A stretch of 64,000 nucleotides of DNA from Halobellus sp. MBLA0158. Its GTDB lineage: Archaea > Halobacteriota > Halobacteria > Halobacteriales > Haloferacaceae. The notes under the pieces were generated by a model. That model did not search any database. It had not been told where the DNA came from and saw nothing but the letters and a program-made list of their open reading frames with translations. The stretch covers positions 1,612,001 to 1,676,000 of the forward strand of contig NZ_JBGNYA010000001.1 in NCBI RefSeq assembly GCF_041477585.1. The letters are read 5' to 3'. Below are positions 1-64,000 of this stretch, piece by piece (the stretch's first letter is position 1; every line of letters begins with the position of its first letter). The position numbers and the translations under genes are program-made.

Positions 1-10
1 TCCGGCCGGT

Positions 11-811
11 ATGTACGTCGCAGACCGGACCTGGCCGGAACTCGGCGAGTACGTCGCGGAGGAATCGGTCGCCCTGATCCCGCTCGGCTCGACCGAGCAG
101 CACGGCCCGCACCTCCCGCTCGCGACCGACCACCTCATCGCGGAGGGCCTCGCGCGCGAGGCCGCCGACCGGACGGGATACCTCTGCACGCCGACGGTGA
201 ACGTCGGCGTCAGCCCGCACCACCGGCAGTTCCACGGCACGATGTGGATCGACCCGCCGCAGTTCCGCGACTACGTCGAGTCGCTGACGCGGAACCTCGC
301 GTACCACGGGATCGACCGCGTCGTCTACGTCAACGCCCACGGCGGCAACGTCGACCACCTGCGGGAGGTCGGCCGCCGCCTCCGCGACGACGGGACGATG
401 TACGCGATCGAGTGGATGTGGGACGAGTCGATCCCCGATCTGGTCGAGGAGGTCTTCGAGCACAACGGCCCCCACGGCGGCCCGAAGGAGACGGCGATGA
501 TCCAGCATCTGGCCCCCGATCTGGTGCGCGAGGACCGCCTCGAAGCCGCGCGGGACGGCGGCCTCGCCGACGTCGAGACCGCGGAATTCCTCCAGAAACA
601 CGGCGCGCGGACGTTCTACGACGCGATCGAGAACTCCGAGAACGGCGTCTTCGGCGATCAGACGGACGCGACCGCGGAAATCGGCGAACGGCTCTTCGAG
701 GCCGCGACGGAGCAGTTGGTCCGACTGCTGGAGTGGCTCGACGAACAGCGCCTCGACGACCTGCTGGCGCCGGCGCACGTGGATCCGCAGCCGGGCAGTC
801 GGCGGGAGTAG
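11..811 (+). CDS. Creatininase-family amidohydrolase (ArfB-like)
   Basis: A 266-residue protein of the creatininase family, metal-dependent amidohydrolases. In archaea, members such as ArfB deformylate a pyrimidine intermediate of riboflavin and F420 synthesis. Residues 26-40 carry the family signature GSTEQHGPHLPLATD, with E29, H31 and D40 as likely metal ligands. NAHGGN at 108-113 supplies a further metal histidine, and HGGPKET near 160 is also typical. The length fits the family. The ATG at 11 is the first in frame and gives a normal N-terminus. The gene stands alone, with a convergent response regulator after it. The family is secure; the substrate is not proven, since creatininase homologues also act on other amides. 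Confidence 0.85.
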   Translation: MYVADRTWPELGEYVAEESVALIPLGSTEQHGPHLPLATDHLIAEGLAREAADRTGYLCTPTVNVGVSPHHRQFHGTMWIDPPQFRDYVESLTRNLAYHGIDRVVYVNAHGGNVDHLREVGRRLRDDGTMYAIEWMWDESIPDLVEEVFEHNGPHGGPKETAMIQHLAPDLVREDRLEAARDGGLADVETAEFLQKHGARTFYDAIENSENGVFGDQTDATAEIGERLFEAATEQLVRLLEWLDEQRLDDLLAPAHVDPQPGSRRE

Positions 812-826
812 AAGCGAAGCCAGCGA

Positions 827-1435
827 TCAGAAGGGGTCCGAATCCGATTCGTCGACGTCGAAGTCGCCCTCACCGTCGGGGAACGACGCGAACGCGTCGC
901 GGAAGTCGTCGTCGCTCAGGTCCGCCAGCGTGTCGTCGAGATCCTCGCGGATCTCCTCCATCCGCTGTGTCAGCTCCTGGTACTCGGATTCGTTCTCGAC
1001 GGCGACGTCGGGCGCGGATTCGAGGGCGGCCTTCTTCGAGGCGAGCCGGAAGAACTCCTGGGAGCGCTCGTCGTAGTTCGCCCGGCGGAGGAGGACCTCG
1101 ACGAGGCTGTGGAGGTCGTCCTGGGTGACGGGCTTGACGAGGTAGTCGTCGAAGGGCATCTCGACGATGTCGGTGTCGGGCTCGACCGCGGTGATCATCG
1201 CGACCTGCGCGTCGATGCCGCGGGCCCGGATCTCTTCGAGCACTTCGTCGCCCGTGAGGTCCGGCATCCGGCGGTCCAGGAGGACGATGTCGACGTCGTC
1301 GTCGACGAGTTCGAGCGCGGTCGTGCCGTCGGTCGCCGTCTCCACATCGTACGTATCCGAGAGATAGATGGCATAGAGTTCGGCCAAGTCAGGCTCGTCT
1401 TCGACGACGAGGATTCGGGGAGTAGCGCCGTCCAT
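827..1435 (-). CDS. Receiver-HalX response regulator
   Basis: A 202-residue two-component response regulator. The receiver domain spans about residues 6-120, with acidic pocket E12-D13, phosphoacceptor D54 in LLDRRMPDL and K101 in YLVKPV. The C-terminal HalX domain follows (about 125-185), a helical domain specific to haloarchaea and containing the FFRLASKKAALES stretch. No DNA-binding domain is visible, so the output mechanism is unknown. The tail is strongly acidic. A close paralogue lies at 48529-49128 and shares the DRRMPDL core and the SLASKKALLES-type HalX helix. No kinase gene is adjacent, so the partner kinase is elsewhere. It converges on the amidohydrolase gene and is divergent from the photolyase gene. 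Confidence 0.9.
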   Translation of the reverse strand: MDGATPRILVVEDEPDLAELYAIYLSDTYDVETATDGTTALELVDDDVDIVLLDRRMPDLTGDEVLEEIRARGIDAQVAMITAVEPDTDIVEMPFDDYLVKPVTQDDLHSLVEVLLRRANYDERSQEFFRLASKKAALESAPDVAVENESEYQELTQRMEEIREDLDDTLADLSDDDFRDAFASFPDGEGDFDVDESDSDPF

Positions 1436-1626
1436 ATCGGTCTATGTACCCCCTCGGAGCCCGCCGTCTAAATTCTTGCCCTACGTCCGTTCTCGCGAAC
1501 AACTCTCCGAAACGCCCGAAATCGGGCGTTTCGGACGAAATTACGTCGTCGCGGGCGGGCGAGGCGCGCGGTCGCTGCCGAGCGATGGCCGTGGCGGTTT
1601 TGTCGTCGCCCTCCCAGGTACGGACG

Positions 1627-3195
1627 ATGACGGTCTGGCTCCTGGGCGATCAGCTCTCTCCCGAGAGCGCGCCGCTCGCCGCGGCCGATCGCGTGCTCCT
1701 GATCGAAGCCCACGCCTTCGCCGACCGACGGCCGTACCACCCGCAGAAGCTCACGCTGGTCTTCAGCGCGATGCGGCACTTCCGGGACGAGCTCCGCGAG
1801 CGCGGCTACGAGGTCACCTACCTCCGCGCGGAGACATTCGGGGAGGCGCTCGACCGCTACTTCGCGTCGAACCCCGGCGACGACCTCGTCGGGCTGGAGT
1901 CGCCGAGTCACGGCGCCGACGAGCGCCGACGGGAGCTCGTCGAGTCGCGCGGCGGCTCGCTGACGCTCGTCGAGAACGACCTCTTTCTGACGAGCCGCGA
2001 CTTCTTCGACGAGTGGGCCGGTGACGGAGGCGGCGGGGATGGGGACGGCGGAGATGGAGACGGCGGAGGCGACGGAGCCAGCGGAGCCGCCGACGCGGAC
2101 CGGACGTTCCGCCAGGAGCAGTGGTACCGCCACGTCCGCCGCGAGACGGGCATCCTGATGGACGGCGACGAGCCGGTCGGCGGGGCGTGGAACTACGACG
2201 ACGAAAACAGGGAGACGCCGCCCCCAGAGTGGTCCCCGCCCGACGTCCCGCGGTTCGAGCCCGACGAGACGACCCGCGAGGTGCGGGCCTTCGTCGAGGA
2301 GCGATACGGCGACCACTGGGGCTCGGCGGAGCCGTTCGTCTGGCCGGTCACCCGCGAGGCGGCCCGACAGGCGCTCTCGCACTTCGTCTCCGTCAGGCTC
2401 CCGGAATTCGGCGCGTACCAGGACGCGATGCTCGACGGCGAGTGGGCGCTGTGTCACTCCCTGTTGTCGGCGGCGCTGAACCTCGGGCTGCTCCACCCGC
2501 GGGAGGTCGTCGAGCCGGCGGTCGAGGCCTACGAGTCGGGCAAGGCCCCGCTCAACAGCGTCGAGGGCTTCGTCCGCCAGGTGATCGGCTGGCGGGAGTT
2601 TATGCGACACGTCTACCGCCGGGCGATGCCGGAGCTCGCGACGGCGAACCAGCTCGATCAGACCGCGTCGCTGCCGCCGCTGTACTGGGACGGCGACACC
2701 GAGATGGAATGCCTCTCGGAGGCGGTCGGCCACGTCCGCGACCGCGGCTACGCCCACCACATCGAGCGCCTGATGGTGCTCGCGAACTTCGCGCTCGTCT
2801 ACGGCGTCGACCCCGCGGAGCTGAACGAGTGGTTCCACCTCGGCTTCGTCGACGCCTACCACTGGGTGACGACGCCGAACGTCGTCGGGATGGGGACGTT
2901 CGGATCGGACGTTCTCTCCTCGAAGCCCTACGCCGGCTCGGCCAACTACATCGACGGGATGAGCGACTACTGCGGGGACTGCCGGTACGCGAAGACCAAG
3001 ACTACCGGCGAGAACGCCTGTCCGTTCAACGCGCTCTACTGGGACTTCCTCGACCGCAACGAGGAGACGCTCCGCGGCACCGGCCGGATGGGACTGATGT
3101 ACTCCCACGTGGACCGCAAGAGCGACGACGAGTGGGACGCGATCCGCGAGCGCGCCGCCGAGGTCCGCGAGCGCGCGGCGGACGGCGATCTGTGA
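1627..3195 (+). CDS. phrB: FeS-containing prokaryotic cryptochrome/(6-4) photolyase
   Basis: A 522-residue flavoprotein of the FeS-BCP class, light-driven enzymes that in bacteria repair (6-4) pyrimidine photoproducts. I chose the ATG at 1627 because MTVWLLGDQL is the usual N-terminus; an upstream in-frame ATG would add an atypical 61-residue leader. The four iron-sulfur cysteines are present: C362 in EMECLSE, C449 and C452 in YCGDC, and C465 in NACPF. Their spacing (87, 3, 13) matches that known for Agrobacterium PhrB. The FAD-binding helical domain contains the YAHHIERLMVLANFAL stretch. Residues about 132-158 are a low-complexity Gly/Asp insert that looks dispensable. A class I photolyase lies 4.4 kb downstream. 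Confidence 0.9.
   Translation: MTVWLLGDQLSPESAPLAAADRVLLIEAHAFADRRPYHPQKLTLVFSAMRHFRDELRERGYEVTYLRAETFGEALDRYFASNPGDDLVGLESPSHGADERRRELVESRGGSLTLVENDLFLTSRDFFDEWAGDGGGGDGDGGDGDGGGDGASGAADADRTFRQEQWYRHVRRETGILMDGDEPVGGAWNYDDENRETPPPEWSPPDVPRFEPDETTREVRAFVEERYGDHWGSAEPFVWPVTREAARQALSHFVSVRLPEFGAYQDAMLDGEWALCHSLLSAALNLGLLHPREVVEPAVEAYESGKAPLNSVEGFVRQVIGWREFMRHVYRRAMPELATANQLDQTASLPPLYWDGDTEMECLSEAVGHVRDRGYAHHIERLMVLANFALVYGVDPAELNEWFHLGFVDAYHWVTTPNVVGMGTFGSDVLSSKPYAGSANYIDGMSDYCGDCRYAKTKTTGENACPFNALYWDFLDRNEETLRGTGRMGLMYSHVDRKSDDEWDAIRERAAEVRERAADGDL
2021..2090 (+). repeat. Imperfect GGNGAY microsatellite inside the photolyase gene
   Basis: A run of near-identical 6-base units (GGNGAY and variants) encodes an alternating Gly/Asp tract between the Rossmann-like domain and the helical domain of the photolyase. 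It probably arose by replication slippage and forms a flexible acidic linker. Confidence 0.7.
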
Positions 3196-3310
3196 GGCTT
3201 GTAAGGCGTGCGAGAACGGCGTGGCTCCCGCTCAGCGCGTGAAAATGAAGAATCGTGGTGAGAATCGACGGAACCGCCGACCGCAGTACCGCTACCGCTG
3301 TGTTGCGTTC

Positions 3311-3505
3311 TTACAGGCGCTGGAGGTTCGTCGCGCGCGGGCCTTTGTCGGCCTGCTCGATGTCGAACTCCACTTCCTGGCCTTCTTCGAGGTCCGGGCC
3401 GCCGACGTCCTCCATGTGGAAGAAGACGTCTTCCTCAGAATCCTCGCTTTCGATGAAACCGTAACCGCCTGTGTCGTTAAAGAACGCAACCGTACCTTTC
3501 GCCAT
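3311..3505 (-). CDS. cspA: Cold-shock domain protein
   Basis: A 64-residue single cold-shock domain, an OB-fold that binds single-stranded RNA and DNA. RNP1 is present as GGYGFIE and RNP2 as VFFHMEDV, with the KGTVAFFND start of the fold. The protein is acidic, as expected for a haloarchaeal CspA. It is monocistronic and converges on the photolyase gene. The start is supported by a TATA-like box about 25-30 bases upstream, which implies a leaderless or nearly leaderless transcript. Cold-shock proteins commonly act as RNA chaperones; nothing here shows whether this one is cold-induced. Confidence 0.93.
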   Translation of the reverse strand: MAKGTVAFFNDTGGYGFIESEDSEEDVFFHMEDVGGPDLEEGQEVEFDIEQADKGPRATNLQRL

Positions 3506-3529
3506 TGCAATTGCCCTAACGAGAAGGCG

Positions 3530-3537
3530 ATAAATAA
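3530..3537 (-). promoter_or_regulatory. TATA box of cspA
   Basis: On the minus strand this reads TTATTTAT, centred about 28 bases before the cspA ATG. This is the spacing expected for a leaderless haloarchaeal promoter. Confidence 0.6.
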
Positions 3538-3577
3538 GCTTTGTGACGCGGCCCCCGCCGCCGACCCCGGCCGGGGC

Positions 3578-4087
3578 TCACACCGCGACGCCGAGATACG
3601 CCGCCGCGGCCGTCGCGAAGACGCCGACAGCGAACAGGCCGTAGTTCGCGACGGCGTTGTCCGCGCGCCAGAGGCCGAGCGAGTAGGTCCGCCCGGACAG
3701 CGGCCACAGGAAGTTCACGCCCGCGGGCGTCAGCGCGTCGGCCGCGAGGTGGGCCACGACGGCGAGCGCGCCGATGACGAACCCCAGGGCCGCGATCGAG
3801 AGCCCGCCCGCGACGACCGCCGTCGAGAGCGGTTCGCTCGCGACCCCCGACAGCGCGGTTCCGATTCCGGCGAAGACGGCGCCGACGAGCGCGGCGAACG
3901 CCAGCGAGTGGGTCGGGCCGCGGTGGGAGATCCCCGGGATCTTGTGGTCGAGGTCGGGCAGCATCGCCAGCCAGAGCATCGCGCCGCCGGTGACGACCGC
4001 GAGATCGCCGCGGTCGATCGCCAGGAGGACGAACGCGACGGGCGCGAACACGAGCAGCGAGACGCCGTAGTGGCCCTTCCGATACAC
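3578..4087 (-). CDS. Membrane-bound metal-dependent hydrolase (DUF457/YdjM-like)
   Basis: A 169-residue membrane protein of the DUF457 (LexA-binding YdjM-like) family. The family motif is visible as YRKGHYGVS at the N-terminus, MLPDLDHKIPGISHRGPTHS at about 37-56 and a later HLAADALTPAGV. These conserved His/Asp residues, placed between about four hydrophobic segments, suggest a metal site in the membrane. The start is the GTG at 4087; earlier in-frame starts would overlap the divergent hydrolase gene and add a basic segment unlike the family. No substrate is known for the family. Confidence 0.75.
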   Translation of the reverse strand: MYRKGHYGVSLLVFAPVAFVLLAIDRGDLAVVTGGAMLWLAMLPDLDHKIPGISHRGPTHSLAFAALVGAVFAGIGTALSGVASEPLSTAVVAGGLSIAALGFVIGALAVVAHLAADALTPAGVNFLWPLSGRTYSLGLWRADNAVANYGLFAVGVFATAAAAYLGVAV

Positions 4088-4208
4088 ACCGGAGCGTCGT
4101 CGCGGGCGACCAAAAGCCCACGGGCTCTCGGTCCAGGCGCCGTCGGAGACACCGGGCCGAGGCGGCGGATGAGAAAGAGCGAAGTCGGCTCGTCGGCTAC
4201 GTCGGAGC

Positions 4209-4787
4209 GTGATACACAACCTCGCACGCGACGTTCGCGCCTTCACCTCGAACGTCTTCCTCGTCACCGGCGAGACGACCGCTCTCGTCGACGCCGGGGC
4301 GAACTTCGACGTCGTCGAGCGGATCAGAGACCACAACGACGCCGTCGATCGGCTCTACCTCACGCACACCCACCCCGACCACGTCGAGAACGTCGCCGCG
4401 ATCCGCGAGGCATTCGACGTCGAGACGTGGGGGTTCGACGCCGACAGCGAGTACGTCGACAACGCCGTCGCCGACGGCGACTCGGTGCCGCTCGGCGACG
4501 ACGACTACAACGTCCTCCACACGCCCGGGCACAAGCCCGACCACGTCTGCCTGTACGCCCCCGCGACCGGCGTCTGCTTCGCGGGCGATCTGGTCTTCGA
4601 GAACGGGAGCTTCGGCCGGACCGACCTGGAGGGCGGCGACCGCGCGACGCTCGTCGAGAGCATCCGCAAGCTCCGCGAGGCGGTCGGCGACGACCTCAGC
4701 GCGCTCCACACGGGCCACGGGGGAAGCGTCGTCGAGGATCCGCTTTCGGACCTGGAGGTCGCCGAGCACGCGGCACAGATGGGCTGA
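4209..4787 (+). CDS. Metallo-beta-lactamase fold hydrolase (glyoxalase II-like)
   Basis: A 192-residue single-domain MBL-fold hydrolase. The zinc motif THTHPDH occupies residues 52-58 (H53, H55, D57, H58). Further ligands lie in LHTPGHKPDH, CFAGDLVF and the terminal HTGHGG. The size resembles short glyoxalase II-like hydrolases that cleave thioesters, but the MBL fold serves many reactions and the substrate is open. The start is a GTG giving MIHNLARDVRAFTSNVFLV, a normal beginning for the fold. It is divergent from the DUF457 gene. Confidence 0.85.
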   Translation: MIHNLARDVRAFTSNVFLVTGETTALVDAGANFDVVERIRDHNDAVDRLYLTHTHPDHVENVAAIREAFDVETWGFDADSEYVDNAVADGDSVPLGDDDYNVLHTPGHKPDHVCLYAPATGVCFAGDLVFENGSFGRTDLEGGDRATLVESIRKLREAVGDDLSALHTGHGGSVVEDPLSDLEVAEHAAQMG

Positions 4788-4817
4788 CTCGCTCGGCGCC
4801 GGACGTCCGTCACCGCG

Positions 4818-5123
4818 TCACTCGTCGGCGTCCTCGGGGATCTCCTCTGCGGGCCGCTCGTCGCTCTCGACGCCGAAGTACCCCGGCTCGTCGCCGACGG
4901 GGTCGTTGATCACCAGGTCGTCGGTGTGGGTCATCAGCCACGGAACCGTCCACCGGACGAGGTTCTCTTCGGTCTCGGGATCGAGTTCGACGTCGGGATC
5001 GAGCCCCTGGAGGAGCCGGGCGATCTCCGGGACGGTGTACATCAGGTCGGGATCGAGGATCTCCTCGGGCTCGTAGAGCCGGTACGGGTAGAGCGTCTCG
5101 AAGTCCGATTTGGGCCTGGGCAT
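4818..5123 (-). CDS. Conserved haloarchaeal protein of unknown function (possibly DUF5827)
   Basis: A 101-residue acidic soluble protein starting MPRPKSDFETLYPY at the ATG at 5123; the longer upstream frame is not gene-like. It has a motif-like EEILDPDLMYTVPEIARLLQ, which could form a small helical, wHTH-like segment, and an acidic tail. From memory it resembles a haloarchaeal DUF family (DUF5827); I cannot verify that number. It lies between the convergent MBL hydrolase gene and divergent folP. No function can be assigned. Confidence 0.7.
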   Translation of the reverse strand: MPRPKSDFETLYPYRLYEPEEILDPDLMYTVPEIARLLQGLDPDVELDPETEENLVRWTVPWLMTHTDDLVINDPVGDEPGYFGVESDERPAEEIPEDADE

Positions 5124-5240
5124 AGCCGGCCGTTCGCGCCGCGGCGCCAAAGAACCGACGAGTCGCGTCGGCGGGACGGGGGCTCCCTCCCCGCGAGCCG
5201 CTGCCAGACAGTATATGTGTCCGCCGTCCTCAGGTCGGGT

Positions 5241-6476
5241 ATGCGAACTGTCGACGCCGCCGGACTGCCGATCGGTGACGAGCACCCGCCGCGGATTATG
5301 GGCGTGCTCAACGTCTCGAAGGAGTCCCCCTACGACCCGAGCGTCTTCGACGACCCCGGCGAGGCCGCCGCCTACGTCGACGAGGAGCTCATCGACCAGG
5401 GCGCCGATATCGTCGACGTCGGCCTCGAATCGGCGAACAAGCGCTTCGAGGTGCTCTCCGCGGAGGGGGAGCTCGAACGGCTCGAAACGGCTATCCAGAC
5501 GATCGAGAGCGTCTCCGGCGAGGCCGTCTTCTCGATCGAGACGCGCTACCACGAGGTCGCCGAGGAGGCGCTCGACCGCGGCTTCGATATGGTGAACGAC
5601 ATCTGCGGCTTCGCCGATCCGGAGATGCCCCGCGTCTGTGCGGAGCGCGACGTCGCGGTCGCGAAGATGGCCTCGCCGCCGGACCTGACCCGGCCGGGCG
5701 CGATTGAGGACGTCGACGATATCTACGACGCGCTCTCGCTCAACGGCTTCACCGACAAGACGCTCGTCGACCCCGCCTTCGGCGGCTGGTCCGAGGACAA
5801 GACGCTAGCGGACGACCGCGAGACGTTCCGCCGGCTCCGGGAGTTCCGCGGCCTCGGCTATCCGATCCTGGTCTCCATCAATCGAAAGAACTTCCTCCGC
5901 GAGGTCGCCGGCCGCTCGACGGAGGAGGCGCTGCCGGTGTCGCTGGCGGCGACCTCGATGGCGGTCGAACGCGGCGCGCACGTGATCCGCACCCACGACG
6001 TCGCCGAGACGCGGGACGCCGCGCTGATCGGCCACGAATTCGCCCGCTCGCGCGTCCGCGAGCGCGGCGCCGGCGACGTCGCCGTCGAGGAACTGGACGT
6101 GACCGCGCCCGCCGAGGCGAGGCGCCACCTCGACCGACTGGGCGCTGCCGACGCCGCCGACGCCGCCCGCGACGCCGCGACCGGCGTGTTCGAGCTCGGC
6201 GGGCTCTCCGACGGCGACATCGGCGCGCTCTCGACCGCTGCGGCCCGCTCGGGAGCGACCGTGGTCGTCGGCGACGGCGGCGACGTCCAGGCCGCTCGCG
6301 GCGACGTGGCGCCCCGGAGCGACGGCGGAAGCGACTCGGGTCCAGACGGCCGGAGCGCGCTTCTGTTCGGGACGCCGCGGGCGCTCGCCGGGTTCCCCGA
6401 CCGCGTCGACGACCGATCGGAAGCGTCCGACGGTCTGGCCGCGGCGCTCGATACGATCGCGGAGGCCGTCGAATGA
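5241..6476 (+). CDS. folP: Dihydropteroate synthase
   Basis: A 411-residue TIM-barrel protein that joins a pterin diphosphate to p-aminobenzoate (or a related arylamine) to form dihydropteroate. The signature IMGVLNVSKESPYDP lies near residue 20, where canonical FolP has GI(L/M)NVTPDSF, so the usual DSF is replaced by ESP. GADIVDVGLES, DMVNDICGF and the late ISINRKNF and VIRTHDV barrel motifs follow. The C-terminal ~120 residues form an extra Gly/Ala/Asp-rich domain beyond the usual ~280-residue enzyme. The ATG at 5241 follows an intergenic stretch. The next gene in the same direction is mptE, which makes the pterin diphosphate substrate. Confidence 0.85.
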   Translation: MRTVDAAGLPIGDEHPPRIMGVLNVSKESPYDPSVFDDPGEAAAYVDEELIDQGADIVDVGLESANKRFEVLSAEGELERLETAIQTIESVSGEAVFSIETRYHEVAEEALDRGFDMVNDICGFADPEMPRVCAERDVAVAKMASPPDLTRPGAIEDVDDIYDALSLNGFTDKTLVDPAFGGWSEDKTLADDRETFRRLREFRGLGYPILVSINRKNFLREVAGRSTEEALPVSLAATSMAVERGAHVIRTHDVAETRDAALIGHEFARSRVRERGAGDVAVEELDVTAPAEARRHLDRLGAADAADAARDAATGVFELGGLSDGDIGALSTAAARSGATVVVGDGGDVQAARGDVAPRSDGGSDSGPDGRSALLFGTPRALAGFPDRVDDRSEASDGLAAALDTIAEAVE

Positions 6477-6590
6477 CCGGACTGCGCCCGGACCGCCGCC
6501 ATCGTACCGACCGTATCACGGGAATTTCCGGGTCGATGTTTGATTCGGCGCGTCTCGCGCGTTTGAATGGACGTCCGCCCACTAAACTGC

Positions 6591-6621
6591 CGTCTGACGC
6601 CGTCACAGGGGGCGTCAGACG
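6591..6621 (+). promoter_or_regulatory. Perfect 11-bp hairpin downstream of folP
   Basis: CGTCTGACGCC at 6591-6601 is followed after 9 bases by its exact reverse complement at 6611-6621. It lies between folP and mptE, upstream of a candidate TATA-like AAGCTTAT. It could be a folP 3'-end structure or an operator; no T-tract follows. Confidence 0.5.
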
Positions 6622-6673
6622 CCGCAGAACACGGGAAAGCTTATGACGGACCGTTCGGAACCGACCCAATGGA

Positions 6674-6718
6674 AGCCGGAAGGGCACGCGGGTAGGGGTA
6701 CTTGGTGCCATTCCGGCT
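6674..6718 (+). promoter_or_regulatory. Stem-loop in the probable mptE leader
   Basis: AGCCGGAA (6674-6681) pairs with TTCCGGCT (6711-6718) and, after a 1x1 internal loop, GGCAC (6683-6687) pairs with GTGCC (6705-6709). This gives 13 base pairs enclosing a 17-base G-rich loop. It ends 28 bases before the mptE ATG. A 5' UTR of this size is unusual in haloarchaea. Confidence 0.5.
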
Positions 6719-6746
6719 CGTACCGTAACGCCCGGGAGCGGTAGCT

Positions 6747-7436
6747 ATGCGCTTCGAGACCTGGGAGCCGATCTACGAGGCGATCCTCCGCGACTTCGGG
6801 TACCCCCGCGAGGGCGACGAGCGCGCCAGAGGCGTCATCACCGAGTACGCGACGCCCTTCGACCTCGACCGACTCGACTGTGCGGGCCAGACCGTCGCCG
6901 TCGTCGGCGCCGCGCCCGGCCTCGCCGAGGAGGTCGACCGCGTCGCCGACGCCGACCGGATATTCGCGGCTTCGACGGCCGCGGACATCGTTCTGGATGC
7001 CGGCTACGACCTCGACTGCTTCGTCACGGACCTCGACAAGAACCCCGAGACGGCGGTGGAACTGAGCCGGGACGGGATCCCGGTCGCGGCCCACGCCCAC
7101 GGCGACAACGTCGACCTCGTCGAGGCGTGGGTGCCGCGGTGCGACGCCGACCACGTGCTCGCGACGACCCAGGCCGCGCCCGTGGATTCGGTGTACAACT
7201 TCGGCGGCTTCACCGACGGCGACCGGGCGGCCTTCCTGGCCGACGCGCTCGGCGCGGCCGACCTCCGGTTCGTCGGCTGGGACTTCGACGATCCCGACGT
7301 GAGCGACGCGAAGGCGCGGAAGCTCCGGTGGGCCGAGCGCCTGCTCCACCTCCTCGAACGACGGCGGGGCGAGCGGTTCGCCGTTCTGGACGGACGCCGC
7401 GAGGGGATCGACCCGATCGAAGTCGGCGAGGGCTGA
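6747..7436 (+). CDS. mptE: 6-hydroxymethyl-7,8-dihydropterin pyrophosphokinase, MptE-like
   Basis: A 229-residue protein of the archaeal MptE/DUF115 family, which transfers pyrophosphate from ATP to 6-hydroxymethyl-dihydropterin and is unrelated in fold to FolK. Family features visible are VAVVGAAPGLAEEVD (nucleotide-binding loop near 45-60), DCFVTDLDKNPE, AHAHGDNVD, VYNFGGFTDGDRAAFLA and FVGWDFDDP near 190. The length is standard. It follows folP in the same direction, so the two consecutive steps of pterin synthesis are encoded together. The 270-base gap contains two hairpins, suggesting mptE has its own leader. The assignment is strong by family and context. Confidence 0.85.
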   Translation: MRFETWEPIYEAILRDFGYPREGDERARGVITEYATPFDLDRLDCAGQTVAVVGAAPGLAEEVDRVADADRIFAASTAADIVLDAGYDLDCFVTDLDKNPETAVELSRDGIPVAAHAHGDNVDLVEAWVPRCDADHVLATTQAAPVDSVYNFGGFTDGDRAAFLADALGAADLRFVGWDFDDPDVSDAKARKLRWAERLLHLLERRRGERFAVLDGRREGIDPIEVGEG

Positions 7437-7437
7437 T

Positions 7438-7516
7438 ACTGACTACTCTCGTCTCACATCGCCGAGGGCCGCCCCCGTTGACGGCGCTCGCGGTAAAAAG
7501 TGGAGTAGGCATTACG
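7438..7516. repeat. Palindromic dispersed repeat, family A, degenerate copy
   Basis: This segment starts at the mptE stop codon and aligns with 25376-25455, sharing TACTCTCGTCTC, CGCCGA, a GTTGACGGCG-like core and CGGTAAA.AGTG. The outer arms CTACTC/GAGTAG are still complementary, but the inner stem has decayed. Confidence 0.6.
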
Positions 7517-7562
7517 GCGGTTCTGCCGACACGTTGACGGCGGGGGCGTCCCACCGGTCGGT

Positions 7563-9005
7563 ATGCAGATTCACTGGCACCGCCGAGACCTCCGGGCGGC
7601 GGACAACCGGGCGCTTTCGGCCGCCGCCGACGCGGTCGAGTCTGACGCAGTCGGGGCCGACGCGACCGACGGTGAGTCGGGGGGCGTCGTCCCGGTCTTC
7701 GTCTTCGACGACGCGGTCCTCGACCACGCCGGCGCGCCGCGCGTCCGCTATCTGCTCGACGCGCTCGCCGAACTGCGGGCGTGGTACCGCGAGCGCGGCT
7801 CGGACCTCGTCGTCGTCCGCGGGGATCCGGCGTCGGTCATCCCGGACCTCGCCGAGGAGTACGACGCCGACCGGGTCGTCTGGAACAGGGACTACTCGGG
7901 GCTCGCCCGCGAGCGCGACGCCCGCGTGCGACGGGCGCTGAACGACCGCGACGTCGCCCGGGAGTCGTTCCACGACGCCATCTTCCACGAGCCGGGGTCG
8001 ATCACGACGAACGAGGGCGAGCCCTACTCGGTGTTCACCTACTTCTGGAAGAAGTGGCGCGACCGCGAGAAGCCCGAGCCCCTCGACGCGCCCGCCCCCG
8101 ACGCCCTCGTCGACATCGACGGCGACGAACTGCCGACGATTCAGGAACTCGGCTTCGACGAGCCGGAGGCCGACGTCCAGTCCGCCGGCACCGACGCGGC
8201 GCGCGAGCGGCTCCGGGCGTTCTGCGAGGACGGCATCTTCCGGTACGAGGACGACCGGGACTACCCGACTCGCAACGCGGTCTCGCGGCTCTCGACGGAC
8301 CTGAAGTTCGGAACGATCGGGATTCGCGAGGTGTACGAGGCGACCGCGACCGCCCACGAGCGAGCCGACGGCGACGAGGTCGACTCCGTCGAGGAGTACC
8401 AGTCCCAGCTCGCCTGGCGGGAGTTCTACGCGCACGTCCTCTTTTACAACCCCGAGGTGGTCACCGAGAACTTCCGGACGTACGAACGCGAGATCGAGTG
8501 GCGGAACGACCCCGAGGAGCTGCGGGCGTGGAAGGACGGCGAGACGGGCTATCCGATCGTCGACGCCGGGATGCGCCAACTCAAGCGGGAGGCGTATATG
8601 CACAATCGCGTGCGGATGATCGTCGCCTCGTTCCTCACGAAGGACCTCCAGATCGACTGGCGCGAGGGCTACGACCACTTCCGGATCCACCTCGCGGACC
8701 ACGACACCGCCAACGACAACGGCGGCTGGCAGTGGGCCGCCTCCACCGGGACCGACGCCCAGCCGTACTTCCGGATCTTCAATCCGATGACGCAGGGCGA
8801 ACGCTACGACCCCGACGCCGAGTACATCACCGAGTACGTGCCGGAGCTCCGCGGCGTCGAGCCAGACCTGATCCACGAGTGGCACGAGCTCTCACCGACT
8901 CAGCGGGCGAACGCCGCCCCCGAGTACCCCGAGCCGATCGTCGATCACAGCGAGCGCCGCGAGTCGGCGCTGGCGATGTTCGAGGCCGCACGCGGCGACG
9001 AGTGA
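7563..9005 (+). CDS. phr2: Deoxyribodipyrimidine photolyase, class I
   Basis: A 480-residue class I DNA photolyase that uses FADH- and blue light to split cyclobutane pyrimidine dimers. The N-terminal alpha/beta antenna domain starts HWHRRDLRAADNRAL. The FAD and DNA-binding helical domain carries ETGYPIVDAGMRQL, MHNRVRMIVASFLTKDLQIDW and the C-terminal DTANDNGGWQWAASTGTDA and PYFRIFNP motifs, all typical of class I photolyases. The conserved Trp residues for electron transfer are visible in DLQIDW and NGGWQW. The length is normal. It follows a palindromic repeat after mptE and is probably transcribed alone. Confidence 0.95.
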   Translation: MQIHWHRRDLRAADNRALSAAADAVESDAVGADATDGESGGVVPVFVFDDAVLDHAGAPRVRYLLDALAELRAWYRERGSDLVVVRGDPASVIPDLAEEYDADRVVWNRDYSGLARERDARVRRALNDRDVARESFHDAIFHEPGSITTNEGEPYSVFTYFWKKWRDREKPEPLDAPAPDALVDIDGDELPTIQELGFDEPEADVQSAGTDAARERLRAFCEDGIFRYEDDRDYPTRNAVSRLSTDLKFGTIGIREVYEATATAHERADGDEVDSVEEYQSQLAWREFYAHVLFYNPEVVTENFRTYEREIEWRNDPEELRAWKDGETGYPIVDAGMRQLKREAYMHNRVRMIVASFLTKDLQIDWREGYDHFRIHLADHDTANDNGGWQWAASTGTDAQPYFRIFNPMTQGERYDPDAEYITEYVPELRGVEPDLIHEWHELSPTQRANAAPEYPEPIVDHSERRESALAMFEAARGDE

Positions 9006-9397
9006 GCCCGCCGCTGCTCCTACGGCCGAGAGGGTTCTCCGATATCGCTGCGATCGGAATCCGGCGCGTCCGCGCGTCTGTCGGCACCGCTCGTGGCCTG
9101 AGTCTCCGTTCCAATTCTGAGACGCTTCGCCGTGCGATCGCTAAGCAGTATTAGTTACCCTTGAGATGGTATCGGTGTGACACTCTGTGTCGTAGCCGCG
9201 TCTGACCGAATCCATCGATGCCGCTCCGAATCGGCGCGGCGGCTCTCGACGGCCGATCCGTGACGCCGATCGGTCGTGAGCGTCCGGCGCACACCGGCGA
9301 CGACCCGGGGTAACTGAAATCAGTGACATACTTGTTACCACACCTCCCTGAATGTTTAACAGCGTCCCGAACGTGTGATGGAACGGAGGCTTACACT
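9006..9397. other. Intergenic region between phr2 and sod
   Basis: I see no convincing gene in these 392 bases; short frames are unlike proteins in composition. It contains the sod promoter end: a 12-base palindrome at 9313-9324, a TATA-like ATGTTTAAC around 9352-9360 and a Shine-Dalgarno GGAGG at 9385-9389. Confidence 0.5.
9313..9324. promoter_or_regulatory. Palindrome upstream of sod, possible operator
   Basis: ACTGA-AA-TCAGT is a perfect inverted repeat about 75 bases before the sod ATG and about 30 bases before the TATA-like element, a plausible place for a regulator. No regulator can be named. Confidence 0.35.
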
Positions 9398-9997
9398 ATG
9401 AGCTACGAACTCGATCCCCTTCCGTACGACTACGACGCGCTGGAACCGCACATCTCCGAGCAGGTGCTGACGTGGCATCACGACACGCACCACCAGGGCT
9501 ACGTGAACGGCTGGAACAGCGCCGAAGAGACGCTCGAAGAGAACCGCGAGGCGGGCGACTTCTCCTCATCTGCGGGTGCGATCCGAAACGTGACCCACAA
9601 CGGGTCGGGTCACATCCTGCACGACCTCTTCTGGAACTCGATGTCGCCTGAAGGCGGCGACGAGCCCTCGGGCGACCTCGCCGATCGCATCGAAGAGGAC
9701 TTCGGCTCCTACGAAGCCTGGAAGGGCGAGTTCGAGGCCGCCGCGTCCAACGCGGGCGGCTGGGCGCTGTTGGTCTACGATTCGTTCTCGAACCAACTGC
9801 GCAACGTCGTCGTCGACAAGCACGACCAGGGCGCACTCTGGGGCTCCCACCCGATCCTCGCACTCGACGTCTGGGAGCACTCCTACTACCACGATTACGG
9901 CCCGGCCCGCGGCGACTTCATCGACAACTTCTTCGAGGTCGTCGACTGGGACGAACCCACCGCCCGCTACGAACAGGCCGTCGAACTCTTCGAGTAA
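9398..9997 (+). CDS. sod: Superoxide dismutase (Fe/Mn family)
   Basis: A 199-residue Fe/Mn superoxide dismutase; haloarchaeal enzymes are usually Mn-type. It dismutates superoxide to oxygen and hydrogen peroxide in the cytoplasm. The metal ligands are visible: His in VLTWHHDTHHQGY, His in GSGHILHDLFW, and Asp and His in ALDVWEHSYYHDYG. The start MSYELDPLPYDYDALEP is canonical; an in-frame extension upstream is not. A GGAGG Shine-Dalgarno lies 8 bases before the ATG, so this transcript is leadered, unlike many haloarchaeal genes. A T5 tract lies 25 bases after the stop. Confidence 0.97.
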   Translation: MSYELDPLPYDYDALEPHISEQVLTWHHDTHHQGYVNGWNSAEETLEENREAGDFSSSAGAIRNVTHNGSGHILHDLFWNSMSPEGGDEPSGDLADRIEEDFGSYEAWKGEFEAAASNAGGWALLVYDSFSNQLRNVVVDKHDQGALWGSHPILALDVWEHSYYHDYGPARGDFIDNFFEVVDWDEPTARYEQAVELFE

Positions 9998-10021
9998 GCG
10001 ACGACTCGTACACCCCGACCA

Positions 10022-10026
10022 TTTTT
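10022..10026 (+). terminator. T-tract terminator after sod
   Basis: A TTTTT run 25 bases after the sod stop and before the next promoter matches the short T-rich terminators of haloarchaea. Confidence 0.4.
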
Positions 10027-10115
10027 CGCGACGCCGCCGGGTAGCCGCGGCAATAGCTGAAATCCGTTTCTGAGTCTGGCGTAGTCTTATAACGGATCGC
10101 GAGGGATACACCCGT

Positions 10116-10901
10116 ATGGCCCTCCGACTCGGTCAAGCGTTCGGTAACGGTATCAGACGGGTACTCACCCGAAGCGGCGGCGTGCTGTTCGTCGCGCTGC
10201 TCGCCATCCAGTTCCTGATTCAGGCGACGGCCAACACGCTCGTTCTCGGGTTCCTGCCCGAGGGGGCGCCGGCCGAGGCGACGCAGATGCTCGGGCTGAC
10301 GCTGCCCGTCTCCGGCACGGTCGCGGCCGTGCTCTTCCTGCTCGTGATGGTCCTCAGTTCGGCGTACTTCGTGGCGATGGCACGGGGACTCGCACGCCCG
10401 ATGCGCGAACTGGGGTCCTTCCCGTCGTCGCTCTACACCCGTCGGGTCGGCAGAGCCACCCTCTCGCTCATCGGCGGCGGCATCCTGGTCGGCATCGCCG
10501 TCTCGATCGGGCTGGCGTTCCTGATCCTCCCGGGCATCTACCTGGGCGCGTGCTTCCTCTTTTTCGCCTTCGAGGTGAGCATCGAGGACGAGCGCGCCAT
10601 CGCAGCGATCAAGCGGAGCTGGACTCACTCGAAGGGGAACCGCCTGAAGCTGGCGGTCATCGTCCTCCTCGGCGGAGTCATCGGTGCGGTCGTCGGCGCG
10701 GTCGGCTCGGTGATCGACCTCGTCGGCTCGCCGGTCGCGAGCGAGGTCATCGTGAACGTCCTCAGCACCGTGCTCTTCATCGCCCTCTACGGGATTATGG
10801 CCGACGCGTACGTGCAGGTACTCGACGGCGACGGGGGCGGCCTCGGCGGCACCGGCACCGCGAACCCCGTCGACGGCGGCGTCGCGACCGACCGGCCCTG
10901 A
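10116..10901 (+). CDS. Haloarchaeal polytopic membrane protein (GlpQ membrane-domain/DUF7847-like)
   Basis: A 261-residue integral membrane protein with about five to six hydrophobic segments (near residues 22-45, 60-90, 115-150, 175-200 and 210-230). The pattern ILPGIYLGACFLFFAFEVSIED followed by AIKRSWTHSKGNRLKL resembles the membrane domain found in glycerophosphodiesterase-like and DUF975-type proteins. A short Gly/Asp tail is cytoplasmic or exposed. I cannot assign a function. A TATA-like TCTTATAAC lies about 30 bases before the ATG. Confidence 0.7.
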   Translation: MALRLGQAFGNGIRRVLTRSGGVLFVALLAIQFLIQATANTLVLGFLPEGAPAEATQMLGLTLPVSGTVAAVLFLLVMVLSSAYFVAMARGLARPMRELGSFPSSLYTRRVGRATLSLIGGGILVGIAVSIGLAFLILPGIYLGACFLFFAFEVSIEDERAIAAIKRSWTHSKGNRLKLAVIVLLGGVIGAVVGAVGSVIDLVGSPVASEVIVNVLSTVLFIALYGIMADAYVQVLDGDGGGLGGTGTANPVDGGVATDRP

Positions 10902-10920
10902 CGGCTGGAGCGCGTTCTTC

Positions 10921-10950
10921 CGATTCAGATTCCGATTTCGATTTCGATCC
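10921..10950. repeat. Degenerate CGATTY microrepeat
   Basis: Six-base units CGATTC, AGATTC, CGATTT, CGATTT and CGATCC follow one another between two co-oriented genes. This is simple-sequence, AT-richer than its surroundings. Confidence 0.5.
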
Positions 10951-11022
10951 CCATCCGACACGTCGTTCGATCCAGCACCTCGATCCGAAACGCTCAGCCT
11001 CCCGGCCCGCCACACCTCGGAC

Positions 11023-11520
11023 GTGACCGACACAGCCGACGACGGACGCGGGGGCGGGGCAGCGGACGACGGACGGACCGGCGTGTTCGTCGCAGAGACC
11101 GACGCCGAGCGGCGTGACGCCTTCGCCGTCCGGCGAGCGGTGTTCGTCGACGAGCAGGGCGTCGATGAGGCGATCGAGTACGACGACCACGACGAGCCCG
11201 GCGCCGACGCGACCCACTTCGTCGCGTACGACGACGGCGCGGCCGTCGGGGCGGCCCGGCTCCGCGCGGCGGACGAAACGACCGCGAAGGCCGAACGGGT
11301 CGCCGTCGCGGCCGACAGGCGCGGCGAGGGCTGGGGTCGAGACATAATGCGGACCGTCGAGGGGACCGCGCGCACGGAAGGGTTCGACCGACTCGCGCTC
11401 CACGCCCAGACGCGCGTCCGCGAGTTCTACGAGCGGCTCGGATACGACGCCCACGGCGAGGAGTTCGAGGAGGCTGGGATTCCGCACATCGAGATGTCGA
11501 TCGGCCTCGACGACGCGTAG
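11023..11520 (+). CDS. GNAT-family N-acetyltransferase (ElaA-like)
   Basis: A 165-residue GNAT acyltransferase. After an acidic N-terminal tail the core starts VFVAETDAERRDAFAVRRAVFVDEQGVDE, typical of ElaA/PhnO-like acetyltransferases. The acetyl-CoA loop is seen as VAVAADRRGEGWGRDIM near 90-106, where the glycine-rich R-x-x-G-x-G pattern is present. The C-terminus has YERLGYDAHGEEFEEAGIPHIEM, the usual final strands. Start is GTG at 11023. The substrate is unknown. Confidence 0.85.
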   Translation: MTDTADDGRGGGAADDGRTGVFVAETDAERRDAFAVRRAVFVDEQGVDEAIEYDDHDEPGADATHFVAYDDGAAVGAARLRAADETTAKAERVAVAADRRGEGWGRDIMRTVEGTARTEGFDRLALHAQTRVREFYERLGYDAHGEEFEEAGIPHIEMSIGLDDA

Positions 11521-11670
11521 AGCTCTTTTACCGCTCTCGACGCGTCGTCCCGTCGCGAGCGTTTATATACGAATCCGCAGCCAGTGTCCTCGTGCTCTGA
11601 ACGTCGCCCCGCGTCGGGCCGCGGGTGCTCGACACGTCGGCGCGGGACCGCGAGTGTCGACTGTCAGCCC

Positions 11671-13350
11671 CTACTCCAACTGCTTCGAGACGTACGGACC
11701 GTCCTGGTGGTAGCCGAGCTTCTCGCGGTAGTACTGGCGCGCGCCGATCCCGGAGATGATCGCCAGCGAGTCGTAGCCGGCGTCGGCGGCGAGCTCCTCC
11801 GCCCGGCGGACGAGCCGGCGGCCGTAGCCCCGGTGCTGCCACTCGCCTTGGCCGCTGCCGATGCCGGCCTCGCTCCCGTAGACGTGGAGTTCGCGGACGA
11901 CGGCCGCGTCCGCCAGTTCCCGTCGGACCGGGTCGTTCGGGAAGCGGAGCCGACAGAACCCCACGAGGAGGTCCTCGACGGGGTCTTCGAACGCCAGGAA
12001 GTGCTCCGTCCCGCCGGCGACCTCGTAGGTTTTCACACCGAGTTCCACCCGCTCGGGGTCGGGGTCAGCGTCGTTCATCCCGGCCTCGCGGGCGCGGATG
12101 TCGCGGATCTCGATGCCCTTCTCCTCGGCGCGCTGTTCGGCCAGCTGCCGGAGGTTCGACTTCCAGACGCCGGCGTCGATGAAGTCCGCGGGGATGTCGC
12201 GCTGGACGCGCTGGAGGCGGGTGTACTCGGGGATCATCCCCATCACCTCGCTGATGATCTCCGCGGCCTCCTCGTTGCCGAGCGGCTCGAACTCGTCGCG
12301 GCGCCACTGGTCGTAGACGCGCGTCCCGCGGACGACGAGCGTCGGGTAGATCTTCAGGTAGTCGGGCCGGTACTCCTCGCGCTCGAACAGCTGCCGGAAG
12401 TCCTCGAGGATCATCTCCTTCGTCATCCCCGGCTGGCCCGGCATCATATGGAAGCCGACCTTGAAGCCCGAATCGCGGAGCCGGCGGTTGGCGTCGATCG
12501 ATGCCTGGACGCCGTGGCCGCGGTGCATCTCCCTGTTGATGCGCTCGTAGGTCGTCTGGACGCCGACCTCGACCTTCGTCGCGCCGAGGTCGAGCATCCG
12601 GTCGATCTGTTCGGGGTCGCACCAGTCGGGCTTGGTCTCGAAGGTCGTCCCGATGTTCCGGATGTCGGCAGTCTCGTTCTCGGCGATGACGTCTTCGAGG
12701 TAGCGGAACTCGACGTCCTCGGGGTCGGGCTTGAACGACTGCTCTTCGGCCGGCTCCGGTTCGGCGTCCAGATCGTAGTCGTTCAGCGCCTCCAGCGCGC
12801 GCTTGACGAACCACTCCTGATAGTCGTGACTGCGGGCGGTCATCGTCCCGCCCATCAGGATCAGTTCGACCTTGTCAACCGGGTGGCCGATGTGTCGGAG
12901 CTGTTCGAGCCGCAGCGTCACCTGTCCGTACGGGTCGTAGTCGTTCTGCTCGCCGCGGGCGGCCGCGGGCTCGTGACCCGTGTACGACTGCGAGGAGTCG
13001 AACTCCGAGGCCGGCCCGCCGGGGCAGTAGAGGCACTTCCCGTGCGGGCACATATGCGGCGAGGTCATAATCGCCACCGGCGAGACGCCCGAGGCGGTCC
13101 GGACGGGCTTTCGGCGGACGACTTCTTTCACCTCCTCGCGTCGGCCCTCGGGGGCGTGCTGGAGGATCTCGACGTTCTTGGGGACCTTCGGCGAGGAGTG
13201 TTCCGAGCAGGCGTCGAGCTTCGCCGACTCCAGGCTCTCGCGGTCGACCTCGCCGTCGAGGATGCGCTCGACGAGGTCCTCGCAGGTCCGCCGGAAGGCG
13301 TCGCTCTCGGTCGGGTCGGACTCGCCGTCGCTCTCGGCGTCCGTACTCAC
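11671..13350 (-). CDS. elp3: Elp3: tRNA U34 carboxymethyl synthase, radical SAM/GNAT
   Basis: A 559-residue archaeal Elp3. It uses radical SAM chemistry and acetyl-CoA to build the carboxymethyl group on wobble uridine 34 of tRNA. The radical SAM cysteines are C101, C106 and C109 in CPHGKCLYC. The barrel continues with LILMGGTMTARSHDYQEWFV and KVEVGVQTTYERINREMHRGH. The C-terminal GNAT domain contains HRGYGRRLVRRAEELA and ISGIGARQYYREKLGYHQDGPYVSK. I chose the GTG at 13350, because longer versions run into the neighbouring gene and have no family similarity. Confidence 0.93.
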   Translation of the reverse strand: MSTDAESDGESDPTESDAFRRTCEDLVERILDGEVDRESLESAKLDACSEHSSPKVPKNVEILQHAPEGRREEVKEVVRRKPVRTASGVSPVAIMTSPHMCPHGKCLYCPGGPASEFDSSQSYTGHEPAAARGEQNDYDPYGQVTLRLEQLRHIGHPVDKVELILMGGTMTARSHDYQEWFVKRALEALNDYDLDAEPEPAEEQSFKPDPEDVEFRYLEDVIAENETADIRNIGTTFETKPDWCDPEQIDRMLDLGATKVEVGVQTTYERINREMHRGHGVQASIDANRRLRDSGFKVGFHMMPGQPGMTKEMILEDFRQLFEREEYRPDYLKIYPTLVVRGTRVYDQWRRDEFEPLGNEEAAEIISEVMGMIPEYTRLQRVQRDIPADFIDAGVWKSNLRQLAEQRAEEKGIEIRDIRAREAGMNDADPDPERVELGVKTYEVAGGTEHFLAFEDPVEDLLVGFCRLRFPNDPVRRELADAAVVRELHVYGSEAGIGSGQGEWQHRGYGRRLVRRAEELAADAGYDSLAIISGIGARQYYREKLGYHQDGPYVSKQLE

Positions 13351-13474
13351 GCGCGGATCACCGCCGAGCGTCCCAGCGACCGTCTCATTACGCTGTTCTC
13401 GTCCGGTTTCGGGGTTAAGCGTGTCGCTCCCGGTCGTCGGGAGCGCGAAAACGAAACGCCGCCGCGGAGTCGGC

Positions 13475-15658
13475 TTACTGCTGGTCGACGACGGCGTCGA
13501 CGACGGCGTCGACGACGTCCTCGCGGGCGCCCGAGAGGAACTCGATGCGGTTCTGTCGGACGCCGACGGCCGTGACGCCGCCCTCGGGGACGGCCTCACT
13601 CGCCGACCGCGCGGCCGTCCGGACGTTGACGTCGCCGTCGACGCGGACGAACAGCTCGTCGGTCGAGTAGACGACCGTCACCGCGTGGCCGTTCCGGCGG
13701 TGAAGCGCCGAGGCGAGCAGCGACGTCGGCGGGAAGTCGAACCGGTGGCTGTAGGAGTCCGCGTCGAGGACGCCGACGTCGACCCCCTCGACCGAGCGGG
13801 ATTCGAGGTTCGCCTGCGCGGTCGCGACCTCGTCGTCGAGCTTGCTCCGGAACTGCTCGGAGACGTGACCCGCGAGCCCGCCGTCGTCCTCGAACAGGAG
13901 GTCGGTGATGAGCTCGCGCTTGTCCTGGTAGGACTGGTAGTACGCCTCCAGCGCGATGGCCTCCCGGAGCTCACGCGTCCGGTCGGCGTCGTAGCCGGCC
14001 TCCGCGGCGAGGTCGACGTACGCCCCGGGCGCGTCGTCCCAGTAGCTCACCGCCGGGAGGTGTGCGAGATCGCCGGTAATGTCGTCGTTGACGGCCGACG
14101 CGAGGTTCGCGCCGAGCGCGCCGGTCGAGAGGTCCGAGGCGTCCGTCTCGGTGAGGCTCGGCGAGACCAGGACGCTCGCCTCGTCGACGACTTCCGTGTC
14201 GACCTCGTCGGCGTCGACCACGACGCGCGAGGCGCCGTAGACGCCGAGCAGGCCGAGGCCGTCGAGCGAGTCGGTCGTGCCGCCGACGCCGACGAGGACC
14301 ACGAGCGGGAGCTTCTCGTCGTGGCGCTCGCTGTCCTGGAGCATCTGGGTCACGTCGTTCGTCGCGGCGTCCATCCCGTAGACGGGGTCGTCGAGCGGGC
14401 GGCGCGTGAAGAAGTGGTACTCGGCGTCGGCGCGGGCGTGCTCGTCGCGGATCAGCGGGAGGACGGCGCGCTCGACGGCCGCGCCGGCGACGTATCCATC
14501 CGCGGTGGCGGCGTGGCGGACCACGATCGGCCGCGACTGGAGGACCGCCGTTCGGATAGCCTCCGCGGCGTCGGCCAGCTGGTCGGTGACGGCCGCGACG
14601 GCGTCGTGGTCGGCCAGCGGCTCGACGGAGTCGGGACGGGCGCGCTCGGCGAGCGCGTCGACGAGGCGCTGTTCGACCGCCTCGGCGTCCTCGTCCGTGA
14701 GCTCGGTGAGTTCTTCGGTCTCGACCTGCAGTTCGCCGCGGCGGAGCTCGACCTCGCCGTCGAGGCGGACGACGTCGCCCTCCCCGATCTCGGGGTAGGC
14801 GCGGACGCCGGCCTCGACGAACGCGGCGCAGTCGACCACGGCGGTCTCGTCGCGGACCTCGAAGATCGTCGGGCCGCCGGTCTGGCGCGCGCCGACGATC
14901 TCGCCCTCGATCCGGACGCGGTCGCCGACCCGGTCGCCGAGGGAGTCGATCGCGACGCGCTCCGGCGGCTCCTCGGCCGCGTCCGCTTCGGCGTCGGATT
15001 CCTGGGCGCTTTCGGTCTCGCTGGCCTCTTCGGCCTTGGCCGCCGTCGACGCTGCGGCGCCGGCCGCCGCGACCTCCGCGGCGTCCGCGGCGTCGTCCGC
15101 CGTCGTCTCCGCGGGCTCTTCGGACGATTCGGAACCGGAGTCGGCCTCGGCGTCGGGCTCGGAGTCAGTGTCGGCCTCGGACGCCTCCGCCGCCGCCCCG
15201 CCGCCGACGCCGCTTTCGGTCTCGGCGGACTCGGTGCCGTTCGTGGCGCGGGACTTCGTCGAGACGCCCTTCGGCGTCTTCTTCACCGGCTCGGGGCCGT
15301 CGTCTTCGGCCTCGATCGGCTCGCCGTCGGCGTCGCCGTCGGGGTCGTGGACGCGGGCCCCGCGGAACTCCGACTCGGACTGGCGGATCGACCAGCCGAG
15401 GTCGATGTTGCCGTTGCTCCTGACGTTCTTCACCTGGACGAACACCGTATCGCCCGACTCCCAGTCGAGGCTCTCGAGCCGCTGGTCGAGTTCGCTCCGG
15501 TGGAGGAGGCCGGTGACGCCCGGCGCGAGGTCGACGAACACGCCGAAGTCGGCGAACCCGTCGACCGTTCCCTTGTAGAACCGCCCCGGCGTGAGCTGCT
15601 CCGGCGAATCGCCTCTGAAATCAAACCAAACGTCCTCGTCGTGCGTAATCCAATCCAT
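13475..15658 (-). CDS. S1-OB-DHH family protein (RecJ/GAN-like) with degenerate catalytic motifs
   Basis: A 727-residue multidomain protein. An S1 RNA-binding domain spans about residues 22-95 (GRFYKGTVDGFADFGVFVDL). An acidic Ala/Glu/Asp/Ser linker covers about 100-235, and an OB-fold about 240-315 (TIFEVRDETAVVDCAAFVEA). A DHH-like domain follows at about 370-600, with a DHHA1-like end. The DHH hallmarks are altered. Motif I reads RHAATADGY (382-389) where active enzymes have HxDADG, and the DHH triad reads VVVDADE at 479-485. It is therefore probably a non-catalytic or changed relative of archaeal RecJ/GAN proteins, perhaps nucleic-acid binding. An in-frame GTG at 15679 is an alternative start. 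Confidence 0.8.
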   Translation of the reverse strand: MDWITHDEDVWFDFRGDSPEQLTPGRFYKGTVDGFADFGVFVDLAPGVTGLLHRSELDQRLESLDWESGDTVFVQVKNVRSNGNIDLGWSIRQSESEFRGARVHDPDGDADGEPIEAEDDGPEPVKKTPKGVSTKSRATNGTESAETESGVGGGAAAEASEADTDSEPDAEADSGSESSEEPAETTADDAADAAEVAAAGAAASTAAKAEEASETESAQESDAEADAAEEPPERVAIDSLGDRVGDRVRIEGEIVGARQTGGPTIFEVRDETAVVDCAAFVEAGVRAYPEIGEGDVVRLDGEVELRRGELQVETEELTELTDEDAEAVEQRLVDALAERARPDSVEPLADHDAVAAVTDQLADAAEAIRTAVLQSRPIVVRHAATADGYVAGAAVERAVLPLIRDEHARADAEYHFFTRRPLDDPVYGMDAATNDVTQMLQDSERHDEKLPLVVLVGVGGTTDSLDGLGLLGVYGASRVVVDADEVDTEVVDEASVLVSPSLTETDASDLSTGALGANLASAVNDDITGDLAHLPAVSYWDDAPGAYVDLAAEAGYDADRTRELREAIALEAYYQSYQDKRELITDLLFEDDGGLAGHVSEQFRSKLDDEVATAQANLESRSVEGVDVGVLDADSYSHRFDFPPTSLLASALHRRNGHAVTVVYSTDELFVRVDGDVNVRTAARSASEAVPEGGVTAVGVRQNRIEFLSGAREDVVDAVVDAVVDQQ

Positions 15659-15754
15659 TGCAAGAGTCAAATGTGCCACGACTAAAACGATTGTCGAATC
15701 CCGCTCGCCCGGGGGAGCCGCGAGATCGGCGGGGGCGCGGGGAGCGTCCGCCGC

Positions 15755-16357
15755 TCAGATCAGCCCGAGCGCCAGGAGGATCGCCTCCCCCGCGTCGATG
15801 CCGCCGAAGACGGTTCCGAAGAGCAACATCGCCGGAATCGCGCCGGCGAGGGTCGCTCGCGCGGCCGACGTCCCGTGGACGACGCGGAGGCCGACGACGA
15901 GCAGCGCGGCCCCGTAGAGCGCACAGCCCGCGCGGACCGCGGGAATCGGCACGCCCGCGACGACGCAGGGCGCGGCCGCGTAGGCGATCACCTGGACGGT
16001 CTCGCTGACGCCCGCCCGGTCCTCGACGACGAGGATCAGGAGGACCGTCTGGAGCGCCGCGGTGAGGTGGAGCGTCGCCGGCGCGACGACGAGCGCGACG
16101 GCGGCGAGCGCGACGAACGCGGAGACGGCCGGCCCGCCCGCGAGGTCGGGGATCCGCGCGGGGACGAACGCGAAGAGGCCGACGGTGTACCCGAGGGCGA
16201 CGACGACCGCGAACACGAGGCCGGGGGCCTGATCGCCGGGCGCGACGCCGTGCGCGAAGAACTGCCGGGGTCGGAGGAGGACTTCGAGCCAGGCGCGGGC
16301 GACGGCGCGCGGACCGCGGTCGCGGCCGCCCTCCGGATCGGCTACCCAGGTGGTCAC
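15755..16357 (-). CDS. Yip1-family membrane protein
   Basis: A 200-residue membrane protein with the Yip1 N-terminal signature WLEVLLRPRQFFAHGVAPGDQAPGLVFA and about five hydrophobic segments (residues ~45-65, 78-100, 100-115, 130-155 and 165-195). Haloarchaeal genomes carry several of these; a second one lies at 19559-20269. No biochemical function is known in archaea. It lies 10 bases downstream of the tdk stop on the same strand, so it is probably co-transcribed with thymidine kinase. Confidence 0.75.
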   Translation of the reverse strand: MTTWVADPEGGRDRGPRAVARAWLEVLLRPRQFFAHGVAPGDQAPGLVFAVVVALGYTVGLFAFVPARIPDLAGGPAVSAFVALAAVALVVAPATLHLTAALQTVLLILVVEDRAGVSETVQVIAYAAAPCVVAGVPIPAVRAGCALYGAALLVVGLRVVHGTSAARATLAGAIPAMLLFGTVFGGIDAGEAILLALGLI

Positions 16358-16367
16358 GTTGCTTCTG

Positions 16368-16955
16368 TTAGTCGCGCCGGAGGGTATGACAGTTCCGGCA
16401 GCGCGCCTCGTAGGACTCCTCGGCGCCGACGACGATCGTCGGATCGTCGACGTGGGCGGGCTCGCCGTCGACGAAGCGCTGATTCCGCGTCGCGGGCTCG
16501 CCGCACTGCGCGCAGATCGCCTGGAGCTTGTCGACGTACTCCGCGACGGCCATCAGCTGCGGGAGCGGCTCGAACGGCTCGCCGCGGTAGGTCTGGTCGA
16601 TGCCGGAGACGAGCACGCGCCGGCCGTCGTCGGCCAGCCGCTGGCAGACGTCGACGAGCTCGGGACCGAAGAAGTTCGCCTCGTCGATCGCGACGACGTC
16701 CTGGCCGTTCAGCGACTCGCGGATCTCCCAGACGCCGTCGCCCTCGCTGGGGACGACGGTCGCCTCCCACTGGCGGCCGACGTGGGAGCCGACGGTGGTC
16801 TCGCCGTAGCGGTCGTCGACCGCGGGCTTGAACACCGCGACCTCCTGGCCCGCGATCTCCGCGCGTCGGAGCCGGCGGAGGATCTCCTCGGTCTTCCCCG
16901 AGAACATCGAGCCCGTGACGACCTCGATCCAGCCGCTGTTCGTGATCGCGTGCAT
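16368..16955 (-). CDS. tdk: Thymidine kinase
   Basis: A 195-residue type II thymidine kinase that phosphorylates thymidine with ATP in nucleotide salvage. The P-loop is GSMFSGKT (15-22). The Walker B-like VVAIDEANFF supplies the catalytic acidic residue, and GIDQTYRGEPFEPLPQLMAVAEYVDKLQAIC-type sequence (seen in part) is the lasso region. The four zinc cysteines are in CAQC and CRNC. I use the ATG at 16955, which gives MHAITNSGWIEVVTGSMF; an upstream extension is not conserved in type. It precedes the Yip1 gene by 10 bases. Confidence 0.95.
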   Translation of the reverse strand: MHAITNSGWIEVVTGSMFSGKTEEILRRLRRAEIAGQEVAVFKPAVDDRYGETTVGSHVGRQWEATVVPSEGDGVWEIRESLNGQDVVAIDEANFFGPELVDVCQRLADDGRRVLVSGIDQTYRGEPFEPLPQLMAVAEYVDKLQAICAQCGEPATRNQRFVDGEPAHVDDPTIVVGAEESYEARCRNCHTLRRD

Positions 16956-17085
16956 ACCTCCTCCGAGCGCGGGCGAGGGGCAAAACCGTTGTTCATTCGC
17001 CCGCCGGCGGAACCCCGGCGGCCGTTCGCCGACCCCGTCGAGCACCAGCACCAATTTCTAAACGGCGCCTGTCGTACCCACGCGT

Positions 17086-17427
17086 ATGCAGGTCGTCTTC
17101 CACCTCTCCAGCGGCGACGTCGACGACTGGCGCCACGCGCTCGGGAACGTCCGGAACCTCCTCGCGGACGACACCGCAGACGTCGACGACGTCGTCCTGC
17201 TCGTCAACGGCGACGCGATCCGGGCCGTCGAGGCAGGCTCGCCGGTCTCGACGGAGGTCCGCGCCCTCGGGGAGACGCCGGTCCGCTGCCTGGGGTGTCG
17301 GAACTCCGTTTCGAGCCGCGATATGGCGGCGACGGACCTGCTGGCGAACGTCGACCTCGTCCCCTCCGGCGTCGGCGAACTCGCACGTCTCCAAGACGAG
17401 GGCTACGCGTACCTCAAAGTTCCCTGA
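17086..17427 (+). CDS. DsrE/DsrF-like family protein
   Basis: A 113-residue single-domain protein of the DsrE superfamily, small alpha/beta proteins involved in sulfur transfer or of unknown role. It starts MQVVFHLSSGDVDDWRHALGNVRNLLAD and has the VVLLVNGDAIRAV strand-helix pattern. The cysteines C68 and C71 in VRCLGCRNS lie where sulfurtransferase relatives carry the active cysteine. The C-terminal ELARLQDEGYAYLKVP is usual. The gene is short, single and divergent from tdk. Its haloarchaeal substrate is unknown. Confidence 0.85.
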   Translation: MQVVFHLSSGDVDDWRHALGNVRNLLADDTADVDDVVLLVNGDAIRAVEAGSPVSTEVRALGETPVRCLGCRNSVSSRDMAATDLLANVDLVPSGVGELARLQDEGYAYLKVP

Positions 17428-17584
17428 GCCGCGGGTCGCGCGGGTGTTCGCGGCGGCGGCGCGTCGCAGCGAGCCGTCGCCGTCCGGCCAGCCGGATCGC
17501 CGCGAGTCGCCACTGTCTCCAGTATAATCAGTGTTGATACTCACACACACAGCTTGAAATGGCTGCGACGGCCCACCCGGGGTA

Positions 17585-18958
17585 ATGGCACAACGAGCCC
17601 GCACCCCCGAGAACGCACCGCTCGCTGAGGAGGCAACGCTCGCGCCGGAGGTCCCGGCGGACGCGAGCGACGCAGAACGGTACCGCGCCGAGCGGGACCA
17701 CTGGCGACACCTCTTCAGGGAGCTGGTCGATCGGTTCCCCGACCCCGCGTTCACCGTCGACCGCGACGGCCGCGTCGCCCAGTGGAACCAGGAGAACGAG
17801 TCGTTCATCGGCATCTCGTCCGACGAGGCGGTCGGCGAGTCCGCCTACGACCTCGTCGGCACCGAGAGCGCGAGCGAGACCCTCGCGGAGAAGGTGATGG
17901 AGTCCGGCGAGTCCGTCCGGGAGTCGGAGATCCGCTCGGGATCCCACGCCGACGGCAGCGACTGGCACATCCGCGCGAAGAGCGTCCCGCTCCGCGGGCC
18001 CGACGGTGAGGTCGTCGGCGCCTTCGAGGTCGTGACCCGAGTGACTGACCTCGTCGAGCAGCGCCAGTCGATGCAGCGCGTCCAAGAGCAGGTCCAGCGG
18101 GACCTCGACGGGACCGTGAGCGACCTCGAACGGGCGTCCTCGCAGGTGACAGAGAACGTGAACGTGATCGCAGAAGTCGCCGACGAGGAGGCCGAACACG
18201 TCAGAGACGTCGACGACGAGATCCAGACGTTCAGCGCGACGACCGAGGAGGTCGCCGCCAGCGTCGAGACGATTTCGACGCAGAGTTCCGAGACCGCAGA
18301 ACTCGCGACCGAGTCCGAGGAGTCGACGACCGAGTTGCTGGAGACGGTCGAGGACGTCGCGGACGCGAGCGACCGGATGGCCGGCGACGCCGAGGACCTC
18401 GCACAGCGTGTCGACGAGATCGACGACGTCGTCGCGGTGATCGACGACATCGCCGACCAGATCAACATCCTCGCGCTCAACGCCTCCATCGAGGCCGCTC
18501 GCGCGGGCGAGGCCGGAGAAGGCTTCGCGGTCGTCGCCGACGAGGTGAAGTCGCTGGCGACGGAGTCCAAGGAAGAGGCCGAGCGGATCGAGGGCCTCGT
18601 CGAATCGATCGCGACCATCGCCGCGGAGACGGTCGACGGGATCGAACAGACGACGAAACAGGTCGACGAGATCGAGTCCCAGATCGAGGCGGTGAACGCG
18701 AATCAGCGGGAGATCCAGGAGGCGATCGCGGACGTCTCCGAGCAGTTGGAACAGATCGCGACCGCGACCGACGAGCAGGCGACGAGCGCCGAAGATATCT
18801 CGGCGATGCTGAGTTCGACCGTCGAGGGCGTCGAACGCATCGCCGACGAGGTCGCCGAACTCGCCGCGGCGAACCAACAGCAGACCGATCAGGTCGCCGA
18901 GATCCGCCACAGCGTCGAGACCCTGGAGCGGAACCTCACGACCGCCGTCGACGAATAG
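17585..18958 (+). CDS. Soluble PAS-domain methyl-accepting transducer
   Basis: A 457-residue chemotaxis or phototaxis transducer with no membrane segment. The N-terminal region to residue ~30 is flexible. A PAS domain covers about 35-160 (FPDPAFTVDRDGRVAQWNQEN and GAFEVVTRVTDL). The rest is a long helical signalling domain, with the conserved hairpin tip [33 protein letters not shown] near residues 290-325, which binds CheA and CheW (quoted only as family landmark). Cytoplasmic Htr-type transducers sense internal signals in Halobacterium. The absence of a HAMP domain fits a soluble protein. The PAS ligand is not predictable. Confidence 0.9.
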   Translation: MAQRARTPENAPLAEEATLAPEVPADASDAERYRAERDHWRHLFRELVDRFPDPAFTVDRDGRVAQWNQENESFIGISSDEAVGESAYDLVGTESASETLAEKVMESGESVRESEIRSGSHADGSDWHIRAKSVPLRGPDGEVVGAFEVVTRVTDLVEQRQSMQRVQEQVQRDLDGTVSDLERASSQVTENVNVIAEVADEEAEHVRDVDDEIQTFSATTEEVAASVETISTQSSETAELATESEESTTELLETVEDVADASDRMAGDAEDLAQRVDEIDDVVAVIDDIADQINILALNASIEAARAGEAGEGFAVVADEVKSLATESKEEAERIEGLVESIATIAAETVDGIEQTTKQVDEIESQIEAVNANQREIQEAIADVSEQLEQIATATDEQATSAEDISAMLSSTVEGVERIADEVAELAAANQQQTDQVAEIRHSVETLERNLTTAVDE

Positions 18959-19003
18959 CGCCCGCGCTCTGTTTTCTTCTGACAATAGACATTATGAGAC
19001 GCA

Positions 19004-19474
19004 TCACAGGAACGGGGTGGCGAGCGCCGCGGTGAGGCAACTGATCGCGAACCACCCGGCGAAGTTCCACCACGGGACCGCCCGGACGCGCGGCCCGCCG
19101 AGGTCGTCCAGGTACGTCCAGTATCCCTCCTCGACGCCGCGGTGGTCGGTCAGCACGTCGTAGGCGGTCGCGACGGTTCCGGCCGCGACCACGGCGAGCC
19201 AGCCGTCGGTCGCGAGGAGCGCGAGTCGGAACGCGAGGTAGATCGCCCCGGTCCACCCGAACAGGACGTAGAGGGGGACGCCGAGGACCTTCGGACCGAG
19301 GTGGTGTTCGAGCCAGCCGAGGGCGACGACGACCGCCTCGGCGACGAACGCGACCGCGGCGCCGCCCCCGAACAGGGCGATCGTCGCGGCGATCGGCCAG
19401 GTCGCCGCCGCGTGTGCGAGGGCCACGAGACCCACCGCGACGGTCGTGGCGACGAAGGTGCGACCGCTCGTCAT
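19004..19474 (-). CDS. Carotenoid-synthesis-like membrane protein (DUF422/CruF-like, short)
   Basis: A 156-residue membrane protein with about four hydrophobic segments. The patterns AEAVVVALGWLEHHLGPKVLGVPLYV, YDVLTDHRGVEEGYW and VPWWNFAGWF resemble the DUF422/CruF family, which includes the haloarchaeal bisanhydrobacterioruberin hydratase. It is shorter than full-length CruF (usually about 280 residues), so the enzymatic role is uncertain. The ATG at 19474 is preferred over an in-frame ATG 21 bases upstream. Confidence 0.6.
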   Translation of the reverse strand: MTSGRTFVATTVAVGLVALAHAAATWPIAATIALFGGGAAVAFVAEAVVVALGWLEHHLGPKVLGVPLYVLFGWTGAIYLAFRLALLATDGWLAVVAAGTVATAYDVLTDHRGVEEGYWTYLDDLGGPRVRAVPWWNFAGWFAISCLTAALATPFL

Positions 19475-19558
19475 ACCGACGCCTTCGGCGACCACCGGAA
19501 AAACGGTTGGTGGTCGACGGCCGCGAGCGGCTCGGGCCGAGTCTGCGGTTCCCCTCGG

Positions 19559-20269
19559 CTACGCGAGAGAGAGGAGCCACACGATGAGCGCAACGGTCCC
19601 GGCGGTGCCCGTCGCCGCACCGTTCGACAGCCCCTGCTCGTGTCGGAGCCCGGCCCGCCAGACGAGCCCGGACCACAGCGACGTCGCCCCGGTCACGAGC
19701 GGTTGCCAGCGGACCAGCGGCGCCAGGTCGGCCCGGATGCGCTCTGTCAGTACCGACGGATCGCTCTGGGTCGTGACGGTGATCGGATCGATCAGGACGA
19801 ACAGGAGGCCGAGCCCGACGACGAGGCTCACGAGCGAGGGCACGAGCCCCCAGAGCGACACGGCCAACGACGTCGCGATGCCGCGCTCCCCGTCGAACAG
19901 CCTCGCTCCGGCGTGGAGCACGACGGCGACCAGGACGATCACGATCCCGATCCCGATGAGGACCGGTCCGATGAACTCCCCGACGGCGTCGGCGAGGAGC
20001 GCGTCGATGTTCCGTTCGACCTCCGCGGGCGCGTCGCAGCCCACGTCCATCGATTGGGGAGCGGTCTCGCAGAACTGTTCGGACGGTCGGCTGGGGTTGT
20101 CGACCATCACGGTGCCGTCGATCCGCGCCTGGAGGATCCGACCGACGGCCCAGACGCCCAGCGGGAGCGCAAAGACGTGGAGCGCGAGGAGGGCCAGCGT
20201 GTGCCCGACATTGACGTCGCGCTCGGCGAAGAACCGACCGGGACGGACGAGCGGCGTGACGGGGGACAT
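19559..20269 (-). CDS. Yip1-family membrane protein
   Basis: A 236-residue membrane protein starting MSPVTPLVRPGRFFAERDV, the Yip1-type motif (P-x-x-FF). It has an N-terminal hydrophobic segment, an extracytoplasmic loop of about 60 residues with two cysteines (QFCETAPQSMDVGCDAP) that could form a disulfide, and four further membrane segments. An in-frame ATG 15 bases upstream is an alternative start. It is a paralogue by family, not by close sequence, of the gene at 15755-16357. Function unknown. Confidence 0.7.
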   Translation of the reverse strand: MSPVTPLVRPGRFFAERDVNVGHTLALLALHVFALPLGVWAVGRILQARIDGTVMVDNPSRPSEQFCETAPQSMDVGCDAPAEVERNIDALLADAVGEFIGPVLIGIGIVIVLVAVVLHAGARLFDGERGIATSLAVSLWGLVPSLVSLVVGLGLLFVLIDPITVTTQSDPSVLTERIRADLAPLVRWQPLVTGATSLWSGLVWRAGLRHEQGLSNGAATGTAGTVALIVWLLSLA

Positions 20270-20394
20270 CACCGGCACCTGCACGCCGCCGGCCGGAAAA
20301 CGTTGGTATGACTACGATCCCAGTTTGAGTCACGGGCTCGAAAACCGCGGTGACGCCGAAGCGACGCGCCGACGCCGCACACGACGTCTGTCGG

Positions 20395-21525
20395 TCACTC
20401 CGCGGGTGCGGTGTCGGCCGTGACGACGTCGCCGCCGCTTCCGCCTTCAGTGTCGAGGGACGACCCGCGAACGGCGGCGACGAACGCCCCGAGGCCGAGC
20501 AGCAGAACGACGAGATCGACGAGGCCGCCGACGACGGGGAGCGCCCCGAGGACCGTCACCAGGACCACGCCGACGAGGAGCGCGGCCCAGCGGTTCGCGT
20601 AGTCGGCGAGCGACAGCGCCCAGGTCCCTACGGCGATCGCGCCGTAGACGGACGCGACCCACAGGACGATCGCGAAGGCGACGAGGCCCGCGAGCGACAG
20701 CGGGATGCCGACGATCGTGACGAGCAGGATCAGGAGGGCGATCGGGATCGCGACGATCGAGAGCAGGCCGATCCCGCCGCTGTGAAGCGGTTCGTCGAGG
20801 ACCTCGTCGACGACGCGGCGGCCGAAGCCGGGGAGGGCGACGAGCAGGACCGCCCCGAGGAGGAGGTTCGCGACCGCGCCGTAGACCGTCCCGACCCAGC
20901 CGGGGATCGTCGGCAGCGAGGCGCCGCCCCCGCCGAACACATCGGGGTCCTCGGTCGAGAGGTCGTCCTCGCGCGTCACGCCGCCCGCGACGCTGGCGCC
21001 GTCGTCGATCGTCGCCGTCTCGGCGTCGTACGTCAGCGAGCCGCCGATCGAGGCGTTCGGACCGACGACGAGGGTGTCGGCGCCGACGGTGGCGTCGCCC
21101 CCGACGGCTCCGAGGAGCCTGACGTCGGCGGCGCCGGCTTCGAGCGCGCCGCCGATCCGGGCGCCCTCGCGGACTTCCAGGGACGCGGCGCCGACGTTGA
21201 CGTCGCCCTCGACCGCGCCCTCGATGACGACGCTCCCGGCCGCGGCCTCGACGTCGCCCGTCACCCGTCCGGTGTCGGTTATGAGGACCGAGCCGGCCGC
21301 CGCGGAGACGTCGCCGCGGACCGTGCCGGCGACGACGACGCTCCCGGCCGCGGCCTCGACGTTGCCGTCGCGCGTCTCGCCCGCGTCGACGCGGACGACG
21401 CCGCCGAAGGAGCCGTCACTGCCCGGACCGGATCCGGGTTGCTGTGCGACCGCGACCGCGGGAAGCCCGCCGAGGACGACGAGCGCCGCGAGAACGACTA
21501 CCAGCCGTGGATGGAGGCTCGACAT
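20395..21525 (-). CDS. Secreted bactofilin-like (polymer-forming) membrane protein
   Basis: A 376-residue protein. A Sec-type signal peptide covers about 1-27 (VVVLAALVVLGGLPAVAVAQ). A right-handed beta-helix of short repeats follows at about 40-190, with three near-copies of EAAAGSVVI-type coils and polar turns GDV/GNV, characteristic of polymer-forming bactofilin-like domains. Four to five membrane segments cover 210-360. Cytoplasmic bactofilins build scaffolds; here the signal peptide places the helix outside the membrane, so it may form an extracytoplasmic scaffold. The beta-helix region contains exact DNA repeats. Confidence 0.8.
   Translation of the reverse strand: MSSLHPRLVVVLAALVVLGGLPAVAVAQQPGSGPGSDGSFGGVVRVDAGETRDGNVEAAAGSVVVAGTVRGDVSAAAGSVLITDTGRVTGDVEAAAGSVVIEGAVEGDVNVGAASLEVREGARIGGALEAGAADVRLLGAVGGDATVGADTLVVGPNASIGGSLTYDAETATIDDGASVAGGVTREDDLSTEDPDVFGGGGASLPTIPGWVGTVYGAVANLLLGAVLLVALPGFGRRVVDEVLDEPLHSGGIGLLSIVAIPIALLILLVTIVGIPLSLAGLVAFAIVLWVASVYGAIAVGTWALSLADYANRWAALLVGVVLVTVLGALPVVGGLVDLVVLLLGLGAFVAAVRGSSLDTEGGSGGDVVTADTAPAE
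21226..21254 (-). repeat. 29-bp direct repeat, copy 1, inside the bactofilin-like gene
   Basis: Identical over 29 bases to 21334-21362. The 108-base offset equals 36 codons, a whole number of beta-helix coils. Confidence 0.75.
21334..21362 (-). repeat. 29-bp direct repeat, copy 2, inside the bactofilin-like gene
   Basis: Identical to 21226-21254. It encodes the same EAAAGSVVV-type coil and points to recent duplication or gene conversion between coils. Confidence 0.75.
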
Positions 21526-21657
21526 CTGTGAACACGAGAGGGGGACCTCTCAACTCGACGATACAATAGGATAGATTATAAATGCTCGCCGTTCGGGTCG
21601 AGCGGTCGGGACTGCCGCCGCGCTGAGCTTTTTGCCGCTCCGGCGCGTGACCCCGCT

Positions 21658-22635
21658 ATGGAGTACACGACACTCGGCGACACGGGCGTGACGGTCTCGA
21701 AGATCTGTCTCGGCTGTATGAGCTTCGGCGACATCGACTGGCGCGACTGGGTGCTCGACGAGGAGGAGGGCAAGGAGCTGGTCGACCGCGCGATCGAACT
21801 CGGCGTGAACTTCTTCGACACGGCGAATATGTACTCCGAGGGCGGCTCCGAGCGGGTGCTCGGCGACGCGCTTTCCGAGTACGACCGCGACGAGTTCGTC
21901 GTCGCCTCGAAGGTGTACTTCCAGATGGACGACGACGATCCGAACTCCGGCGGGCTCTCGAAGAAGGCCATCGAGCAGGAGCTCGACAACTCCCTGGATC
22001 GGCTCGGGATGGACACGCTGGACCTCCTCCAGATCCACCGCTGGGACTACGACACCCCGATCGAGCAGACGATGCGCGCGCTCGACGACGCCGTCCGGCG
22101 AGGCAAGGCCCGGTACCTCGGCGCGTCGTCGATGTGGGCCCATCAGTTCGCGGAGGCCCAACACGTCGCCGAACGGCAGGGGCTCACGCGGTTCTCGACG
22201 ATGCAGAACCACTACAACCTCCTCTACCGCGAGGAGGAACGCGAGATGCTGCCGCTGTGCGACAAGCAGGACGTCGGCGTCATCCCGTGGTCGCCGCTGG
22301 CCCGCGGGTGGCTCGCGCGCCCCCACGAGCAGGCCCGCGCGACGACCCGCGGCGAGAACGACGACTACGCCCACCAGCACCCCTACCTGGAGGGCGGCGG
22401 CCGCGAGGTCAACGAGCGCGTCCAGGAGCTCGCCGAGGAGAAGGGCGTGAAGATGGCCCAGATCGGCCTCGCGTGGCTGTTCGAGGACGACCGCGTCGAC
22501 GCGCCGATCGTCGGCACCACGAGCATCGAGCACCTCGAAGACGCGGTCGAGGCGCTCTCTATCGACCTCTCGGACTCCGAGGTCGAGTACCTCGAAGAGC
22601 CCTACGAGCCCGTCCGCGTCTCCGGCCACGAGTAG
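21658..22635 (+). CDS. Aldo/keto reductase
   Basis: A 325-residue NADPH-dependent (beta/alpha)8 barrel oxidoreductase. The catalytic tetrad is recognisable: Asp and Tyr in FFDTANMYSEGGSE (near residues 50-60), Lys in VVASKVYF and His in LLQIHRWDYDTP. The cofactor phosphate-binding region is in IVGTTSIEHLEDAVEAL. The sequence resembles the YajO/Tas and voltage-gated-channel beta-subunit-like groups that reduce aldehydes. The start coincides with TATGGAGTACACGACACTGGG-like usage of the family (MEYTTLGDTGVTVSKICLG). Physiological substrate unknown. Confidence 0.92.
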   Translation: MEYTTLGDTGVTVSKICLGCMSFGDIDWRDWVLDEEEGKELVDRAIELGVNFFDTANMYSEGGSERVLGDALSEYDRDEFVVASKVYFQMDDDDPNSGGLSKKAIEQELDNSLDRLGMDTLDLLQIHRWDYDTPIEQTMRALDDAVRRGKARYLGASSMWAHQFAEAQHVAERQGLTRFSTMQNHYNLLYREEEREMLPLCDKQDVGVIPWSPLARGWLARPHEQARATTRGENDDYAHQHPYLEGGGREVNERVQELAEEKGVKMAQIGLAWLFEDDRVDAPIVGTTSIEHLEDAVEALSIDLSDSEVEYLEEPYEPVRVSGHE

Positions 22636-22665
22636 GCAGGTCGGGTCCGCGAGGCTGGCGAATCC

Positions 22666-22725
22666 GGTTCCCGATTCCCTATTCCCGATTTCCGGTCCCG
22701 ATTTCTGATTCCCAATTCGATTCAG
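22666..22725. repeat. Degenerate GATTCCC microrepeats
   Basis: Several imperfect 7-8 base units (CCCGATTC, TATTCCCGATTT, CCCGATTT, TGATTCCC) lie between the convergent aldo/keto reductase and MFS genes. They resemble the shorter tract at 10921-10950. They may mark a transcription-end region. Confidence 0.5.
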
Positions 22726-22735
22726 ATACTCGACG

Positions 22736-23950
22736 TCACCCGGACGGGCCGGTCGCGACCGGCTCGGCGTCGCTCTCGTCACCGTTTGCGGCGGTGATCC
22801 GAACCACCGCGCGGGCCGCGACGAGCGCGATCGCGACCTCCGAGAGCCCGACGACGAGGAACGACGTGAGGTAGCCCGCCGCCGAGGTGGTGAGTCCGCC
22901 GAGCAGGAAGCCCGCCAGGAAGCCCAGGCTCCCGAAGACGTTGAAGCCGCCCATCGCCGCGCCGCGCTCCGCTGCGGCGGCCACGTCCGTGACGAGCGCC
23001 ATCGTCGCGGGCGCGACCCCGGCCCCGAGCGACCCCACCGCGACCATCGCGGCGACGGCGACGACGACGTTCGGCGCGAGGCCGACGGCGACGATCCCGA
23101 GCCCGTAGCAGATCGAGCCGACCACGACCGGGATCGCCCGGCCGATCCGGTCCGAGAGCACTCCCGCGGGGTACTGCAACAGCGCGAACGGGACGAAGAA
23201 CGCCGCGAGCGCCAGCCCCGCGCCCCCGGCGCTCAGCCCGAAGGCGTCGCGGAAGTAGTAGACCCCGACGAGCGCGAAGAAGCCGGCCGTCATCCGGTCG
23301 ATGAAGCCGAAGGCGTACGGCACCGCGAGCGCGGGGCGCTCCCGGAGGCGGCCGAGCGCGTCGCCGACGCGGAGCCGGTCGGCGCTCGGCAGGTCCTCCG
23401 AGACGGTCAGGAACAGCGCCGCGACCGCGAGGAGGGTCGCCGCCGCCGCGTAGAGCGGATACAGCGGATCGGCGTCGGCGAGGCGGCCGCCGACCACAGA
23501 CCCCAGCGCCGCGCCGAGGCCGATCGCGATGCCCGCGGCGCCCATATTCCGGCCGTTCCCGCCCGCGAGATCGGCGAGCGCGGTGATCGAAAGCGAGAAC
23601 GCGCCGATCGTCGCGGCGCCGCCGACCAGTCGGACGAGGAGGACGCCCGCAAAGGGGAGGCCGAGCGTCGGCGCGGCCGCGAGCAGGAGGTAGCCGGCCG
23701 CGCCGCCGAGCGCCCCGGCGGCCGCGAGCGGCATCCGTCGCCCGAGCGCGTCGCTGGCGGCGCCCCAGACGCTGGCGAAGGCGACGAAGGCGGCGAACTC
23801 CGCGACGAGGAACCACATCCCCGCGCGGATGGCGCCGTCGCCGCCCAGGGCCGCGACGATATCCTCGACTCCCGGGTAGAGGAACACCTGCGAGACGAGC
23901 ACGCCCCACACGCCGACGGCGAGCCGGATCCGCGTCCCGCGGCGAGTCAC
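22736..23950 (-). CDS. MFS transporter
   Basis: A 404-residue major facilitator with about 12 membrane segments. The loop motif AASDALGRRMPL after TM2 and the matching PAGVLSDRIGRAIPV in the second half are the family A-motifs. The profile resembles drug-efflux or sugar MFS proteins, and the substrate cannot be told. I take the GTG at 23950 (VTRRGTRIRLAVG) as start, which gives a short basic N-terminus before TM1; longer versions overlap the divergent lipoprotein promoter. Confidence 0.85.
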   Translation of the reverse strand: MTRRGTRIRLAVGVWGVLVSQVFLYPGVEDIVAALGGDGAIRAGMWFLVAEFAAFVAFASVWGAASDALGRRMPLAAAGALGGAAGYLLLAAAPTLGLPFAGVLLVRLVGGAATIGAFSLSITALADLAGGNGRNMGAAGIAIGLGAALGSVVGGRLADADPLYPLYAAAATLLAVAALFLTVSEDLPSADRLRVGDALGRLRERPALAVPYAFGFIDRMTAGFFALVGVYYFRDAFGLSAGGAGLALAAFFVPFALLQYPAGVLSDRIGRAIPVVVGSICYGLGIVAVGLAPNVVVAVAAMVAVGSLGAGVAPATMALVTDVAAAAERGAAMGGFNVFGSLGFLAGFLLGGLTTSAAGYLTSFLVVGLSEVAIALVAARAVVRITAANGDESDAEPVATGPSG

Positions 23951-24052
23951 GCGCGCCGATAGACCCTCCGAACTGATAGCCGCGTCGTTTCGGCGTCCCC
24001 CGCCCGCAACGCCGAGAGAAACCCACTTAGCCGTCCCTCCGTTATCGCCGGT

Positions 24053-25354
24053 ATGGTCGACGAGAGCGGGTGGACGCGCCGCGAGACGCTGAAGGTCGCC
24101 GTCGCGGCCGGCGGGGCGGCGGCGCTCTCGGCGTGTCTCGACCGCGCCGACGAACCGGTGCCCGACGGCCCCGAGGACCTCTCGTCGCTCCCGGAACGTC
24201 AGCACGCGTGGAACGACCGCGTCCGGACCGACGAACACGGCAATCGGCTCCTGCCCCGACACCAGATCCTGCTGTATCTGACGCTCCCGGGCGACGGATC
24301 CCCCGGCCCGGACGCCCGCCGGACGGTCGAGTCCGCGTTGCGGACGCTCGATCGGGCGTACGAGCGGAGCCACGACGGACTGCTGTCGTCGATTGCGTAC
24401 TCCCCGCGGTACTTCGCTCGGTTTGACGACGACCTCCCCGACTCGGTCGATCTGCCCGAACCCCGGGCGCTCTCGCCCTTCGAGACGCCGACGTTCGACC
24501 GGCAGGACGCGCTCCTGCATCTGGCGTCGGACCGCGCGGACGTCGTCCTCGAAGCGGAGGAGGGCCTCCGCGGCCGGCGCTCGACGGTGAACGGCGTCGA
24601 GATGGAAGCGCCGCTGACGGACGCCCTCGACGTCGCCGACCGCCGGACCGGCTTCGTCGGCGCGGGGATGCCGGCCGAGCGCCAGGGCGACCTGAACGGC
24701 GTCCCCGACTCGAATCCCGTCCCCGAGGCGTCGCCGCTGTTTATGGGGTTTATGGCCGGATTCCGGGAGAATCAGGCGACCGAGGACTACGTCACCGTCC
24801 GCTCGGGCCCCTTCGCGGGCGGGACCACGAAGCACGTCTCGAACCTCCGGATGCGGCTCGGCGACTGGTACGGCGAGCAGTCCTTCGACGAGCGCGTCGC
24901 GGAGATGTTCTCGCCCGTCCACGCCGAGCGCGACCTCGTCGAGGGGGTCGGCGAGAACCTCGGTGCGAGCAGCGGGATCACGCCGGAGATCGTCGACGAG
25001 ATCGGTGAGCACGCCCGCGAGTACGCGCGAGTCGGCCACGCACAGAAGGCCGCGCGGGCGAACCGCACCGACGACGGGACGGTGCGGACGCTCAGGCGCC
25101 ACTTCGAGTCGACCGACGACGGCGAGGCCAGCCTCCACTTCCCGAGTCTGCAGTCCGGGATCTCGACCTTCGAGGAGGTGAGGGCGGCGATGAACGGCAC
25201 CGACCTGACCGAGGTCCCGACCATCCGCCAGCGGGCGAACAACGGCATCCTCGAATACATCTTCGTGAAGCGCCGCGGGAACTTCCTCGTGCCGCCGCGG
25301 TCGCTCCGTGCGCTGCCGACGCCCGCGGGAGCGACGCCGGGGCTCGGCGACTAA
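24053..25354 (+). CDS. Twin-arginine lipoprotein resembling a DyP-type peroxidase
   Basis: A 433-residue exported protein. The Tat signal is WTRRETLK and the lipobox LSAC puts C28 as the lipid anchor. The mature part aligns by eye with dye-decolourising peroxidases. LLHLASDRADVVLE resembles the DyP DxLxxI strand, FAGGTTKHVSNLRMRLGDWY the GGSYxxxRxIRM element, and VGHAQKAARAN the AHIRKANPR segment holding the proximal haem histidine (H329). The C-terminal LHFPSLQSG and FLVPPRSL also fit. The DyP GxxDG motif is instead GFVGAG (200-205), so the catalytic aspartate is absent. It may bind haem without peroxidase activity, or be a diverged relative. Confidence 0.7.
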   Translation: MVDESGWTRRETLKVAVAAGGAAALSACLDRADEPVPDGPEDLSSLPERQHAWNDRVRTDEHGNRLLPRHQILLYLTLPGDGSPGPDARRTVESALRTLDRAYERSHDGLLSSIAYSPRYFARFDDDLPDSVDLPEPRALSPFETPTFDRQDALLHLASDRADVVLEAEEGLRGRRSTVNGVEMEAPLTDALDVADRRTGFVGAGMPAERQGDLNGVPDSNPVPEASPLFMGFMAGFRENQATEDYVTVRSGPFAGGTTKHVSNLRMRLGDWYGEQSFDERVAEMFSPVHAERDLVEGVGENLGASSGITPEIVDEIGEHAREYARVGHAQKAARANRTDDGTVRTLRRHFESTDDGEASLHFPSLQSGISTFEEVRAAMNGTDLTEVPTIRQRANNGILEYIFVKRRGNFLVPPRSLRALPTPAGATPGLGD

Positions 25355-25375
25355 AGAATGGCGCCCTCCCGACTC

Positions 25376-25455
25376 TAGTGATTACTCTCGTCTCTTACCG
25401 CCGAACGCTATCCTCGGTGACGGCGTTCGGCGGTAAACAGTGAGAGTAATCACTA
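25376..25455. repeat. Palindromic dispersed repeat, family A, intact copy
   Basis: An 80-base palindrome between convergent genes. TAGTGATTACTCTC pairs with GAGAGTAATCACTA as a 14-bp outer stem. After a short internal loop, TTACCGCCGAACGC pairs with the facing arm as a 14-bp inner stem. It could act as a bidirectional transcription-end structure. A related degenerate copy is at 7438-7516. Confidence 0.8.
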
Positions 25456-26121
25456 TCAGCCGTCGAGCCGGCTGTCGATCGCGCTCTGGATCCCGTCCCA
25501 GCCGTACGTGTCGAGCAGTTCGCCGTCGACGTAGACGGCCGGCGTGCCGGGCACGCCGCGCTCGCGACCCAGTTCGCGGTCGGATTCGACGACCGGTCGG
25601 TAGGGCTCCTGGTTCGCGGCCCCGGCCACGGCGCAGCCGTCGACGCCGAGGTCGTCCGCGAGGTCGTGGACGACCTGATACCCCTCGTCGGCGAGGCGGT
25701 CCTGGTTCTCGTAGACGCCCTTCGCGAACGCGAAGAAGGTCTCGGCGTCGCTCCGGTCCTGCACCGCCCGGGCCGCCGAGGCGGCGAACCACGACCAATC
25801 GCTCACCGGGATCGGGAAGTCGAAGAAGCGGTACCGGATCTCGCCCGGATCGACGTAGTTCGACTTGATCTTCGGGTAGACCGACTGGGTGAACGTCTGG
25901 CAGTGCGGGCAGGTGAAGTCCTCGAACACGTCCACCGTGACGGAGGCGTCGCTCGGCCCCAGCGCCGGCCGGGGAAGCGAGGAGACGCTGTCGAGGGTGC
26001 CGACGTCGCAGCCGTCCGGGAGCGCGCTGTTTCCGCCGGAGCCACCGAGACAGCCGGCGGTCGAGCCGAGCGCCACCGCGCCGGAGAGCGCCGCGAGGTA
26101 CGACCGTCGTGTGGGTTCCAT
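25456..26121 (-). CDS. DsbA-like thioredoxin-fold Tat lipoprotein
   Basis: A 221-residue exported thiol oxidoreductase of the DsbA/DsbG-like thioredoxin_4 family. The twin-arginine signal PTRRSYLAALSG leads to a lipobox with C24 (STAGC). The active site is C71-P-H-C74 in FEDFTCPHCQTF, and the cis-proline loop is GTPAVYVDG near 195. A DsbA-like helical insertion lies between. It probably handles disulfides or electrons outside the membrane. It abuts the palindromic repeat: its stop codon is immediately next to the end of the repeat. It converges on the DyP-like lipoprotein gene. Confidence 0.9.
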   Translation of the reverse strand: MEPTRRSYLAALSGAVALGSTAGCLGGSGGNSALPDGCDVGTLDSVSSLPRPALGPSDASVTVDVFEDFTCPHCQTFTQSVYPKIKSNYVDPGEIRYRFFDFPIPVSDWSWFAASAARAVQDRSDAETFFAFAKGVYENQDRLADEGYQVVHDLADDLGVDGCAVAGAANQEPYRPVVESDRELGRERGVPGTPAVYVDGELLDTYGWDGIQSAIDSRLDG

Positions 26122-26251
26122 ACTCTGCCGAAGGGACCGGTGACTTATAATCGCGTTCGTCCCGGTCGTCGCGGTCGCCCCCGGTGGGTCCGCGGGAGCG
26201 CTCTCGGCCCGGAACCAGTCGACTTTTCACCGCTCCGCGTCGCTCTCCGGT

Positions 26252-26458
26252 ATGGAGTTCGAAGAAGACGACAGCGTGGTACTGCACGACAAGCACAGCG
26301 AGTTCGACGGCGAGGTCGGCACGATCACGCAGGTCGTCGAGACGATGTTCGGCGACGCGACCTACACCGTCGGCTTCGACGACGGCCAGGAGGTCGGCAT
26401 CTCCGCGGACCAGCTGGAGCTCGCCGAGGACGCCGACGACGAGTCGGACGCGGAGTAA
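26252..26458 (+). CDS. Small beta-barrel protein (DUF1918/KOW-like)
   Basis: A 68-residue acidic protein. DDSVVLHDKHSEFDGEVGTITQVV and YTVGFDDGQEVGISADQLEL form an SH3/KOW-like strand pattern, as in DUF1918-type small haloarchaeal proteins. Length and the acidic C-terminal tail are normal for these. It is followed by a T5 tract and then a predicted RNA-binding gene in the same direction. The function is not known. Confidence 0.75.
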   Translation: MEFEEDDSVVLHDKHSEFDGEVGTITQVVETMFGDATYTVGFDDGQEVGISADQLELAEDADDESDAE

Positions 26459-26464
26459 CGAGCG

Positions 26465-26469
26465 TTTTT
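26465..26469 (+). terminator. T-tract terminator
   Basis: TTTTT 7 bases after the small beta-barrel gene's stop and 26 bases before the next start. It may also be the TATA-like region of the following gene. Confidence 0.35.
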
Positions 26470-26494
26470 CAGCCCCCGACGCGTAGGGCCGTCA

Positions 26495-26956
26495 ATGCCG
26501 CGAATCCCGTTTCACTACGTCGATCTGCGGACCTTCTGCTACGAGACCGAGGACGAAAAGCGGGTCGAGAGCGCCCTCCGGACGTTCCTCCCAGAGGACT
26601 TCGAGGTCGAGCGCACGGAGAGCGAGGGCCACCACGGCGACCGGATCGTCGTCCTCTCCGCGCGGGTCGAAAACGCCGACGACGTCCGCCACGTCCTCGG
26701 GCGGCTCGCGACGCTCCCGGCGTTCGAGGACCTGCTGTCGGAGCTCGACGAGCGCGTCACCGACAACACCGAGCTGTTCCTCCGGCTGGACAAGCAGTCG
26801 GCGTTCCGCGGCGAGGTCCGCCGCGGCGGCGGGATCACGCTCCGCGCGAAGGTCGAGGCCTACCCCGCGACGAAGGAAGCCGCCGTCGAGAACGCCCGCG
26901 AGGCGCTCGATCGGGCCGAGGAACTGACCAGCGATCGCGGCCGAAGCGGCGAATAG
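26495..26956 (+). CDS. RNA-binding protein of the COG1325/DUF54 exosome-associated family
   Basis: A 153-residue protein starting MPRIPFHYVDLRTFCYETEDEKRV, typical of the archaeal COG1325 group, predicted RNA-binding proteins linked by gene context to the exosome and ribosome biogenesis. The middle contains the ESEGHHGDRIVVLSARVEN and TELFLRLDKQSAFRGEV patterns of the family, and the end KVEAYPATKEAAVENAREAL closes it. Length is normal. No catalytic residues are apparent. The gene lies 38 bases after a small beta-barrel gene. Confidence 0.85.
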   Translation: MPRIPFHYVDLRTFCYETEDEKRVESALRTFLPEDFEVERTESEGHHGDRIVVLSARVENADDVRHVLGRLATLPAFEDLLSELDERVTDNTELFLRLDKQSAFRGEVRRGGGITLRAKVEAYPATKEAAVENAREALDRAEELTSDRGRSGE

Positions 26957-27060
26957 CGAGCAGGCGACACGGCGGCGTCGCAGGGCGATGTGTCGCGCAC
27001 CCGCGGGCGCCCTGCGTCGGCGGTCAGCGCACGGCGCCGATGGGACCGTCTTCGGAGATT

Positions 27061-27139
27061 CAGTAGCGTTTGAACTCTTCACTCATCGGATCGCACGACG
27101 GGTGCGATCGAGCGAGTACTCAGTTGCAAACGCCACGAT
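27061..27139. repeat. Palindromic dispersed repeat, family B, copy 1
   Basis: Shares ATCGGATCGCACG, GTGCGATCGAG.GAGT and TTGCAAACGC.ACGAT with 50971-51056. The central inverted repeat ATCGCAC/GTGCGAT is kept, and the outer ends AGTAGCGTTTG and TTGCAAACGCCACGAT are imperfectly complementary. It lies in a gene-free 242-base gap between the RNA-binding gene and the 3' end of the glycosidase gene. Confidence 0.75.
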
Positions 27140-27198
27140 GCACGATCGGCCGTCGCGGACGGGACAGTCGGCTTCTCTCGGTCGACTCTCGATCGATC

Positions 27199-29520
27199 TC
27201 AGTACCGCCCGTACGCGTCGCGTAGAATCCCGAACGACTCCTTGCGGCGTTCGGCGTAGTCGGGGGTCTGCCAGGTGTCCCACCGGAAGCGTCCGAACTC
27301 CGAGACGGTCTCGATCGATCCGCCGTCGGCCGGGAGCAGATCGGTGGCGTTGCTCGGTGCCGGCAGGTCGCGAGCGGCGCCGTTGGGTCCCGGCGCGTAC
27401 GTCAGCGCGGCGAGTCCGATCCCGTCGACTCGCTCGCCGGCGTCGAGCCCCTCCTGCCAGATGTCGCCGGTGACCGTCCGCGTGCTCGGATCGCGGAACT
27501 GGAGGAGCTGCCAGGGGAGCCGCAGTTCGACCGTTCCGGCGTCGGGATCCGCGTGGACGTCGGTCAGCGAGTCGTACGCCGGAGCCGTCGGATCGGCGGT
27601 TCCGTACCGCAGTTCACCGGTCTCGACCGAGCGGAACGGGATCGTCCGGTCCTGCGTCGGGATCCGGAGCGGATAGCTCGTCGCGAGTCTGACGGGGTGA
27701 TAGACGCCGTTGTCCGGCTCGGACGCGTACGGCGCCGGATCGAGGACGCCGTCGCGCTCGCTGTACTCGTAGTAGAAGAGGTCGTAGTGGCTCGCGACCC
27801 ACACGCGAGAGTCCTCGGGGCCGCCGAGTTCGACGACGAAATCGACGCCCGAGCCGGCGTCGACGCCGGCGTTCAGCAGTAGCGACGTGTTCCCCAGATC
27901 CGGCGTCGTGTCGAGGGCGACGAGCGCCCGCGTCCGGTCCCAGTCGAACGCGTCGCCGACGTCGTCGAGCGCGAGCCGGAGGTAGAGGTACCCCTCGTCG
28001 GCCGCCGCCCGGAGTTCGCGAAGCGACCGTCCCGCGTCGTACCCGTCGTCGAGCGAGACGGCCGGCGACGCCGACCCGCTGGCGATTCGCGTCGCGTCCG
28101 CCCACTCCGCGTCGCTCCCCGAGAGCGTGATGCCGGCGCTCGGATCGAACGACAGGAGGCCGAAGCACTCCTCGGGCGACTGGACGTTGAGCCAGTACGG
28201 CCGCCGGTCGGGATCGGTGTACTCCATCGTGTTCCACGTGCGCTTGAACCACTCGTCCTGCCAGGCGAAGACGAGCCCGCCGGCGGTCCCGGCCCCGACG
28301 ATCGCCTCGAAGAGCTCGGCGTCGTACTCGCCCTGCTGGGCCTCCGTGTGGTGGCCCTGGTCCATCCCGCCGACGTGTTCGTGCGCGTTCCCCCGGGACG
28401 ACGGCACGCCGTACTCGCCGACGACGACCGGGTGGTCGTTCGCGGCCACGAGATCGTCCAGGTAGCCGGCGTAGCCGGCCGCCGGGGCGGTCCCATCGCC
28501 GTCGCCGGCGACGTACTCCCGGCTGAAGTTCATAAAGTCCGGGTAGTAGGGGTAGACGTGGTACGTGGCGAAGACCCCGGGATCGAACGCGTCGGCCGCG
28601 ACGACGTGGTTCGGGTTCACCGAGACCTCGTCCTCCCACGCGAACGGCTCTGCGGGATGTGAGAGGTGATCCGTCGTCGGCCAGTTGGCGAAGCTCACCG
28701 GCCGGCGGTGGTCGTACGTCTCGGCCGCGTACGTCGCGAGCGCGTCGAGCCGGCGGGCCAGCCAGCGGTCGAACGCCGTCGCCGCGTCTGTCGCACGGAC
28801 GAGCCGGCCGTCCGTGCGGCCGCCCTCGTGGTCGGCGTTCGTCCGCGCGACGAACTGCGGCTCCCACTCGACGCCGACGACGTAGCCGAGCAGGTACGCC
28901 GAGACGTCGACGTCGAACGAGCCGCTGGCGTAGCCCGGGCGGTCCGGTAACTGGGCGTTCCCGTTGACGACGTCGACGACGGTCCGCACGCGCTCGTCGA
29001 AGACGTCCGCGACCCCGTCGTCGTAGGCGGTGGTCTCGCCCTCGATGCGGTCGGCCGGCAGCCAGTTCCCGTGCAGGAGGTACAGCGGCTGGTCCGCGTC
29101 GGCGTTGTGGGCGGCGAGCGCCTCGTAGAACGCCGGCGGGTGGACGGTGTAGACGCGGATGGCGTTCGCGTTGAGCTCCGCCATCGCGTCGAGCCACCGA
29201 TCGTACTCCGCGCGGGTGATCGCGGTCTCGCCGGGGAATCGCCCCGGCTTTCCCATCCCGAGGTTGACGCCGCGGACGAGAAAGTCCTCCCAGCCCCCGT
29301 CGCGTCGGACCCGGATTCCGTCACCGCGGACCCGAACGCCTTCGAGGGCGTTCGGTCCGTTCCCGCTCGCCGACGCCGATGAGGTATCAGTCCCGGCTCT
29401 TTCCCCTTCGCTCCCGGAACGGCCCGATCCGCCGCACCCCGCGAGGACCGTCCCGATGCCACCGACGCCGAGCGTGCGGAGCAGGCGGCGCCTCTCTACG
29501 GGCGCCGGGTCGTCGTCCAT
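27199..29520 (-). CDS. Tat lipoprotein glycoside hydrolase, clan-A TIM barrel
   Basis: A 773-residue exported glycosidase. The Tat signal ERRRLLRTLGVGG leads to the lipobox LAGC with C29. A TIM barrel covers about 60-470 and looks like GH2/GH5-type clan A. VVGVEWEPQF offers E220 as acid/base, and HPVVVGEYGVPSS offers E369 as nucleophile, at the ends of strands 4 and 7. NANAIRVYTVHPPAFYEAL is the usual early barrel motif. The C-terminal ~280 residues are beta-rich with aromatic residues, possibly carbohydrate-binding. It is divergent from a histidine kinase gene and near a GT2, suggesting polysaccharide processing at the cell surface. I choose the ATG at 29520 just before the Tat motif. Confidence 0.8.
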   Translation of the reverse strand: MDDDPAPVERRRLLRTLGVGGIGTVLAGCGGSGRSGSEGERAGTDTSSASASGNGPNALEGVRVRGDGIRVRRDGGWEDFLVRGVNLGMGKPGRFPGETAITRAEYDRWLDAMAELNANAIRVYTVHPPAFYEALAAHNADADQPLYLLHGNWLPADRIEGETTAYDDGVADVFDERVRTVVDVVNGNAQLPDRPGYASGSFDVDVSAYLLGYVVGVEWEPQFVARTNADHEGGRTDGRLVRATDAATAFDRWLARRLDALATYAAETYDHRRPVSFANWPTTDHLSHPAEPFAWEDEVSVNPNHVVAADAFDPGVFATYHVYPYYPDFMNFSREYVAGDGDGTAPAAGYAGYLDDLVAANDHPVVVGEYGVPSSRGNAHEHVGGMDQGHHTEAQQGEYDAELFEAIVGAGTAGGLVFAWQDEWFKRTWNTMEYTDPDRRPYWLNVQSPEECFGLLSFDPSAGITLSGSDAEWADATRIASGSASPAVSLDDGYDAGRSLRELRAAADEGYLYLRLALDDVGDAFDWDRTRALVALDTTPDLGNTSLLLNAGVDAGSGVDFVVELGGPEDSRVWVASHYDLFYYEYSERDGVLDPAPYASEPDNGVYHPVRLATSYPLRIPTQDRTIPFRSVETGELRYGTADPTAPAYDSLTDVHADPDAGTVELRLPWQLLQFRDPSTRTVTGDIWQEGLDAGERVDGIGLAALTYAPGPNGAARDLPAPSNATDLLPADGGSIETVSEFGRFRWDTWQTPDYAERRKESFGILRDAYGRY

Positions 29521-29612
29521 CGGGCGACCCTGGGTCGGCGAGCGGCCTATATCTTCTGACAGAACTGCGGGGAGGGCAACACCCAAATCCCGGGAGGCCG
29601 AGATTGAGTCAA

Positions 29613-30773
29613 ATGTGCGCCGAGGCCCCCGAGTCCCAGTACTTCAGGGACCTGTACGAACTCGCCAGTTCGGACCTGTCCACGAGCGAAAAGATCGCCC
29701 GCGCCATCGACATCGGCCGCGACCGCCTGGACGTCGACTACGGCGTGCTCTCCTACACCGGCGAGGGCAATTACGAGGTCGTCCAGACGAACATCGAGAG
29801 CGGGAAGTACGCGCCCGGGTCGGTGACGGAACTGGGCGAGACGTGGTGCCGACACGTCGTCGAAAAGCGCGAGGCCGTCGCGTTCGCGGACGCGGCTGAG
29901 AGCCGGTACAGCGACGACATCGCCCGCGAGGTCACGGGCTTGCAGTGCTACGTCGGCGCGCCGGTCGTCGTCGACGGGGAGGTCTACGGGACGATCTGCT
30001 TTTCGGCCGACGACCCGCGGCAGACCGAGATCACCGAGAGCGAACAGCAGTTCGTCTCCCTGCTCGGCGAGTGGATCGCCAGCGAGATCGAACAGCAAAA
30101 ACACACAGAGGAGCTCCGGCGGCAGAACGAGCGGCTCGACGAGTTCACCGGGATCGTCGCCCACGACCTCCGGAATCCGCTGTCTGGCGCGATCGGCTAC
30201 ACCGAGCTCGCGCTCGATCGGACCGAGGGCGAGGTCCACGGCTACCTCGAACGCGTCGCCAGCTCGCTGGAGCGGATGGACGCGCTCATCGGCGAGTGTC
30301 TCGTGCTCGCGAAGGAGGGCGCCGACGTCGGCGAGCGCGAGCCGGTCGACCTCGCCTCGGTCGCCGAGGACGCGTGGGAGACCGTCAGCACCGGGAGCGC
30401 GACGCTCACCCTCGACGTCGCGAAGACGATCAACGCCGACCGGGCGCGGCTCCAGCGGCTGTTCGAGAACCTCTTCCGGAACGCGAACGAGCACTGCCAG
30501 TCGGGCGTGTCGGTGACCGTGAGCGACCACCCGGAGGGCTTCACCGTCAGCGACGACGGACCGGGGCTCCCCGACGCGGTCGCCGCGGCGCTCGAAGACC
30601 CCGACGACGTGGAGGACATCAAGGACCTGGGCCTCGGCCTCCTCATCGTCGAACGCGTCGTCACCGGCCACGGGTGGGACCTCGCCGTCGACACCTCCAA
30701 CGCGGGGACGACGTTCACCGTGACCGGGGTGAACGCGGCCGCGCCGGCCCACCGCCAGTACGTGGAGGCCTGA
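29613..30773 (+). CDS. GAF-domain sensor histidine kinase
   Basis: A 386-residue soluble kinase. The GAF domain covers about 25-160 (RLDVDYGVLSYTG and YVGAPVVVDGEVYGTICF). A HisKA domain follows with phosphoacceptor H184 in FTGIVAHDLRNPLSGAIGY. The HATPase domain is complete: N box LFRNANEHC, G1 DDGPGLP and G2 LGLGLLIVERVV. Start is the ATG at 29613; a TTG 9 bases earlier is possible. No membrane segment is present, so it senses an internal signal. It is divergent from the glycosidase gene (92 bases between) and convergent with the GT2-HEAT-receiver operon, whose receiver is its natural partner candidate. Confidence 0.9.
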   Translation: MCAEAPESQYFRDLYELASSDLSTSEKIARAIDIGRDRLDVDYGVLSYTGEGNYEVVQTNIESGKYAPGSVTELGETWCRHVVEKREAVAFADAAESRYSDDIAREVTGLQCYVGAPVVVDGEVYGTICFSADDPRQTEITESEQQFVSLLGEWIASEIEQQKHTEELRRQNERLDEFTGIVAHDLRNPLSGAIGYTELALDRTEGEVHGYLERVASSLERMDALIGECLVLAKEGADVGEREPVDLASVAEDAWETVSTGSATLTLDVAKTINADRARLQRLFENLFRNANEHCQSGVSVTVSDHPEGFTVSDDGPGLPDAVAAALEDPDDVEDIKDLGLGLLIVERVVTGHGWDLAVDTSNAGTTFTVTGVNAAAPAHRQYVEA

Positions 30774-30791
30774 GCGCCCCCAACGTTCGCC

Positions 30792-32225
30792 TCACTCCTT
30801 CTCGTCGCCGCCGCCGAAGCCGGCCCGCTCCATCGCCCCCCACGACTGCTCGCCGCGGAGGTACTCGACGAGCCCCCGCCAGGCGAGGTACGTCTTGTAC
30901 TGCCGGTAGCCGAAGTTTTCGAGGACGCCGTACCACAGCAGCCGAACGATCTGTACGGGGTGGTCGTAGCGGTTGTAGCTCCAGACCTCGCTGAAGATAC
31001 CGAACCACGAGAGGAAGACGCCGAACCCGGTGGTGAGCAGGAAGAACACGAGGAAGAACTCGAAGTTGAGCACGCCCAGGTACACGGCGATCGGGAGCAG
31101 CAGGTAGCCGAAGCCCTCGATGAGCGGGCCGAGAGCCTCGGCCGCGGCGAACACCGGGAGGATGTACGTCCCGACGCGGCCGTATTTCGGATTGAACAGC
31201 ATCCCGCGGTGGGTGACGAGCGTCTCTATCATCCCGCGGTACCACCGCCGTCGCTGCCGGCCCAGCACGCGCCGTGAGGCCGGCACCTCCGTCCAGGCGA
31301 CCGGCTCGGGGACGAACTCGACGTCGTACTCGATGTCGTGTTCGATCATATACCGATGAAGGCGGACGACGATGTCGAAGTCCTCGGTGATGGTGTCGTG
31401 GCGGTAGCCGCCGATCTCGCGGGCGTAGTCCGAGCGGAACACGCCGAAGGCGCCGGAGATGAGGATCAGCCCTTCGAGCCGGTCCAGCCCGAGCCGCCCG
31501 GAGTAGAAGGCCCGGAGGTACTCCATCACCTGGAGGCCGGGGAGGCCGGTCTTCGGGAGGTGGACCTCCTCGACGACGCCGTCCTTGACGACGCAGTCGT
31601 TGGCGACGCGGATCGTCCCGCCGGTGGCGACGACCCGCTGGGGGTCCCGGAGGAAGGGGCGGACGATCTGCAAGAGCGCGTCGCGTTCGATGATCGTGTC
31701 GGAGTCGACCGCACAGAACAGCTCCTTGTCGGTCAGCCACAGCCCGGCGTTGAGCGCGTCGCTCTTGCCGCCGTTTGCCTTGTCGACGACGAGTAGGTTC
31801 TCGTAGGTCTCCGAGCGGTACGTCCCTCGGATCGGCTCGCTGGGGACGTCGTAGGGGATCTCGGCGTCGAGCGGCGCCAGGTCGAACTCCCGGTGGAGCA
31901 CTTCGAGGGTGTCGTCGGTGGAGCCGTCGTTCACGACGACGATCTCCGTGTCCGGGTAGTTCAGCGTGAGCAGCGAGCGGAGGCTCTCCGTGATCGTCGC
32001 CTCCTCGTTGTAGGCGGGAACCAGGACGGCCATCCCGGGGTAGAAGGGGCTCTGGAACGGCCGGAAGGGCGGATTCCACTCGGACTCGCGGACGTCGTCT
32101 CTGAGCTCTAAGAGCGACAGCGAGTGGATCAGCAGGTAGTTGATGTTGATGACGACGTAGTAGAGCACGACCACGAGTCCCGAGGCCGTGAGCAGCCAGA
32201 CCGCGAGCTCGGTGGCCGACGCCAT
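30792..32225 (-). CDS. Processive family 2 glycosyltransferase (membrane)
   Basis: A 477-residue membrane GT2 similar in layout to poly-GlcNAc, hyaluronan and cellulose synthases. TM segments lie at about 8-33 and four to five in 335-425. The cytoplasmic domain has D100 in VVVNDGSTDD, the metal motif D174-S-D176, the catalytic ED at 281-282 and QRRRW at 324-328, the hallmark of processive synthases. It probably builds a beta-linked surface polysaccharide from a nucleotide sugar. It is the last gene of a minus-strand cluster: receiver, HEAT protein, GT2, with 40 bases to the HEAT gene. Confidence 0.9.
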   Translation of the reverse strand: MASATELAVWLLTASGLVVVLYYVVININYLLIHSLSLLELRDDVRESEWNPPFRPFQSPFYPGMAVLVPAYNEEATITESLRSLLTLNYPDTEIVVVNDGSTDDTLEVLHREFDLAPLDAEIPYDVPSEPIRGTYRSETYENLLVVDKANGGKSDALNAGLWLTDKELFCAVDSDTIIERDALLQIVRPFLRDPQRVVATGGTIRVANDCVVKDGVVEEVHLPKTGLPGLQVMEYLRAFYSGRLGLDRLEGLILISGAFGVFRSDYAREIGGYRHDTITEDFDIVVRLHRYMIEHDIEYDVEFVPEPVAWTEVPASRRVLGRQRRRWYRGMIETLVTHRGMLFNPKYGRVGTYILPVFAAAEALGPLIEGFGYLLLPIAVYLGVLNFEFFLVFFLLTTGFGVFLSWFGIFSEVWSYNRYDHPVQIVRLLWYGVLENFGYRQYKTYLAWRGLVEYLRGEQSWGAMERAGFGGGDEKE

Positions 32226-32265
32226 CAGCGAGGCCCTCCCGAGTCCCGCGGCGACGGCGCGACCC

Positions 32266-33399
32266 TCATCGGCGGCGCTCCGTCGAGACGTCCGCGGCGA
32301 GTTCGTCGAACGATGCGTGCGCGGTCGCCCACGACCAGGCGTCGGCGATGGCCGGCGGCGGCGAGACGCCGTATCGCTCGCGGTGCGGGACGAGCGCCTC
32401 GGCGGCGGCCACCCGCGCCCGGGACTCCGGTTCCATCGCCGCCAGCCACACCAGCGTCTCGACGGCGTCGGCGTCGCCCCACTCGCCGAGCATCCGATAG
32501 ACGCTCGCCCGGACGGCCGGCGACGGGTCCATCCCCAGGTCGCCGACGTCGACCTCCCCGCGCAGCGACGGCCGCCAGCCGTACCCGCCGAGCGCCCGCG
32601 CCGCCTCGGCCCTCGTGCGCTCGTCCGGGCTCGACAGCGCGGTCACCACCCACGAGAGGTCGGCGTCGCCCACGACGGTGTTGACGTTGCGAGCGACCAA
32701 GAGTACCTGCTGCAGGAGCGCCGGGGGCCACGCGTGCGCGTCGGCGGCGGCGCGCTCGAACAGCGGCCCGGGATCGGACTCGACGACGCGATAGAGGGTG
32801 TCGATGCCGAAGACGGTGAACGCCTCGGAGGCGTCCCGCAGCAGGAGCCGCACCCCCTTCGACGGGAGGTCCGGGTAGTCGCTCAGGTACAGGACCTTCG
32901 CCGCCGCGGCCCGTTCCCGGGGCGTGCCGGTGCAGTGTCGTTCGAGCGCCTCGACGCTCGGGGGGTCCTGCAACAGCCCCAGCCAGGTGAGCGCGCCGAG
33001 CCGCTCGTAGTAGTCGCCGTTTGCCAGGTCCGCCCGCGCCCGTTCGGGGATTCCGAGCGCCTCCCCGAGTCCGAAGAGCGCCCGCGCGTCGCTGCCGCGG
33101 AGTTCCCGCAGGTACTCGTCCAGGAGCTCCTCCGTGACCGATCGCTCGCGCGTCGAGAGCGTCGCGACCCACGCCTCCCAGTCCGGGTCGTCGCCGCCGT
33201 ACAGCCGCTGCAGGAGGCCCGCGCGGAGGTCTTCCCGGACCGCGTCGCGGCGGCGCCGCCGCAGGTAGCGCAGCACCGAGTAGCCGATCGTCAGCACCGC
33301 CGTCGAGAAGAGCAGCGACAGGAGCACGAGCGCCGACAGGACGACGATCCATCGGGGGACGGCACCGACCTGCAGCGCCGCGAGCGTTCGGGCGGACAT
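32266..33399 (-). CDS. Membrane-anchored HEAT-repeat protein
   Basis: A 377-residue protein with one N-terminal membrane segment (about 16-45, IVVLSALVLLSLLFSTAVLTIG) followed by a basic stop-transfer RRRRRD and a cytoplasmic alpha-solenoid. HEAT-like repeats are visible, for example TRAEAARALGGYGW, VRASVYRMLGEWGD and RARVAAAEALV. HEAT proteins are scaffolds for complexes. It starts one base after the receiver stop codon and precedes the GT2. This suggests it links phospho-signalling to the synthase at the membrane. No enzymatic motif is seen. Confidence 0.8.
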   Translation of the reverse strand: MSARTLAALQVGAVPRWIVVLSALVLLSLLFSTAVLTIGYSVLRYLRRRRRDAVREDLRAGLLQRLYGGDDPDWEAWVATLSTRERSVTEELLDEYLRELRGSDARALFGLGEALGIPERARADLANGDYYERLGALTWLGLLQDPPSVEALERHCTGTPRERAAAAKVLYLSDYPDLPSKGVRLLLRDASEAFTVFGIDTLYRVVESDPGPLFERAAADAHAWPPALLQQVLLVARNVNTVVGDADLSWVVTALSSPDERTRAEAARALGGYGWRPSLRGEVDVGDLGMDPSPAVRASVYRMLGEWGDADAVETLVWLAAMEPESRARVAAAEALVPHRERYGVSPPPAIADAWSWATAHASFDELAADVSTERRR

Positions 33400-33400
33400 C

Positions 33401-33781
33401 TCACTCGTCGAGGACTTTCCGGATCCGGGCGAGGAGTTCGTTCGGGCTGAACGGCTTCGTGATGTAGTCGTCGGACCCCGACTGGAGCCCGTCGAGGACG
33501 TCCGCCTCGCGGCCGCGGGAGGTGAGCATCACGACCGGGACGTCCTCGTCGACGCCGACCTCGCCGCGGCGGATGGCCCGGAGCAGTTGGATGCCGCTGA
33601 GCCGCGGCATCATCACGTCGAGGACGACGACGTCCGGGTCTGTCTCCATCGTGTCGAGCGTGTCGCGGGCCGCCTGGCCGTCCTCGCAGAGCTGAACCGA
33701 GAAGCCGCTCGACGAGAGCTTGTGCTGGAGCAGCGACCGGATCGTGCTGTCGTCGTCGGCGACGACGGCCACCTGAGACAC
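33401..33781 (-). CDS. CheY-like single-domain response regulator
   Basis: A 126-residue stand-alone receiver. Acidic pocket DDD near residues 8-10, phosphoacceptor Asp in VVVLDVMMPRLSG near 55, Thr in VVMLTSRGRE and Lys in DDYITKPFSPNELLARIRKVL are all present. It has no output domain. It is first in a cluster with a HEAT protein and a GT2, and the start is GTG at 33781. By context it may regulate polysaccharide synthesis by binding a partner protein, and the kinase encoded at 29613 is a candidate donor. This pairing is inferred only. Confidence 0.92.
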   Translation of the reverse strand: MSQVAVVADDDSTIRSLLQHKLSSSGFSVQLCEDGQAARDTLDTMETDPDVVVLDVMMPRLSGIQLLRAIRRGEVGVDEDVPVVMLTSRGREADVLDGLQSGSDDYITKPFSPNELLARIRKVLDE

Positions 33782-33869
33782 AGGCCGAATTCGGAATACA
33801 GCGGTTTCGTTCTTTCGGACACGCGACCCCGTGACGAGGCCGCGGCCGGACGCGCGGCCGTCTCTGCCG

Positions 33870-34433
33870 CTACTCGTCGCGCCACTTGATCGAACAGCCC
33901 TGGGAGGGGGTCTCTTCGACCGGGATCTCCTCGCCCGCGAGCAGCGCCTCGACGGCCTCGCGCATCTCGTAGCGCTCGGGCTCGGCGTCTGGGTTCATCG
34001 CGTCGTCGATCCGCGAGTGGAACGCCAGGCGGAACGCGTCGCCCTCGTTCGCGAACAGGAACGGGTCCGGCGTGCAGACGGCGCCGTAGTCCCTCGCGAC
34101 CGCCTGGGACTCGTCGCGGAGGTACGCCGTGTACTCGATTTCGCCGTCCTCGACGCGCTCTCGCATCCGCTCGAAGGAGTCGTCGGGGTACTCCTCGGCG
34201 TCGTTGGGGTTGACGCCGACGACCGCGAGGTCGTCGTAGGCGCCGGCCAGGTGATTCAGCTCGTCGACCTTCGCCTCGGCGTAGGGACAGTGGTTGCACG
34301 TGAACACCACGAGCAGCGCCTCGTAGTCGGCGAAATCGTCCAGGGTGTACGTGTCGCCGTCGGCGCCGGGCAGCTCGAAATCGGGCGCCTCGTCGCCCCG
34401 CTCCAGTTCGGAGTCGGATTCCATCAGAACCAT
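33870..34433 (-). CDS. Redoxin (AhpC/TSA-like) family protein
   Basis: A 187-residue thioredoxin-fold protein starting near MVLMESDSELERGDEAPDFEL. The active-site region is VVFTCNHCPYAEAKVDEL, with CNHC in the position of the CxxC. GVNPNDAEEYPDDSFERM and CTPDPFLF further down belong to the same group of thioredoxin-dependent peroxiredoxin-like redoxins. The C-terminal PSQGCSIKW is typical for the group. An ATG 9 bases downstream is an alternative start. It is the only gene between the receiver cluster and an MFS gene and is probably a cytoplasmic thiol-peroxidase or oxidoreductase. Confidence 0.85.
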   Translation of the reverse strand: MVLMESDSELERGDEAPDFELPGADGDTYTLDDFADYEALLVVFTCNHCPYAEAKVDELNHLAGAYDDLAVVGVNPNDAEEYPDDSFERMRERVEDGEIEYTAYLRDESQAVARDYGAVCTPDPFLFANEGDAFRLAFHSRIDDAMNPDAEPERYEMREAVEALLAGEEIPVEETPSQGCSIKWRDE

Positions 34434-34525
34434 ATTGGCAATAGGGTCTCCGCGATGAAATGCGTGTCCGTTCCGGGAAGCGACGCCGCCGCTCGGGGCG
34501 TGTTCGGACCGCCGGAGGGTCAGCG

Positions 34526-35788
34526 TCAGTCGTCGCCGGCGACCGCCGCTCCCGCCGAGGCGTCCGGTCCCGCGTCGCGGACGACCCACCAGCCGAGGCC
34601 GAGCGAGAGCGCGCCGACGGCGGCCACGGCGGCGAACGAGGCGCCCAGTCCCACCGCCTCGATCAGGTAGCCGAACGCGGGCGGCGCGACGACGCCGCCG
34701 AGCGAGATCCCGATCGTGACGAGCGCGAAGTTCTTCCCGAGGTCGGCCCGCGCGGAGAGCCGGTCGGCCAGGGTCGACCGGGCCGGCCGGGAGAAGCTGA
34801 TGCTCCCGCTCAGGAGGAGCACGACCACGACTCCCGCGAGCGGGAGCGAGAGCGTCGCCAGGAGCGCCGCGACGACCACGAGCGCCGCGTAGCCGGCGGT
34901 CACGACGGGGCCGGCGCCGACGCGGTCGGTGAGGCTCCCGCCCGCGAGGATCAGGCCGGCGCCGACCGCCAGCATCGCCGAGGTGAGCGCGCTCGCCGTG
35001 CCGTCCGGGAGCCCGTAGCCGCCCGCGAGCAGGCTCGGCGTGTACGTCCGGATCGTCCACGCCGCGACCGACGTGAGGAAGGCCAACAGCGTGAGCCCGA
35101 GGATCCCCTCGGAGGCGACGAGGGTTCGGAAGAGCGACTGGATCCGGCCGGGGACCGACCGGAGGGTCGGCCGCTCGTCGGGGCGCTCGGCCAGCGCCGG
35201 GCGCGTGATGTCGTCGTCGACGGCGCGGAACTGGAGCAGGCAGAGCGCGGAGTAGACGGCGCCGAAGACGCCGATGGCGCCGATCGCGACCCGCCAGGAG
35301 AGCCCCAGTGCGGTCGTCGCCGCCACCACGGCGAAGGGTGCCGCGAGGCCGACCGCGCCGCCGAAGGCGTGGACGCTGTAGGCGCGGCCGCGGCTCGCGT
35401 CCGACGTGGCCGACGCCAGCAGCGGGTAGTGCGCGGGGTGGTGGCCGGCGACGCCGACCCCGACGACCAACTGCGCGGCGATGAGCCACGCGTACGACGT
35501 CGCCGCCGCGGTGAGCACCGCGCCCAGCGTGCCCGCTATGAGCGAGATCGCGAGGACGAGCGTCCGGCTGTAGGCGTCCGAGAGGTAGCCGAACGGGAGT
35601 TGCAGGAGGAGGATGACCGCGTTCTGCACGCCGATCGCCAGCCCGATCGCCGCGATGCTGACGTCGAACCGCGCGGCGAGCACGCCCACGAGCGGCGCCA
35701 GCATCACGATGTACGAGTGGTTCACGAAGTGCGAGCCGGTCACGAGCGCGACGACGCGCCGGTTCCCTCCTGCGGTCACGCCCGCCAC
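34526..35788 (-). CDS. MFS transporter (fosmidomycin-resistance-like)
   Basis: A 420-residue transporter with about 12 membrane segments. The early FVNHSYIVMLAPLVGVLAARFDVS and FGYLSDAYSRTLVL motifs, followed by VGVAGHHPAHYPLLASATSDASRGRAYSVHAFGG, resemble the Fsr/CynX-like group of MFS exporters. The second half has GGSLTDRVGAGPVVTAGY. The central cytoplasmic loop is acidic. The start is GTG at 35788, with another GTG three codons on. Substrate unknown. Confidence 0.85.
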   Translation of the reverse strand: MAGVTAGGNRRVVALVTGSHFVNHSYIVMLAPLVGVLAARFDVSIAAIGLAIGVQNAVILLLQLPFGYLSDAYSRTLVLAISLIAGTLGAVLTAAATSYAWLIAAQLVVGVGVAGHHPAHYPLLASATSDASRGRAYSVHAFGGAVGLAAPFAVVAATTALGLSWRVAIGAIGVFGAVYSALCLLQFRAVDDDITRPALAERPDERPTLRSVPGRIQSLFRTLVASEGILGLTLLAFLTSVAAWTIRTYTPSLLAGGYGLPDGTASALTSAMLAVGAGLILAGGSLTDRVGAGPVVTAGYAALVVVAALLATLSLPLAGVVVVLLLSGSISFSRPARSTLADRLSARADLGKNFALVTIGISLGGVVAPPAFGYLIEAVGLGASFAAVAAVGALSLGLGWWVVRDAGPDASAGAAVAGDD

Positions 35789-35862
35789 TCGTCGCCGGAG
35801 CGAAATATACTCGCCGAAACGCGGGCGGCGGCAGGGGAGTCCGCCCGAGTTCCCGAGCCCGC

Positions 35863-36762
35863 TCAGCGTCGCCGCCGCCGTCGCTCCCGCTCGTCCTGGC
35901 GCCGCCAGACCTCCGCGAACGACTCGAAGAAGTCGGCGTCGGTGTCGACGACGACGTGGTCCGCCCGCAGGCGGCGCGCCCGCGCGGCCACGTCGTCGAT
36001 GTGCGCGTCGAGCCGGTCGCGGTAGGACTCGGCGGTCGAGCCCGCGAAGTACGCGCGCTGGGTCGTCCCCGTCTCGGGGTCCTCGAAGACGGCGTCGCCG
36101 GCGACGTCGGGGTCGCGCTCCGCGGGCGCGACGACCTGGACGAGGAGGACGTCGCTCCGGCCGAGCGCGGCGAGCCCGTCCTCGATCGCGTCGGGGTCGT
36201 CGATGAAGTCCGAGACGACGACGACGAGCGAGCGCGAGCGGATCGTCTTCGCGTACGTCGCCAGCGCCTCGGCGAAGTCCGTCCGCCCGTCCGGCTCGAC
36301 CTCGTTGAGCCGATCGAGAAGCGCGAGGAGTTCCCCGCGGGTCGAGCGGCCGCGGTCCAGGCGCTCCACGTCGGTGCCGATGGTCGAGACGCGGAAGGAG
36401 TCGTGTCCGGCGGCGGCGAAGTACGCGAACGCGAGGGCGAAGCGCGCGCCGAACGCGAATTTGTGTTCTCCCTCGTCGCCGAAGTCCATCGACGCCGACG
36501 TGTCGAGGAGGACGTGGACCGTGAGGTTCCGCTCTGCCTCGTACTGCTTGATGAAGTACTCGTCCGTGCGGGCGTAGACCCGCCAGTCGACGAGGCGGAC
36601 GTCGTCGCCGGGCGTGTAGCGCCGGTAGTCGCTGAAGGTGAGCCCCTCGCCGACGTCCGGCGATTCCTGTTCGCCCCGACGCCGCGAGTCGGTCTCCCGC
36701 GTCAGCGACGCCTCCAGCCGGGCGAGCTCGTCGAGGAAGGACGGCTCGATCGGCATCGTCAC
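35863..36762 (-). CDS. DUF58 domain protein of a MoxR system
   Basis: A 299-residue DUF58 protein. The family signature SDYRRYTPGDDVRLVDWRVYARTDEYFIKQYE (residues ~44-75, seen in full) is followed by a vWA-like fold with the metal-site motif LLDTSASM near 90 and LVVVVSDFID. There is no membrane segment. DUF58 proteins are encoded beside MoxR AAA+ ATPases. Its start overlaps the moxR stop by 4 bases, so they are translationally coupled. It is the last gene in a six-gene operon. Function is presumably chaperone-like metal or protein-complex maturation. Confidence 0.9.
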   Translation of the reverse strand: MTMPIEPSFLDELARLEASLTRETDSRRRGEQESPDVGEGLTFSDYRRYTPGDDVRLVDWRVYARTDEYFIKQYEAERNLTVHVLLDTSASMDFGDEGEHKFAFGARFALAFAYFAAAGHDSFRVSTIGTDVERLDRGRSTRGELLALLDRLNEVEPDGRTDFAEALATYAKTIRSRSLVVVVSDFIDDPDAIEDGLAALGRSDVLLVQVVAPAERDPDVAGDAVFEDPETGTTQRAYFAGSTAESYRDRLDAHIDDVAARARRLRADHVVVDTDADFFESFAEVWRRQDERERRRRRR

Positions 36763-37697
36763 AGGAGGTCCGAAACGACGTCGTCGGGCGTCACGCCCTC
36801 GCGCTCGGCCCGGAAGTCGACGATGAGCCGGTGGCGGAGCACCGGGTGCGCCATCGCCTCGACGTCCTCCCAGGAGACGTGCGAGCGGCCCTCAAGGAAG
36901 GCCCGGGCCTTCGCCGCGAGCACGAGGCCCATACTGGCCCGCGGGCTCGCGCCGAACTCGACGTCCTCGTCCGTCCGCGTCTCCCTGACGAGGTCGATCA
37001 CGTCGTCGCGGACGTCGTCGGCGATCGGCATCCCCCTGACGAGCTGCTGGACCCGCTGGAGGCCGTCGCGCGAGAGCACGCGGTCGACCGACGGGTCGGG
37101 CGCGCCCGTCGTGTAGCGGTCGACGATCTCGCGCTCCTCGTCGCGGCTGGGGTACTCGACGAGGATCTTCAGGAGGAAGCGGTCGGTCTGGGCCTCCGGC
37201 AGGGGGTAGGTCCCCTCCTGGTCGATCGGGTTCTGCGTCGCGAGGACGAAGAACGGCCGCGGGAGCTCGCGGGTCTCGCCGGCGGTCGTCACCTGCTTTT
37301 CCTGCATCGCCTCCAGGAGCGCCGCCTGGGTCTTCGGCGTCGCGCGGTTGATCTCGTCGGCCAGCACGAGGTTCGCGAACACCGGGCCGCGCTCGAAGAC
37401 GAACTCCCTGTCGCCGCCCGACTCGCGGATGATCTCGGTGCCGGTGATATCCGCGGGCATCAGGTCGGGGGTGTTCTGGATCCGCGAGAAGGAGAGGTCC
37501 GTCGCCTCCGCGATCGTCCGCACGAGCGTCGTCTTCCCGAGCCCGGGGTTGCTCTCGATCAGCGCGTTGCCGTCGCAGAGCAGGCAGACGAGCAGCTGCT
37601 CGACGACGTCGCTCTGGCCGACGATTCGCTTTGCGACCTCCTCGCGGAGGGCGGCGAGTCTGCGCTGGATCCGGTCGATCTCGTCGTTTCCGTTCAT
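36759..37697 (-). CDS. MoxR-family AAA+ ATPase
   Basis: A 312-residue AAA+ ATPase. Walker A is ESNPGLGKTT near 55-64, Walker B LVLADEINRATPKTQAALLEAMQEK (DEIN), sensor 1 VLATQNPIDQEGTYPLPEAQ and the sensor 2 region near ASPRASMGLVLAAKA. The full MoxR pattern is intact. MoxR ATPases remodel partner proteins with vWA domains. The gene lies between a membrane protein gene (4 bases apart) and DUF58 (4-base overlap). Confidence 0.95.
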   Translation of the reverse strand: MNGNDEIDRIQRRLAALREEVAKRIVGQSDVVEQLLVCLLCDGNALIESNPGLGKTTLVRTIAEATDLSFSRIQNTPDLMPADITGTEIIRESGGDREFVFERGPVFANLVLADEINRATPKTQAALLEAMQEKQVTTAGETRELPRPFFVLATQNPIDQEGTYPLPEAQTDRFLLKILVEYPSRDEEREIVDRYTTGAPDPSVDRVLSRDGLQRVQQLVRGMPIADDVRDDVIDLVRETRTDEDVEFGASPRASMGLVLAAKARAFLEGRSHVSWEDVEAMAHPVLRHRLIVDFRAEREGVTPDDVVSDLL

Positions 37698-37701
37698 CGT
37701 G

Positions 37702-38646
37702 TTAGGTGTCCGTCTCCTCGTCGTCGATCTCCCTGATCCGGAGGTTGTACTCCCGGACCAGTTCGGCGTCTTCGATCCGCTCGCTGCCGGCGAAGCCGGC
37801 CTGCTGGCTCTCGAACTCCCCGCTGCCGCCGCCGCTTCCGTACCCGTCGCCGCCCGGCGCGGTCGCGCCGTCGCCGATCGGCTCGCCGCTGCCCGTCACG
37901 GTGATGTTCTCCAGGTCGTCGCCGGCCTGGACGTCCTCGCTGTCGCCGAGGATCCGGTCGCCGTCCTGGAGGTCGTCGTCCTCGGGCTGTTCGATCCCCG
38001 CGCCGTCGTCGGGACCGAGCAGGCCGCCCAGATCGGGGTTCACGAGCGCGACCTGGACGCTCGCGAGGCTCACGACGACGACGAGCAGGACCGTGACCGC
38101 GACGCGGCGGGTCGCGACCAGTTCGCCGGTCGAGGTCGATTCGAGCCGGGCGATCACGTCGTCGTAGAGCCGGCGGGCCATCGGGGTCTCGCTCCGGTCC
38201 CCGACGGCGTCGCGGGCGGTCCGCAGCGCCTCGCGCACTTCGGGATTGGCGGCCTCGAACTGCTCGACGAGCGGCTCGCGCAGGCGGAGCAGGTACTCGG
38301 CGGCGAACGTCGCGAGCCCGAGCGCGACGGCGACGAGCGAGGTCGCCTGGACCGCCCGCGGCGCGACGTCGCCGATCAGCGGCACGCTCCGGAGCGCGGC
38401 GTAGGCGACGCCCGGCAGGCCGAGGTAGGCGTCGAGCGCCGCCGGCGTGAAGAGCGAGAGCAGGAGGTTCGCCGCGAGCGCGACGAGCGCCGCGTCGACG
38501 ACGGCGTAGACCGCGGCGGCCTTCCGCACCTCGCGGCGGACCTCGGCGAGGGCGTCGCGGACGCGCGCGGTCGACGCGTCGGCGTCGGATCCGTCCGCGC
38601 CCGCGGGGATCGCCCCGTCGCTCTCTTCGAGCTTCTCACTCGACAT
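37702..38646 (-). CDS. Membrane protein of the MoxR operon
   Basis: A 314-residue protein with four hydrophobic segments: about 45-65 and 90-110 around VYAVVDAALVALAANLLLSLF, and VTVLLVVVVSLASVQVALV near 180. A long acidic Gly/Asp-rich C-terminal domain follows. Parts such as EQFEAANPEVREALRTARDA are amphipathic. I know no characterised relative. It is embedded in the vWA-MoxR-DUF58 operon and overlaps the preceding coiled-coil gene by 11 bases, so it is presumably part of the same membrane complex. Confidence 0.75.
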   Translation of the reverse strand: MSSEKLEESDGAIPAGADGSDADASTARVRDALAEVRREVRKAAAVYAVVDAALVALAANLLLSLFTPAALDAYLGLPGVAYAALRSVPLIGDVAPRAVQATSLVAVALGLATFAAEYLLRLREPLVEQFEAANPEVREALRTARDAVGDRSETPMARRLYDDVIARLESTSTGELVATRRVAVTVLLVVVVSLASVQVALVNPDLGGLLGPDDGAGIEQPEDDDLQDGDRILGDSEDVQAGDDLENITVTGSGEPIGDGATAPGGDGYGSGGGSGEFESQQAGFAGSERIEDAELVREYNLRIREIDDEETDT

Positions 38647-39016
38647 CCTCACACTCCTCCGGGACGGTGTCGCGCTCCTGCCGCCACTGTTCGCAGAGCG
38701 ATTCGAGATCGCTTCGGTATCCGTTCCGTTCCTCCCGCACCTGTACGAGCGTCTCGTTCTGCGTCTGCAGCGTGCTCCGAAGGGACTCCGCCCGGTCTTC
38801 CAGCTCCGAGACGCGCGACTGGAGCGTGTCGATCCGCTCGCGCGCCGACCGCAGGTCCTCGCGGAGCTGCTCGTTCTGCGCGCGCAGCTGTTCGTTCTGG
38901 GTCTCCACCGCGGAGACGCCCGATTGATACAGCACCGTCGCTCCGACGGTCCCGACGGCGAGGACCGCCAGCACGACGACGAGCACCAGGTTCAGGCGGC
39001 GGCCGACGAAGCTCAC
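38636..39016 (-). CDS. Membrane-anchored coiled-coil protein
   Basis: A 126-residue protein with one N-terminal membrane segment (about 9-30, LVLVVVLAVLAVGTVGATVLY) and then a continuous heptad-rich coiled coil to residue ~105 (QNEQLRAQNEQLREDLRS). The end has two cysteines (SLCEQW and PEECEDVE) that could cross-link. Start is GTG at 39016, overlapping the preceding vWA stop by 4 bases. It may organise the MoxR-vWA complex. No known homologue is recognised. Confidence 0.75.
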   Translation of the reverse strand: MSFVGRRLNLVLVVVLAVLAVGTVGATVLYQSGVSAVETQNEQLRAQNEQLREDLRSARERIDTLQSRVSELEDRAESLRSTLQTQNETLVQVREERNGYRSDLESLCEQWRQERDTVPEECEDVE

Positions 39017-41367
39017 GGGAGGCCTCCGTCCGACGTATTCCGGCGACGGACTTGAAGCCGCCGGTAGCTCACCTCGGCGGTGAACGCGAGCAGTCCGACG
39101 AGCAGCGGGAGCCAGGTCCAGTCAGATCTGACGGGCCGGACGCCGCGGGCGCGCTCGGCCGCGAAGCGCGCGATCTGTTGTCCCTCCCCGGCGGAGAATT
39201 CGCGTCCCCCGGTGTCGTCGACGAGCGCCTCCAGTTCGGGCGCGGGGCCGAACGCGGCGTACTCCGCGGGGTAATTCGCGGCGTACGTCGCGTTCCCCAC
39301 GCGGAAGTAGCCCGTCTCCTCGGGCGTCAGCGTCGCCTGGTAGGTCTCGGCGCCGACCCGGCGGAACGAGACGTTCCCGATCTCGGGGCGCTCGCTCCCG
39401 CGGTAGGTCACGGTCGTCGGGACGCCGACGCGGGTGTCGGGGACGCCGGTGATCCCGGTCGCCTTCCGCTCGGGGTCGCCGACGACGTAGTTCGTCGTCC
39501 GCGTCAGGAGCAGCGAGTCGGGTTCCCGAAGCAGGCCGTCGAGCGTGCCGTCCTCGCCGTAGGCGGTGACCGTCGCCACGCGGCCGAGCCCGTAGCGCCA
39601 CGTCGCGACCGCGGGCTGGCCGTTGTTCCCGGCGACGAGGAAGTCCGCGCCCGAGCGGACGGTGACGTCGTTGAACGAGGCCGGCGACGCCGTCAGCGTG
39701 ACGCCGGAGGTGACGAAGGCGCTCCGGTCGAGGACGACGAGCCCCGAGCCGCCGGCGGCGCCCGCGCCCCCGAAGAGGATGCCGAGCTTGGTCGCCTCCG
39801 TGGCGCGGAAGTAGCTGCCGCCGCCCGCGCCGGCGATGGTGGTGAGCGTCCGCTCGTTGATCCGCTCGCCCGCGCCGACGGTGATGACGCGGATGCCGCG
39901 GTCGGAGAGCCGCGCCGCGGCCTCGGCGGCCTCCTGGGGGTTGTCGCCGCCGTCGCTGACGAGGATGACCGTGCCCGTGCGGTCCCCGAGGAGTTCGGCC
40001 GCGCCGCGGACGCCCGAGGCGATGTCGGTCGCCCCGCCCGCGCGGAGCCGTCGGATCTTGTCCCGGAGCTCGTCGCGGTTCCGCGACAGCGGCTCGATCG
40101 CGCTGACCCGATACGCCTGGTAGTTGAAGCCGACGAGGCCGACCTCGTTCTCGTCGCCGAGCTGTTCGAGGACCGAAAGCGACGCGGACTTCTGGATCCG
40201 CATCCCCTCCTCGGCGCTCCCGGAGACGTCGACCGCGAGGACGATGTTCGTCGCGCGGCGCTGGCCCTCGCCGACCGAGACGGGGAGCATCGATCCGACC
40301 GCCGACCCGCGGTAGCCGCCGGCCTCGAAGGAGTTGGGGCCGCCGACGACCGCGAGGCCGCCGCCGTCGATGACGAACTCCTGGAGGCGGTCGACGTTGC
40401 CGATCCGGTCCGCGGGCGCGTCCTGGACGACCACCGCGTAGTACGACGAGAGGTTCTCGGGCACGCGCTCGGCGGTGGTCACGTCGTAGAGTTCGCCGAG
40501 GTACTCGCGGAAGGGGTAGTCGCCGGGCGAGACGTAGAGGACCTCGGGGCGCTCGACGACGCGGACGGTCTTCCGGGCGACGTCGTTGGCGACGAAGCGG
40601 TCCGTGACGTCGATCTCGGCGGTGATGGTGTGGCTCCCGGTCGAGGCGAACGTGTGGTTGAATCCCACGACGGCCGGCACGTCGTTCGTCGTCCGCTCGG
40701 CGACGACCCGCCCGTCGACCCTGACGGTGAGCGTCGCCGAGGTGTTGGGGCCGACCCCGTCGACGCGCGCGGCGAAGCGGTTCTCGACGCCGAGGCTCGC
40801 CTTCTCGGGCCCCTCGACGGTCACGTACCGCTCCCTGGTCCGGGGCTCGGGCGAGACCACGGAGACGGTCGCGTTGACCTCGCGGGCCAGCTCCGTCGCG
40901 CCCGCGAGCGACTGGCCGCTCGTGACGCGTCCGTCGCTGAGGAGGACGACGCTGCCGTTCTCCCGGAGGTTCGCCGCGACGGCGTCGCCGACCGGCGAGG
41001 AGGCGTCCGCGCCGACGGGCACCCGCCGCACCGAGACGCCCGCGTCCTCGATCGATTCGGCGAGCCGGTCGGCGACGTTCGGCGAGACGGCCATACTGTC
41101 GGAGCGATCGACGAGCAGCGTCACGCTCGGATCGCCCGCGGTCGACCGCGACTGGACGGTGTACGGTCCCGCCGCCGAGAGCACCACGAGCGCGACGACG
41201 GCGACCCGCGCGGCGAAGAGCCAGCGCCTGGACCCCTCGGAGGCCGTCCCCGACGCCCCGCGGAAGATCAGCGCCCACAGCGCCGCGACGCCGAGGGGAA
41301 GCGCGAGCAGGAACAGCGGCCGCGCGAGGCCGACAGAGAGCCCCTCCGTGAGTTCGACGCCGACCAT
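39013..41367 (-). CDS. Large vWA-domain membrane protein (BatA/B-like)
   Basis: A 784-residue protein. Membrane segments lie at about 15-35 and 50-65 and again near 755. Two vWA-like domains are seen: a first region at 75-150 (VTLLVDRSDSMAVSP, a MIDAS DxSxS) and a second at 365-535 (IVLAVDVSGSAEEGMRI, also DxSxS, with VILVSDGGDNP). A glutamine-amidotransferase-like segment (GGGLAVVGGPNSFEAGGY) lies between. Extracytoplasmic beta-sandwich sequence fills the rest. The start overlaps the preceding vWA gene's stop by one base. MIDAS motifs suggest metal-dependent protein contacts in a MoxR-driven machine. Confidence 0.88.
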   Translation of the reverse strand: MVGVELTEGLSVGLARPLFLLALPLGVAALWALIFRGASGTASEGSRRWLFAARVAVVALVVLSAAGPYTVQSRSTAGDPSVTLLVDRSDSMAVSPNVADRLAESIEDAGVSVRRVPVGADASSPVGDAVAANLRENGSVVLLSDGRVTSGQSLAGATELAREVNATVSVVSPEPRTRERYVTVEGPEKASLGVENRFAARVDGVGPNTSATLTVRVDGRVVAERTTNDVPAVVGFNHTFASTGSHTITAEIDVTDRFVANDVARKTVRVVERPEVLYVSPGDYPFREYLGELYDVTTAERVPENLSSYYAVVVQDAPADRIGNVDRLQEFVIDGGGLAVVGGPNSFEAGGYRGSAVGSMLPVSVGEGQRRATNIVLAVDVSGSAEEGMRIQKSASLSVLEQLGDENEVGLVGFNYQAYRVSAIEPLSRNRDELRDKIRRLRAGGATDIASGVRGAAELLGDRTGTVILVSDGGDNPQEAAEAAARLSDRGIRVITVGAGERINERTLTTIAGAGGGSYFRATEATKLGILFGGAGAAGGSGLVVLDRSAFVTSGVTLTASPASFNDVTVRSGADFLVAGNNGQPAVATWRYGLGRVATVTAYGEDGTLDGLLREPDSLLLTRTTNYVVGDPERKATGITGVPDTRVGVPTTVTYRGSERPEIGNVSFRRVGAETYQATLTPEETGYFRVGNATYAANYPAEYAAFGPAPELEALVDDTGGREFSAGEGQQIARFAAERARGVRPVRSDWTWLPLLVGLLAFTAEVSYRRLQVRRRNTSDGGLP

Positions 41368-43196
41368 CAGAGGTCACCCCGTCGGCGCAGGAAGGCCACC
41401 TCGCCGAGCGCCACGGCGAGGACGCCGAGCGCGACGAACTCGGTTATGGGGTCCGGCGCGGTCCGCTCTTCGGTCCGGGTCGAGGGGCCGCCGCCGCCCG
41501 TCTCCTCGATCGACGCCGCGGCCACGTCCGACTCGGCGGCGCTGAGGAGCGAGGCGCTGTACCGCTCGCCGTCGGCGACGTAGAAGCCCGCGTCCGCCGC
41601 GTCGACGGCGCTCGCGGTGACCTCTCCGTCTGGGGTCTCGACGCGCGTCTCGTTGCCGAAGCGGAGCCGCTCGCCCGTCTCGCGGTTCAGCTCCGCGAGC
41701 GACCGCCGGTCGGCGAGCTCGTAGACGCTCCGCTTCCAGAAGATCGGGTACTCGTAGTCGTACTTGAACGACGACGCCGACTCCAGGTAGCCGTAGTAGA
41801 GGATCCGTCCCTCGTCTCGCGACGCGGTCGCGACGATGGGCGTCCCGTCGGTCGTCGACAGCAGCGCCCGGCCGGAGCGGAGTTCGCCGCGGACGTACCG
41901 CTCCGGCGGCGGGAAGGTGAGGTCGCGCGTGAGGTCGGCGTCCGAGGGCGTCGCGAGCGTCGGGTTCGAGCCCATCCCCGACGGCGAGACGAGCAGGAGG
42001 TCGCCGTAGCGGTCCGCGGGCAACGACGAGCGCGGCTGGGCCTGGATCCCGACGCCGCCGCCCGCGGCGAGCGCCTGTCGGCCGGCCGCGAGGTGGTCGT
42101 CCCGGAGCGCGTCGCCGTCGACGTTGCTGTACAGCACCACGTCGTAGGCGTCCTCCGACGGGCTCGGGATCTGTCCGGGCGGCTCGACGACGGTCAGTTC
42201 GACGGGGTCGATCACCGACAGCGCCGTCGAGAGGTAGCGGTTCTCGTCGTTGGTCACGAGCAGGACGTCGACGGCGGCGTCCGCCGGCGCGGCCACGTAG
42301 GCGACGTCGTCGGTCGGGAACGCGTCGCCGGGCGAGAGCCGGATCTCGCCGCCGTCGGCGGGGATGGGGAAGGTGACGCTCCGGACGTCGCCCGCGTCCA
42401 GCGAGAGCGACCGGGTCTCGCCGGCGAGCGAGACCTCGCGGCTCGCTTCCGAGGCGCCGAAGTTCTGGACCGTGACGGTCACGTCCTCGCCGGAGAACTC
42501 CCGGTCGACGATGCCCACGTTGTCGGCGCCGCCGCGGGCGAACTGCCGGAGGTCGACCGCGAGCCCCCGGGCGCGGGCCGCCTGCACGGCGGTCCGCCAC
42601 TCGCTTTCTCCGCCCGTGCCGCCGGCGAAGTCGCTGAGGACCACCACCCGTGCGCCGTCGCCCGCGAGGCTCGTCGCCCGCGAGATCGCCGTGCGGAGGT
42701 CGCCGGGGGCGTCCGAAGCCGACACGCTCGCGAGCGTCTCCTCGGCGTCGGCCGCGGTCCCGGCCCGCAGCGCGATCGTCGCGCTCCCGTCGGCGAGGAC
42801 GACCGAAGTTTGGGAGGTGACGGCGTCGCGGGCGGCCGCGGCCGCGCGGTCGAAGCGGGTCGTTCCGCCGGATTCGACCTGCATACTCGCGCTGGCGTCG
42901 AGGACGATCACCGTCTCCTCGACGGTCTCGGACTGGGGCACGGCGACGTACGGCGCCGCGAGCGCGAGGGCGAACAGGGCGATCGCGAGCAGTTGGAAGA
43001 TGAGGAGCGCGTTCCGCTTCAGCCGTTCGAGGAGTGGCCGCGACGACGACGTGCCCGCCGAGTCCGAGAGGAACCGGAGCGTCGGGAGCGTCACCCGGCG
43101 CGGGTCGGGTCGGACGAGGTACAGGATCAGGACGGGGACCGCCGCGAGGAGGGCCGCGAGCCCGAGCGGGGAGAGAAAGACGTCGGAGAGGGCCAT
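41367..43196 (-). CDS. BatA-type vWA membrane protein
   Basis: A 609-residue protein starting MALSDVFLSPLGLAALLAAVPVLILYLVRPDP. This is the BatA/DUF (aerotolerance regulator N-terminal) membrane hairpin, continuing into PTLRFLSD. A vWA domain follows with VIVLDASASMQVESGG (MIDAS DxSxS) near 90. Extracellular beta domains and a final membrane segment near 585 follow. It is the first gene of the MoxR operon; the promoter should lie in the 114 bases between it and the divergent Lrp gene. The ATG at 43196 is chosen because it begins the conserved membrane motif. Confidence 0.88.
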   Translation of the reverse strand: MALSDVFLSPLGLAALLAAVPVLILYLVRPDPRRVTLPTLRFLSDSAGTSSSRPLLERLKRNALLIFQLLAIALFALALAAPYVAVPQSETVEETVIVLDASASMQVESGGTTRFDRAAAAARDAVTSQTSVVLADGSATIALRAGTAADAEETLASVSASDAPGDLRTAISRATSLAGDGARVVVLSDFAGGTGGESEWRTAVQAARARGLAVDLRQFARGGADNVGIVDREFSGEDVTVTVQNFGASEASREVSLAGETRSLSLDAGDVRSVTFPIPADGGEIRLSPGDAFPTDDVAYVAAPADAAVDVLLVTNDENRYLSTALSVIDPVELTVVEPPGQIPSPSEDAYDVVLYSNVDGDALRDDHLAAGRQALAAGGGVGIQAQPRSSLPADRYGDLLLVSPSGMGSNPTLATPSDADLTRDLTFPPPERYVRGELRSGRALLSTTDGTPIVATASRDEGRILYYGYLESASSFKYDYEYPIFWKRSVYELADRRSLAELNRETGERLRFGNETRVETPDGEVTASAVDAADAGFYVADGERYSASLLSAAESDVAAASIEETGGGGPSTRTEERTAPDPITEFVALGVLAVALGEVAFLRRRGDL

Positions 43197-43310
43197 CGTG
43201 ATGGAGGCGGACCGCCGGGGTATTGGGCCTTTCCCACCGCGTCGGAGGGCCCGAGGGACGGCCGAAAACAGAGAGCAAACCCTTTCAACGGGGGCCGCTT
43301 CGATTCCCAT

Positions 43311-43799
43311 ATGGAAGCGAAGCGGGAACTGCTCGACCTGTTGCTGAGCGACGCTCGACAGAGCACCGAGGACATCGCGCGACAACTCGGCGTAGACGCA
43401 GCAACGGTCGAGGAGCTGGTCGACGAGCTGGAGGCCGAGGGGGCGATCCGCGGCTACCAGGCGGTCGTCGACTGGAACAACGTGGACGAGGAACACGTCC
43501 GCGCGGAGGTCGAGCTGAACGTCGAACTCGACCGCGAGACCGGCTACGAGGACATCGCCCAGCGCATCGCGCGCTTCCCCGAGGTGGCCTCGCTCCGGCT
43601 CATCTCCGGCAGCTACGACTTCGCCGTCGACGTCGAGGGCGACTCGATGCACGACGTCTCGAACTTCGTCTCCGAACAGATCGCGCCGATCCCCGAGGTG
43701 ACCCAGACGGTCACCCACTTCGTGATGACGACGTACAAGGAGCGCGGCGTCTACTTCGGCGACGGCGACGACGACGACCGGCTCGCCGTCTCGCCATGA
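43311..43799 (+). CDS. Lrp/AsnC-family transcription regulator
   Basis: A 162-residue feast-famine regulator. The N-terminal winged HTH (about 1-55) includes ARQSTEDIARQLGVDAATVEELVDELEAEGAIRGYQAVVDW. The C-terminal RAM ligand-binding domain is GYEDIAQRIARFPEVASLRLISGSYDFAVDVEG. It probably responds to an amino acid. Its stop codon overlaps the ATG of the aminotransferase gene by 4 bases, so the regulator likely controls its own operon and a linked amino-acid pathway. Divergent from the MoxR operon. Confidence 0.93.
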   Translation: MEAKRELLDLLLSDARQSTEDIARQLGVDAATVEELVDELEAEGAIRGYQAVVDWNNVDEEHVRAEVELNVELDRETGYEDIAQRIARFPEVASLRLISGSYDFAVDVEGDSMHDVSNFVSEQIAPIPEVTQTVTHFVMTTYKERGVYFGDGDDDDRLAVSP

Positions 43800-44962
43800 G
43801 CGAGCAGGCGTCGAGCCCGCTCTCCGAGCGGGCGCGGGAGACCCCGCCCTCCGGGATCCGGCGGTTCTTCGAGCTCGCCGAGGAGATGGACGACATCGTC
43901 TCGCTCGGCGTCGGCGAGCCCGACTTCTCCGCGCCGTGGGCCGCCCGGACGGCCGCCATCGACTCCCTGGAGCGGGGCCGGACCTCGTACACGGCCAACC
44001 GCGGCCGCCGGGACCTCCGCGAGCGGATCGCCTGCCACGTCACGCGGTACGACCTCGACTACGACCCCGACGAGGAGATCCTCGTCACCGCCGGCGCGAG
44101 CGAGGCGGTCGACCTCGCGATGCGGGCGCTCGTCGACCCCGGCGACGCGGTCGCGGTGCCGCAGCCGTCGTACATCTCCTACGGGCCGACGGTGACCTTC
44201 GCCGGCGGCGACGTCGTGTCGGTGCCGACCCGCGCGGAGAACGACTTCACCCTCACCTACGACGACCTCGAACGCGCCGGCGCCGCCGAGGCCTCGGTGC
44301 TCGTGCTCTGTTACCCGAACAACCCCACGGGCGCGGTGATGACCCGGAGCGAGCTCCGGGAGGTCGCGGAGTTCGCCCGCGAGCACGACATCTTCGTCCT
44401 CTCCGACGAGATCTACGCCGCGCTCCGCTACGAGGACGAGCACGTCTCGATCGCGACCCTGCCGGGGATGCGCGAGCGGACCGTCGTCTTCAACGGCTTC
44501 TCGAAGGCCTACGCGATGACGGGGATGCGCCTCGGCTACGCGCTCGGGCCCCCGGAGGTGATCGACGCGATGAACCGCATCCACCAGTACACGATGCTGT
44601 CGGCGCCGACGACGGCGCAGTTCGCCGCCATCGAGGCGCTGGAGTCCTGCGACGACGCCGTCGCGGAGATGCGCCGGGAGTTCGACCGGCGGCGGCAGTT
44701 CGTCATCTCGCGGTTCAACGACCTCGGGATGGACTGCTTCGAGGCCAAGGGCGCGTTCTACGTGTTCCCCAAGTGCCCGCCGGGCTGGGAGGACGACGAG
44801 GCGTTCGCGGAGGCGCTCATCCGCGAGGAGCGCGTCGCGCTCGTGCCCGGTCGCGTCTTCGGCAGCGGGGGCGAGGGCCACCTGCGCGTGTCCTACGCGT
44901 CGGCGATGCCGGAACTGAAGACCGCGCTGGACCGGATCGAGTCGTTCGTCGCGTCGAACTGA
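43796..44962 (+). CDS. Class I/II aminotransferase (PLP)
   Basis: A 388-residue fold-type I PLP aminotransferase similar to aspartate and aromatic transaminases. VGEPDFSAPWA, TAGASEAVDLAMRAL (phosphate loop), CYPNNPTGAVMTRSEL and the Schiff-base lysine in VVFNGFSKAYAMTGMRLGY are present, as is the carboxylate-binding Arg in HLRVSYA. Substrate is not fixed by these motifs. It is translationally coupled to the Lrp gene upstream. Confidence 0.93.
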   Translation: MSEQASSPLSERARETPPSGIRRFFELAEEMDDIVSLGVGEPDFSAPWAARTAAIDSLERGRTSYTANRGRRDLRERIACHVTRYDLDYDPDEEILVTAGASEAVDLAMRALVDPGDAVAVPQPSYISYGPTVTFAGGDVVSVPTRAENDFTLTYDDLERAGAAEASVLVLCYPNNPTGAVMTRSELREVAEFAREHDIFVLSDEIYAALRYEDEHVSIATLPGMRERTVVFNGFSKAYAMTGMRLGYALGPPEVIDAMNRIHQYTMLSAPTTAQFAAIEALESCDDAVAEMRREFDRRRQFVISRFNDLGMDCFEAKGAFYVFPKCPPGWEDDEAFAEALIREERVALVPGRVFGSGGEGHLRVSYASAMPELKTALDRIESFVASN

Positions 44963-45063
44963 CATCGTCCGATCCGGTCCGCGGAACCGTTCGGAGCCCG
45001 ACGGGACCGACAGTCCACGGCGAGGGCCATCCGACCGACGGCGCACGACATTTCAGTTCACAA

Positions 45064-45073
45064 AGTATTATTT
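45064..45073 (+). promoter_or_regulatory. TATA box for the RecA-fold gene
   Basis: AGTATTATTT is centred 30 bases before the ATG at 45099, indicating a leaderless transcript. Confidence 0.55.
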
Positions 45074-45098
45074 GGGAGGCCGTCTTGCGTTGAGACGA

Positions 45099-45920
45099 AT
45101 GCATACTGGAGGCGGTACCGACGGGACTGGGGTCGGTGCCACCGTGGGCGTCGCGACCGCGCTCGACGAGCTGAAATCGCGCGGGAGCGCGCTCTTGGTC
45201 GTCGGGTCGGTCCCCGAAGAGGTCTACGCTCGCGTCTCGGGCTGTATGCTCGGCGATAGTTCGGAGAACCGTCGCCGGGTCGTCGTCGAGGGGGGCGAGA
45301 GCCCCGAGGTTCGGTTCACGGACGTCGACCGGTGGACGCCGGAGTGGACGCGGGTGTTCCGCTGGGACGCCGATCCCCGCCGGTCGGCAGCCGCAGAGAG
45401 CCGCGGAAACGGCTCGGACAGTGGGCGGTCCGTCGGCCCGGACACGGGCCCGAACGGCCCCGGAATCGGGCGGACGAACGATCGGGGGTCCGCTCCCGCC
45501 CCCGGATCCGGCCGGATCGACGGATACGCCGACGCCGCCGTGACGGTCGACGGCCCCGCCGCGAAACTGGGCGTCGAGGTCGGGACGGCGATCAGCGAGC
45601 TCTCCGAGTTCGCCGGCGGCCTCGGTCCCGCGGAACTGCGCGTCGCCTTCGACTGCACGACCTCGTTGCTGTCGGCGTACGACGAACCGACCGCGTTCCG
45701 GTTCCTCCACGTCCTCGCAAACAACATCCGTCGGGTCGACGGGATGGGCCACGTCCGCCTCCCGAAGCCGCTCGACGACGAGACCACCCGTCTCCTCGCC
45801 CCGCTCTTCGACGCCGTCGTGGAACTGCGGCTCGACGGGACCGAACCCCAGCAGCGCTGGCACTTCCGCGACGCCGACGTCACGTCGGAGTGGCTCCCCG
45901 TCGATGAGCCGCCGGCCTGA
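45099..45920 (+). CDS. Degenerate RecA/KaiC-fold protein (DUF7504-like)
   Basis: A 273-residue protein with a RecA-superfamily outline but no working ATP site. ALDELKSRGSALLVVGSVPEEVY occupies the Walker A position, but GxxGxGKT is missing. RVAFDCTTSLLSAYDEPTAFRFLHVLANNIRRVDGMGHVRL matches the Walker B and following helix of KaiC/RadA-like proteins. A proline/glycine-rich spacer covers about 95-150. From memory, haloarchaea have a family called DUF7504 like this, near CHAT-type proteins; the number is unverified. The gene precedes the CHAT protease gene by 64 bases. Confidence 0.7.
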   Translation: MHTGGGTDGTGVGATVGVATALDELKSRGSALLVVGSVPEEVYARVSGCMLGDSSENRRRVVVEGGESPEVRFTDVDRWTPEWTRVFRWDADPRRSAAAESRGNGSDSGRSVGPDTGPNGPGIGRTNDRGSAPAPGSGRIDGYADAAVTVDGPAAKLGVEVGTAISELSEFAGGLGPAELRVAFDCTTSLLSAYDEPTAFRFLHVLANNIRRVDGMGHVRLPKPLDDETTRLLAPLFDAVVELRLDGTEPQQRWHFRDADVTSEWLPVDEPPA

Positions 45921-45954
45921 CGACCGCCGGCGCACGGCCGACGCACCAGTACGC

Positions 45955-45959
45955 TTTTT
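45955..45959 (+). terminator. T-tract between the RecA-fold and CHAT genes
   Basis: TTTTT lies 35 bases after the stop and 26 bases before the CHAT gene ATG. It may terminate transcription or form part of the next promoter. Confidence 0.35.
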
Positions 45960-45984
45960 GCCGCGTGCGTGATGTGTTGGCATA

Positions 45985-48201
45985 ATGGCAGGGTTCGGAC
46001 GCGGCAGACGACCGGCCACGGACGCCGCCGCCGATGACGACGGCTATCTCGGGATCGAGTTCGGCACCCCCACCGACGGGAGCGGGGTCGTCGTCTCGGA
46101 CCCGATCGAGCGGAGCCAGTTCGTGCTCACGACGTCCGAGTCCACCCGCTTGCGCCCGGCGGATCCGGAGGCGTTCCGGTTCCCCGCCGACGCGGCGGTG
46201 CGCGTCCGAACCGACCGGCTCGACCTCGAAACGGTGGTCTCCGTCTGCGTCCGCGACGGCGACGGCGAGATGCTGGCGCAGGCCGAACACTTCGCCGACG
46301 AGTCGTTTCCGGCGGGGACATACAGCGTCGAACTGTTCGCGCCGATCAAGCTCTACCTCCGCGTGGACGCGCCGCTCCGGGTCGTCTCGGACGCCACCCG
46401 GACCCGGATCGAGTTCGACGAGCCGACCGACGTCCTGGTCGGGGCGCGGTCCCACCACAAGCGCCCGGCCGCGACGATCCGGACGACCGACCGACCCCGC
46501 GATATGATGCGCGCGGCCTCGCTGCTCGGCTCGGCCCTGAAGACGACGAGCGTCGAGCGCTCGTACCCGACGCTCCGGGGGCATCCGCCGCTGATCGAGC
46601 GGGGCGCGCGCTTCGAGGCGCCCGACGGGCTCTCGACTCCCGACACGGGCGTCGTCATCGAACTCCCCGAGACCAAGCGGCACGTCTACGCCGCGGCGCC
46701 GCTCGCGTACTACCTCGGGGCGGACGTCGTGCCCGGCGATCGGCCGCGGATCGTGACCGACGCGGGGTTCACCCACGACCTCGACGGCCCCGACGGCTTC
46801 GAGCGGTCGGTCGAGCGGGTGTTGAAACAGACGTTCTTCCTCGATTGTCTCACCCGCACCGAGGGCTACTACGAGGTCGACCTCCACGAACGGGACGCGC
46901 TCGCGGCCGACCTCGACCTGGACTTCGCGGATCTGTACGGGCGGTCGATCGGCGCCCAACTGGACGCGTACCTGGACGTCCCCTACGACGTGCTCGAACC
47001 GCACGTCCCCGAGTGGAAGCTCACCGCACACGTCGCGCCGACCGCCGAGAACGTCGAGTCGCTCCCGTTCGTCGCCAACGACCTCGGGGTGGTGCGGACG
47101 CCCGACACCGAGCCGACCGACGGCTCCGACGCGCAGGCGACTGCGGTCGGGGAGTTCCTCCGCCGGGGCTCGCCGCCGAGACCGACGACGCCCTCGTCGC
47201 CGCCGCCCTCGCCGTCGGCGACGTCGTCGGCGGAGTTCACGCGGAGCGCCGGCAGCGCCACCCGGAGCCAGCGCGTCGAACCCGCCGACCGGCCGACGTA
47301 CGTCCAGCCGCCCGAGGCGGAGTCGCTGGAGCACGCGTGGCTCGGCGAGGGCATCCCCATCGGCGCGAGCAAGGCGTCGCTGCAGGCGTATCGGAACCGC
47401 CTCGATCGGGAGCCGATCGAGGGCGACATCGGCATCACCGTCGTCTGCAACGACCCGCGGATGGCCGAGGAGCGGGAGGCGGTCGAATCGGTCTACGGCT
47501 CCCGCGAGGAACTGCCGTTCGACGTGCGGACCCACTACGAGCTTTCGGTCGAGGAACTCCGGGACGTGCTCGCGACGGACGCGGAGTTCCTCCACTACAT
47601 CGGCCACATCGACGACGACGGCTTCCAGTGTCCCGACGGCGCGCTCGATGTGACCACCGTCGAGTCCATCGGCGTCGACTCGTTCCTCCTCAACGCTTGC
47701 CAGTCCTACGAGCAGGGGATGGAACTGATCGAACGCGGCGCCATCGCGGGCATCGTTACGCTCAACGACGTGATCAACAGCGGCGCGGTCGACATCGGGC
47801 GAAGTCTGGCCCGGCTGTTGAACTACGGCTTCCCGATCCGGGCGTCGTTGGATCTAGCCAAGTACGATAGCGTCATCGGCGAGGACTACATCGTCGTCGG
47901 AGACGGTGGATTCTCCGTCGCCCAAGTACAGGCTGCGTTCCCGAACGTCTGTAAAGTGTATACTGAATCCGACACATATCAACTAGAATATATTACGTAT
48001 CCCGCATCGGAGTTTGGACTGGGGAGTCTCGTCAGCCCGTACTTGCCCAGCGGAGATCGCTATTTCCTCTCATCAGGGACCGCCGACGTATTCGAGGTCT
48101 CTAAGCCGGGGCTGGCCGACTTCCTGTCGATGGAGAATATTCCAGTAATAATCAACGACGAACTCTTCTGGAGTAGCGATATCGACTTGGATTCGCTATG
48201 A
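45985..48201 (+). CDS. CHAT-domain caspase-like protease
   Basis: A 738-residue protein. The N-terminal ~340 residues have a haloarchaeal beta-rich region with no known domain. A Pro/Ser/Thr-rich linker spans about 375-425. The CHAT (clan CD, caspase-fold) domain follows at ~440-640. FLHYIGHIDDDGF carries the catalytic histidine (H541) and FLLNACQSYEQGM the catalytic cysteine (C572), each at a strand end as in CHAT proteases, followed by GIVTLNDVINSGAVDIGRSLARLLNYGFPIRASLDLAK. From about residue 623 the DNA becomes AT-richer and the sequence less conserved in character. It is preceded by the RecA-fold gene and abuts, tail to tail, a 47-codon membrane-peptide gene. Confidence 0.85.
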   Translation: MAGFGRGRRPATDAAADDDGYLGIEFGTPTDGSGVVVSDPIERSQFVLTTSESTRLRPADPEAFRFPADAAVRVRTDRLDLETVVSVCVRDGDGEMLAQAEHFADESFPAGTYSVELFAPIKLYLRVDAPLRVVSDATRTRIEFDEPTDVLVGARSHHKRPAATIRTTDRPRDMMRAASLLGSALKTTSVERSYPTLRGHPPLIERGARFEAPDGLSTPDTGVVIELPETKRHVYAAAPLAYYLGADVVPGDRPRIVTDAGFTHDLDGPDGFERSVERVLKQTFFLDCLTRTEGYYEVDLHERDALAADLDLDFADLYGRSIGAQLDAYLDVPYDVLEPHVPEWKLTAHVAPTAENVESLPFVANDLGVVRTPDTEPTDGSDAQATAVGEFLRRGSPPRPTTPSSPPPSPSATSSAEFTRSAGSATRSQRVEPADRPTYVQPPEAESLEHAWLGEGIPIGASKASLQAYRNRLDREPIEGDIGITVVCNDPRMAEEREAVESVYGSREELPFDVRTHYELSVEELRDVLATDAEFLHYIGHIDDDGFQCPDGALDVTTVESIGVDSFLLNACQSYEQGMELIERGAIAGIVTLNDVINSGAVDIGRSLARLLNYGFPIRASLDLAKYDSVIGEDYIVVGDGGFSVAQVQAAFPNVCKVYTESDTYQLEYITYPASEFGLGSLVSPYLPSGDRYFLSSGTADVFEVSKPGLADFLSMENIPVIINDELFWSSDIDLDSL

Positions 48202-48202
48202 A

Positions 48203-48346
48203 TTAGGGGCCGGAGATACCAACGTGGTTACCGGCGGCGACCGAGCCAGCCTGCGATAGCAGAAGGAGCGCGGTGAACAGGACGCCCATCGCGCGGGGGT
48301 GGTCAGCGAGGTACTGTGCGACAGCGTTGGTGTCATTGTCGGACAT
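48203..48346 (-). CDS. 47-residue single-pass membrane micropeptide (DUF7503-like)
   Basis: Encodes MSDNDTNAVAQYLADHPRAM, then a membrane helix (GVLFTALLLLSQAGSVAAG) and a short tail NHVGISGP. I use the ATG at 48346 because a TATA box sits at the right distance; an in-frame start 45 bases upstream would include the AT-rich promoter. Its stop is one base from the CHAT stop on the other strand. From memory haloarchaea have a small family (DUF7503) with this YLADHPR-TM-SGP layout. It could be a substrate, regulator or antitoxin-like partner of the protease; this is inference. Confidence 0.7.
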   Translation of the reverse strand: MSDNDTNAVAQYLADHPRAMGVLFTALLLLSQAGSVAAGNHVGISGP

Positions 48347-48367
48347 GACGATTGGTACCTCGGCGCG

Positions 48368-48375
48368 TTTTAAAA
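48368..48375 (-). promoter_or_regulatory. TATA box of the micropeptide gene
   Basis: The palindromic TTTTAAAA lies about 22-29 bases before the ATG at 48346, in a pocket where only 8 of 50 bases (48371-48420) are G or C. Suggests a leaderless transcript. Confidence 0.6.
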
Positions 48376-48528
48376 TAAAATTTTCTGACACTTTCTGATA
48401 TAATATAACATTATTTTAGTCGAAAACCGGAGTAGAAAAATCCGCACAGCGCCGAGAGTGGCTCTCGGGAGCTGTCGAAGCGCTACAACAGATACTCGAA
48501 GCGATAGATCAGGTCGCTCGCTCGCCGA

Positions 48529-49128
48529 CTACGCGGAGGTGTCGTCGTCGGGACCGGCGTCGGCGCCGATGTCGCGGTACACCGCAGTGAAATCGTCCTC
48601 GTCGCCGAACTGGGTAAGCGTCTCGTCGAGCTGCGAGCGGAGTTCGGCGACGCGCTCGGAGAGCTCCTGGTATTCCTCGTTGTTCTCCAGGGAGACGGGA
48701 TCCTTCTCGGACTCCAAGAGGGCCTTCTTGGAGGCCAGCGAGAACAGCTCCTGGATGCCCTCGTCGTAGGTGTTCCGGAGGAGGAGGTTCTCGACCGTCT
48801 CCTTGAGGGCCTCCCGCGAGACCGGCTTGACGAGGTAGTCGTCGAAGCCCATCTCCAAGATGTCGAAGTCGGGTTCGACGGCGGTCACCATCGCGACGCG
48901 GCAGTCGACGCCCCGCTCGCGGATGGCTTCGAGGGCCTCGTCGCCCGAGAGGTCGGGCATCCGGCGGTCCAACAGGGCGATGTCGACCTCGTCGTCGAGC
49001 TGTTCGAGTGCCTCGCGGCCCCCGTAGGCGACGCGGACGCGATACTCGTCTCTCAGCCACGTTGCGTACAGATCGGCGAGGTCCGGTTCGTCTTCGACGA
49101 CGAGGACCAGCGGCGAGTCAGCGCTCAT
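48529..49128 (-). CDS. Receiver-HalX response regulator
   Basis: A 199-residue receiver-HalX protein, paralogue of the one at 827-1435. Acidic pocket VEDEPD near 10-15, phosphoacceptor Asp in IALLDRRMPDLSGDEAL near 53, DDYLVKPVSREAL with the conserved Lys, and HalX helices (LLRNTYDEGIQELFSLASKKALLES) at 120-175. The ATG at 49128 gives MSADSPLVLVVEDEPD; a longer frame is not family-like. Tandem 11-bp repeats lie about 100 bases upstream. No kinase gene is adjacent. Confidence 0.9.
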   Translation of the reverse strand: MSADSPLVLVVEDEPDLADLYATWLRDEYRVRVAYGGREALEQLDDEVDIALLDRRMPDLSGDEALEAIRERGVDCRVAMVTAVEPDFDILEMGFDDYLVKPVSREALKETVENLLLRNTYDEGIQELFSLASKKALLESEKDPVSLENNEEYQELSERVAELRSQLDETLTQFGDEDDFTAVYRDIGADAGPDDDTSA

Positions 49129-49230
49129 TGGTAGGGTCGCGGCGTGTCGAGTACACCGATACCACTGATTCCACTCCGCGGGCATATCAAGATACCCCTT
49201 GTGAGCCGTGCGGTGCCGGAGACGGTCGGC

Positions 49231-49285
49231 CAGTCCGGGGTCAGTCCAGGGTCAGTTCGGATTCAGTTCGCGGTCAGTCAGGGCA
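49231..49285. repeat. Five tandem 11-bp repeats upstream of the HalX gene
   Basis: CAGTCCGGGGT, CAGTCCAGGGT, CAGTTCGGATT, CAGTTCGCGGT and CAGTCAGGGCA follow each other without gaps. All begin with CAGTY or CAGTC. The period is close to one DNA helical turn, so the CAGT units would lie on the same face. They are in the 187-base gap between the guaB stop and the HalX start. Confidence 0.85.
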
Positions 49286-49315
49286 ATCCGGGAGGGAAGA
49301 TCGGGATCGATCGCC

Positions 49316-50815
49316 TCAGTTGCCGTCGGGGCTGTAGTTCGGCGCCTCGTCGGTGATCATCACGTCGTGGGGGTGGCCCTCGGTCTGGCCCGCGCTGGAG
49401 ACGCGGACGAACTCCGAGCGCTCCTTGAACGCCGGGATGGTCTCGGCGCCGACGTAGCCCATCCCCGAGCGCATCCCGCCGACGAGCTGGTGGAGCTCGG
49501 AGGCGAGCGTGCCCTTGTAGGGGGTCGCGGCCTCGACGCCCTCGGGCACGAACTCCTCGTCTTCGTCCTCCTCTTTGAGGTAGCGCTCGCCGCCGCCGGA
49601 CTTCATCGCGCCGACAGAGCCCATTCCTCGATACTGCTTGTACTTCTTGCCGTTCATCGTGATGACGCGGCCGGGCGCCTCGTCGGTGCCGGCGAAGTAC
49701 GAGCCGAGCATCACGGCGTCGGCGCCCGCGGCGATCGCCTTGATCGCGTCGCCGGAGTAGCGGATGCCGCCGTCGGCGATGACGGGGACGTCCTCGGGCG
49801 CGGCGACGTCTGCGACCTCGGCGACGGCGGTGATCTGCGGCATCCCGGCGCCGGAGACGACGCGGGTGGTACAGATCGAGCCCGGCCCGATGCCGACCTT
49901 CAGGCCGTCGGCGAAGTCCACGGCAGCCTCGGCGGCCTCGCGGGTGCCGACGTTGCCGACGACGACGTCGGCCTCGACGGAAGACTTGATCTCGCGGGCG
50001 CTGTCGAGGACGTTGAGGTTGTGCGCGTGCGCGCAGTCGATGAAGATCACGTCGGCGCCGGCCTCGTCGGCGGCCTCGGCGCGCTCGGCGTCGAAGGGGC
50101 CGACGGCGACCCCGACGCGGAGCCGGCCGTCCTCGTCGCGGGCGGCGTTCTCGTGCTCGCGCCGCTGGAGGATGCCCTGCATCGTGACGAGGCCCACGAG
50201 GTGCTCGTCGTCGTCGACGATCGGGACGCGTTCGATCTTGTGGTCGTACATCAGTTCGAGCGCGTCGCGCGCGGACACCTCGCGCGTGGCGGTGATGACC
50301 TCGTCGGTCATCGCCTCTCTGACCTCGTCGGACTCGCCGACCTCCAGGTAGGGTCGGATGTCGGTGCCGGAGATGATGCCCAGGACGGTGTCGTCGTCGG
50401 CGACGACGGGCGCCCCCGAGATGCCCTCACGCTCCATCATCGCGTCGACCTCGCGGACGGTCTGTTCGGGCCGGGCGGTCACGACGTTCTCGCGGCGGAT
50501 CACGAGCTCGTCGGCGCGCTTTACGGCCTCGATCTCCGCGACCATCCTCTCGCTGTCCATATTCTGGTGGAGGACGCCGAGGCCGCCCTCGCGCGCCATC
50601 CCGATGGCCATCCCGCTTTCGGTGACGGTGTCCATCGCCGCCGAGAGGATCGGGATGTTCAGCTCGACGTTCTTCGAGACGCGCGTGGAGACGTCGGCCG
50701 CGTCGGGTTCGACCCGGCTCTCCTTCGGTCGAAGGAGTACGTCGTCGAACGTCAGCGCTTCCGGTACCTGGAGTTTCTCCGAGAACGGACCGCGGTCGGA
50801 AACGTCGTTCGCCAT
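49316..50815 (-). CDS. guaB: IMP dehydrogenase
   Basis: A 499-residue IMP dehydrogenase that oxidises IMP to XMP, the committed step to GMP. The barrel contains [32 protein letters not shown] (seen in segments) and the catalytic loop [16 protein letters not shown] with the catalytic cysteine. [26 protein letters not shown] and [17 protein letters not shown] (flap) follow. Two CBS domains are inserted at about 95-215. Start is the ATG at 50815; earlier in-frame ATGs lack family sequence. Confidence 0.97.
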
Positions 50816-50970
50816 ATAAACGGTCCAGGGGCGACCGACTAAAGCGTTGCGAGTCGACACGGCCGTGGAGATCGTTGGCACGTAGCTGGTAGAAATACGC
50901 ACACATATGCACATATTCCGCACCGAAAGCCCGAGCGCGACGAGCCTCTGCGAACGGACTCGGGCGGCGA

Positions 50971-51056
50971 TTATCGTAGCGGTTGCAACTGATCACATAT
51001 CGGATCGCACGCCAGCGTGCGATCGAGTGAGTGAAGACTTGCAAACACTACGATAA
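50971..51056. repeat. Palindromic dispersed repeat, family B, copy 2
   Basis: An 86-base element with TTATCGTAG/CTACGATAA perfect 9-bp ends, a second arm TTGCAA/TTGCAA near the ends, and a perfect 10-bp central hairpin GATCGCACGC/GCGTGCGATC with a 2-base loop, all symmetrical about the same centre. It is related to 27061-27139. Confidence 0.85.
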
Positions 51057-51245
51057 CATCAGGAAAACCGCCGCGAGTCAGCGCAATATCTGCCGGCCGC
51101 CCGCGTGCGATGTTTCGATACGTCACCTCTCGGTCGGTATTACTTCACAATCGCCGCCGCTCTGCCGACGTGAGTGTAAGAGATACATAACCGTGGGCAG
51201 CCGTCCCACACAACGCTTAATATCCCACTCCGATACGTTTCGTGT

Positions 51246-51455
51246 ATGGACTCCGAGTGTCCCTCTGCATCGCGCATCGCGGGTCAGCAGACCACCCACT
51301 TCGATGCCGCCTTTACATTTACAGCGATGCAGAATTTCAAACGCGGGAACTGGACGCTCCCCGCGTCAGACTCGCTCGGAGTGCTCGGGCAGCCCGGCGC
51401 CGTCTCGTCGGGCTTGCGCCCGTATCGCCGTTTGGCCGATGGTCACGGCCGTTAG
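51246..51455 (+). CDS. Possible small ORF upstream of the DUF5794-like gene
   Basis: A 69-codon frame with a TATA-like TTAATAT about 26 bases before the ATG. Its stop is 6 bases before the next gene's ATG. The peptide has low-complexity Ser/Thr/Gly content, no clear fold and fewer acidic residues than real neighbours, so it may be a leader transcript rather than a protein. Confidence 0.25.
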   Translation: MDSECPSASRIAGQQTTHFDAAFTFTAMQNFKRGNWTLPASDSLGVLGQPGAVSSGLRPYRRLADGHGR

Positions 51456-51461
51456 TCCCGA

Positions 51462-52436
51462 ATGAGCGTCTCACGACACCCCGTCGCGCTCCGGCTTGAG
51501 CAGCAGGTCGGCGGTGCGACCCGACTCCTGGCGACGGTGATGGCACTGCCGTTAGTCGATGGCATCTTCCCCGCGCTCATCATCGCGGGGACGCTCAACA
51601 GCCCGCTCGGTATCGTCGAGACCGGGCTGTTGATCTTCGGCGGCTCGGCCACCGTCGCGGTCATCCTCGCGGAGATGGACGGCTCCCGCCGCGAGCAGGT
51701 CACCTCGGTGCTGATCCTCGGCGCCGTCCTGCTCCCGATCGCGGGCCTGGAAGCCCTCTTCGCGGAGACTCTGAAGACGGTGCTTGATTTCCAGGTCTTC
51801 CACCGCTTCGCGGGCCTCGTGATCCTCGCGGTCGCCGCGAAGACGGCCTCCGCGAAGGTCGGCGAGTACCTCCCTTCCCCGAGCATCATCATCGGCCTCG
51901 GGCTGGTGGCGAGCCTCAACCTCAGCGGCGCGTCGCTCGTCGTCACCCCGAACCTGGAGACGGTCGCCCGCGCGGTCGCGGCCGCCGGCGTGGGCGTCGG
52001 CTTCGCGCTCGCGGTCGCGCTCTTCGCCCCGCGGCTCCGCGGCGCCGTCGACCTCGACCTCTTCCGGTTCGGGAGTTCGGTCGCGCTCGGAATGCTCGCG
52101 ATCGACGTCCTGGGGCTGCTGCCGACCCAGGCGCCCGTCGCGCTCGGCGTCCTCGGCGTCACGGCGCTCTTCGCGTTCGATCCGGCGGCCGACGCCGACG
52201 ACTACGAGGCGCCTGCGGCCGCCGAGGACGCGTCGGAGCCGGCGGTCGAATCTGAGCCCGAGTCCGAACCCGAGGTCCCGTCGGACGTCGACGCGGAGTC
52301 GCGCCGACCGGCACCGTCCGGCGCCGTCGCGGACGGCGGCGACTGGGACGACGACTCCGCCGACGAGTCCTCCGAGGGCGGCGACGTCGGCTACGGCTAC
52401 CCCGACTCCGGTGACTCGCGGGCGCCGTGGCTCTGA
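51462..52436 (+). CDS. Haloarchaeal membrane protein (DUF5794-like)
   Basis: A 324-residue integral membrane protein with six to seven hydrophobic segments in residues 25-235 (for example PLVDGIFPALIIAGTLNSPLGIVE, VTSVLILGAVLLPIAGLEALFA and IIIGLGLVASLNLSGASLVV). A long acidic cytoplasmic tail (about 245-324) follows. It resembles the haloarchaeal DUF5794 family, a number I give from memory. The next gene is a small zinc-ribbon protein in the same direction, a pairing that could be an operon. No transport or enzyme motif is visible. Confidence 0.75.
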   Translation: MSVSRHPVALRLEQQVGGATRLLATVMALPLVDGIFPALIIAGTLNSPLGIVETGLLIFGGSATVAVILAEMDGSRREQVTSVLILGAVLLPIAGLEALFAETLKTVLDFQVFHRFAGLVILAVAAKTASAKVGEYLPSPSIIIGLGLVASLNLSGASLVVTPNLETVARAVAAAGVGVGFALAVALFAPRLRGAVDLDLFRFGSSVALGMLAIDVLGLLPTQAPVALGVLGVTALFAFDPAADADDYEAPAAAEDASEPAVESEPESEPEVPSDVDAESRRPAPSGAVADGGDWDDDSADESSEGGDVGYGYPDSGDSRAPWL

Positions 52437-52501
52437 TCGGTCGCCCGTCCATCCACGACCGCGCGCGACGGATTTACCACGGTCGGCGTCTTTGCCGGGA
52501 T

Positions 52502-52726
52502 ATGAGCAACCGCGTCGTCGAAGGCCGGATGGTCACGCCCGAACGACTCGCCGAACTCGTCGAGGGCGAACCGCCGCTGGAAGCCGAACCGATCGAGGAC
52601 GCCGAGATGGAGTGTCCCGACTGCGGCGGCAACGTCATCTCGGTGGGCTATATGCCGAGCGTGACGGAGTTCGTCACCGCCTACAAGTGCCAGGACTGCG
52701 CGTGGTCGGACACCGACCGATCGTAA
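52502..52726 (+). CDS. Small zinc-ribbon protein (DUF5795-like)
   Basis: A 74-residue protein. MSNRVVEGRMVTPERLAELVEGEPPLEAE is followed by a zinc ribbon CPDC...CQDC (CPDCGGNVISVGYMP and YKCQDCAWSD). The length and layout match a small haloarchaeal family (DUF5795, number from memory). It sits 65 bases after the membrane gene and just before the tRNA-Trp promoter. It may be a nucleic-acid or protein-binding accessory factor. Confidence 0.8.
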   Translation: MSNRVVEGRMVTPERLAELVEGEPPLEAEPIEDAEMECPDCGGNVISVGYMPSVTEFVTAYKCQDCAWSDTDRS

Positions 52727-52731
52727 TTCCT

Positions 52732-52737
52732 TTATGT
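52732..52737 (+). promoter_or_regulatory. TATA box of tRNA-Trp
   Basis: TTTATG is 31-36 bases before the first base of the tRNA, the correct spacing for an archaeal tRNA promoter. Confidence 0.5.
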
Positions 52738-52767
52738 GGTATCGGCATACGGTCGGATGCACACACA

Positions 52768-52947
52768 GGGGCCGTGGCCAAGCCCGGCATGGCGACTGAC
52801 TCCAGAGGCTTGGCGCCCGGTGACGACACTCCAGACTGATATACCGAGCGGCCGACTGATCATCGGTCCGCGTTGACGACCCTCTGGAGTACCGAGGCGC
52901 GTACCGGAGATATCAGTCGATCGGGGGTTCAAATCCCTCCGGCCCCA
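52768..52947 (+). tRNA. tRNA-Trp (CCA anticodon) with a 106-base intron
   Basis: Exon 1 is 52768-52805 and exon 2 is 52912-52947. Acceptor GGGGCCG pairs with CGGCCCC, discriminator A52947. D-arm GCCA/TGGC, anticodon stem ACTGA/TCAGT with CCA at 52802-52804, T-arm GGGGG/CCCTC with TTCAAAT loop. Mature length is 74 bases and CCA is not encoded. The intron lies after position 37, the canonical archaeal site. Intron-containing tRNA-Trp with a guide RNA is known from Haloferax volcanii. Confidence 0.95.
52806..52911 (+). ncRNA. tRNA-Trp intron, box C/D 2'-O-methylation guide
   Basis: C box GTGACGA (52820-52826), D' box CCGA (52844-52847), C' box TTGACGA (52873-52879) and D box CCGA (52892-52895). 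CTCTGGAGT (52882-52890) pairs with the anticodon region so that the fifth base before D faces C34. GACTGATAT (52834-52842) pairs with 52910-52918 so that the fifth base before D' faces U39. This agrees with the known Cm34/Um39 modification. Both D boxes read CCGA instead of CTGA and both C boxes TGACGA instead of TGATGA. Confidence 0.88.
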
Positions 52948-53138
52948 TTCTTGCGCTAAACAACCACGTAGACTTGTCTACAAACCTATATTCGGGGAAG
53001 TACATATACCTACCTGGGTATTTGCAAACTGATATGAACCCCGAATCGACTCCAATCCGCGCCTGCCGGGATACATACTCCGCGATCCCTGACCAAGTCC
53101 GCGCAGCCCATAGACCGCTCACTGGCGGGTGTGTCGGC

Positions 53139-53633
53139 TCATTCCGCGAGGCCGCCGGCCCGCTCGTCCGCCCTCGACGGCGGATATCGCTTGCGGTGGT
53201 AGTAGTACTCGGCGAGCGTCCGCAGTATCACCGAGCCGTAGGCCGAGCCCGCGAGGCCGACCCCGACGAACAGGAGTCCGACGGCCCCCGGCCCGGCGAC
53301 GTCGCCGCCGATCCGAACGACGAGGACGTAGAACGTGCCCGGTGCGACGACGGCCACGACCGCCTCGATAGCGCGAACCGCCGTGTACGCGCGTCTGTCC
53401 GTGAGGCGGGCGATCGGGTCCTCGGCACGCAGGAGTCGGTAGGCCGCGAGCAGCGCTTCGGTGCCGACCACGACGGCGAGTACGACGGGGAAAAACGCGA
53501 GGAACAGCAGGCCGTTCAGCTCCTGTCCGGGGAAGACGTCGACGAAGCTGAGCAGTCCGAACGCGACCACACAGACGACGGCCGCGAGCTTGAGCGCCTG
53601 GAAGGGCTCGGCTCGAACGAAGGAGGAGGGCAT
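53139..53633 (-). CDS. Hypothetical four-helix membrane protein
   Basis: A 164-residue membrane protein with segments at about 12-30 (LKLAAVVCVVAFGLLSFVDV), 38-60, 85-105 (VAVVAPGTFYVLVVRIGG) and 110-135. The cytoplasmic tail TLAEYYYHRKRYPPSRADERAGG is basic. No family is recognised. The ATG at 53633 is the best start, giving a short N-terminus. It faces the tRNA gene across an AT-rich stretch. Confidence 0.6.
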   Translation of the reverse strand: MPSSFVRAEPFQALKLAAVVCVVAFGLLSFVDVFPGQELNGLLFLAFFPVVLAVVVGTEALLAAYRLLRAEDPIARLTDRRAYTAVRAIEAVVAVVAPGTFYVLVVRIGGDVAGPGAVGLLFVGVGLAGSAYGSVILRTLAEYYYHRKRYPPSRADERAGGLAE

Positions 53634-53731
53634 ACTGTCGGGTAGCGTTGGGTATCGAATAAGCCCTCTGCCGAGCGTGGACCTTATGCGGTCACCACTC
53701 TCTCCCGGTCGGTCGTGGATGGTGGAGGACG

Positions 53732-54094
53732 CTACTCCTCTGAGGTGATCCCCGTGACCGCCTGGACCAACTGATTCACCGGAAAGTCCTCCTCGTAATC
53801 GAAGGAGGCGAAGACCGCTTGATAGCGCTCGGACGGGAAAATGAACACGAGGATCTCGTCGAAGAACAGCGTCTGGACCCGGCACTCCTGCTCGCCGATG
53901 AGCGATTTGAAATCGTCGCTCGTGACGAGGTTCCCCATAATGAGCTGGTAGGCTTCGTCGAGCTCGACGTCCGAATAGAGCGCCTCGACGTCCTCACGCA
54001 TATACTCGATCTCGAAGTCCACGTTCTGTAGGTCCGCGACGACGCGTGGCGTGTACCCCTCGAAATCCCGAACGGCCTCGGCAACGTCGGACAT
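53732..54094 (-). CDS. Small conserved haloarchaeal protein (DUF7522-like)
   Basis: A 120-residue soluble acidic protein. The pattern MSDVAEAVRDFEGYTPRVV, YMREDVEALYSDVELDEAY, and QTLFFDEILVFIFPSERYQAVFASFDYEEDFPVNQLV is that of a small alpha/beta family common in haloarchaea, which I recall as DUF7522 (number unverified). No catalytic motif. The ATG at 54094 fits the family. It is divergent from the broken histidine kinase, which suggests a shared signal or chance placement. Confidence 0.65.
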   Translation of the reverse strand: MSDVAEAVRDFEGYTPRVVADLQNVDFEIEYMREDVEALYSDVELDEAYQLIMGNLVTSDDFKSLIGEQECRVQTLFFDEILVFIFPSERYQAVFASFDYEEDFPVNQLVQAVTGITSEE

Positions 54095-54267
54095 ACGTTC
54101 ACTCCCTCGTCGATGATGAAAAATCTGAGTGACAGGAGCGGTCCCGGGGCCGAGCCAATTTAGATGGGAATCCCCGCCCGCTTCGGTCTGTGAGCGTGAC
54201 ACGTCGATCCCGAACCGACGGTACGGCGACCGAGAGCCGTCGAGGGGTTCGAAACTGCAAGGTTAAT

Positions 54268-55323
54268 ATGGGCGAGCAATCTACAGTTTCGGACGGCCAG
54301 ATGACTCTTTCACGCAGGGCGAAAGCCCGTCTGGGACTGGCCATCGTTTTCGGCATCGCGATCGCGCTCCTCTCGTTTCACGCCCGTCACCTCCTCGACC
54401 CCAACGAGAACGTCTGGACGTTCCTGTACGGCATTTTGATCCCGATGGGGTACTCCGCCGGCGTGCTGATCGGCGGCCTCTGGCTGTGGCGGCGGGACGT
54501 CGCGGGCGAGTACGTCCTGCGCGTCGGGATCTGGTGTGGCATCGGCGTCCTCGCGCTGGGGCTCATCGCGGCCACGACGATCCTCCACGACCTGGCGGAA
54601 GGCGGTGCGATACACGACCCGCTGACCAACGTCGCGAATCTGGTCTCGGCCGGCGCCATCATCGGATTCGTCGTCGGGATCTACGACACCCGACAGCAGA
54701 TTGCTAAGACCGAGATCCGGCGGCTAAACAGCCAGCTCACCGTGCTCAACCGCGTCCTCCGCCACGACATCCGGAACAGCGCGAACGTCATCCTGGGGTA
54801 CGCCGATCTCCTCACCGAGGATGCGGTCACCACCGAGAACGCGGTCGCCACCGATGACGTCGCCCGGACGATCAAACGGCGCGCCGCCGACGTCGTCGCG
54901 CTGGGGGAGAAAGCCAGGGACATCGAGGGGCTGTTCAACGCCAGTGAGTTCGATCGCGAAGCCTTCGACGTCGCGGACCTCGTCACGACGTGTGCCGATC
55001 GGATCCGGCGGGACTACCCCGATTCCTCCATCGAACTAGATCTGTCGGTCTCCGAGGACCGGCGAACGGTGTACGCCCATCCGCTGCTCGAATCGGCGAT
55101 CGAGAGCGTGCTCGAAAACGCGATCGAACACAACGACAAGGACGCGCCGAGGGTCCGGATCGAAGTCGAATCGACCTCCGCGTCCGCGCCCGTGGAGATC
55201 CGGATCGCCGACAACGGGCCGGGGATCTCCAGGGACGAGATCGCGACGATCGAGCGGGGGTACGAGACGCACCTCGATCACGCGAGCGGGCTCGGCCTCT
55301 GGCTCGCCCAGTGGATCGTCTAG
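54268..55323 (+). CDS. Membrane sensor histidine kinase, truncated by in-frame TAG
   Basis: A 351-residue kinase. About four hydrophobic segments cover 22-140 (LGLAIVFGIAIALLSF to LVSAGAIIGFVVGIYD). HisKA follows with H166 in VLRHDIRNSANVILGY, then the HATPase with N box VLENAIEHNDK, G1 ADNGPGISRDEI and G2 ASGLGLWLAQWIV. At 55321 a TAG stops translation right after WIV. The same frame continues to a second TAG at 55408-55410 with KSDGEIRF...DPEGTVVRIRLEQ, the exact family ending. So the gene is broken by a nonsense codon, leaving the last ATPase strands missing. The original full length was about 380 residues. An ATG at 54301 is an alternative start. Confidence 0.85.
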   Translation: MGEQSTVSDGQMTLSRRAKARLGLAIVFGIAIALLSFHARHLLDPNENVWTFLYGILIPMGYSAGVLIGGLWLWRRDVAGEYVLRVGIWCGIGVLALGLIAATTILHDLAEGGAIHDPLTNVANLVSAGAIIGFVVGIYDTRQQIAKTEIRRLNSQLTVLNRVLRHDIRNSANVILGYADLLTEDAVTTENAVATDDVARTIKRRAADVVALGEKARDIEGLFNASEFDREAFDVADLVTTCADRIRRDYPDSSIELDLSVSEDRRTVYAHPLLESAIESVLENAIEHNDKDAPRVRIEVESTSASAPVEIRIADNGPGISRDEIATIERGYETHLDHASGLGLWLAQWIV

Positions 55324-55510
55324 AAATCGGACGGGGAGATCCGGTTCGGAGAGAACGACCCCGAAGGGACCGTCGTGCGGATCCGACTCGAACAGCCCGA
55401 TCGCGCCTAGGGTCGCGCGCCGCTCGTGCGAAGGCCGATTCGCCTCCCAGCGGAATCGCGGGGCGTTCGCCTTTATCACAGACACGCGCGATCTCGACCC
55501 CGAACAGAGG

Positions 55511-55669
55511 TCAACGACCGCTCGATTGTCGGCCCGTGTCGTCTCCGAAGAGCCAGTAGAGAACCGCCCCAAGTGCGGCTTCGAGCGGGCCGACGAACAC
55601 CGCCACGAGCAGCAAGACGAAGTACGCGAGCAGGCCGAAGGCGCTCTCGGTGGAGGGGCTCGAATCCAT
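55511..55669 (-). CDS. Small membrane protein
   Basis: A 52-residue peptide, MDSSPSTESAFGLLAYFVLL followed by VAVFVGPLEAALGAVLYWLFGDD, with two hydrophobic stretches and an acidic-polar end. The ATG at 55669 is preferred. No family is recognised, but size and composition are like real haloarchaeal small membrane proteins. It is divergent from the 55753 gene. Confidence 0.5.
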   Translation of the reverse strand: MDSSPSTESAFGLLAYFVLLLVAVFVGPLEAALGAVLYWLFGDDTGRQSSGR

Positions 55670-55752
55670 AGGTGCGGCTACGCTCGATTCGATCAAAGCC
55701 TCTTCGGGAGGTCCGACCAACGTTTAGGTTGGTGGAGCCACTGAATCGCGGT

Positions 55753-55965
55753 ATGTTTCTGGATTCGGGGCTGAGTCTGAAGCACCGAGTCGCCCTGGCG
55801 ATCTGGGGACTCGCCGTCCTCGTCGTCCTCCGGCTGGCGTTCGACGTCCTGCACCTCTCCGGTGCCGAGCTGGCGGTCGTCGCGGTCGTCGTCGTCGTGG
55901 GGTCGTTCTACGGGATCTTCAGGCCGCTCTGGCTGCGGCTTCCCGAAGAGTGGCGACGGAACTGA
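55753..55965 (+). CDS. Small two-helix membrane protein
   Basis: A 70-residue protein, MFLDSGLSLKHRVALAIWGL with membrane segments at about 12-30 and 37-55 (AELAVVAVVVVVGSFYGIF) and a basic end RPLWLRLPEEWRRN. The composition is that of a real membrane peptide. No function is known. It is divergent from the 52-residue peptide gene. Confidence 0.5.
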   Translation: MFLDSGLSLKHRVALAIWGLAVLVVLRLAFDVLHLSGAELAVVAVVVVVGSFYGIFRPLWLRLPEEWRRN

Positions 55966-56029
55966 CCGATCGAGTGAGACGCGACCGGCGAACCGACGGA
56001 TCGAACGAAATCCTCCCGGCGGTCCGCGC

Positions 56030-57256
56030 TCACGCGGTTTCGGCGACGGAGCGCGCCACGCGCACGAGGGTGTCGGCATCGACCCCGCCGCTCACGCGGT
56101 AGGTGTAGCCGTCGGCGACCCACTCGATCGCGGTCGTCCCGTTCGACCGCACGCGCCGGGCCTCGTGGGGGCCGATTTGGACCGGCGTCCCCGAGGTGTC
56201 GTTACTGACCGTCCCGAACACCGAGACGGTGATGTCGGCCTCGGCGTTCGGACGTTCGTATCGGAGCGTGGCGAACTCCGGATCTGTCGACCGGTACGAG
56301 GCCGACTCGAACTCGAACCCCTCCGGGACGGTGGGCTCCGGCACCGGGAACGTAATCGCTTCGGCCATCGCCGCCGCCGACTCGTAGGACTCGGACTGGA
56401 CGCGACGAGCGCTCTCCGGGACCTCATCGGGACCGAGCCGGAAGATGTCCGGTTCGAGCGTCGGATTGAACGTGACGTTCCGATACGTGATGGTGTATTC
56501 GTAGCGGTCGCCGTGGGCCGTGAATTCGGTGTGTCGCTTGATCGGGTAGAGGTACTCGGCGTCGAGCCACAGCGTCTGCGACCGAAGCGACATCGCCGTC
56601 GAGGTCGGCGTCACCTCCAGGCGGTAGGTCTGCCGCCCGTCGACCCTCTCCGTGCCGGCGTAGGCGACGGTGACGTTCCCCTCGCGGTACGACGTCGACC
56701 CGTTTTCCTCCGAGTCGGTGCCGGCGTCCACGGGGACGCGCGGCAACGACGACACGCCGGGGGTCACGGTCGGCCGAGCGACGCTCCGCCCGCTACGGGC
56801 CGCGCCGACGAGCCGCGGGTACGGCGGCTCCTCGGAGCCGTCGCTCCCCCGTATCGTGGCCCTGTGGAGTCGGTTCGAGGCCGGATCGTAGAACGCGAGA
56901 GTCGACGCGTTCACGACGACGACTCCGCCCTCGGCCACGAGCGGCGCCCTCGCGCCTTCGGTCTGATTCACGGAGAGCACCCGGTCGCGGTACGCCCACG
57001 GATCGAGGCGGTGGCGTTTCCGAACCACCGTTGTCACGGTCTCGTTGTTCCGCGTCTGGACGGTCGTCACCGTCGCGTCGAGCGTCTGGAGCGACGCGAA
57101 GCGGTCGGCCGCCTCGGTTCTCGTCGGGAGGTCCGCGCTCGCGTTCGACGGCGCCACGTACGCGCTGCACCCGCTCGCCGCGATCAGCGCGGTCACGACG
57201 AGTATCGGGAGGAGTCGCGACCGGATTCTCGTGCGGCTGTCGTCGCACCCGCCCAT
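56030..57256 (-). CDS. LolA-like outer-envelope lipoprotein
   Basis: A 408-residue lipoprotein. An N-terminal hydrophobic signal with lipobox IAASGC (C30) is followed by a LolA-like barrel. SLQTLDATVTTVQTRNNETVTTVVRKRHRLDPWAYRDRVL is its first strand region and TLWLDAEYLYPIKRHTEF the second, as in the outer-membrane-lipoprotein-sorting or DUF2092/DUF4367-type family. The C-terminal half (about 300-405) is a second beta domain. It probably binds a hydrophobic ligand at the cell surface. It converges on the 55753 peptide gene. Confidence 0.8.
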   Translation of the reverse strand: MGGCDDSRTRIRSRLLPILVVTALIAASGCSAYVAPSNASADLPTRTEAADRFASLQTLDATVTTVQTRNNETVTTVVRKRHRLDPWAYRDRVLSVNQTEGARAPLVAEGGVVVVNASTLAFYDPASNRLHRATIRGSDGSEEPPYPRLVGAARSGRSVARPTVTPGVSSLPRVPVDAGTDSEENGSTSYREGNVTVAYAGTERVDGRQTYRLEVTPTSTAMSLRSQTLWLDAEYLYPIKRHTEFTAHGDRYEYTITYRNVTFNPTLEPDIFRLGPDEVPESARRVQSESYESAAAMAEAITFPVPEPTVPEGFEFESASYRSTDPEFATLRYERPNAEADITVSVFGTVSNDTSGTPVQIGPHEARRVRSNGTTAIEWVADGYTYRVSGGVDADTLVRVARSVAETA

Positions 57257-57445
57257 AGGTCTCTTGGGAACCGTTGGGCTGGGAACAGTTTAATTCAGCG
57301 TGTGACTGTCTGACAAGACTCCCCGAGAAAGGCCCAGAACCGAGCCCGACAGCGACCGAAGCCCCGTCGCGTCCGCAGGCATCCCCTTCCCGACGACTTC
57401 GGAGCCGTGCGGGCCGTCACGGCAATCCCGACGGTGTGGATTCGA

Positions 57446-59779
57446 CTACGACTCGGAGTCCTCGAAGTCGCTCGACCGTCCGCCGTCGGCGACCGTTTCG
57501 GACGGCTCCGCCGCTCCCGCCCGCGGCGTCCCCGCGGGGGCGTCGGCCTGCGTGACCGTGAACTCGGCCAGCCGGTCCTGGAGGTCGTCGGCCTGTTCGG
57601 CCAGGGTCTGTGCGCTCTGGGCGACCTGCGTGAGCGCCGCCGTCTGCTGTTCGGCGGCCGCCGAGACGGTGTCCGACTCCGCGCTCACCTGCTCTGCTTT
57701 CCCGGAGACCTCCTCGACCATCCCGGCCACCTCCTCTGTCGAGCCCGCCTGCGCGTCGGTGGCGTCGCTGATCTCCTGGATGCTGCGGTTCGTCTCCTCG
57801 ACGTTGTCCGCGATCGACTGGAGCGCCTTCGAGGCGTCCTCGGTCGTCTCGGTCCCCGACTCGATCCGATCGCCCATCTCGCGGATGTTGGCGACAACGC
57901 TGTCGGTCGAGGTCTGCACCTCGGTGATGCGGCCTTCGATATCCTCGGTCGCGTCTGCGACCTCCTGGGCGAGCGTCTTGATCTCGTCGGCGATGACCGC
58001 GAACCCCTCGCCGCCGTTCCCGGCCTGGGTCGCCTCGATCGAGGCGTTCAGCGCCAGCATATTCGTCTGCTCGGCGATGTCCGTGATCAGGTCGACGATC
58101 TCGCCGATCTCGTCCATCTCGTCCGCGAGCGACTCGACCTCCGAGACGGTCTTGTCGGCCTGGGTCTCGATCGCGTCCATCTCGTCGAGCGCCGCCGCCG
58201 CCGATTCGCGCCCCTCCTGGCCGAGCGTCGCCGTCTCCCGGGAGTGGGCCGCCATCTCGTCGGCCGAGGAGGCGACCTCCTCGATCGTGCCCGAGAGATC
58301 CTGCATCTCGGCGGCGATCTCCTGGAGGTGTGCCGACTGGGACTCCGCGTCGGCGGCGATCTCCTGGATCGAGGTGTCGACCTGTTCGCTCGCCGACTGG
58401 CTCTCTTCGGTGCCGGCGGTCACCTCCTCGCTCGTCGTGGCGACCCGGTCGGCGAACGACTGGAGTTCGACGACCGTCTCTTCGAGCGTCGCGATCATCG
58501 TATTGAACGCCTCGCCGATCTGGGCCATCGCCGCGCTCTCGCTTTCGGGGTCCACTCGGGCGCTCAGGTCGCCTTCGGCGGCGCGTTCCATCTCGGAGCT
58601 GTAGGCGTCGGCCTTGGTTTCGAGGTGGTCGACCAACTGCTCGGAGCGCTGTTTCTCCCGCTCGGCCTCCTGGATCCGCTCGCGGAGCGAATCACGCATC
58701 CCGCCGAAGGCGCCGTACAGCTGCCCGATCTCGTCGATGCGACCGGACTCGAAGCCGACGTCGAGATCGCCCGATTCGAGCGCCTGGGCCTTCGATGTCA
58801 GCCGATTCAGTTCGGAGACGGTGTTCCGACCGACCGTCACTCCGAGCGCGACGAATCCCAGCAGCGCCCCGCCCAGCAGGAGGAGTAAGTTCCGCGAGAT
58901 CTGCTGTTGGAGGGCGAACATCGCGCTCTTGGGCGAGTGGATCATCACGACCCAGTCGGTCCCCTCGACGGGGGCGTACCCCATCGCCATCGCCTCGCCG
59001 CCCATCTCCATCTCCATATATCCGGACTGGCCGCCGAGGCCTTTCTTCACGGCCATCGAGTCGACCGACTCGGTCTCCTGGTCGCCCATATTCTGGCTCA
59101 GGATCTGGTCCGTGTGGTGGCTCAGGACCGTCGTCCCGTCGCCGTTGACGACCTTCGTGAAGGACTCCTGGACGGGCCGCGGCATCCCGGCGGCGTAGCT
59201 CTCCAGGTCGATGACCATCACGAGCGCTCGGTTCTCCTGGTTCGGGACGGCCGCGACGACCGCCGCCACGGCGCGCTGGGTGTTGGGGCCGGCGTACGGC
59301 TCCGAGACGACGACGCCGTTCCGCCCCAGGTCGAGCGTCGACTGCGCCCACGGGACGCCCCGGACCACCGCGCTCGCGCCCACGGCGTCCGGCTCGGAGC
59401 TGGCGCGGTAGGTGTCGGTCTGGGTATCGAAGTAGTGGACGGCGACGACGTCGGAGGGGAGCGAGCCGTCGTCGAGCTGCTGGCCGAGGTAGGCCGAAAT
59501 CCGCTCTGAGTCCCCGCTCTGGACGGGGGCCGAGTAGGCGATCGTCCGGGAGGCGGTCTTCATCTGTTGGACCCACTCGCTCAGCGAGACCGACTGCGTC
59601 GTGGCCGCCGTCTCCAGTCGCGCCTGTGCGTCCTGGGTGAGTTCGTCGTTCGTCTCGACGTACGTCACGCCGCCGACGGTCCCGATGAAAAGCAGTATGA
59701 CGAAGATCGCGACGCCGGACTTGACCGCCCACCGCTTCCGAATCGGGTCGGGAACGACCGCCTCGCCGATGGTGCTCAT
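57446..59779 (-). CDS. Membrane methyl-accepting chemotaxis transducer (Htr-like)
   Basis: A 777-residue transducer. TM1 is at ~18-40 ([20 protein letters not shown]). An extracytoplasmic Cache-like sensor lies between 45 and 290 ([22 protein letters not shown]). TM2 is at ~295-320 ([20 protein letters not shown]). Two HAMP domains follow (~320-450, [18 protein letters not shown]). A long cytoplasmic coiled coil has the CheA/CheW hairpin [40 protein letters not shown]. The ATG at 59779 gives [12 protein letters not shown]. It senses a small external ligand. The soluble transducer at 17585 shares the signalling domain. Confidence 0.92.
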
Positions 59780-60010
59780 TACCACCCCCTCCGTAGAGGC
59801 CCTAATTAAGCGATTGGCACCGGCTATCAGGCCTGAAAATGACGCCGGTGCGCCGTCACGCGCGGGCCGACACCGAGAACGCAGTCGTACTCCGAGCACG
59901 GAGCGCTCGTGGAAGTCGTCGGCGGCGGGCACGGCGCCACGCGGAACGCCGGGTCGACGTTTCGGACTTCCGCGCCCTCGTGTCGGGGTCGGCCGTCTCT
60001 CGCCGCCGCG

Positions 60011-60238
60011 CTACGTCGAGTCGCGCGGCGGATCCGAGTCCGATTGCTTCGGGAGGTTCCGGCGCTCCGAGAGGTAATACAGGATCACGAAGAACCCCAC
60101 CGTCGGGACCACGACGCCGAGCCAGTACAGTTCGGGGTCCTTCAGGCCGAGCCGCTTCGCGTCGAAGTACATCGCGACGCCGATCGGAAGCTGGATGAGG
60201 ACGGCACCGACCAACACCAGGACCGCCGGTTCGGTCAT
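60011..60238 (-). CDS. Small two-helix membrane protein
   Basis: A 75-residue protein, with a membrane helix AVLVLVGAVLIQLPIGVAMY (~5-25), a short loop FDAKRLGLKDPELYW, a second helix GVVVPTVGFFVILYYL and a polar tail. Such two-helix YdjX/DUF-like proteins occur widely, but I recognise no named family. The ATG at 60238 fits the first helix. Confidence 0.6.
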   Translation of the reverse strand: MTEPAVLVLVGAVLIQLPIGVAMYFDAKRLGLKDPELYWLGVVVPTVGFFVILYYLSERRNLPKQSDSDPPRDST

Positions 60239-60419
60239 CGACTGCGGGTACGGGCGCCGGTCGGATGACTCTTCTCCCCGGGATTTCCCCGACGCCGAGC
60301 GCTGTGACTGGGAAAACACGGCGTCCTCCGCGACTGCTATCTCGCCCTCGTCCGAGAGCGACGCGGTTTCGTCGCAGTTGGAGAGAGGACGGTCGCCGGG
60401 ACCCCGACTGAGGCGTCCG

Positions 60420-60731
60420 CTATCGCTCCGTACGGTTCGAGTCCCCGTCCTCGGCCACGAGGTCGCAGAACTGCCTGAGAAACGTCTTCCGGTCGGTGCG
60501 TCCGGCGCCCGCCGCGATGAGGGTCTCTTCGAGCCCGTCCCGGTTCTGGTGGCAGCACTCGCGGTGGCAGGGCTTACAGAGGTACTCGAACGCCTTGCCC
60601 TCGCGGCTCCAGCGGTCGCCGTGCTTGTCGTACTCGCGGGCGTCGTCGCGGTCGAGCGTCTCGCCGCAGGCGATGCAGGTCACCCGGCGGTCGTCGTCGC
60701 CCCGCCGCGGCGTCGAGATCGCCGGCGTCAT
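60420..60731 (-). CDS. Zinc-finger protein overlapping nuoCD
   Basis: A 103-residue soluble protein. CIACGETLDRDDAREYDKHGDRW and YLCKPCHRECCHQNRDGLEE provide several Cys/His pairs in an HNH-like zinc layout. The start overlaps the nuoCD stop by 4 bases, so the two are coupled. The remaining C-terminal half (LIAAGAGRTDRKTFLRQFCDL) is helical. Not recognised as a known family (perhaps a haloarchaeal DUF). It may be a maturation factor for the oxidoreductase subunit. Confidence 0.6.
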   Translation of the reverse strand: MTPAISTPRRGDDDRRVTCIACGETLDRDDAREYDKHGDRWSREGKAFEYLCKPCHRECCHQNRDGLEETLIAAGAGRTDRKTFLRQFCDLVAEDGDSNRTER

Positions 60732-62380
60732 CGGTCCACCTCCCCCATTATGGTGTCGAGGCTCCCGAGCGTCGCGACGAGGTCGGCGACGTACTCGTCT
60801 TCGGCCATCGCCGGCAGCGCCGACAGATTCGAGAACGACGGGCCGCGGATCTTGAACCGCGCGGGGGTCTCCGTGCCATCGGCGCGGATGTAGATCCCGA
60901 GTTCGCCCTTGGCGCCCTCGACGGCCCGATAGCACTCCCCGGTCGGCTTCAGCGTCCGCGGCACGTTGGCCTGGCAGGTCCGGTCGTCCTCCGGCCAGTC
61001 CGCGAGCAGGTCGACGCACTGCTCGACGATGGCGGCCGACTCCTCGATCTCCCGCAGCCGGACGAGCACCCGGGCGAAGTTGTCGCAGCCGTCTTCGGTG
61101 ACGACGTTCCAATCGAGGCGGTCGTAGTAGCCGTAGGAGTCGTCGCGACGGAGGTCGTAGTCGATGCCGGAGCCGCGCGCCACCGGCCCGGTGACCCCGT
61201 ACCGCTTTGCGACCGCCGGCGGGAGTTCGCCGGTGTCGACACACCGGACCTGAAAGACCTCGTTGCCCGTCAGCAGGTCGTGGTACTCCGCGAGCTTCCG
61301 CGGCAGGTCGTCGGTGAAGGCGCGCACGGCTTCCAGGAAGTCGTCGCGCGGTTCGGGGAGGTCCCAGGCGACGCCGCCGACCCGGAAGTAGTTGAACATC
61401 ATCCGCTGGCCGGTCAGCTCCTCCAGCAGGTCCTGGACGAGCTCTCGGTCCCGGAATCCGTACATGAAGGTGGCGTTGAATTCGCCGCTGACGTCCAGGG
61501 CGTACATCGCGGTGAAGAGGAGGTGCGATAGGATGCGCGACAGTTCGGCGCTCATCGTTCGGACGACCCGGGCGTACTCGGGCACCTCGACGTCGGCCAG
61601 CTCCTCGATGACGCGGGCGTAGGCCCACTCGTTGAGCAGGCCGGCGCCGCCCCAGTCCCAGCGGTCGGGGTACGGCATGATCTGGTGGCGGTAGGTCTTC
61701 GACTGGCACACCTGCTCCTCGCAGCGGTGGATGTAGCCGATGTCGGGCTCGACGTCGACGACCTGTTCGCCGTCCAGCCGCGCCTCCAGGTGGAGCACCC
61801 CGTGGGTGGAGGGGTGGTGCGGTCCGATGTTGAGGTGCATCGTCTCTCCCTCGACGCCCTCGCTGCGGCGGTCTTCCGCCAGCGGATTGGCGTGCTCGTG
61901 CAGCGTGACGATCTGCGGCCGGTCCTGATCGTAGTTCCGCGAGAGGGGATGGCCCTGCCAGGTCTCCGGCAGGAGGATCCGGCGCAGGTCCGGGTGGTCG
62001 TCGTACTCGATGCCGACGAGGTCGTAGGCCTCCCGCTCGTGCCAGTCGGCCGTCCGGTAGACCGGCGCCGCCGACTCGCTCACGGGGTCGCCCGTCGGCG
62101 TCGGGACGACCACCGACAGCTCACGCGTCCGGTCGTCGTAGCTGGTGAGGTGGTAGATCGTCTCGTAGCGATCGTCGTACTCCTGGGCGGTCACACACGA
62201 GCAGTGGTCGAACCCCGCTCGCGAGCGGAGCGTCGACAGGACCGTCCGGACGCGGTCGGCCCGGACGACGACGGCGGGGGCGTTCTCGTGTGACTCGCGG
62301 CCGACGACGGCGTCGTCGGGGAGGGCGTCGATCGCTTCGGCCGGCAGCGGGAGGGCGGTCGGGCGGTCGTGCCGTTGCAT
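60728..62380 (-). CDS. nuoCD: Fused NADH-quinone oxidoreductase subunits C and D
   Basis: A 550-residue fusion, as is usual for haloarchaea. The NuoC-like part is about 1-160 (YHLTSYDDRTRELSVVVP, WHEREAYDLVGIEYDDHPDLRRILLPETWQGHPLSRNY). The NuoD-like part is about 180-550, with the quinone-pocket stretches GPHHPSTHGVLHLEARL and IGYIHRCEEQ and the RHQIMPYPDRWDWGGAGLLNEW region, and the later NFARVLVRLREIEES. The usual order in haloarchaea is nuoA-nuoB-nuoCD-nuoH, but here neither nuoB nor nuoH is adjacent. It is therefore isolated: either a second copy or the remnant of a rearranged operon. Confidence 0.88.
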   Translation of the reverse strand: MQRHDRPTALPLPAEAIDALPDDAVVGRESHENAPAVVVRADRVRTVLSTLRSRAGFDHCSCVTAQEYDDRYETIYHLTSYDDRTRELSVVVPTPTGDPVSESAAPVYRTADWHEREAYDLVGIEYDDHPDLRRILLPETWQGHPLSRNYDQDRPQIVTLHEHANPLAEDRRSEGVEGETMHLNIGPHHPSTHGVLHLEARLDGEQVVDVEPDIGYIHRCEEQVCQSKTYRHQIMPYPDRWDWGGAGLLNEWAYARVIEELADVEVPEYARVVRTMSAELSRILSHLLFTAMYALDVSGEFNATFMYGFRDRELVQDLLEELTGQRMMFNYFRVGGVAWDLPEPRDDFLEAVRAFTDDLPRKLAEYHDLLTGNEVFQVRCVDTGELPPAVAKRYGVTGPVARGSGIDYDLRRDDSYGYYDRLDWNVVTEDGCDNFARVLVRLREIEESAAIVEQCVDLLADWPEDDRTCQANVPRTLKPTGECYRAVEGAKGELGIYIRADGTETPARFKIRGPSFSNLSALPAMAEDEYVADLVATLGSLDTIMGEVDR

Positions 62381-62495
62381 CGTTCACACTGGACCGTACC
62401 GGCGGGAGTCCAGTAGGCACGCTGCCTCACCTGTGGTGTGATATAAGTGGCCCGCAGTCCGTGACAGTTTACTCACACACCTGCGAAGGCCGTGT

Positions 62496-63152
62496 ATGCG
62501 GTACCTCACGGTGTTGCTCGAACCCACCGACGGCGGTGCGTTCCATCCCCTTGGGGACGAACTGACCGCGGAGCCGTCTATCGAACGGCGAGCCATCCAC
62601 CGCGTCGAACTCCTTGCCGACGATACCGTGTTGCTGTTGGCCGAGGCGAGCGGCAGCCAGGAGCGCTACGAGGAGATCATGTCGGCGTCGCCGTACGTGA
62701 TCGAGTACCTCACCGCCGGCGACGACCGGTGGCTGGCGGTGAGCCAGTTCGAGCCGACAGAGACGGTCCGCCGGGCGCTGGCGCTCCAGCGCGACTCGTT
62801 TCTGATGATCGAGACGCCGATCCGCTTCACGGCCGAGGACAACCTCAAGATCACGTACCTCGGCACCGAGGAGACCTTCAGGCGCCTGTCAGAGTACGCC
62901 GACGAGATGGACTCGGTAACCGTCGAGATCCTCAGTATGGGCGAGTACGAGGCGAGCGACTCGCCCTTCGGTCGGATGCTCACCGCGCGACAGGAGGAGG
63001 TGCTCGAAGCGGCCGTCGACTTGGGATACTACAGCGAACCGCGTCGGGCGTCGCTCGAAGACGTCGGCGCGGCCGTCGGGATCTCCCCCGGGACGGTCGG
63101 CGAACACCTCCGGAAGGTCGAAGCGCGCGTCTTCCGCGAGATGGTCCGATGA
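62496..63152 (+). CDS. Bat-type HTH regulator (bacterio-opsin activator-like)
   Basis: A 218-residue transcription factor of the HTH-10/bat family. The C-terminal HTH (about 160-210) is RQEEVLEAAVDLGYYSEPRRASLEDVGAAVGISPGTVGEHLRKVE (seen in full across residues). The N-terminal ~150 residues are a sensory domain with no GAF signature. It is divergent from nuoCD and probably controls it. Start is the ATG at 62496; the GTG-T-ATG context has a CCGTGT run upstream. Confidence 0.88.
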   Translation: MRYLTVLLEPTDGGAFHPLGDELTAEPSIERRAIHRVELLADDTVLLLAEASGSQERYEEIMSASPYVIEYLTAGDDRWLAVSQFEPTETVRRALALQRDSFLMIETPIRFTAEDNLKITYLGTEETFRRLSEYADEMDSVTVEILSMGEYEASDSPFGRMLTARQEEVLEAAVDLGYYSEPRRASLEDVGAAVGISPGTVGEHLRKVEARVFREMVR

Positions 63153-63197
63153 CGGTTCGGGGTGGCCGTTGATCCGTCTTCTACCGGACCTCGACAG

Positions 63198-63959
63198 CTA
63201 CGAGAGGGTGATCCGCAGTTCGTATTCGTTCGTGATCCCGAGGAGGATCTGGGGGAGCTCGGACGTAAACCGCTCTCCGTTCAGTCGGTTGGAGGGGCCG
63301 GACACGCTGAACGCTCCGATGACCTCGCCGGCGTCGTCGGTCACGGGCGCGCCGACCGCGTTCACTCCCTGGATCTGTTCTTCCCTGTTGAACGCGTAGC
63401 CGCGTTCGCGGACCGTCTCGAGCTGCTCACGAAGGGTCTCCGGCGAGGTGACGGTGTTTGCGGTCTTGCGCTCCAGTCCCCGATCGATGATCCGTTCCCT
63501 CTTTTCGTCGGACACGGACGCGAGGATGGCCTTCCCTCCGGCGGTCGCGTGGAGCGGGATCCGTTTTCCGATGGTCGACTGCGTCCAGACGCTGTGGCTT
63601 CCCGCGGACGTGTAGAGATAGATCCCCTGAAGCGCCTCCTCGACGATGAACGTCGAGCGGCAGCCGCTTTCCTCGGCGAGCATATCGGCGTACTCCTCTG
63701 CGCTCGTGTAGACGTCCTTGCGGGTGCGCGCCCGTTCCCCCAGCGCGAGGAACTTCAGCGCGAGGTGATAGACGCCGTCTTCTTTCACGAGGTAGCCGTC
63801 CTGGACGAGCGTATTGAGATACCGATGTGCGGTACTCGAGCTGACATCCATCGAATCAGCGATGTCGGCAGGTGTCCCGCCGTTGTTTGAATGAATCCAT
63901 TCGAGAATCTCAAATGCCTGTTCGATCGTGGTTAATGTCTCGGGATTTGTGTCTGTCAT
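63198..63959 (-). CDS. IclR-family transcription regulator
   Basis: A 253-residue IclR regulator. The wHTH is at about 10-70 (QAFEILEWIHSNNGGTPADIADSMDVSSSTAHRYLNTLVQDG). The effector domain follows to the end, with SRGFLVEEALQGIY-like IFIVEEALQGIYLYTSAG, and IPLHATAGGKAILA (helix before the ligand pocket). No catalytic sites. These bind small carbon metabolites and repress neighbouring genes. The gene converges on the bat-type gene; its upstream region is at the end of the window. Confidence 0.92.
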   Translation of the reverse strand: MTDTNPETLTTIEQAFEILEWIHSNNGGTPADIADSMDVSSSTAHRYLNTLVQDGYLVKEDGVYHLALKFLALGERARTRKDVYTSAEEYADMLAEESGCRSTFIVEEALQGIYLYTSAGSHSVWTQSTIGKRIPLHATAGGKAILASVSDEKRERIIDRGLERKTANTVTSPETLREQLETVRERGYAFNREEQIQGVNAVGAPVTDDAGEVIGAFSVSGPSNRLNGERFTSELPQILLGITNEYELRITLS

Positions 63960-64000
63960 TTCGGTTCGGACGTCGCCCCGTGTCGTGATAACGATACCGC

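Follow-up and report, generated by a model that had tools for sequence, protein, structure and literature searches.

The window, a 64,000-nucleotide stretch of Halobellus sp. MBLA0158 DNA, holds three open reading frames where the original prediction had placed them (Table 1). The stop codons of a 738-residue protein and a 47-residue peptide lie tail-to-tail, one base apart. The peptide and the protein encoded upstream of the protease match the Pfam families that the prediction had named, DUF7503 and DUF7504 (4.6e-48 for the latter). An AT-rich element precedes the peptide gene, and across 152 peptides the AT fraction is 0.78–0.87 at -30 to -36 before the gene.

Table 1 Features of the protease-peptide locus (window positions).
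Feature	Position	Strand	Description
DUF7504 protein	45099..45920	+	273 aa; KaiC/RecA-like, P-loop lost; frequent, non-obligate neighbour
CHAT-fold (clan CD) protease	45985..48201	+	738 aa; AF2 model, fold matches, invariant H541/C572
Protease N-terminal conserved region, residues 21-374	46045..47106	+	β-rich domain 21-170, then α/β part
Predicted catalytic His541 codon (HYIGH)	47605..47607	+	Homologue alignment
Predicted catalytic Cys572 codon (NACQS)	47698..47700	+	Homologue alignment
Protease C-terminal domain, residues 645-738	47917..48198	+	Residues coupled to the peptide tail: 652-654, 683-693
DUF7503 pre-peptide, 47 aa	48203..48346	-	Convergent with protease; Pfam 1.6e-21
Peptide residues 1-38	48233..48346	-	YLxxHPR juxtamembrane motif, 12-13-residue hydrophobic core, [VA]-x-A38 signal-peptidase-like site
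Peptide hypervariable C-terminal tail GNHVGISGP, residues 39-47	48206..48232	-	Co-varies with protease; tandem repeats in Haloplanus
AT-rich promoter-like element, about -25 to -45 upstream of peptide	48366..48392	-	Position fits a leaderless mRNA
HalX response regulator	48529..49125	-	Pfam HalX 2.7e-25; recurrent neighbour, 10 loci

The protease fold and its gene neighbours

The 738-residue protein was modelled by AF2 with a pLDDT of 85.7 and a pTM of 0.86. The predicted CHAT His/Cys pair was borne out, with H541 and C572 invariant among 43 homologues and each placed after one of two consecutive core β-strands of the model (residues 533–539 and 564–570). Gingipains R and K are the best structural matches (Z about 20 over 239–260 residues, 20.8 for gingipain R), followed by SAVED-CHAT (Z 18.7, 18% identity), separase (Z 18.7), the Craspase TPR-CHAT protein (Z ~14) and caspases (Z ~11). 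Searches of Pfam, NCBIfam and PADLOC returned no match for this protein; the Pfam CHAT profile PF12770 scores 10.7 bits (E 0.32, cut-off 24 bits), and this is its sole match in the genome. By its modelled structure the protein is a protease of the clan-CD (CHAT/separase/gingipain) fold, for which we predict proteolytic activity. The N-terminal region, residues 21–374, is modelled at a pLDDT of 95 and found no confident match among PDB folds. It resembles the β-sandwich of YidC and galactosidases (Z 7–8.7), which may be merely a common arrangement. Across loci the protease measures ~680–770 residues, with up to ~15 copies per genome. A fusion of CHAT and HalX genes, suspected at one locus, found no support in Pfam.

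The upstream DUF7504 protein had been described as a RecA/KaiC fold that has lost its Walker A loop, in agreement with the lack of a GK[ST] P-loop in the N-terminal stretches of 21 homologues. Its only recurrent PDB matches are to KaiC profiles, weak and non-significant (E 0.4–1.6). DUF7504 adjoins the protease upstream in 19 of 41 loci and downstream in 2; at the 30 best DUF7504 loci, a protease lies nearby in only 8. It occurs in 59/59 genomes in up to 15 copies, genomes devoid of the protease included. The trio proposed originally is therefore not supported as a unit: the order of protease and peptide is kept across haloarchaea, while DUF7504 stands beside the protease in about half of the loci.

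The recurrent neighbours of the protease are DUF7504, the HalX regulator and housekeeping operons. Plain synteny accounts for the conservation of glpABC-like and IMPDH genes among the neighbours. A role in abortive immunity had been suggested. No viral or phage match was found, none of the three proteins had a PADLOC-DB match at E 1, and the examined neighbours include no CRISPR genes, gRAMP/Cas7-11 or Csx30. The peptide occurs in 250/292 genomes of the class, a spread that differs from that of patchy defence genes, and the immunity proposal is thus unsupported.

Pairing and architecture of the peptide

Loci fetched by the peptide have the protease tail-to-tail in 30/30 cases, and those fetched by the protease have the peptide in 73/80, most exceptions carrying variant peptides. 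A convergent reading frame ending in Gly-Pro (GP) faces 147 of 196 protease stops, compared with 1 of 318 where the stop belongs to another gene of these loci, so the arrangement is far above chance. Relatives ~30% identical retain convergent transmembrane (TM) or soluble peptides, mostly with a GP end. The obligate module is comprised of two genes, the protease and the peptide. The peptide accompanies 0–1 of 8 proteases that have lost the catalytic dyad, compared with 160 of 182 others (Fisher, p ≤7e-6; counts corrected by hand for outgroup proteins, GTG-start peptides and soluble peptides). About 19 proteases with an intact dyad have no detected peptide.

Most peptides are 41–48 residues long, some reach ~90, and repeat forms extend to 188. 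Purifying selection acts on them (pN/pS ~0.2). An HP[R/K] motif is nearly invariant, and a [V/A]-x-A site at residues 36/38 satisfies the rule-based (-3,-1) features in 150 of 152 peptides. Behind this site lies a hypervariable tail of 7–10 residues, usually with a Gly-Pro end; some tails end otherwise. By this site and tail the "membrane micropeptide" looks like a pre-peptide of the signal-peptide type. The n-region, with a mean charge of -0.4, is not net positive, which counts against the proposed export. Export would not be universal, because three groups carry tail peptides without a signal sequence. Haloplanus has a soluble protein with 2–13 tandem tail copies in place of the helix-bearing peptide, while Halococcus and some Natrialbaceae-like loci encode soluble peptides with a GP end. 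Thus, the part that is constant across peptide forms is the C-terminal tail and not the helix.

The original prediction offered the peptide as substrate, cargo or membrane anchor. Its place as the dedicated partner of the protease stands, and the substrate reading is considered below. The membrane anchor is not supported, given the soluble Haloplanus repeats, the helix-free Halococcus forms and the signal-peptide-like residues 1–38. In that scheme a bitopic helix, suggested by the hydrophobic segment and the nearly invariant HP[R/K], would use its cytosolic part to bring the protease to the membrane, with DUF7504 as the sensor. It is barely plausible, given that the helix is absent from Haloplanus and Halococcus, that DUF7504 is inconstant beside the protease and that the peptide's co-variation with the protease is limited to the tail, with none in leader or helix. 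Translational arrest through the Gly-Pro end, as in SecM, was set aside: no gene follows the peptide in cis, and in Haloplanus the unit occurs in as many as 13 copies.

Co-variation of the tail and the protease C-terminal domain

The peptide tail and protease residues 645–696 co-diversify. The strongest couplings of all link the tail to the C-terminal domain (z 12.6), compared with maxima of z 6.2–8.9 in a null that swaps pairs between near neighbours. Above z 4 there are 15 such couplings, against 1–7 in the null, and the peptide leader shows none with the protease. In cross-validation, with training restricted to pairs less than 60% identical, residues 645–696 placed the true tail at a mean percentile of 0.69 and within the top 10% in 38% of cases. 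The peptide N-terminus and TM segment scored at chance (~0.5), and the catalytic part of the protease reached 0.57 against the tail, much less than the C-terminal domain. The Haloplanus repeats carry the predicted N/G/I opposite N654, an aromatic residue or His at 686 and Tyr/His at 693. Part of the co-variation follows descent, since the neighbour-swap null still leaves couplings up to z 8.9. Gene linkage is an unlikely source, because the equally linked leader shows no couplings and training on distant pairs alone still recovers the signal. The co-variation fits a ligand, a substrate or an inhibitor alike and cannot separate them.

As a substrate, the peptide would be docked by its tail on an exosite in the C-terminal domain and cut near A38|G39, freeing the tail or a membrane-active leader. 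CHAT proteases are known to cut dedicated neighbours such as Csx30, at non-conserved sites (e.g., A|S) recognised by position (PMC11106740). The Haloplanus repeats would then form a multi-site substrate, and the missing peptide beside dyad-lost proteases is as expected. We nevertheless consider this unlikely: the catalytic part co-varies much less than the C-terminal domain, no conserved cleavable motif is shared by the peptides, the soluble forms lack the leader together with its HPR, and under the signal-peptide reading the tail would be outside and the protease inside. General cleavage at HP[R/K]|M, after a basic P1 residue as in gingipains, was rejected because the Haloplanus and Halococcus proteases keep their dyad although their peptides lack the motif.

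The absence of the peptide beside dyad-lost proteases would equally suit an inhibitor or antitoxin whose tail sits in the protease and holds it off, so that loss of the peptide frees the protease. Separase, to which the fold is akin, is held in check by securin, and peptides of the soluble and tandem kinds would act as inhibitors in the cytosol. The common form, however, has the look of an exported peptide, and the ~19 active-looking proteases have no peptide to restrain them; an inhibitor is as doubtful as a substrate.

A candidate peptide-controlled protease switch

From sequence comparison, each protease probably has a private peptide ligand. It is similarly probable that the protease binds the tail specifically, mainly through its C-terminal and partly through its N-terminal domain, both partners having diversified into many separate pairs. 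That the protease is controlled by the tail as a secreted autoinducing signal, much as in the RRNPP peptide-receptor pairs of Gram-positive bacteria, is suggested by analogy; this reading takes the largest single share among the alternatives but is held tentatively. We propose that the pre-peptide would leave the cell via Sec and be cut behind A38 by signal peptidase. The tail of 7–10 residues would act as the autoinducing signal, re-enter the cell and bind the cytosolic CHAT protein, switching proteolysis of a putative target. No linked import system or output gene was found at the loci. Pheromone-like traits of the pairs are the signal-peptide features, tandem copies, receptor-only loci and up to ~15 copies per genome. 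As a whole, a CHAT-fold protease with a private peptide ligand and pheromone-like control has a probability of roughly 0.45. More tentatively still, haloarchaeal genomes may hold sets of up to ~15 private peptide-signal channels per cell, each pairing an exported C-terminal peptide with the caspase-fold protease that reads it.

The signal-peptide features, combined with a protease predicted to bind the tail in the cytosol, would also suit a sentinel for export failure. Sec would normally clear the pre-peptide, and failed export would let the tail bind the protease and set off a stress or death response. A promoter-like element positioned for steady leaderless expression and a peptide present in most haloarchaea accord with this. 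It is very unlikely, as the soluble forms stay cytosolic throughout, and the hypervariable tail and the many co-existing pairs are left without a reason.

The pair has the appearance of a protease switch under peptide control, widespread and so far undescribed. Should the pairing function as proposed, a class-wide regulatory module would lie behind annotations of 'hypothetical protein'. Archaea would gain a protease of caspase fold whose trigger is defined and, on the reading of private channels, peptide communication with a receptor itself akin to cell-death proteases. Haloferax volcanii has strong caspase-like activity to which no protein was ever assigned (PMC3615174). The pair is present in Haloferax species and H. 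volcanii contains DUF7503, and the haloarchaeal protease would be a candidate gene for that activity. Since the co-variation points to specific residues for a swap, the proposal can be put to a direct test in an archaeon amenable to genetics.

In the literature searched, no paper names DUF7503 or DUF7504, the Pfam families of the peptide and the upstream protein, or describes their function or pairing, and no such pair is described for CHAT proteases or peptide signalling in haloarchaea. Gingipains R and K share the fold but are secreted bacterial proteases without a peptide partner. The SAVED-CHAT protein of type III CRISPR has the catalytic-domain fold in common, while searches with the haloarchaeal N-terminal region gave no SAVED match. 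Separase and securin likewise combine a clan-CD protease with its own protein partner, but there is no sequence match, the partner is unrelated and the cohesin role belongs to the eukaryotic system. In Craspase, TPR-CHAT (Csx29) has the same fold and Csx30 as its dedicated neighbour; the haloarchaeal pair differs in that no gRAMP, CRISPR or TPR was found and in its partner, a peptide of 40–90 residues with a hypervariable tail. RRNPP receptors are 250–500 residues long with TPRs, whereas the haloarchaeal protease (~680–770 residues) has the CHAT fold and no Pfam TPR. The pair further departs from RRNPP(A) systems in its convergent order, its occurrence in Archaea, its Gly-Pro end and the pre-peptides without a signal sequence. 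The common haloarchaeal peptides fit the 10–100-residue range of RRNPP propeptides. As in Rap-Phr, PlcR-PapR, NprR-NprX and AimR-AimP, a small pre-peptide gene adjoins the receptor gene, a signal-peptide-like leader precedes a variable C-terminal mature part, and genomes carry many paralogous pairs, receptor-only loci and some tandem copies, which are also known from RRNPPA propeptides (PMC11343458, PMC9765709).

Fold of the protease and its literature

The three ORFs of the original prediction are present in the window, and the family numbers it gives are those of Pfam: the first ORF is DUF7504 and the third, the small convergent peptide, DUF7503. The 738-residue protein between them found no match in Pfam, NCBIfam or PADLOC, and the Pfam CHAT profile gave one match in the host genome, to this gene, at 10.7 bits only. 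The gene is single copy and its closest named relatives are from Halobellus species (72–74% identity). We modelled the protein with AF2 from 43 homologues (pLDDT 85.7, pTM 0.86) and compared the model using Foldseek and VIA-align. Residues 343–680, approximately, align with gingipain R (244 residues, 2.7 Å, Z of 20.8), and the fold also resembles SAVED-CHAT and separase (Z of 18.7 for each), Craspase TPR-CHAT (Z about 14) and caspases (Z about 11). The CHAT His/Cys pair proposed from sequence was borne out: His541 and Cys572 are invariant and follow core strands 533–539 and 564–570. Residues 21–374 are modelled at pLDDT 95, with no confident match in PDB fold searches; the N-terminal region carries the strongly conserved motifs ARSxHxRPA and TLRGHPPLIE.

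In the open-licence literature searched, no paper names DUF7503 or DUF7504 and we found no description of CHAT-peptide pairs in haloarchaea. Haloferax volcanii has strong caspase-like activity, for which the gene was not identified (PMC3615174). Since Haloferax species carry the CHAT-fold protease, it is a candidate for this activity.

Positions of features in the window and in loci (L) from other haloarchaeal genomes
Location	Position	Strand	Feature
Window	45099-45920	+	DUF7504 protein
Window	45985-48201	+	CHAT-fold protease, 738 residues
Window	45985-47106		Protease N-terminal region with conserved motifs
Window	48203-48346	-	DUF7503 peptide, 47 residues
Window	48366-48420		Region upstream of the peptide with AT-rich element and second AT-rich stretch
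L062	7852-12730		Two CHAT genes, one peptide gene
L063	7528-12144		Two CHAT genes, one peptide gene
L066	10281-11484		DUF7504, response-regulator/HalX-like genes
L067	8460-9686		DUF7504, response-regulator/HalX-like genes
L052	9257-9769		DUF7504, response-regulator/HalX-like genes
L185	1520-3886		CHAT protein with C-terminal extension
L115	7121-7687		Convergent repeat gene
L291	near 4040	protease-strand coordinate	Soluble convergent peptide
L292	near 4193	protease-strand coordinate	Soluble convergent peptide
L196	near 3583	protease-strand coordinate	Soluble convergent peptide

Pairing with the peptide and the catalytic dyad

DUF7503 is found in 250 of 292 genomes of Halobacteria. The predicted trio held for protease and peptide: all 30 loci retrieved by the peptide alone have the protease tail-to-tail, and 20-kb neighbourhoods agree (stop-to-stop gaps of -17 to +260). 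From the protease side, the peptide stands at 74 of 81 ORFs, equivalent to 73 of 80 independently retrieved loci; the exceptions are variant peptides in two Haloplanus and two Halococcus loci, one locus in which Ns interrupt the sequence behind a tail that ends GNAGP, one truncated locus, and one where no peptide was found. Among 20 genomes lacking a DUF7503 match, 10 also lack a protease match, two (G048, G072) have a broken or dyad-lost protease, and most others are Haloplanus-type with a repeat peptide. Convergent GP-ending ORFs occur at 147/196 protease stops, against 1/318 stops of other genes. Relatives about 30% identical retain convergent peptides (40–90 residues, mostly GP-ending), and some genomes hold 13–15 protease matches. 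In f19, another family of the phylum, relatives align with the earlier part of the profile only, and no such peptide accompanies them.

Peptide presence is coupled to the intact dyad. A peptide accompanies 160 of 182 intact proteases versus none or one of eight full-length haloarchaeal relatives without His and Cys (Fisher p of 7e-6 to 2e-7, counting orthologues among the eight, so that independent losses are fewer, perhaps five). The lone call is an Arg/Ser-rich, chance-looking ORF.

Other arrangements were also seen. Full-length relatives that lost the catalytic His/Cys and have no GP peptide (L199, L215, L230, L088/L233, L286–L289) are possibly pseudo-proteases retained for another role. 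A group of intact CHAT proteins lacks a neighbouring peptide (L188, L189, L192, L225; two stand in tandem in L188, and two adjoin a thioredoxin-like gene); these could be receptors listening to other peptides. L062 and L063 each hold two same-strand CHAT genes with an opposite-strand peptide gene between them; a peptide for the second CHAT gene was not detected.

DUF7504 is not a constant member of the trio: it directly precedes the protease in 19 of 41 loci and follows it in two, and its family occurs in every genome searched, in up to 15 copies, including genomes without the protease. A HalX response regulator adjoins the peptide in ten loci. Judged by synteny, DUF7504 and HalX may feed into the module or take its output. 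In distant families (L066, L067, L052) DUF7504 and response-regulator/HalX-like genes, some with degenerate receivers, lie beside CHAT in varying order. The L185 CHAT protein has an extension like the end of HalX, unsupported as HalX by Pfam, and a DUF7504-like gene is convergent with it where the peptide would stand.

Peptide leader and tail

The peptide consensus is M...YLAxHPRMIGVLFTxxLLLSQAGxVAAGxxxxxxGP. Of 152 peptides, 151 have R/K18, 141 have G34, 140 contain a non-polar run of 12–13 residues and 136 end in Gly-Pro; a signal-peptidase-like (-3,-1) pair occupies 36/38 in 150, and in 150 the tail measures 7–10 residues. These features appear to fit a signal peptide more than a stable anchor, with an n-region that is not net positive. 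The peptide is translated under constraint, as pN/pS is about 0.2. A promoter-like AT-rich element lies about 30–36 nt 5' of the ATG, the spacing expected for leaderless haloarchaeal messages. A second AT-rich stretch at about -60 to -72, with recurring TATCAGA-type words, was seen in the window and upstream of the 152 peptides and is a possible shared operator.

The chief difficulty for an exported signal is the existence of soluble variants, and the peptide may instead be a substrate, inhibitor or export-sentinel. The Haloplanus gene at the peptide position shares the upstream element and starts similarly (MSExDS); its hydrophobic segment is gone, and it codes for between 2 and 13 copies of a unit of 13 residues, e.g. 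YTADGNGGGISGP, corresponding to the window tail GNHVGISGP; L033, of the Haloplanus group, retains the ordinary form. Halococcus has a soluble 41-residue peptide ending ACTYSGP. Soluble convergent peptides also accompany a divergent CHAT clade with FLNACGS, in one genus of family f4 (L291, L292; MGVRHNRLWWVV...AKRVSTYGGP) and in L196 (ending ISTYSGP). These forms show that the leader is dispensable or exchangeable; the tail, constant yet variable, is the unit that persists. In Haloplanus-type loci (L115, L081, L072, L236–L241) the repeats are near-identical, [YFM][TN]ADGN[GS][GS][GA][IV]SGP, and since the unit varies between species yet is near-uniform inside each, concerted turnover is suggested.

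Co-diversification of tail and protease, and known systems

The tail has co-diversified with the protease. We calculated mean-field couplings for 137 paired sequences (effective number 104; protease columns corrected by -4). The top coupling, tail 42 with Tyr686 (z of 12.6), exceeds every intra-protease coupling at separations of at least 6 columns, and is followed by 43 with 652, 42 with 684, 44 with 693, 41 with 683, 45 with 53 and 40 with 654. Between tail and C-terminal domain 6.7% of pairs exceed z of 3, compared with about 1% in most other blocks, and couplings of this domain with the peptide N-terminus or TM are at background. When near neighbours exchange their peptides, the peak falls to 6.2–8.9 and the number of couplings above z of 4 drops from 15 to 1–7. 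In cross-validation, with training pairs below 60% identity, residues 645–696 placed the true tail at a mean percentile of 0.69 (top tenth in 38%), versus 0.47–0.51 for peptide N-terminus or TM controls; other protease parts gave 0.54 (697–738), 0.57 (catalytic) and 0.61 (N-terminal region). Haloplanus proteases, left out of that analysis, have Asn654, Trp/His/Phe686 and Tyr/His693 facing tails with N40, G/S42 and I/V44, as predicted; their close relationship to some of the training pairs makes this consistent but not independent support. Because of this co-variation and cross-validation, we read the C-terminal domain as probably recognising the tail directly, with help from the N-terminal domain. 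We propose that the protease would be switched by the tail acting as its ligand.

The module architecture is most like that of RRNPP systems, which comprise a small propeptide, Sec export, a TPR receptor of 250–500 residues and gene adjacency (PMC10075063). The small propeptide and adjacency are shared here, whereas the receptor size and TPR are not, and thus the CHAT-peptide module is not a member of RRNPP. On Sec export the peptides are mixed, as most have the signal-peptide features and some are soluble. RRNPP systems are also known to include pheromones in tandem copies and loci with a receptor alone (PMC11343458, PMC9765709).
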